In this document: one piece after another, positions 1-21,484 of the stretch | Position numbering within the stretch: position 1 is the first letter of the stretch | How the letters are laid out: each line of letters begins with the position of its first letter | IMG/VR virus record: IMGVR_UViG_3300031772_000336 | Location: 1 to 21,484 of that record | Reading direction: 5' to 3' (one strand) | Source: a virus | Length of the DNA stretch: 21,484 nt | Notes under the pieces: model-generated | Told to the model about the DNA's origin: nothing | Database searches by the model: none | The model's input: only the letters and a program-made list of their open reading frames with translations | Position numbers and translations under genes: made by a program

Positions 1-1
1 A

Positions 2-2293
2 TGGAACGCCGAACACGAAATAGAGATCAAGGATCATAAGGTTGAGGTCTATCTCCAAGATATCAATGAAACCAATCACTCTCTTGGCGCCTATTCCTTA
101 ATGGATAACCGATGGCTACGAAAACCCTGTCCACAACGGGTGGTATTGGACAAAGAAAAAATACAACAGAAGTTTACGGCTATCCAAAAACAGATTGATA
201 GTTACATTGAAACGGAAGATGTGGCTAAACTCAAAGCGCTGATGAAAGCGATCAGTAGTTATCGGCAAGCGGGTTTGGATAGGTCGGGAGAATTCAGTAC
301 AGAAAACGTGGTGTTTAAAGCTCTTCGTCATAGTGGTGAGCTAAAACGATTAAAGGATGCTATCAGCGATATCTACGATATACAGAAAAGTATCAATGAG
401 GCTTGGGGTGAGAAATACATTATACTTGGCTACGTCAATTTTGAATATGAGATTATATCACTGAAAGATACTGAAGGTAATATGGACCACAGACATCTAA
501 TTTTTCCACAAGGATACGATAAACATGGTCTAATCAATTGGAGATACAAGTCCTCAGACAACACGATTTTCTTTTGGAAGAAACCCGACCAAAGAGAACT
601 GGACGTTATCAAGGATCATCTGAAAAGAAAATACAACGTCAAAAACCCCACAGTAGAAGTAAGCAGGTCATTCTACTTCAGTTATGGTCCGGGCGGCGCT
701 CATAATATAGATGAAACTTTTAATGAAGCAGACACTTCTGCTGATATTTGGATAGGTTACACCGACGATGAAACATTGGAAACCAACGCGGTCAAAACCA
801 AAGGTGGACAAAACCATAACATTATTCCAGGTTACAGTGCGGGCACCGGTAAAAAACGCTGGCGCTGGAGAAGTGATTTTAACTTTGTATTTTGGTGGAC
901 ACGACCGGATGAAAAAGAAGAGGAAGCGGTATCACTGTGGCTAGAAAAGAAAACAGGTGTAAAAGTAAAAGGACACTATGTTCCGGAAGATTTTGGACAA
1001 TCCGACGAAGATATCTATACCGCTGTTCATAATCCATATGAACCATTAAGCCTTCCCCGATCATATAAGAGGAAAATCAGAGAAATATCATTGAATAAAG
1101 ACCCATCTCATTATAAATTTAGTCCAGGTCAAGACAGATATATTCACAATTTTTTGATGGATGATAAAAATTTTTCAGTGGTAATAGAACCTGCTTCCTC
1201 TGATAATGTTGGAGATTTTAGAACGTTTAGCCCGCAATGTGCGCATCATATCGATAATTTTAGTGACCACGAATTGACTAGAGTATTAAAAGATTATGAC
1301 GTGTGGATTATATCATTTCACAGAGAGACAATACACACGAATCCTGCAGGAAATAAATTTTTACAAAAACAGTATAAATCTTATGGCGACATAACGAAAA
1401 AAGCTCTGAGTGTATATAGTGAAATTTTAGGATTTATCAAATTTTTTATAGATAAAAAACATCCTGGTGTAGTGGCGTTTATTCCTGCCAGTGAAAAACA
1501 AGAACAATTATACAATAAATTTATTGAGAGATTTGATAAGAGTTTTAACTATGAGAGAATATTCGTGGATAATCTCATTACAGGACACGAATTTTATCCT
1601 GATGAGTATGTATTTAAACGAAAAGATATGAAACTGGAAGAAGGAAAATACGACCCGTTCGAATCCAGAGAGTTATGGTTTGTAACCTATGGTGGTATCA
1701 ATCCTACCAAACAAAAGGGTTACGATCCAAAACAGATTGGACAAGGTGGAATGCACTATCCACCGGCTAGAAGCGGTTTCTACGCTTTCGTCTGGCCCTA
1801 TGTGGAGAAGTTTCTACTTGGCGGTTCCAAATTTGTCGATCCAAAAGCCCGCGGTAAAGGAGCCAGAAATCGTTTGGCCTACGTTAGAGATAAAGAAGGA
1901 AAAATCATTACTTCAGATCATCCCGATTACGAACGGTTGGCTATGAAAGACAAAAATTGGTCGCTTACTCGAACCAAAGATAACCAACCTGATGACCCAA
2001 ATGAACCTGATAGAGGCGACTGGGCTGACTACAAACACATGCTCTACCGAAACGTAAACCGGAAAAAGTTTAAGTATGAAGGACCGCTTTGGCATCATCT
2101 TGGCCAATGGTTGACTCCTGATAAGATATGGGATAGAAAAGGTGTGTGGGTAAAAACTGATATAAATGCTTTTAAATATGCTCTCCGTAAAGAGTTATCC
2201 GACATGAAAAAAACCGCATTCCAACACGGACTTTCAGGAGTCAGAGGAACCACAATGGATCACTTGGAAGTTTTCATTGACCAAAAGGTGTAA
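2..2293 (+). CDS. Large phage protein of unknown function, 5' end cut by the window edge
   Basis: The reading frame is open from base 2, well before the first ATG at 101, so the gene very likely starts upstream and the protein is at least 763 residues. I do not recognise the family. Counting from the ATG at 101, residues about 107-183 and 217-291 look like two copies of one domain: each has a His-rich turn followed by Ile-x-Pro and Gly-Tyr, then a Trp-Arg-(Tyr/Trp)-(Lys/Arg)-Ser stretch, an aromatic Phe-Phe-Trp/Phe-Trp-Trp strand, a Pro-Asp, and an acidic helix ending Lys-x-x-x-Val. The C-terminal third has YPPARSGFYAFVWPYVE-type aromatic sequence and ends with HLEVFI, suggesting a separate folded, perhaps enzymatic, domain. 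A distant ADP-ribosyltransferase-like fold crossed my mind but cannot be supported. It sits upstream of the tail tube gene, so a virion or virion-associated role is an inference from position only. Confidence 0.8.
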   Translation, partial: WNAEHEIEIKDHKVEVYLQDINETNHSLGAYSLMDNRWLRKPCPQRVVLDKEKIQQKFTAIQKQIDSYIETEDVAKLKALMKAISSYRQAGLDRSGEFSTENVVFKALRHSGELKRLKDAISDIYDIQKSINEAWGEKYIILGYVNFEYEIISLKDTEGNMDHRHLIFPQGYDKHGLINWRYKSSDNTIFFWKKPDQRELDVIKDHLKRKYNVKNPTVEVSRSFYFSYGPGGAHNIDETFNEADTSADIWIGYTDDETLETNAVKTKGGQNHNIIPGYSAGTGKKRWRWRSDFNFVFWWTRPDEKEEEAVSLWLEKKTGVKVKGHYVPEDFGQSDEDIYTAVHNPYEPLSLPRSYKRKIREISLNKDPSHYKFSPGQDRYIHNFLMDDKNFSVVIEPASSDNVGDFRTFSPQCAHHIDNFSDHELTRVLKDYDVWIISFHRETIHTNPAGNKFLQKQYKSYGDITKKALSVYSEILGFIKFFIDKKHPGVVAFIPASEKQEQLYNKFIERFDKSFNYERIFVDNLITGHEFYPDEYVFKRKDMKLEEGKYDPFESRELWFVTYGGINPTKQKGYDPKQIGQGGMHYPPARSGFYAFVWPYVEKFLLGGSKFVDPKARGKGARNRLAYVRDKEGKIITSDHPDYERLAMKDKNWSLTRTKDNQPDDPNEPDRGDWADYKHMLYRNVNRKKFKYEGPLWHHLGQWLTPDKIWDRKGVWVKTDINAFKYALRKELSDMKKTAFQHGLSGVRGTTMDHLEVFIDQKV

Positions 2294-2310
2294 TTTGGCA
2301 TAATCAACAC

Positions 2311-2318
2311 TATTTATA
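2311..2318 (+). promoter_or_regulatory. TATTTATA box, candidate phage late promoter
   Basis: TATTTATA lies in the short gap before the 69-residue gene and ends 5 bases before its ATG at 2324. The same octamer or a one-base variant recurs before several other genes in this window. It is the reverse complement of the T4 late promoter TATAAATA. If it acts like a T4 late element, transcription would start at or next to the A of the ATG. No SD lies between box and start. Confidence 0.45.
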
Positions 2319-2323
2319 TCCGT

Positions 2324-2533
2324 ATGACCAGAAACAAACTAAAAAAGCTGATAAAGGAAGTCATAACCGAAACTGCGGAAATGTATAGCCGGATTTTACC
2401 GCCTAACAGTCCATCCACTCCATTTACTGCTGGGACTGAAACATTAAGTATCAGTAATTTTACCCGACAACAACTGAAAGTAACCACAAAAAATGTATCA
2501 GGCGTGGTATTCGTAGATATCCGAGATGGATAA
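2324..2533 (+). CDS. Small protein with a capsid-targeting-like N-terminal leader
   Basis: A 69-residue protein whose start at 2324 follows a TATTTATA box by 5 bases and has no SD. Its first 16 residues, MTRNKLKKLIKEVITE, form a basic amphipathic helix ending Ile-Thr-Glu, closely matching the leaders found three times in the 4221-6197 ORF. Ile/Leu-x-Glu is the cleavage consensus of the T4 prohead protease gp21, and T4 internal head proteins carry short N-terminal targeting peptides ending in such a site. I infer that this protein may be packaged in the head and trimmed. The remaining roughly 50 residues are Ser/Thr-rich with a short beta-prone end and match nothing I know. It lies between a large unknown gene and the tail tube gene. 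Confidence 0.7.
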   Translation: MTRNKLKKLIKEVITETAEMYSRILPPNSPSTPFTAGTETLSISNFTRQQLKVTTKNVSGVVFVDIRDG

Positions 2534-2562
2534 GTTTTTGATAAAAACAGAATTGTGACCGA

Positions 2563-2570
2563 TATTTATA
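2563..2570 (+). promoter_or_regulatory. TATTTATA box upstream of the tail tube gene
   Basis: An exact TATTTATA in the 69-base gap before the tail tube gene, ending 32 bases before ATG 2603. That leaves room for a leader carrying the AAAAGGA SD at 2589-2595. This is a more conventional late-promoter arrangement than the boxes lying 5 bases from a start codon. Confidence 0.45.
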
Positions 2571-2602
2571 GATGATGAGAAACAACTCAAAAGGATGACT
2601 TT

Positions 2603-3094
2603 ATGGCAGACCTATTAAACTCAAATGAAATTTTCTGGACCGCGTTCGAGCCGAAGACGCAACATCGCTTTATTATGTATTGCGATGGTATTCCCGCCTT
2701 CGTGATCCGTAAGACAGACCGACCAAAACTGGTCCAAGAGAGAAAAGCTCTTGACCACATTAATCTACAGAGATACTACAAGGGCAAATCCATCTGGCAA
2801 GAAGTCACAATGGAGCTTTATGACCCAATCGTTCCCTCTGCGGCCCAGGCCGTCATGGAATGGATTCGTCTCTCCCACGAATCGGTGACGGGCCGTGATG
2901 GCTATATGGACTTCTACAAGAAGGACATCACCGTGAATGTGTTGGGACCAGTAGGCGACAAGGTAGAAGAATGGACTCTTAAAGGAGCATTCATTACCAA
3001 CGCAGACTTTCAGAACCTTGATTGGACAAACACTGGTGATGCATTAAGTGTAAACATTACCGTGAGCTACGATTATGCCGTGCTCCAATTTTAG
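2603..3094 (+). CDS. 19: Tail tube protein, T4 gp19-like
   Basis: A 163-residue protein, the same length as T4 gp19. It forms the stacked rings of the tail tube inside the contractile sheath. Recognisable family features run along the whole length: an N-terminal W-x-x-F-EPK-x-x-HRFIM strand with Asp-Gly-Ile-Pro, a LDHINLQRYYKGK segment, LYDPIVPS, MEWIRLSHESVTGRDGY, DFYKKD, and LGPVGDK followed by W-x-LKGAF. The start is well supported by an AAAAGGA SD eight bases before ATG 2603. Codon use is richer in C-ending codons than in most neighbours, as expected for an abundant structural protein. Downstream lie two hairpins, then an HNH endonuclease gene that appears to be inserted in the tail operon. 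The family call is confident; it rests on motif recognition. Confidence 0.93.
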   Translation: MADLLNSNEIFWTAFEPKTQHRFIMYCDGIPAFVIRKTDRPKLVQERKALDHINLQRYYKGKSIWQEVTMELYDPIVPSAAQAVMEWIRLSHESVTGRDGYMDFYKKDITVNVLGPVGDKVEEWTLKGAFITNADFQNLDWTNTGDALSVNITVSYDYAVLQF

Positions 3095-3105
3095 CGTTAC
3101 TTATG

Positions 3106-3135
3106 GTTATGCTATTCTGGTCAAAATAGCGTAAT
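3106..3135 (+). other. RNA hairpin after the tail tube gene
   Basis: The arms 3106-3116 and 3125-3135 pair over 11 positions, including two G-U wobbles, around an 8-base loop. It begins 12 bases after the tail tube stop codon. No run of T follows directly, so it is not a classical intrinsic terminator. It could protect the 3' end of the tail tube mRNA. Confidence 0.5.
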
Positions 3136-3166
3136 CAAAAATAACTTTTATCATCCTTTACAAATT

Positions 3167-3206
3167 CTCCTCACTATGTATATTGTAGTGAGGAGTTTTT
3201 GTTTTT
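3167..3206 (+). terminator. Intrinsic terminator hairpin abutting the HNH gene
   Basis: CTCCTCACTA (3167-3176) and TAGTGAGGAG (3186-3195) form a perfect 10-bp stem with a 9-base loop. It is followed by TTTTTGTTTTT (3196-3206), which ends directly at the HNH start codon. This has all elements of a Rho-independent terminator and would end tail tube transcription. Confidence 0.8.
3191..3195 (+). promoter_or_regulatory. Ribosome binding site AGGAG hidden in the hairpin arm
   Basis: AGGAG is the only SD-like sequence before ATG 3207, spaced 11 bases from it. It is entirely within the 3' arm of the terminator stem, so folding of the transcript would hide it. T4 homing endonuclease genes are known to use RBS-sequestering hairpins to limit late translation. 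Confidence 0.55.
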
Positions 3207-4013
3207 ATGAATGAGTTTAAATGTAAATTGTGTAAAAAAGAGTTCAGTGATTATGATGGTCTTCGACGCCACACTGGCAGAATACATAAAGTTAATTCTA
3301 CTGATTTTTATGTAGAATTTTATCTCAAAGGAGAGTGGCCTGTTTGTAAATGTGGTTGTAAGAAAAAAGTGAAGTGGTCAAAACAACTAAAATCATTTAG
3401 AGATTTTTGTGCTGGTCATCAAAGTCGTATATCGAATAATTGGGGACACAATCCAACGGCTATAGAAAAATCTGCTGAAACCCGACGCCGGCAATATGCT
3501 AATGGAGAGCGAGAACCCTGGTGTAAAGGATTGACCAAAAAGACAGATAAAAGATTGGAAGACCAAGGAAAAACTATTTCTGAAAACTTTTCGAGTGATA
3601 GAAAAAAACGATATTCTATTATAATGAGTGAAAATCGAAAAAATGGAACTATCCCAACTCTTTTCGGCCCACAATCCTCCCAATGGAAAGGTGGTATAAG
3701 TGAAGTAAATAACATCGCTCGTTCCAGTAAACGCCTTTATGACGAATGGAAATACCCGATTTTAGTGAGAGATGGCTTCAAATGTGTAGAATGTACTTCA
3801 ACTGATAAACAACTCCACATTCACCACGATAAAGAAAAGATGTGTGAGATAGTCAAAAAACATATGCCTGATTTGGAGTGTATAACCGATTTTGAGCTGA
3901 AAAAATCTATTGCCGAAAAAATTGTAGATTACCACATCAAAAACAAAATATCTGGTATAACCCTCTGTTCGGATTGCCACGAAAAATACCATCCTTCTCT
4001 GAATTTCGTTTGA
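3207..4013 (+). CDS. HNH homing endonuclease with N-terminal zinc finger
   Basis: A 268-residue free-standing homing endonuclease. Residues 6-27 are a C2H2 zinc finger (C6-x2-C9-x12-H22-x4-H27). A second Cys/His cluster (CKCGC near 48-52, then FCAGH) is typical of phage HNH proteins. The middle is basic and contains PWCKGL and NUMOD-like DNA-binding segments. The C-terminus holds the nuclease: C193-x2-C196, HH at 206-207, C254-x2-CH at 257-258 and H262, the expected zinc-bound HNH/beta-beta-alpha-metal arrangement. Such enzymes cut one site in phage DNA lacking the gene and spread by repair. It lies between the tail tube gene and the next late gene. Its start abuts a terminator T-run and its RBS is in the hairpin. 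Its AT-rich, Lys-rich composition contrasts with the adjacent tail tube gene, which fits horizontal acquisition. Confidence 0.9.
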   Translation: MNEFKCKLCKKEFSDYDGLRRHTGRIHKVNSTDFYVEFYLKGEWPVCKCGCKKKVKWSKQLKSFRDFCAGHQSRISNNWGHNPTAIEKSAETRRRQYANGEREPWCKGLTKKTDKRLEDQGKTISENFSSDRKKRYSIIMSENRKNGTIPTLFGPQSSQWKGGISEVNNIARSSKRLYDEWKYPILVRDGFKCVECTSTDKQLHIHHDKEKMCEIVKKHMPDLECITDFELKKSIAEKIVDYHIKNKISGITLCSDCHEKYHPSLNFV

Positions 4014-4021
4014 TATTTATA
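4014..4021 (+). promoter_or_regulatory. TATTTATA box directly after the HNH stop codon
   Basis: An exact TATTTATA starting immediately after the TGA of the HNH gene and ending 15 bases before ATG 4037. It would restart late transcription downstream of the terminator and inserted endonuclease. A predicted start about 6 bases downstream leaves a leader of roughly ten bases without an SD. Confidence 0.45.
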
Positions 4022-4036
4022 GATTGGACAAATACC

Positions 4037-4216
4037 ATGACAAAAGAGGAAAGAAACAAATTAATGTCTGAGTGTATTGAATCGGGATCCAAAATAACTC
4101 CCGAAGAACGTTTAGATAATGTGAGAGAACTAGCAGAATTTTTTAACGATCCTAAGTTTGATAGATATTATGAAATGGTAAAACAAATGTACAATAGAGA
4201 TAAACGTTTTATATGA
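4037..4216 (+). CDS. Small acidic/basic helical protein of unknown function
   Basis: A 59-residue protein. The frame is open further upstream, to 3974, but that would overlap the HNH gene and the TATTTATA box, so the ATG at 4037 is preferred. There is no SD. The sequence is highly charged and predicted helical throughout, starting MTKEERNKLMSEC and ending YNRDKRFI, with no recognisable motif or membrane segment. Its stop lies 4 bases before the next start, so it probably belongs to the same transcription unit as the long ORF behind it. Function unknown. Confidence 0.6.
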   Translation: MTKEERNKLMSECIESGSKITPEERLDNVRELAEFFNDPKFDRYYEMVKQMYNRDKRFI

Positions 4217-4220
4217 AAAA

Positions 4221-6197
4221 ATGAAGGCTATTCTTACAAAAGAACTCAAGTTGTATTTTGCCAGACCTGGTGAACTACATCACAGAGACATCATCATGAG
4301 GGTTTTTGGTATAGATACGGACATGGCTTGTGATGTGGGGGCTCTTGGAATTTTGATAGATAAAACAGGTGAAATAACAGATGAAACTGGTCGGCCTGCT
4401 TTATACATTGATCGTATGGATTGTCCGCCTGCTACAATAAAACAACTTAAATTTCTGAAAGATTATTGTATAGAACATCGATTAGAATTGTGGTATTTTA
4501 TACCCGGCAAAATGAAGAAAATAGATTTAAGTGAAAATATTATGAAGAAATCTACTCTCAAGAAACTCATTGAAACGATCATTAGGGAAACTGACGATGT
4601 TTTGACAGTAGAAGAAAACGATGAAGAAGACATTTGCGGTCTTTGTGGTGAGCCAGGTGCAAACAAAATCCATCACCCTCACTATTGGCCAGGAGAACAG
4701 AGGTCCACTGAAGAAAAGGTTCATACAGAATGTGAAAGAGAAGAGTGCCGAAGAGCACACGCTGATTTTTTACATAAGTACGGGCCAGAAGGCGTTGCTC
4801 AATTCCTACAGGGAATACGGGGATTAAAAGAGAATAAAGAATCGGATATATCTAAACAAATGAAAAAATCTACTCTTCAACGACTTATCGAAGAGGTCAT
4901 CCGTGAAAACACCGGGCAGCCTTCTGCTTACGGATTGTTTAAATATTTCTATAAACATAGAGTAGAAGATCTTACGAGTAGGGATTATCCCGAACTGAGA
5001 AAGTATGTTCGGAGTGCAGGCGGCCTCAAGAAATTTTGGCAACTTATTGTATCAGATAAAACTAATCAACGAACAGCCTCTCAGTTGCCTAAAGTTTTTA
5101 GATTTTTGGACGATCATCTCAAAATCAATTTTAGAGAAGGAGATTTGGAAATAGTTTTCAAAAAGGAAATAAAAGTACCCGGCGAACCATTTTACCCGAA
5201 TTATGGAAAACCGGGTTTTATTATTAATCATACTGGATTTACATGTTTAAATGTGGATCGTATGTTTCATCATTATTTTTCATCTATACCTTCTAATCTA
5301 TCAAGACCTTTATGGAAAAGTAGTGGACCAGAACATGAAATAGAGAATCTTTATCTTTTTTGGTATTGGGCGCAAACAAGGGAACCAAGAATAAAAATAA
5401 CAAAGTCAAGCAGTAAACTTCCACCACTGAAAAACGTTTACGATCCTCCTCCGGACATTGGATTAAATGAAAATTATATGAAAAAATCTACACTCAAGAA
5501 ACTAATAGAATCCGTTATCAAGGAAACAGATGATTATAAACATCTATATGGTCCCTTTGCGAATTCTGACGATGATGACGACTACGATTGGCCTGAAGAT
5601 GATACCGATACACCTAATACAATGGATGTCGTTCATCATTACGTATTTCTAGCCGACACCAACGACAAAATAGTAAAACGATATGATAATACTATTCCCA
5701 ATAAGTTAATTAAAAAACTTAGATTTAAAGGACAGCGCGTATTTGATGGTGCTACAGCGACGTGGGGGCCTATTCATGTTGATGCGTTAGAAAATAATGA
5801 TGGTGAAGTTTATGCGTATTTACTTTATACTAATGATGAAGACGCGGCTAGAGCGATAACGGTAGGTAAAGTACATCCAACCGAAATTATTGGAGATATT
5901 ATAGATGAAAACGTTGGCTACGCTCACGGAAACATCGGCGGCCCCCCTGAAGCAACTACTCACGATCCATTGGATAAAACAGATATTGTTAATGAATACG
6001 GCGATCCCAAAACCAGAAAACAGGCAGTCCGGTCACAAGGCCAGGATAAAGCGTTGGAAATGATTTATCAATGGGTAAAAACAGAAAAAATTGATCATAG
6101 TGAATTCGTTGACCTGATAAACATTTTTATTTACTCCGACCACGATCCCGATGATGAACCAAAACAACCGAGCTCAGGTCTTCGTGGAGAACCATAA
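4221..6197 (+). CDS. Modular protein with three internal capsid-targeting-like leaders, possible polyprotein
   Basis: A 658-residue ORF divided by three near-identical internal peptides, each starting with Met: residues 108-123 MKKSTLKKLIETIIRE, 214-229 MKKSTLQRLIEEVIRE and 420-435 MKKSTLKKLIESVIKE. The resulting segments are about 107, 106, 206 and 239 residues and do not resemble each other beyond the leaders. Segment two has a likely zinc site (C139-x2-C142, His-His-Pro-His, C171-x4-C176). Segment four is very acidic after its leader. Each leader ends in Ile-x-Glu, the T4 gp21 prohead-protease consensus, and also contains Leu-Ile-Glu. Two readings are possible: a polyprotein of head-packaged proteins cut in the capsid, or separate genes fused by stop-codon loss and still able to start internally. 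The ENI/ENY residues just before two leaders are conserved too, favouring translation through. No segment has a function I recognise. Confidence 0.75.
   Translation: MKAILTKELKLYFARPGELHHRDIIMRVFGIDTDMACDVGALGILIDKTGEITDETGRPALYIDRMDCPPATIKQLKFLKDYCIEHRLELWYFIPGKMKKIDLSENIMKKSTLKKLIETIIRETDDVLTVEENDEEDICGLCGEPGANKIHHPHYWPGEQRSTEEKVHTECEREECRRAHADFLHKYGPEGVAQFLQGIRGLKENKESDISKQMKKSTLQRLIEEVIRENTGQPSAYGLFKYFYKHRVEDLTSRDYPELRKYVRSAGGLKKFWQLIVSDKTNQRTASQLPKVFRFLDDHLKINFREGDLEIVFKKEIKVPGEPFYPNYGKPGFIINHTGFTCLNVDRMFHHYFSSIPSNLSRPLWKSSGPEHEIENLYLFWYWAQTREPRIKITKSSSKLPPLKNVYDPPPDIGLNENYMKKSTLKKLIESVIKETDDYKHLYGPFANSDDDDDYDWPEDDTDTPNTMDVVHHYVFLADTNDKIVKRYDNTIPNKLIKKLRFKGQRVFDGATATWGPIHVDALENNDGEVYAYLLYTNDEDAARAITVGKVHPTEIIGDIIDENVGYAHGNIGGPPEATTHDPLDKTDIVNEYGDPKTRKQAVRSQGQDKALEMIYQWVKTEKIDHSEFVDLINIFIYSDHDPDDEPKQPSSGLRGEP
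4527..4592 (+). repeat. Leader repeat copy 1 (codons 103-124 of the long ORF)
   Basis: DNA encoding LSENI followed by MKKSTLKKLIETIIRE-T. It matches the copy at 5463-5528 both in the leader and in about 15 bases before its Met (GAAAATATT versus GAAAATTAT). The ATG is at 4542, in frame with the ORF. Confidence 0.8.
4860..4910 (+). repeat. Leader repeat copy 2 (codons 214-230 of the long ORF)
   Basis: ATG 4860 begins MKKSTLQRLIEEVIRE-N in frame. Similarity to the other copies starts at the Met and stops just after the Ile-Arg-Glu; the bases upstream do not match copies 1 and 3. Confidence 0.8.
5463..5528 (+). repeat. Leader repeat copy 3 (codons 415-436 of the long ORF)
   Basis: Encodes LNENY followed by MKKSTLKKLIESVIKE-T, with ATG at 5478. 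Like copy 1 it is followed by Asp-Asp, so the copy 1/copy 3 similarity covers roughly five residues before to three residues after the leader. Confidence 0.8.
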
Positions 6198-6200
6198 ACT

Positions 6201-7592
6201 ATGAAAACCGTAGGTGTATATTCCGGGAGATTCCAACCACCCCATTTGGGTCATGTTGATATTTACAAACAACTCAAACAGGTGACCGGCCCCGATACTT
6301 TCATAGGATCGTCTGATAAAGTTGAGTTTCCAGGTTCCCCCCTCAATTTCCAAGAGAAACAACAAATTTGGGTTCGTCATGGTGTTCCCGCCGATAACAT
6401 CATCAGAGTCAAAAACAACTATAAACCTGAAGAAGTAACCGATAAGTATGACGCTAATAATACAGCTTTGGTTGTGGTCGTTGGTGAAAAAGATTACAAC
6501 AGGTTTGGTCAGAAAAAGACAAAACAAGGTAATAAAGAAGTGTGGTTAAAGGCCGACAATACTCCTGGATTTTACCAACCCTACAAGGGAAACGAAAACA
6601 ATTTAAGACCACTGAAAGAACACGGCTACATTTGGTTTATATCCAATTCAGTAAGAATCAGCGTGGGTGGAAAACAACTTTCTGGGACTGTGGCCCGTGA
6701 AGTTTTAAGTCATCCAAACCTAACCGACGAACAAAGACGAAAGTTATTTCAGAAGGTGTTTGGTTGGTTTGATATCGGTCTGTATGAGCACTTGGTTGAT
6801 AAGTTTACGGAAGCCAGATCGTTCTCAGAAAAACCCGCAACGACTCCATCCAAAATCACAAAACCCATCAAAGAGGAATCGGAAAACATGTTCTATATTG
6901 ACGTGTACAATAAGGATGGCGAAGTATTCACAACGATTGGTGCAAAAAATAATCTGAGTGTAACAACTGAAACCAATAGAATCTTTAAAGAGCATGATGC
7001 TGGATTCATACCGAAAATAGTGGTAAAGGATGAAAATGGTAAGCCGCTTAAAACAATAACATACAGAGAGTGGCTAAAATCGGGAGGCGTGGCAGCCTAC
7101 GCAAAAGCGAAACAGGCTTACATAGTTAAAACCGCTAAATTAAAGGCTAGCCGAATAGCAGCCAGATCGGGATCGCCATTGAGATTTTCTAAGACGGCGG
7201 ACCAAATCAAGGAAGTCATTAATCAGATAATCACTGAGTTGATGCCGCCAGCTTCAGCCATTCCTCAGAGCAGCGATGTCAGCGCAGTCGGAACCGACAC
7301 CACTCCTGTAGGTGCCGCCGAGCGAGCTAAAGCGGTTGCGCTGGCTCGGCAAAATGCTATGAAGGCCAAACAACAGGCTGAAAGAGATTTAAAAGCGATA
7401 ACCAAGGATAAAGAGTTTAAGGAAAAAGACCTGATAAGCCTCAAAAAAGACAAGATTCCTGATAAGCGAAAAGAAATAGACGCTCTTAATAAACAGGCGG
7501 CTTCTGGTGGAGAAGATACTTCTTCAGCTACCCTAACTGAAAGTTGGTTGGAAGACTTCAAAACGAAATTAAGGGAAGCCAAGAGAATATAA
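6201..7592 (+). CDS. Nucleotidyltransferase-superfamily protein with a coiled-coil virion-like tail
   Basis: A 463-residue protein. Residues 1-200 are a cytidylyltransferase/NMN-adenylyltransferase-type domain: GRFQPPHLGH at 9-18 supplies the HxGH nucleotide-binding motif (H15, H18), and LSGTVARE at 160-167 corresponds to the C-terminal (I/L)S-x-T-x-x-R motif. Such enzymes transfer a nucleotide from CTP or ATP with release of pyrophosphate; the substrate here cannot be told. Residues about 230-300 form a separate small domain beginning near MFYIDVYNKDG. Residues about 336-345 (IKEVINQIITE) resemble the leader helices of neighbouring proteins. After a Pro/Ala linker, residues about 370-440 are a charged coiled coil. 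Start ATG 6201 lies 3 bases after the preceding stop. Neighbours suggest it may be carried in the virion, which is an inference. Confidence 0.8.
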   Translation: MKTVGVYSGRFQPPHLGHVDIYKQLKQVTGPDTFIGSSDKVEFPGSPLNFQEKQQIWVRHGVPADNIIRVKNNYKPEEVTDKYDANNTALVVVVGEKDYNRFGQKKTKQGNKEVWLKADNTPGFYQPYKGNENNLRPLKEHGYIWFISNSVRISVGGKQLSGTVAREVLSHPNLTDEQRRKLFQKVFGWFDIGLYEHLVDKFTEARSFSEKPATTPSKITKPIKEESENMFYIDVYNKDGEVFTTIGAKNNLSVTTETNRIFKEHDAGFIPKIVVKDENGKPLKTITYREWLKSGGVAAYAKAKQAYIVKTAKLKASRIAARSGSPLRFSKTADQIKEVINQIITELMPPASAIPQSSDVSAVGTDTTPVGAAERAKAVALARQNAMKAKQQAERDLKAITKDKEFKEKDLISLKKDKIPDKRKEIDALNKQAASGGEDTSSATLTESWLEDFKTKLREAKRI

Positions 7593-7624
7593 TTTCCTCA
7601 AAAGTTTAATCGGTTATCTATGTA

Positions 7625-8488
7625 TTGGCAAGAAAAGTTAACATTGCTAATACTATGGCCGAAGGCGTTATACCACTAAGAAAAGCTCCAACGACAACGA
7701 CACCCGTTCCCGTTGTAGAAGAACCCAAATATCCATCCGAAGTCATCCCTCTACCAACTAAGGGATGGTTTTATCCTGAAGGACATCCCCTATCCACAGG
7801 CGAAATCGAAGTCAAACAGATGACGGCTCGGGAAGAAGACCTCCTATCCAACCAAGAACTCATCAAGAAGGGTAAGGTGTTGGACAAGCTTTTGGAGACA
7901 CTCATCGTCAACAAAAACATCAAGCTGGATGAGATTTTGACACCGGATAAGAATGCTATTTTTATGGCTATTCGTCGGTTAGCTTATGGTGATGATTATA
8001 TCGTATTGATTACGTGTCCATCCTGCGCTACCCAAAATAAAGTTGCCATTAATCTTGGTAATCTCCAATACAAACCATTTAATTTTGACTCTTGCAAAAA
8101 GGGCGAAAACTCATTCACTTTCAAACTTCCAAATGGTAAGACGATTACTTACAAAATACTGAATGGTATTGATGACGTGAGTATAGACGCCGAAATCTCT
8201 AATTTCAAGAAACTATCCAAAGATGGGAATACTAGGGATTGGACTACACGGATCAAATACGTCGTTACTACAATTGATGGAAATTCAGACAAAGGATTTA
8301 TTCGTAAGTTTGTGGATGAACAACTGATGGCTAAGGATAGTCTAGCTCTCCGACGACATATCAGAGAAACCTCTCCTGATGTGGATATGACTTTTGATTT
8401 CAAATGTGAAGATTGTAGTAACGAAAGGAGACTTGATATTCCGATGGGGATTTCCTTTCTATGGCCTGACTTTGACTCCAGAAGATAA
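7625..8488 (+). CDS. 26: Baseplate hub assembly protein, T4 gp26-like
   Basis: A 287-residue protein of the T4 gp26-type baseplate family, longer than T4 gp26 (208). Recognisable parts: a Pro/Thr-rich N-terminus, then IPLPTKGWFYP, the AREED-x-LLS block, KKGKVLDKLLETLI, the LAYGDDY-x-VLITCP segment with C131-x2-C134, a second pair C261-x2-C264, and the C-terminal SFLWPDF. The two Cys pairs probably bind one zinc. The start is uncertain: TTG 7625 gives the N-terminus ARKVN, while ATG 7655 would begin MAEGVIPL; neither has an SD. In T4, gp26 works in assembly of the central baseplate hub, and its position just before a small overlapping gene and the tape-measure gene fits. The 3' end overlaps the next ORF in another frame. 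Confidence 0.8.
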   Translation: MARKVNIANTMAEGVIPLRKAPTTTTPVPVVEEPKYPSEVIPLPTKGWFYPEGHPLSTGEIEVKQMTAREEDLLSNQELIKKGKVLDKLLETLIVNKNIKLDEILTPDKNAIFMAIRRLAYGDDYIVLITCPSCATQNKVAINLGNLQYKPFNFDSCKKGENSFTFKLPNGKTITYKILNGIDDVSIDAEISNFKKLSKDGNTRDWTTRIKYVVTTIDGNSDKGFIRKFVDEQLMAKDSLALRRHIRETSPDVDMTFDFKCEDCSNERRLDIPMGISFLWPDFDSRR

Positions 8489-8690
8489 AGTCCGAATACA
8501 CCAAGAAATTTTCCAACTGATTTACAACTCTCAAGGCGGTTTCACCCACGATGAGGTGTACAATATGCCTATCTATCTTCGGTATTTCTACCTTCGTTGT
8601 CTGATCGATCAGAGACAGAAAGAGGCTAAACAAGCAGAAAAGTCGCAACAAACACCGCCAAGCAAAAAGGTCATACAGAAACCTTTCTAA
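8394..8690 (+). CDS. Small tail/baseplate assembly protein overlapping the gp26-like gene
   Basis: The frame 8391-8690 overlaps the end of the gp26-like gene by up to 95 bases in the +1 frame. No ATG is available before the middle of the conserved part. Candidate starts are TTG 8394, GTG 8406, TTG 8433 (AAAGGAG is only 2 bases away) and TTG 8472. The coding signal is clear from about FPFYGLTLTPEDK: it continues through QEIFQLIYNSQGGFTHDE and VYNMPIYLRYFYL, a pattern I associate with small proteins found between gp26-like and tape-measure genes in T4-related phages, then a Lys/Gln-rich tail. Position matches T4 gene 51 or a tail assembly chaperone; sequence does not decide. It could be made from a non-ATG start, by translational coupling, or as a frameshifted extension of the upstream protein. 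The 3' end is firm, the start is not. Confidence 0.65.
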   Translation: MISNVKIVVTKGDLIFRWGFPFYGLTLTPEDKVRIHQEIFQLIYNSQGGFTHDEVYNMPIYLRYFYLRCLIDQRQKEAKQAEKSQQTPPSKKVIQKPF

Positions 8691-8707
8691 AATTCATTAA
8701 TCTCCAC

Positions 8708-8715
8708 TATTTATA
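8708..8715 (+). promoter_or_regulatory. TATTTATA box upstream of the tape-measure gene
   Basis: An exact TATTTATA in the 51-base gap before the tape-measure gene, ending 26 bases before ATG 8742. A start about 6 bases downstream would leave a leader of about 20 bases without an SD. Confidence 0.45.
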
Positions 8716-8741
8716 TTAGACGCCACAAACGTGCGTAAAAT

Positions 8742-11117
8742 ATGCCTGAAAACATTAAAGATAACATATCTATCACGGCTGAACTTCGTAACATATATGA
8801 AGAGATCGATGATATTCTTGAGAATAACAGGACCCAGTTGAAAGGGTTATACACCTTAACGTCGGACGTTTATGAAGAAAACAAAAAAATAGTTGAAACA
8901 CAAAAAAAAGCTTTCATCCAAACAAAGGCGTGGTATTCTGTTGAAGAACAAATACGAAAAAACCAAGAAAAGCAAAAAGATTTAAGAGAGGAACTTAAAG
9001 AATTGGTTGATGCTGAACTTGCTACGGAAGCAAACGTAGCAGCTATTATGTCGGAGGTAAATGCTCTGGTCGCAGCTAGATTGGGATTAGATGCAAAGAA
9101 GAATCGAAATGCAGCTATTGGAAATGTTTTATCGACTATCGGTTTGGAAAATCTCCATAAATCTTACACATCCATAAGTTCTACACTATCCCAAGGATTA
9201 AAACTTTCCACTGTCTGGGCCCTTATTGGTAAATGGTTAGCATTTTCCGTTGGTGTGTTCGATAAGATTGATAAGCAAGCTGCCGATTTTCGTAAGACAA
9301 TGGGAATAACCAGAACCTACACATCAGAGATAGACAAATCTGCTAGAGCAGTAGCTTTTAATTTGGCTCATGTTGGTGCAACTGCAAAAGATGCATACGA
9401 TTCATTTATTGGGATAGCTAACTCTCTTGGTTCTGCGTATTACGCAACCAAAGAAATGTCAACCGATATGGCTCTAATGCAGGCGCAATTGGGAATTGCG
9501 GCTGGAACGTCTGCTGAATTTCTACAGACAATGGGTATGGTCGGAAGAACGACTGCTGATGCCCAAAAGGACATGGCTTTATTTACAGCTCAATTGTCTG
9601 AAGCAGCAGGAACCAATCTTACTAAAGTAATGGGAGATGTGGCCAATGCAGCTAAATCAGGTTATGTTTTCTTATCAAGAGATCCCGCAGCGTTAGCCAA
9701 AGCCGCAGTTCAAGCTAGACTTTTGGGCACATCGCTTGATAAAATCACATCTTCTGCGGAAAGCTTGGTAGATTTCACACATTCCGTAGAAGCAGAAATG
9801 GAAGCCAGCGTTCTTGCTGGTGAAGGAATCAATCTTCAACGTGCTCGCGAGTTGGCTTACAATCGGGACATCAAAGGTCTTAATGAGGAAATCCTTAAAC
9901 TTGCTAAACAGCATCGTTACGAACAAATGGACCCGTTCCAACAGAAATCGTTTGCTAAAGCAGTTGGAGTATCGGCCGACGAAATGGGAAGAATGGTTCA
10001 ATCCCAACGGGAAAGAGCCAATATGGAAGCAGAGATTATGGCTCGTGGACCTCCTGCTGAAAAGGCTCGTCTTCAACGGTTGAAAGACATGGAAAGGGCG
10101 TCAGCCAATATAGTCAAGGATGAAGCGGCTTTGGCCAGAAAACAACTTTCTACGTTAGCCAACCAGTCCCGAATAGCTGCCATAACTAACTCTTGGCAAG
10201 CAATAACCCAACGATTGGCTGAGGTGATTCTTCCTGTAGTTGATGTCGTTCTTGGAGCTATTGCTTATACACTTGGAGTATTAAACAAGAGTTGGGTAGC
10301 TTGGGTAGGCGTTGCTGTAATGGGTTTGACTACAGTTATAGGATTGGGTTGGGGGTTTTATAAACTAATTGGAAGATTGGGTATGGCTTTTGGAAGAGCC
10401 ATTGGAACAGGTATCGCCTCAGCGCTTCAGGGAGCTGCTGTCGGATTACAAGCATTGGGTGCAGCCGGAGCCAATCCTATAACGTGGATTGGTATCGCCG
10501 CTTTACTTGCTTTGGGCGCCGCCTTTGTTATGGTGGCTTATGGTATAAATCTTATATTGAAGGCTCTACCACAAGCCGCTCAAGGTTTCAGTATTTTCGC
10601 TGAGGCTATAACTAAAATGGGTTGGAATGATATTGCTAAGATGGCGGCTATGGTTCCTGTGTTGTATGCTTTGGCCCCTGCTTTAGTAGCCTTTGCGGTA
10701 GGAGCAGCAGCCGGCGGCGGAGCAATGGGATTGTTGGCCCGTGGTTTCTCAGCCATAGGCTCTGGTCTGGCCTCATTAGTAAATCCCAATCTGGGTGGAG
10801 CCATTGGTCAAATAAACTTGATGGCGGAAGCAGTAAGAAATCTAAACACTGCCCTTGACGATATACCGATTATCAAAATGGCCGCAATCCAAATCACCAG
10901 TGCTATGGGTATGCCTGTTGCCAATGCAAGACAGACAGGAGACGATGCGGTAATCTCAACTCTCAACAGAGGCTTTGAGATGTTGGGCGGTAAAATCGAC
11001 CGAATACAAAACCCCGTCATGAAGGTGGATGGCCAACTCCTAACCTCTACTTTGGCCCGACAAACCGAATTCACGAATGGATATGGCGTGAATAATGCTA
11101 AACTGGCAATGGGATAA
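8742..11117 (+). CDS. Tail tape-measure protein (gp29-like by position)
   Basis: A 791-residue protein with tape-measure architecture. Residues about 10-125 are a charged coiled coil (many Lys/Glu and Gln). Residues about 180-470 are Ala-rich helices (TAKDAYDSFIGIANSLG and similar). Several hydrophobic segments follow: about 490-512, 517-545, 577-609 and 638-668, separated by Gly/Ala-rich stretches. Tape-measure proteins set tail length, fill the tube lumen, and leave with the DNA, their hydrophobic segments probably inserting in the host membrane. T4 gp29 has 590 residues, so a longer tail than T4 is possible but not established. It follows the gp26-like and small overlapping genes and precedes the gp48/54-like gene, a normal baseplate-module order. 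Start ATG 8742 has no SD. Confidence 0.8.
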   Translation: MPENIKDNISITAELRNIYEEIDDILENNRTQLKGLYTLTSDVYEENKKIVETQKKAFIQTKAWYSVEEQIRKNQEKQKDLREELKELVDAELATEANVAAIMSEVNALVAARLGLDAKKNRNAAIGNVLSTIGLENLHKSYTSISSTLSQGLKLSTVWALIGKWLAFSVGVFDKIDKQAADFRKTMGITRTYTSEIDKSARAVAFNLAHVGATAKDAYDSFIGIANSLGSAYYATKEMSTDMALMQAQLGIAAGTSAEFLQTMGMVGRTTADAQKDMALFTAQLSEAAGTNLTKVMGDVANAAKSGYVFLSRDPAALAKAAVQARLLGTSLDKITSSAESLVDFTHSVEAEMEASVLAGEGINLQRARELAYNRDIKGLNEEILKLAKQHRYEQMDPFQQKSFAKAVGVSADEMGRMVQSQRERANMEAEIMARGPPAEKARLQRLKDMERASANIVKDEAALARKQLSTLANQSRIAAITNSWQAITQRLAEVILPVVDVVLGAIAYTLGVLNKSWVAWVGVAVMGLTTVIGLGWGFYKLIGRLGMAFGRAIGTGIASALQGAAVGLQALGAAGANPITWIGIAALLALGAAFVMVAYGINLILKALPQAAQGFSIFAEAITKMGWNDIAKMAAMVPVLYALAPALVAFAVGAAAGGGAMGLLARGFSAIGSGLASLVNPNLGGAIGQINLMAEAVRNLNTALDDIPIIKMAAIQITSAMGMPVANARQTGDDAVISTLNRGFEMLGGKIDRIQNPVMKVDGQLLTSTLARQTEFTNGYGVNNAKLAMG

Positions 11118-11125
11118 TATTTATT
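11118..11125 (+). promoter_or_regulatory. TATTTATT box directly after the tape-measure stop codon
   Basis: TATTTATT begins directly after the TAA of the tape-measure gene and ends 5 bases before ATG 11131, the same spacing as the box before 2324. If used as a late promoter, the transcript would begin at the start codon. Confidence 0.4.
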
Positions 11126-11130
11126 GAAGT

Positions 11131-13755
11131 ATGGCAAATAACGACAGATTAGACACAATCCAAATTCTATCAGGATTTCCTCCTGCGGTAAAAAACGTTC
11201 CGCCAAATTATCCAACCGTTCCAACTCCTGATAAGATCAGTCTGCTCTGGAGATACAACAGTACAGATATTTATCATCGGTTTAATCCATATACCGAATA
11301 CCCGATGTATTTTGGTATTCTTAAAAACAAACAACCTTTTGTTTGGAGATACCCAGACGAAGGAGATGAATCTTTATTTGGTGAGTTGCCTAAACAGTTT
11401 AAGTCGTTGGAATCAAGAGTATTTCCTGTTAGGTCAGCTTCCGACGACGCAGTTCGTATAGGTAAATGGTCTGTATCTCCCTCCGGTGTTTTATTTTACA
11501 TTAATCAAGCTACTCTGCAAAAGTTACAACCATGCGATGAAACTAGAACCTATGCCTTACCATCGGTAATGGTGTCCACGATTCGTCCTTTGACATTTGA
11601 TTTGTTGAACCGGCCCACGAGACACGTTGAAGGTCTGGGGGATATATTTGCTGGAGGAGTAGCAACTAAAGTTTTCAGTGTTTTTGGATTGAGTGGTGGA
11701 GGATTTTCAACACCCGGCAGCACCGTCGGCGACGGTGCTTTGCCGAGTGGTGGTGGGGGAAGAGGTTTAATCCGTGGAACAGATGCAAATAACGCGTTGA
11801 ATAATTTACAAATGAGATGGCCACCACCATCAGCCGGTCCAACGTCTTTTCTTGGTGGCCTTCTTAATTCCGCCACGGGCACAGCAGGTAATGTGCTCAG
11901 ATCGACTTCTGGAAGAGCAAAAAAATCTCCAGGACAATTCAGAGCGGATGAGGCTGCTGCGGATATGATGTATAATACCACAATACAATATCCTGTTAAT
12001 ATATATGCTGGCAATACCGGTCCAAGGTTTGCAGATTGGGTCATGCCTTGGAGTTGGAGTGGAAACACCGGAAAACCACCCCTTGCTAGTAATCCGGTAA
12101 AGTTTTATCCAACGCCACAGATTTTATCAAGAAATGTAATTACACCTTTTTCATTTCCGATCCGATATAGTGAGATAACTATACAAACGATAAATGATAA
12201 GACCGTTGGTGGATATCAACTGCCGATGACCATGTATGGAAATACAATTTTCCCAGCAAAAGATGAAGCATTCACCGAATCGGAAATGTTAATCAACTAT
12301 TCGTTTTATCTTAAACCACGATCTAGCGCAGTTAAACGTGATTGGATTTCAAAAATGACTGATCCTGAATCCGACGCGGTGAAGTCGATTAATAACAATC
12401 TGAAAGAGGTAATTAACAAAATTGATTTATCAGGAGACATCAGAACCGCCAATCTCTATGGTGGTTCCAAATTGATGTCGGATGGAAATCCTTCTCCTGA
12501 TATTTTGGGATATAATTGGATTATACAGCAAGGTCCAAAAAACAAATCCGATCTAAAAAACACTTACGGTGTTATAAAAGAATACAGCGATGCTTTTGCA
12601 AACTTCTCCAATATCAAATCAATAGATTCTTCTATTCGAGTTGAAAACGGAACCAACCTTAGAATGGCGACTTCTTTCAAATCGGACGCACTAAATCGGA
12701 TAAGTGTTTTAGAAAAGGATAGAAAGATACCCCCAGCTGAACGAATGAGCCAATATCCTCTTTATACGGAATGGGAACCCTATAAAGACGATTTAATCGC
12801 TTTCTTTTTCTACGATGTCGTCAATGAAAAGTATATTCCATTTCGAGCCACCGTCAAAGGAATTGCTGAAAGTAATTCGGCTCCGTGGGATGAACTTGCT
12901 TTCATTGGTCGTGCTGATAAACTCTACAATTATACTGGTTTTACCCGCACCTTAAACTTTACATTCAACGTAGTAGTCAATAGCATTATGGAATTGTTGC
13001 CGGTATGGAAAAAAATAAACTATATGGCTAGTGCAGTCAAACCTGCTAACTACACAACCGCAGGGTCAGCCGGTCAAAAAAGTTTTAACCGCTTTATGAT
13101 TCCCCCAATGTTTATGCTTACCATTGGTGATTTATACAAATATCAACCTGTAGTAATTACTTCCGTCAATGTGAATATACCTGAAGACGCTGCTTGGGAA
13201 ACATTAAATCAGGACAACTCAAATAAATGGAGTTACTTAAATGGTATAATTTCTGCTGCATATAATCTTGGTAAAAAGTACGGACAGCTTCCAAGAGAAG
13301 CTGAAATCCAGATAACCTGTAATGTGCTTGAAAAAGAAAGAGCTATTATTGGTGCAGGACATTATGGCCATGCTCCTCACACTGATTTGTTTTTGGAAGA
13401 TCAGTTTAATATCAGTGAAGCTTCTGACGGAAAACCTGCACTACCTTATTTGCCAACTCCGACCGATCTTCACAAAAATCTTTTGGTTTATAATGGTTCG
13501 GAAACTGTAAGAAGTTGGACTGAACGCGTGAAGGTTGATAAAGCAAAAGATAATGCCGCTTTGCTTGCAGCTCAACTTGATGAAAAGAGTGTTTATTTCA
13601 TAGGTCCAAAGATACCTCCGACGGGATTGCCAACAACTACGGGTGACAAATTAGCGGCTCAAAGCCAACAATTAAATAATGGTAAGAATGCTTTGGGAAC
13701 TAAAGGTACGGCTGCGCTCGGTAGGGCGACACCACCCAAACTGCCGACGAGATAA
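11131..13755 (+). CDS. Large baseplate/tail-tube-initiator protein with gp48/gp54-like C-terminal region
   Basis: An 874-residue structural protein. Residues about 174-216 are Gly/Ser-rich and look flexible. The most telling part is about 589-695: an Arg/Asp-rich turn, YNYTGFTRTLNFTFNV, then LLPVWKKINYMAS, a MIPPMFMLTIGD strand, and PEDAAWE. This pattern is typical of T4 gp48/gp54-type proteins, which cap the hub and start tail-tube polymerisation and share the tube fold. A WEPYKDDLIAFFFYD strand just before fits the same domain. It is more than twice the length of T4 gp48 or gp54, so the N-terminal 500 residues contain extra domains I cannot assign. Position between tape measure and gp53 supports a baseplate role. 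ATG 11131 follows a TATTTATT box by 5 bases and lacks an SD. Confidence 0.7.
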   Translation: MANNDRLDTIQILSGFPPAVKNVPPNYPTVPTPDKISLLWRYNSTDIYHRFNPYTEYPMYFGILKNKQPFVWRYPDEGDESLFGELPKQFKSLESRVFPVRSASDDAVRIGKWSVSPSGVLFYINQATLQKLQPCDETRTYALPSVMVSTIRPLTFDLLNRPTRHVEGLGDIFAGGVATKVFSVFGLSGGGFSTPGSTVGDGALPSGGGGRGLIRGTDANNALNNLQMRWPPPSAGPTSFLGGLLNSATGTAGNVLRSTSGRAKKSPGQFRADEAAADMMYNTTIQYPVNIYAGNTGPRFADWVMPWSWSGNTGKPPLASNPVKFYPTPQILSRNVITPFSFPIRYSEITIQTINDKTVGGYQLPMTMYGNTIFPAKDEAFTESEMLINYSFYLKPRSSAVKRDWISKMTDPESDAVKSINNNLKEVINKIDLSGDIRTANLYGGSKLMSDGNPSPDILGYNWIIQQGPKNKSDLKNTYGVIKEYSDAFANFSNIKSIDSSIRVENGTNLRMATSFKSDALNRISVLEKDRKIPPAERMSQYPLYTEWEPYKDDLIAFFFYDVVNEKYIPFRATVKGIAESNSAPWDELAFIGRADKLYNYTGFTRTLNFTFNVVVNSIMELLPVWKKINYMASAVKPANYTTAGSAGQKSFNRFMIPPMFMLTIGDLYKYQPVVITSVNVNIPEDAAWETLNQDNSNKWSYLNGIISAAYNLGKKYGQLPREAEIQITCNVLEKERAIIGAGHYGHAPHTDLFLEDQFNISEASDGKPALPYLPTPTDLHKNLLVYNGSETVRSWTERVKVDKAKDNAALLAAQLDEKSVYFIGPKIPPTGLPTTTGDKLAAQSQQLNNGKNALGTKGTAALGRATPPKLPTR

Positions 13756-13774
13756 TACCGAAGAATAATCATTT

Positions 13775-14074
13775 ATGAAACGCTATGAATCAACCGCAGT
13801 AGATGTAAGATATGATGGTAAAAGAGTATATCGAACTACAACGTATCCACAGATTAATCCGCTTGATAGCGACACCATCGTTATATCTAACGAAACAGAC
13901 ACGTTTGATAACTTGTCTTATAAGTTTTATGGTGATCCTACATTATGGTGGATTATAGCCTTAGCCAACGGTCAGGGAAATGGAAGAATGAGTGTTACTC
14001 CTGGTATTCAATTACGAATTCCTTCTCAAATTGATTCCATATTAAGTCAGTTTCACGACCTCAATAAACAATAA
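13775..14074 (+). CDS. 53: Baseplate wedge protein with LysM-like domain, T4 gp53-like
   Basis: A 99-residue protein. Residues about 38-85 form a LysM-like fold in the pattern of the T4 gp53 family: an ETDTFDNLSYKFYGDPTLWW strand-helix block, IIALANG, and the closing PGIQLRIPS. T4 gp53 belongs to the baseplate wedge and helps join wedges around the hub; in such proteins the LysM-like fold works as a structural module rather than in peptidoglycan binding. It is shorter than T4 gp53 (196 residues) and consists of little more than the LysM-like domain. Its stop lies 3 bases before the next start, so the two are clearly cotranscribed. Confidence 0.8.
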   Translation: MKRYESTAVDVRYDGKRVYRTTTYPQINPLDSDTIVISNETDTFDNLSYKFYGDPTLWWIIALANGQGNGRMSVTPGIQLRIPSQIDSILSQFHDLNKQ

Positions 14075-14077
14075 GTT

Positions 14078-16810
14078 ATGCCTGCACCGATTATACCGTG
14101 GCAACCAAGTAACATTCCCACTGAGATTCAGAATGAGCTGAATCGTAGGAAAGTAAATCGAAGTTTTAACTATATCAACAGCGCTAAAGTGGGTACATGG
14201 GATAAAACAACAGGTGATTGGAATAAATACAAAGGGCCGATGACCGCGTGGGTTCGTATGTGTTCCAATGGAGCTGGTCATCCTGCTACTAAAAAAGAAA
14301 GATTTGTTTTACATGGCGGTAAAGATTTTTACACGTCATACGGCTATCAACAAAATACTAATCAGGGAAGGCATCAGATTATTGGTTGGACGCCCGGAGA
14401 TATTGGTGGTCAACCACCTGAACCACACATCATAGATACGGCTCTAACCAAAAACTATCCGATTGGAGTACCAAGTCCTGAAATAACAAGAATCGAAGTT
14501 ACGGTACAAAAAGAACTCTATCGCCGAGCCAAAGTAGAATGGATTTGTTTTTCTTGGGAACAACTCCAATATATGACCCCATATTTTTTGATTCCAAGAA
14601 TCACGGTTATGATGGAGTGGGGTTGGAATCTTTTTAATCCAACTTCTCTTGTTAATATCGCTAATAAAAATGAAATGAGAAATCTGTTTAATAATCCGTA
14701 TCCGCTTTATACAGATAACATCATTCGTTCAAACGGAAACTACGATGTAATCTATGGGTTTATTACCAATTTTGATTGGTCGGTTGAAGGAAACAAAATA
14801 ATAGTATCAACAGAAATTACATCTAAAGATCGATTATACTCTGGTATAGCTATAGATTCTACACTTCACTCAAAGGCCGATAATAACTGGGACGGCACCA
14901 TCCCGACCGGTGCCGGCGCTCTCCAATCCGTTAAACAATTTTTAGATGAAGGTAACACACTCAAAAATCTTGTGGGAATGGCTGAAAAATCTTTAAAGGA
15001 CATGGAAGTATCTTTAACAAAAACTCAAAACTCTGCACCACTTTTGGGAATAGTACAAGAATTGTTAGAGTTGGAAGCGAAGGTGTCGGCAACTGACGAA
15101 CCTGAAGAATATTTTAAACTTAGCGAAAAACAAGACTTAAAAACATCGTATCTTTACGGTGTATTTGCAGGACGAGAAGGAAAAGGATCAAAAGCAGAAA
15201 AGTGGATAGGACCAAGACCCACAAACAATAATGATTGGGATTCTGCGGGTAATACTACAGCAGAAAATACGTGGTTGAATATGGGATTAATAGTAGAAAT
15301 ATTAAATTACTTTTCTAAACGGCAAGGAGTTGGAAATGATGCAATGTTTGAGGTTGAAATATTTTATTCAGTAATAACCGGACACCCAAATCTTATATCA
15401 TGTGACAGAAGAGTTTTAATTCCAAACTATCAAGCTCCAAAATTTCATTATGGATTGATAGGACAAGATAAAATACCATATAATCCTCTGAAAAAAGATG
15501 ACTGGTATAAACAGGACGTTGAGGATTTAGATACGATAACTAAAGCTGATAAAAAGTTGTATAGAACATTTTATCAGGGAAACGAAGGAATGAATAAATG
15601 TTATAGGAATAATTTGGAAAAAATAATCAATGTTAATCGGTATATAGCTAAAGGAAGACAACCTAAAGAAGTTACAACAGCATTGTATAGTTTTCCAGCC
15701 GCTTATCGAAAAGAATTTCATGGCGGACAAATTGTGGAAAAGGATTTTTCCGGTCTTTTATCCAATATCTATTTTTCTTTGGCTGAATTTAAAAAAATCG
15801 TGACTGATGCAAAAACGTATGTTGCTGTATATGATGCCATATTTGCAGTATTAAAGGGTGCAAGTGGCAATCTTTGGGATTTGTCTTTGATTGAAAACCA
15901 ACAGGGAAAACTTACTATTGCTGATAAGAATTATTCGGGTCCAGCTAATTTTAAAAAGAGTTCCGAAGTTTACGATTTTAGTTACTATGATGCGGATAGT
16001 ATAATCAAAAGTCTCAAATTTCGCCCACAACTATCCGATGCTCAAGCCACCCGTGCTATCTATTCCAATACTAACAATCAGGATAGTAAATTTTCCTATT
16101 CAGACCGCAACGATCTATTAGATTACAAATTTAGGGATGCAGTTATTTTGCCCGCAGATGAAAGTATTTCCCCTGACGTGGCTGGGACTAAAGAGAAGCA
16201 AATGCAAAATGAACTTAAAGGTATATTGAGTGGAATACAGGTCATAAACAATCCAAAAGACGATTCATTACAGATGACTATAGCTGGGACCATAAAACTT
16301 GAAAAACGAAACGTCACAGTTATTACACAACGATCTGGGGGTAACCCGGCAGGAGCCGCACGCGTGACCAGTACAAAAATGGTCCCTGTTCCCGACACCT
16401 TCGAAATTGTAAAATTGGTATTACCATCTTCACCCCTATTAGGAATGATTTTAAATGACGAAGATTTCGATAATAATCCCCGATATTGCGCAATTCAACC
16501 TGGCATCACCGCTGAGTTAACTCTTGAAGGCATCGGCGGTCTGAGAACGTTTCAGTATTTCCGAATTCGAAATCTTCCTGAACCTTACAGTCATAGAAAT
16601 ATCATATTCCGAATTGTTGATGTGGTACAATCCATTAATGGTGGAATCTGGGAAACCACGATTAAAGCGGGTATTTTACCTTTACGAAAATATATCATTA
16701 AACAACTGGGAATAAAGGATATAGATCTTCGGCGGGTTGATACTGATAATATTAGTATTATTGATTCGCCAGTCAATCCTGCTGACAACCGAAGTCAGGT
16801 CCAAAGATAA
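14078..16810 (+). CDS. Large baseplate hub-like structural protein
   Basis: A 910-residue protein, the longest complete CDS here. Residues about 147-188 contain LYRRAKVEWICFSWEQL followed by a Pro-Arg-(Ile/Val) strand and MEWGWNLF, a segment I associate with hub proteins of large T4-related phages. Residues about 806-880 have IQPGITAELTLEGIGGLR, then RIRNLPEPY, an IIFRIVDVV strand, and W-x-TTIKAGILPL, a tail-hub beta-domain signature (the gp27/gp44-like fold family). A role in the central hub that grips the tail tube and spike is inferred. No lysozyme or needle-like repeat is visible. It starts 3 bases after the gp53-like gene without an SD and is the last virion gene before the polymerase. 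A phage-specific expansion of about 500 residues in the middle is unassigned. Confidence 0.7.
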   Translation: MPAPIIPWQPSNIPTEIQNELNRRKVNRSFNYINSAKVGTWDKTTGDWNKYKGPMTAWVRMCSNGAGHPATKKERFVLHGGKDFYTSYGYQQNTNQGRHQIIGWTPGDIGGQPPEPHIIDTALTKNYPIGVPSPEITRIEVTVQKELYRRAKVEWICFSWEQLQYMTPYFLIPRITVMMEWGWNLFNPTSLVNIANKNEMRNLFNNPYPLYTDNIIRSNGNYDVIYGFITNFDWSVEGNKIIVSTEITSKDRLYSGIAIDSTLHSKADNNWDGTIPTGAGALQSVKQFLDEGNTLKNLVGMAEKSLKDMEVSLTKTQNSAPLLGIVQELLELEAKVSATDEPEEYFKLSEKQDLKTSYLYGVFAGREGKGSKAEKWIGPRPTNNNDWDSAGNTTAENTWLNMGLIVEILNYFSKRQGVGNDAMFEVEIFYSVITGHPNLISCDRRVLIPNYQAPKFHYGLIGQDKIPYNPLKKDDWYKQDVEDLDTITKADKKLYRTFYQGNEGMNKCYRNNLEKIINVNRYIAKGRQPKEVTTALYSFPAAYRKEFHGGQIVEKDFSGLLSNIYFSLAEFKKIVTDAKTYVAVYDAIFAVLKGASGNLWDLSLIENQQGKLTIADKNYSGPANFKKSSEVYDFSYYDADSIIKSLKFRPQLSDAQATRAIYSNTNNQDSKFSYSDRNDLLDYKFRDAVILPADESISPDVAGTKEKQMQNELKGILSGIQVINNPKDDSLQMTIAGTIKLEKRNVTVITQRSGGNPAGAARVTSTKMVPVPDTFEIVKLVLPSSPLLGMILNDEDFDNNPRYCAIQPGITAELTLEGIGGLRTFQYFRIRNLPEPYSHRNIIFRIVDVVQSINGGIWETTIKAGILPLRKYIIKQLGIKDIDLRRVDTDNISIIDSPVNPADNRSQVQR

Positions 16811-16816
16811 GATAAG

Positions 16817-16844
16817 TTGACTTTTTTCTCAAATGGAGTAATCT
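16817..16844 (+). promoter_or_regulatory. Candidate host sigma70-type promoter before the polymerase gene
   Basis: TTGACT (16817-16822) and TAATCT (16839-16844) are separated by 16 bases in the 43-base gap after the hub gene. It is the only good -35/-10 pair I see between genes in this window, and it marks the change from virion genes to a replication gene. The start would fall near 16851, only a few bases from ATG 16854, so the transcript would be nearly leaderless. Confidence 0.4.
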
Positions 16845-16853
16845 ATCCACAGA

Positions 16854-18206
16854 ATGATAGACTCCCAGACCGGTTATAATAACTTCATAAACGATATTGT
16901 GGGACACGGACTTATTTTACATGTTGTTCCGACCGATCCGTATGTCCATCCAGTTGTGTCGGTTCCTGCTATTCTTTTCATTTATGATACTACGACCAAA
17001 AAGACCTATTCTATTGCTTTTAACCATCAAGACCTGAAGTGTTCTATTTCAGTGGAGGAAGTCACCAAGTTACTAAATAATCATAATGCTGCTGTATGGG
17101 CATTCAATAAGAAGGCTTTAATACAGACCTTACCAATCAAAGGACTTTACGATATCAATCTGCTCATTTTCCTGTATCATTCCAAGTTAATCGAGCAAGA
17201 AACCCATGAAACTGCCGCTCATCGCTTTATCAAGCGAAACCAACACGGGTTTAACGCTATAAACCGAGCAATCCCCCTCACCAAACACCTTGAAGCATTC
17301 AGTGAAATGGTGGCAGAGTTTTTGTCGTTGGTTGAAGGTTGTAAAAGAGACGTGGGTTATGTAAAGGAAAACGAAGTCATTTTGGAAACCTTGGCAAAAA
17401 TAGAAGCCAACGGAATCTACGTCAATCCCGAATGTTTTCGTAATCATTTTTCGGCGGAAGTGTATGAAAGTAATAAAATTTACAGCCAGTATAACATTTA
17501 TACATCCACCGGCCGCCCCAGTAATCATTTTCAAAATGTAAACTATGCTGCTTTAAACCGGGAAGATGGCTCCCGAAAGTGTTTTATATCCCGTTTTGGT
17601 CAAAATGGTAAAATGGTCTTAATCGACTATTCAGCGTTTCATCCACGAATTATCAGTTATTTGACCGACTTTCCCATATCGATTGACGTGGATATGTATC
17701 AGTATTTAGCGGAGTTGTATTTTAACCGAAACAATATCACGGAATACGATATCGATGAGGCTAAGAAAATAACCTTTCGCCAGCTTTACGGCGGCGTCGA
17801 TGAGCAGTATGAAGGTATCAAATATTTCGCTCATTTAAAATCATTTATGTATCGGAACTGGGAAGATTTTAAACGACAAGGCTACGTAGAAACACCAATA
17901 TTCAAACGTAGAATCACCAATCAACATTTGCTTAATGCTAATCCACCCAAGCTACTCAACTATATCTTGCAAGCTACAGAAACGGAACTGGCTATTCCCG
18001 CTTTAAAACAGGTAAGCCAGTATCTTGAGACAAAAGAAACTATACCTGTGTTATACACTTATGACTCTGTTCTTTTTGACTTTTGTAAGGATGACGGTTC
18101 TCAAACGCTAATGGATATTGCTACGATAATGAAAATGGGCGATAGATTTCCCATCAAGATATACGCGGGCGATTCTTACAACTCAGTTAAACAAATCTGC
18201 GCATAA
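16854..18206 (+). CDS. Small family A DNA polymerase with divergent motifs
   Basis: A 450-residue protein with the family A polymerase order. TGRPS with QNVNYAAL matches the TGR...LQN region of E. coli Pol I. Motif A is LIDYSAFHPR with the metal-binding D258. Motif B is AKKITFRQLYGG with K304, F308 and Y312 in the places of K758, F762 and Y766. Motif C is YTYDSVLFD with D404 for D882. Differences: Glu710 is replaced by His263, Glu883 by Ser405, and Arg754 by Ile. The first 120 residues resemble a collapsed 3'-5' exonuclease domain (AFNKKALIQTLP, LYDINLLIFL) without the DxE motif, so proofreading is unlikely from this chain. At 450 residues it is far shorter than Pol I (928) or T7 polymerase (704). 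It may be the replicative enzyme with a separate exonuclease, or a repair enzyme. Confidence 0.85.
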   Translation: MIDSQTGYNNFINDIVGHGLILHVVPTDPYVHPVVSVPAILFIYDTTTKKTYSIAFNHQDLKCSISVEEVTKLLNNHNAAVWAFNKKALIQTLPIKGLYDINLLIFLYHSKLIEQETHETAAHRFIKRNQHGFNAINRAIPLTKHLEAFSEMVAEFLSLVEGCKRDVGYVKENEVILETLAKIEANGIYVNPECFRNHFSAEVYESNKIYSQYNIYTSTGRPSNHFQNVNYAALNREDGSRKCFISRFGQNGKMVLIDYSAFHPRIISYLTDFPISIDVDMYQYLAELYFNRNNITEYDIDEAKKITFRQLYGGVDEQYEGIKYFAHLKSFMYRNWEDFKRQGYVETPIFKRRITNQHLLNANPPKLLNYILQATETELAIPALKQVSQYLETKETIPVLYTYDSVLFDFCKDDGSQTLMDIATIMKMGDRFPIKIYAGDSYNSVKQICA

Positions 18207-18224
18207 CTTTGAGTTTCCCAAAGA

Positions 18225-18232
18225 TATTTATT
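18225..18232 (+). promoter_or_regulatory. TATTTATT box before the 550-residue protein gene
   Basis: TATTTATT ends 7 bases before ATG 18240, in the 33-base gap after the polymerase gene. Its presence suggests that the genes behind the polymerase can also be transcribed late. No SD separates it from the start codon. Confidence 0.4.
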
Positions 18233-18239
18233 CATAACG

Positions 18240-19892
18240 ATGAATAGTCGAGAGAAACTCATAGAACGTGTGTTACGGGATGTATCATTCCGCCTTCCTT
18301 GTGGCGGAGCTTTTCTTGACTTTACTGACCATACTCAGTTTTCTCTTATCAAGGAGGCGTTGAAAAATCATGGCGTAAAATCAACAGAAATCGCGGTCAT
18401 TATCAAAGAACTTCAGGTACCCGACAAAAAGAAACAACCCAAGACTGAAATATCAGAAGAAGACATTTCTCTACTTCAGCGGTTGGGATTGGATATGCAA
18501 CCTAACGATATCAAGAGTAAGGTTGATACTGCCAGCGTGGAAGAAAAACATACCACATTTGATACGGGTGGAGGTCATCGAGTATTCCAACCCAAGAAAA
18601 TCGGTTATCGCCAGCTTGAAGATTTCATTGAAACTCAAAAGATTTGTTATGTTACGACTTCTAAAACGGTAGGCAAACTACGTTCCCAGGATAATATTCG
18701 GGTGGTTCAGTGGGGCCGGTCAAAAGGCCCAGGCCAGGGATTTTTCGATCAGATCATTTCCATTTACAAACTCATCAAATCATTCCAAGACAAGATTGTG
18801 GTATCAGTCAAAGCTCCCATAGGCCAAAACTACGAATTAAGTAGAGTTGAAGAGATTAACAAAGTATTGGAAGCTTCGGTTAGTCCATTCCGTTTATTTA
18901 TAGAGAAGGATGGAGTTATCAAGGATATGGGAGTTTTCATAAAGAAATCACATAAGGTTTTGGGTGTGGGAAAAGCGGATATCGCTTTATTAGACGATCA
19001 TAATCAGGAAGTATTTTGGGTATCCTACAAACACGGAGACTTTTTCGGCAAAGAAGGCCGTATAGCTCAATACGGCCCCGCTGAGTTTCCTTTTCAACAA
19101 TATGGTTCCCTACAAAACCTGTATGACCGTTCGTTGGGATCGGAAGAGGACATCGCGGAAATAGAAGATGTGCCGGGTGAGGATATCAAAAAGATAATCA
19201 ACCATTTTATCCACTCCATACTCAAAAAATCAGGCGTAGAAAAATATAGCATGTATGACGTTGAGGAAGTTACTGGAACTCCTGACGGAAGTTATGAGGT
19301 TCATTTTAAGAACAACAAAAAAGTTCCAATAGCTGAGACTCACCCGTTGTTTCCTGTATTTGACGATTTGGAAGTGTATCGTAAGCTAGTCAAATTTTTG
19401 GATAAAGGGCCGGGCAACATACATTTCTACCTTCAGGGAACCAAGGAATACTATTTTAACTTTCTCAAATCCAAACTGCTTGACCCGAAAAGCTTGAAAA
19501 CCATTGCCGGTAAATCTATTTATGGAGTGGACTTTTACATCGGAAATTCTGACTTTGGACGGGAGAATGTGAATATGCTTCTCCAGACCAGTAAAACACT
19601 TATGGTATCTCAACATAAACAAGCTAAGAATACAGATTTCGAAGATGTTGATGGTATCATTATTAAAACTGATGAAATGGGGCATATTCTTTTCAACCCA
19701 AACCTTCCTGATGAAGACGTTAAACAAGCATTCGATGTCATAGACCAATACACACCAATTCTTTACATAAGGTTTACCAAGAAAGAAGTGTTTAGATGGA
19801 ATAACGAAAACGGCCGGAATATTATTCTTGGAGGTAGATGTATGATATTGCCCAAAGGAAAGAAAGCCAACCGGGCGGAAGAGATTAAATAA
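18240..19892 (+). CDS. Protein of unknown function with nuclease-like core and virion-leader-like N-terminus
   Basis: A 550-residue protein. Its first 60 residues (KLIERVLRD, then a Pro-Cys-Gly-Gly turn, FLDF and an HGV helix) resemble the N-terminus of the next protein. The middle contains KADIALLDD (D247) followed 17 residues later by WVSYK (K264) and then FPFQQYGSLQ; this spacing and strand order suggest a PD-(D/E)xK nuclease-type core, though the usual Glu/Asp before x-Lys is Ser262. Related large-phage proteins with SYK-HG and QQYG motifs are, as far as I recall, uncharacterised. The C-terminal 150 residues are strand-rich with no motif I know. It starts 33 bases after the polymerase gene and ends 1 base before the next start. 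It could be a nuclease in DNA processing or a protein injected with the DNA; neither is shown. Confidence 0.75.
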   Translation: MNSREKLIERVLRDVSFRLPCGGAFLDFTDHTQFSLIKEALKNHGVKSTEIAVIIKELQVPDKKKQPKTEISEEDISLLQRLGLDMQPNDIKSKVDTASVEEKHTTFDTGGGHRVFQPKKIGYRQLEDFIETQKICYVTTSKTVGKLRSQDNIRVVQWGRSKGPGQGFFDQIISIYKLIKSFQDKIVVSVKAPIGQNYELSRVEEINKVLEASVSPFRLFIEKDGVIKDMGVFIKKSHKVLGVGKADIALLDDHNQEVFWVSYKHGDFFGKEGRIAQYGPAEFPFQQYGSLQNLYDRSLGSEEDIAEIEDVPGEDIKKIINHFIHSILKKSGVEKYSMYDVEEVTGTPDGSYEVHFKNNKKVPIAETHPLFPVFDDLEVYRKLVKFLDKGPGNIHFYLQGTKEYYFNFLKSKLLDPKSLKTIAGKSIYGVDFYIGNSDFGRENVNMLLQTSKTLMVSQHKQAKNTDFEDVDGIIIKTDEMGHILFNPNLPDEDVKQAFDVIDQYTPILYIRFTKKEVFRWNNENGRNIILGGRCMILPKGKKANRAEEIK

Positions 19893-19893
19893 T

Positions 19894-20577
19894 ATGAGTA
19901 AGCTAATAGATAGGATTTTAAATGAAATCAGCCTTGATGATCGGATACCCAACGGGATATTTGATATTGCTGAAGATACTCACATGGATGTTCTCCGTGA
20001 GTATTTGACCAGCAAAGGTATTGAAGAAGAAGCCGTAAAAGAGTTTTGCAATCGTGTTGTCGAAGGAAAATATCCTGAACGACAAGCTTACAATGCTAAA
20101 GGCATTTTAGTGACGTTCCCTACACCGGAATATAAAGCAAAAGCGATTGGTAAGGGAACTCATTTTGAGAAAAATCCCACTAAAGCCGCGCCCAACATTT
20201 TTGGCGGAGCCGAAGCACCCCAGCAGGCTCCCGCTCCCGCAGGTGGTGGCCAACCGCCGCCACCTACGGGCAAAACTTCGCTTCCATTGTCTCAGGCTCA
20301 AACCGCAGCTCCGCCGCAGCCAGGACAATCAGAACCGCCTCCTGATCAACCTACACCGACTACGACTGCTGCGCCCCAGGCTACTCCAACTGCGGCTGAA
20401 CCGCCACCGGAACCAACAGAACTTCCACCGGTGCCCACAAAATCGCCAGCGGAAAAGGAGGCTAATAAGAAAGCTATCAAAGCAATGATGAAAAGTAGCG
20501 ATTCCTATTTGGAAGAAGTTGCTGAATGGTTAACTGAAACTCGCCCCAGGCATTTGTTGGGACGAATAAACCTATGA
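19894..20577 (+). CDS. Unknown phage protein with conserved N-terminal domain and Pro-rich tail
   Basis: A 227-residue protein. Residues 1-60 share a domain with the preceding protein (KLIDRILNE, a Pro-Asn-Gly turn, FDI, DTH, a KGI helix). Residues about 48-85 have EGKYPERQAY, GILVTFPTPEYK and KAIGKGTHF, a compact conserved module I associate with virion or accessory proteins of T4-related phages, function unknown. Residues about 100-190 are Pro/Ala/Gln/Thr-rich and certainly disordered. A short charged helix with SYLEEVAEWL closes the protein. ATG 19894 lies 1 base after the upstream stop, and its own stop overlaps the next start as ATGA, so the three genes are tightly coupled. The name must stay hypothetical. 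Confidence 0.75.
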   Translation: MSKLIDRILNEISLDDRIPNGIFDIAEDTHMDVLREYLTSKGIEEEAVKEFCNRVVEGKYPERQAYNAKGILVTFPTPEYKAKAIGKGTHFEKNPTKAAPNIFGGAEAPQQAPAPAGGGQPPPPTGKTSLPLSQAQTAAPPQPGQSEPPPDQPTPTTTAAPQATPTAAEPPPEPTELPPVPTKSPAEKEANKKAIKAMMKSSDSYLEEVAEWLTETRPRHLLGRINL

Positions 20578-20972
20578 CCGATAATAGGCAGTTACTTTGC
20601 ACGTTCTCCACGGTAAAGGCGTTTCGACAGACAATCGAAGACATCAAAAAGTTTTACAATGTCCAAAATAGCAGATTTTTTGTCTTTTTAAACGAAGTTA
20701 ATCCGAAAGAAGTTTTTGTCACCTACAACATTCTCAATGACGGTAAAGAGTTTCCAAAATTTCCCAACACCATTTCTATTCACCGAAAAAAACAGACCAA
20801 TACTCTCTATACATTGAACGCGATGAATCAAGTTATTCGAGACGAAAACGGCGGAGAGTTCGACAAAACTTTTTCGGTAAACTGGCCGCTGTATCAAAAT
20901 TCTCTTATCATAACCGGTGAACCTTCTCTACGTGTTATTTCAATAAAAATCCTTGAAATTATAAGCGAATAA
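20574..20972 (+). CDS. Conserved small phage protein of unknown function next to the gp32 gene
   Basis: A 132-residue protein whose ATG overlaps the previous stop (ATGA), indicating translational coupling. It opens with QLLCTFSTVKAF, continues with a helix and FFVFLNEV and VTYNIL strands, then carries a striking TISIHRKKQTNTLYTLNAMN stretch at about 62-84, a VNWPLYQNSLII segment, and ends in a short helix. The His-Arg-Lys-Lys...Asn-Thr-Leu-Tyr-Thr block is of a kind I recall from other T4-related phages, where the proteins are unnamed. In T4 the genes before gene 32 are 33 and 59, but I see no resemblance to either. It is small and basic in the middle, so nucleic-acid or protein binding is possible; that is inference only. 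Confidence 0.75.
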   Translation: MTDNRQLLCTFSTVKAFRQTIEDIKKFYNVQNSRFFVFLNEVNPKEVFVTYNILNDGKEFPKFPNTISIHRKKQTNTLYTLNAMNQVIRDENGGEFDKTFSVNWPLYQNSLIITGEPSLRVISIKILEIISE

Positions 20973-21036
20973 TCTCTTCTTATAAGTTGATTTTCAGTTA
21001 TTTCTGCCGTATCCTTTATATGTATTAGTGAGTGAA

Positions 21037-21052
21037 GATTAATCGTTAATCG
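21037..21052 (+). repeat. TTAATCG tandem repeat and small inverted repeat in the gp32 leader
   Basis: TTAATCG is repeated directly at 21039-21045 and 21046-21052. GATTAA (21037-21042) and TTAATC (21046-21051) form a 6-bp inverted repeat around a 3-base loop. It lies 46 bases before the gp32-like start and may be an operator or part of a leader RNA structure. Confidence 0.45.
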
Positions 21053-21063
21053 AGTAACTTAAC

Positions 21064-21085
21064 TAAACAATAAACCAGTAAACCA
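21064..21085 (+). promoter_or_regulatory. Three tandem TAAAC-type heptamers, candidate gp32 autoregulatory operator
   Basis: TAAACAA (21064-21070), TAAACCA (21071-21077) and TAAACCA (21079-21085) stand in a row directly before the AAAGGA SD. The region is A-rich and unlikely to fold. T4 gp32 represses its own translation by binding cooperatively along an unstructured A/U-rich leader that reaches the ribosome site; this layout is what such an operator would look like. Confidence 0.45.
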
Positions 21086-21097
21086 AAGGAAAAGTAT

Positions 21098-21484
21098 ATG
21101 GCATTAAACGTAGATGCAATCAAGGCTCGTCTCGCCTCATTCGACAAAAAAGACAAAAAATCCTCCCGTATCAAAGACGCCACTTGGAAACCAGAAGTTG
21201 ATAAGCCTTCGGTTGTCCGAATCGTCCCTTACCAACAAAATCCTGAGAATCCGTTTATCGAACTCAAGTTCCATTACGGACTTAACGGTAGGACATTTCT
21301 CAGCCCGGCCAGTTTCAATCAACCCGACCCCGTGGTTGAGTTGTCCGACCGCTTAAAGAAGCAGGGAGATAAAGATAGCTGGCAGATCGGTCGTGGTCTT
21401 GAACCCAAGATGCGCACTTTCGTTCCCGTCATCGTCCGCGGTGAAGAGGAAAAAGGCGTTCGTTTTTGGGGATTCGGTATCACG
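21098..21484 (+). CDS. 32: Single-stranded DNA-binding protein, T4 gp32-like, 3' end cut by the window edge
   Basis: The first 129 residues of a gp32-like helix-destabilising protein; the frame is open to the window end. The N-terminus is basic (KARLASFDKKDKK), as in the part of gp32 that drives cooperative binding. It is followed by WKPEVDKPSVVRIVPY, matching the gp32 W-x-L...VIRFLP strand, then FHYGLNGRTFLSP and RTFVPVIV with FWGFGI, in the place of the OB-fold core. T4 gp32 binds zinc through His64, Cys77, Cys87 and Cys90; no cysteine occurs in the visible part, so the zinc site appears to be missing. The start is firm: AAAGGA lies 7 bases before ATG 21098, one of the few clear SDs in the window. 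Codon use is C-ending and GC-richer than its neighbours, fitting high expression. Confidence 0.85.
   Translation, partial: MALNVDAIKARLASFDKKDKKSSRIKDATWKPEVDKPSVVRIVPYQQNPENPFIELKFHYGLNGRTFLSPASFNQPDPVVELSDRLKKQGDKDSWQIGRGLEPKMRTFVPVIVRGEEEKGVRFWGFGIT

Follow-up and report, generated by a model that had tools for sequence, protein, structure and literature searches.

Three internal head-targeting-like tags in one open reading frame of an uncultivated T4-related phage suggest a possible polyprotein of capsid cargo

The window that we analysed is a whole IMG/VR record (IMGVR_UViG_3300031772_000336), a phage genome fragment of 21,484 bases. It carries a long open reading frame (ORF 4221-6197) situated 3′ of the tail tube gene and 5′ of a cytidylyltransferase-like ORF and the baseplate hub gene; each of these genes is on the + strand (Table 1). 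By matches to its tail tube and baseplate-region proteins, the phage groups with Microcystis phage Mel-JY01, Flavobacterium phage immuto and Rhodothermus phage RM378, the last being a cultured ‘Far-T4’ phage (PMC4360716). The ORF belongs to an uncultivated T4-related (‘Far-T4’-like) phage. Another IMG/VR record, L005, represents a near-identical phage, with 23 mismatches over the 4.5 kb shared with the window, and reaches 13 kb further upstream; its end (17518) falls exactly at the first of the tags described below. A stop at this point fits a sequence that differs within the population after the tag. The approximately 34 kb of this phage’s DNA that are covered include neither the head module nor a protease gene, and a PF03420 search of three partial records, from which the head modules are absent, gave no match.

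Table 1. Coordinates of the ORF under study, its internal tags, candidate cleavage sites and neighbouring features in the window
Feature	Position	Strand	Remarks
Small separate gene	2324..2533	+	69 aa, N-terminal tag of similar type, MTRNKLKKLIKEVITE
TATTTATA, possible late-promoter motif	4014..4021	+	5′ of the small gene (ATG 4037) located before the ORF; putative
ORF of 658 aa, ATG start, open	4221..6197	+	Four unrelated segments split by three internal tags
LSE105-N, candidate cleavage site	4527..4538	+	Just before tag 1; putative
Internal tag 1, MKKSTLKKLIETIIRE	4542..4589	+	Residues 108-123
LKE204-N, candidate cleavage site	4824..4835	+	Before tag 2; putative
Internal tag 2, MKKSTLQRLIEEVIRE	4860..4907	+	Residues 214-229
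LNE417-N, candidate cleavage site	5463..5474	+	Just before tag 3; putative
Internal tag 3, MKKSTLKKLIESVIKE	5478..5525	+	Residues 420-435
Cytidylyltransferase-like ORF	6201..7592	+	Tag-like helix KTADQIKEVINQIITEL at nt 7191-7241, before a coiled-coil-like part

An earlier reading made from the sequence only had noticed three near copies of one leader peptide in this ORF, and we found them at exactly the residues it gave. The copies are 16-17 residues long and end in IRE, IRE and IKE (residues 121-123, 227-229 and 433-435), each of which is an (L/I)xE end. The BLOSUM62 score against copy 1 is 60 for copy 2 and 71 for copy 3. When the remainder of the protein, with the residues of copies 2 and 3 left in, was shuffled 2,000 times, the highest score was 34 and the mean shuffle maximum was 15. 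At the DNA level, only 34-40 of 51 positions are identical, and the exact DNA pattern of the leader had no match in IMG/VR. The differences between copies 1 and 3 fall mostly at third positions (8/17, vs. 3/34 at the first two), indicating that the peptide and not the DNA has been kept between these copies; the contrast is weaker for the other two pairs (8/17 or 9/17 vs. 8/34).

The leaders divide the ORF into four segments, and the claim that these are unrelated also held, as they show no mutual similarity, and neither Pfam, PHROGs and NCBIfam nor the PDB gave a family match that passed the cut-off. Nor did the Pfam, PHROG and NCBIfam searches reveal, above cut-off, any recognised polyvalent domain (ART, MPTase, ParB, others). 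The ORF begins with MKAILTKELKLYF and has no tag at its N-terminus, so that all tags are internal and segment 1 lacks a leader of its own. Full-length searches for homologues, run against IMG/VR, the phage collection and the genomes of GTDB, returned only the overlapping contig L002/L005, as did segments 3 and 4 searched alone in IMG/VR. A weak local match to segment 1 was seen in L025 (E 0.008), and RM378, immuto and Mel-JY01 yielded no relative of the ORF at the sensitivity used. It had been proposed to look for the segments as separate genes in related phages; segments 2-4 have no detectable relatives, and therefore separate versions of them were not found. Single-sequence AlphaFold2 modelling of the ORF gave no usable fold (pLDDT 37).

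Codon statistics favour the same frame over most of the ORF, and they do so too in the 20 codons leading up to each leader. The residues ‘EN plus one’, which are indeed present before two leaders (GAA AAT ATT ATG and GAA AAT TAT ATG), had been thought to favour continuous translation. This argument had to be given up: the GAAAATAT-ATG context also precedes unfused genes, such as those in L005 whose upstream neighbours end in KENI* and VENI* within GAAAATATATGA, with the stop overlapping the next ATG, so that ‘EN’ alone is not evidence for continuity. The same bases can in fact be read either as LxE-N or as the start-codon context. Continuity is supported instead by the codon statistics and by internal tags of relatives that lack Met. 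The window’s GAAAATATTATG and GAAAATTATATG are one base away from GAAAATATATGA of L005; therefore, a one-base change can fuse overlapping genes.

To describe the tag as a family, we built a profile from 19 tags and scanned 132 loci. Matches of at least 10 bits numbered 39, vs. none in shuffled sequence, and they fell mostly at the Met of small genes. When the first 11 columns alone were used, 25 of 28 matches began with Met and 16 of 28 had [LIVM]xE at columns 14-16, where the background is 1.2% per position; many of the 28 belong to the seed set, which makes this a descriptive figure. N-terminal tags are present in immuto, and L016 has separate tagged genes at 11597, 11911, 12413 and ~12817, directly after the tail tube gene, i.e., in the place of ORF 4221-6197. 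For many of the separate tagged genes, the start shares ATGA with the end of the preceding gene or lies behind a TATTTATA-like motif. In the literature on immuto and RM378, we found no virion data on these tags. Three Mel-JY01 genes (L009, 10276-10926, 10923-11105 and 12056-12718) start with MIKLKSLLxE or MIKLMSLVTE followed by SDRVWHxT, and by eye they resemble tagged ADP-ribosyltransferase-like proteins.

The T4 late promoter is TATAAATA. The window has nine copies of TATTTAT(A) on the + strand and one on the - strand, most of them 11-40 bases upstream of a gene start (2311, 2563, 4014, 8708, 11118 and 18225 on the + strand; also 7303, 10676 and 15283 in L005), and it precedes many tagged genes of relatives as well. 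The 8-base form, with 5 copies in the window vs. 2.1 by chance, shows no strong excess. The motif is a possible late promoter of the clade that would give nearly leaderless mRNAs.

The tag is found inside ORFs of other phages too: once in a 491-aa ORF of L005, three times in ORFs of L013 and L014, and also in cytidylyltransferase ORFs and in L105, L104, L109 and L127. The three-tag ORF is conserved between L013 and L014, the latter with an extra segment inserted just before tag 2. Several of the relatives’ internal tags lack Met (VSKKDIKGVIKELVDE, NPKRQLEELVYEILKE), and therefore embedded tags persist without being starts. In L127, a 369-kb phage record, a HELIHH-type peptidase-like part is joined to two consecutive tag-like helices (18663-19628, +).

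Tagged modules are, moreover, joined in some relatives and separate in others. A Nudix protein is encoded by its own gene in L005 (8919) and is joined to a tagged protein in L013. A tagged coil-like protein has its own gene in L003 (3380); in the corresponding place, the window, L004, L013 and L014 carry a tag and a coil-like part behind the cytidylyltransferase, although homology of the coil part could be demonstrated just for L013 and L014. Separate tagged genes of these two phages also match, in their C-terminal part, a portion of the L005 ORF. An automatic scan for proteins fused in one phage and separate in another picked up NT5C-like and NTase parts, fused in L020/L021 and separate elsewhere; its dominant signal, the tail sheath, was discarded because it stemmed from a single sheath ORF that is split in L055. 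Genes resembling Nudix, NT5C nucleotidase and NMN-adenylyltransferase lie in or near the tagged cluster (8919-9671 and 10657-11220 in L005; 6201-7592 in the window; 107131-110455 in immuto) and may have a role in the metabolism of nucleotides or NAD at an early stage of infection.

The head module of Mel-JY01 and immuto contains a protease and a gp23-like capsid protein. Their gp21-type proteases are 50% identical, and that of Mel-JY01 matches the phrog_207 head maturation protease (2e-54). A protease was found in 5 of 16 related records, i.e., in 5 of the 6 that are at least 47 kb long. In those capsid proteins of the clade whose N-terminal region is covered, an invariant [LIV]xE followed by A, S, N or V stands where the pro-domain is inferred to end (QLISE/A, QLIEE/S, QLLSE/N and similar). 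Furthermore, a core-like protein adjoining the protease bears the tag or a short (L/I)xE leader in Mel-JY01 (21704), L148, L037 and L139; in L148 (minus strand, frame at 489, 202 aa), the tag stands behind a fused DUF3008 (4e-15).

In the ORF itself, 10 of 13 [LIV]xE motifs lie inside tags or at most 10 residues before one, which puts the protease motif at the segment boundaries. When 1,259 ORFs of the clade were scanned for an excess of internal (L/I)xE(A/S/N), ORF 4221-6197 ranked first, with six sites vs. 0.93 expected, two of them inside tags; the corresponding p = 4e-4 is uncorrected, and about 0.5 ORFs would be expected at such a level among 1,259. The multi-tag ORF of L016 came second, and scaffold, protease and capsid ORFs were within the top 40. 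With the tags masked, the excess was 2.96-fold for capsid, protease and scaffold proteins (a partly circular figure, because three scaffold members were named after the ranking had been seen), 1.72 for tag-bearing proteins, 1.27 for other, unrelated ORFs and 0.98 for NTase/HAD/cytidylyltransferase proteins. The enrichment is clear for head substrates and modest for tag-bearing proteins. The notion that the NTase/HAD/cytidylyltransferase proteins are enriched for protease sites at domain boundaries found no support in bulk. Upstream of internal tags, LxE-N is present at 3/3 in ORF 4221-6197 and at 6/19 clade-wide (p = 0.008), three of the six being those of this ORF, in a test devised after the pattern had been noticed there. 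The P1′ residue in ORF 4221-6197 is Thr or Asn; Ala and Ser are the commonest at the inferred capsid-protein sites.

The tags and their clade-wide distribution, the continuous ORF, the joining and splitting of modules, and the protease and capsid motif of relatives are established, and the tag resembles an address-and-cut label of the head, such that the ORF may yield a chain of cargo cut apart by the head protease. The explanation that we favour, with a probability just short of even, is a late gene of fused head-cargo cassettes that are targeted to the prohead and probably cut by its protease. Tagged cargo cassettes would have been joined in frame to give ORF 4221-6197, presumably expressed late. 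The tag, an amphipathic helix ending in (I/L)xE, would bind the prohead core as the T4 capsid-targeting sequence does, and the attached polypeptide would be enclosed in the prohead. The gp21-type protease would then cut after (L/I)xE at the tag ends, probably with second cuts shortly before each tag at LSE/LKE/LNE-N, thereby freeing several small proteins inside the capsid that might be ejected with the DNA. The earlier suggestion of a cargo string or of fused cargo genes is partly supported by a tag family that stands mostly at the starts of separate small genes across the clade, by the tag in a core-like protein next to the protease, by the gp21-type protease and capsid [LIV]xE of the clade, and by tagged modules that are fused in some relatives and split in others. 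Against it we count the lack of a protease or head module in the ~34 kb, the modest excess once tags are masked, the missing excess in the NTase/HAD/cytidylyltransferase set, the weakness of the upstream sites clade-wide, the tag-less segment 1, Thr/Asn at P1′, and the lack of detectable relatives of segments 2-4. Somewhat more tentatively, we propose a structural polyprotein, i.e., one cargo chain in which repeated internal tags both target the prohead and mark the protease cuts, with cargo sets growing by cassette fusion.

The polypeptide might also be packaged whole, as a polyvalent protein whose internal tags stay uncut and serve just for docking, either to the prohead core or to some other structural partner, as helices. 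Phages are known to deliver multidomain ‘polyvalent’ proteins (PMC5512222), a relative encodes near its tail tube gene an ORF of ~1,150 aa (L025, 3255-6701, +) with an N-terminal nucleotidyltransferase-like part and ART-PolyVal (2e-19), and the site enrichment outside tags is only modest; however, (L/I)xE stands at each tag end and before all three tags, and the ORF tops the 1,259 for the motif. We consider uncut packaging the less likely reading. Rather improbable, in our opinion, are four translationally coupled cistrons that share a frame by chance, with separate proteins arising mostly from starts at the internal ATGs and cleavage unneeded. Met is kept in all three tags, GAAAATAT-ATG contexts precede real starts in L005, and ATGA overlaps with the upstream gene are frequent for tagged genes; but the internal ATGs are not preceded by a stop codon, so that the fusion would be translated as well, neither a clear Shine-Dalgarno sequence nor TATTTATA precedes these ATGs, and relatives have the Met-less internal tags.

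A recent or accidental fusion of adjacent tagged genes, or an indel-type assembly error, would make the ORF functionally meaningless. One base separates GAAAATATATGA, the overlapping stop/start of L005, from GAAAATATTATGA, the fused form of the window, and the L005 contig stops at tag 1, as might happen at a variable locus. Yet L005 has the same bases through the first junction, all three junctions are in frame, codon preference runs on through the linkers, and multi-tag ORFs recur in other phages, one of them being conserved in L013/L014, all of which makes such an accident improbable. As for the tag having nothing to do with the head and serving as an amphipathic helix for a tail or host partner of tail-module proteins, many tagged genes do lie among tail genes (window, L013, L016); the tag or (L/I)xE leader in a core-like protein adjoining the prohead protease, and the same end motif in the T4 internal-protein tags (PMC9026906), argue against this, and we regard it as very improbable.

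The tag offers a sequence-based means of recognising likely capsid cargo in uncultivated T4-related phages. The data suggest that cargo may be bundled in one chain cut by the head protease, just as eukaryotic viruses cut their polyproteins. If this is true, the tag predicts dozens of ejected proteins of unknown function, which are candidates for anti-defence activity, and it could be used as a packaging tag.

In T4, the capsid-targeting sequence is N-terminal. The gp21 protease cuts after L/I-x-E, and a 10-residue targeting sequence is enough for packaging (PMC9026906). Like IPI, IPII, IPIII and Alt of T4, the proteins considered here share a short (L/I)xE-ended leader on otherwise unrelated polypeptides, N-terminal in the relatives’ separate genes, within a clade that has a gp21-type protease; unlike them, the leader has ~16 residues and another sequence, is found within ORFs as well, with three copies in one, and is a predicted signal for virion entry and cutting. 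The phages RM378, immuto and Mel-JY01, which are Far-T4-like, have homologous tail tube and baseplate-region proteins. The T4 proteins gp22 and gp67 are each cut into several fragments (PMC9026906), and they resemble our ORF in being single polypeptides with several (L/I)xE-like prohead cut sites, which here are candidate sites; the products of gp22 and gp67 and of the head proteins of the giant phages phiKZ and SPN3US are, however, scaffold fragments or propeptides and not cargo separated by tags. Polyvalent proteins, including DarA and DdrB of phage P1 (Iyer et al. 2017, PMC5512222), likewise combine several unrelated segments in one phage polypeptide, and ART-PolyVal occurs in the L025 ORF of a relative. 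ORF 4221-6197 differs from them in having no known polyvalent domain, and while the release of polyvalent proteins is ascribed to embedded peptidase domains (PMC5512222), the cuts proposed here would be made at repeated tags by the prohead protease acting in trans.
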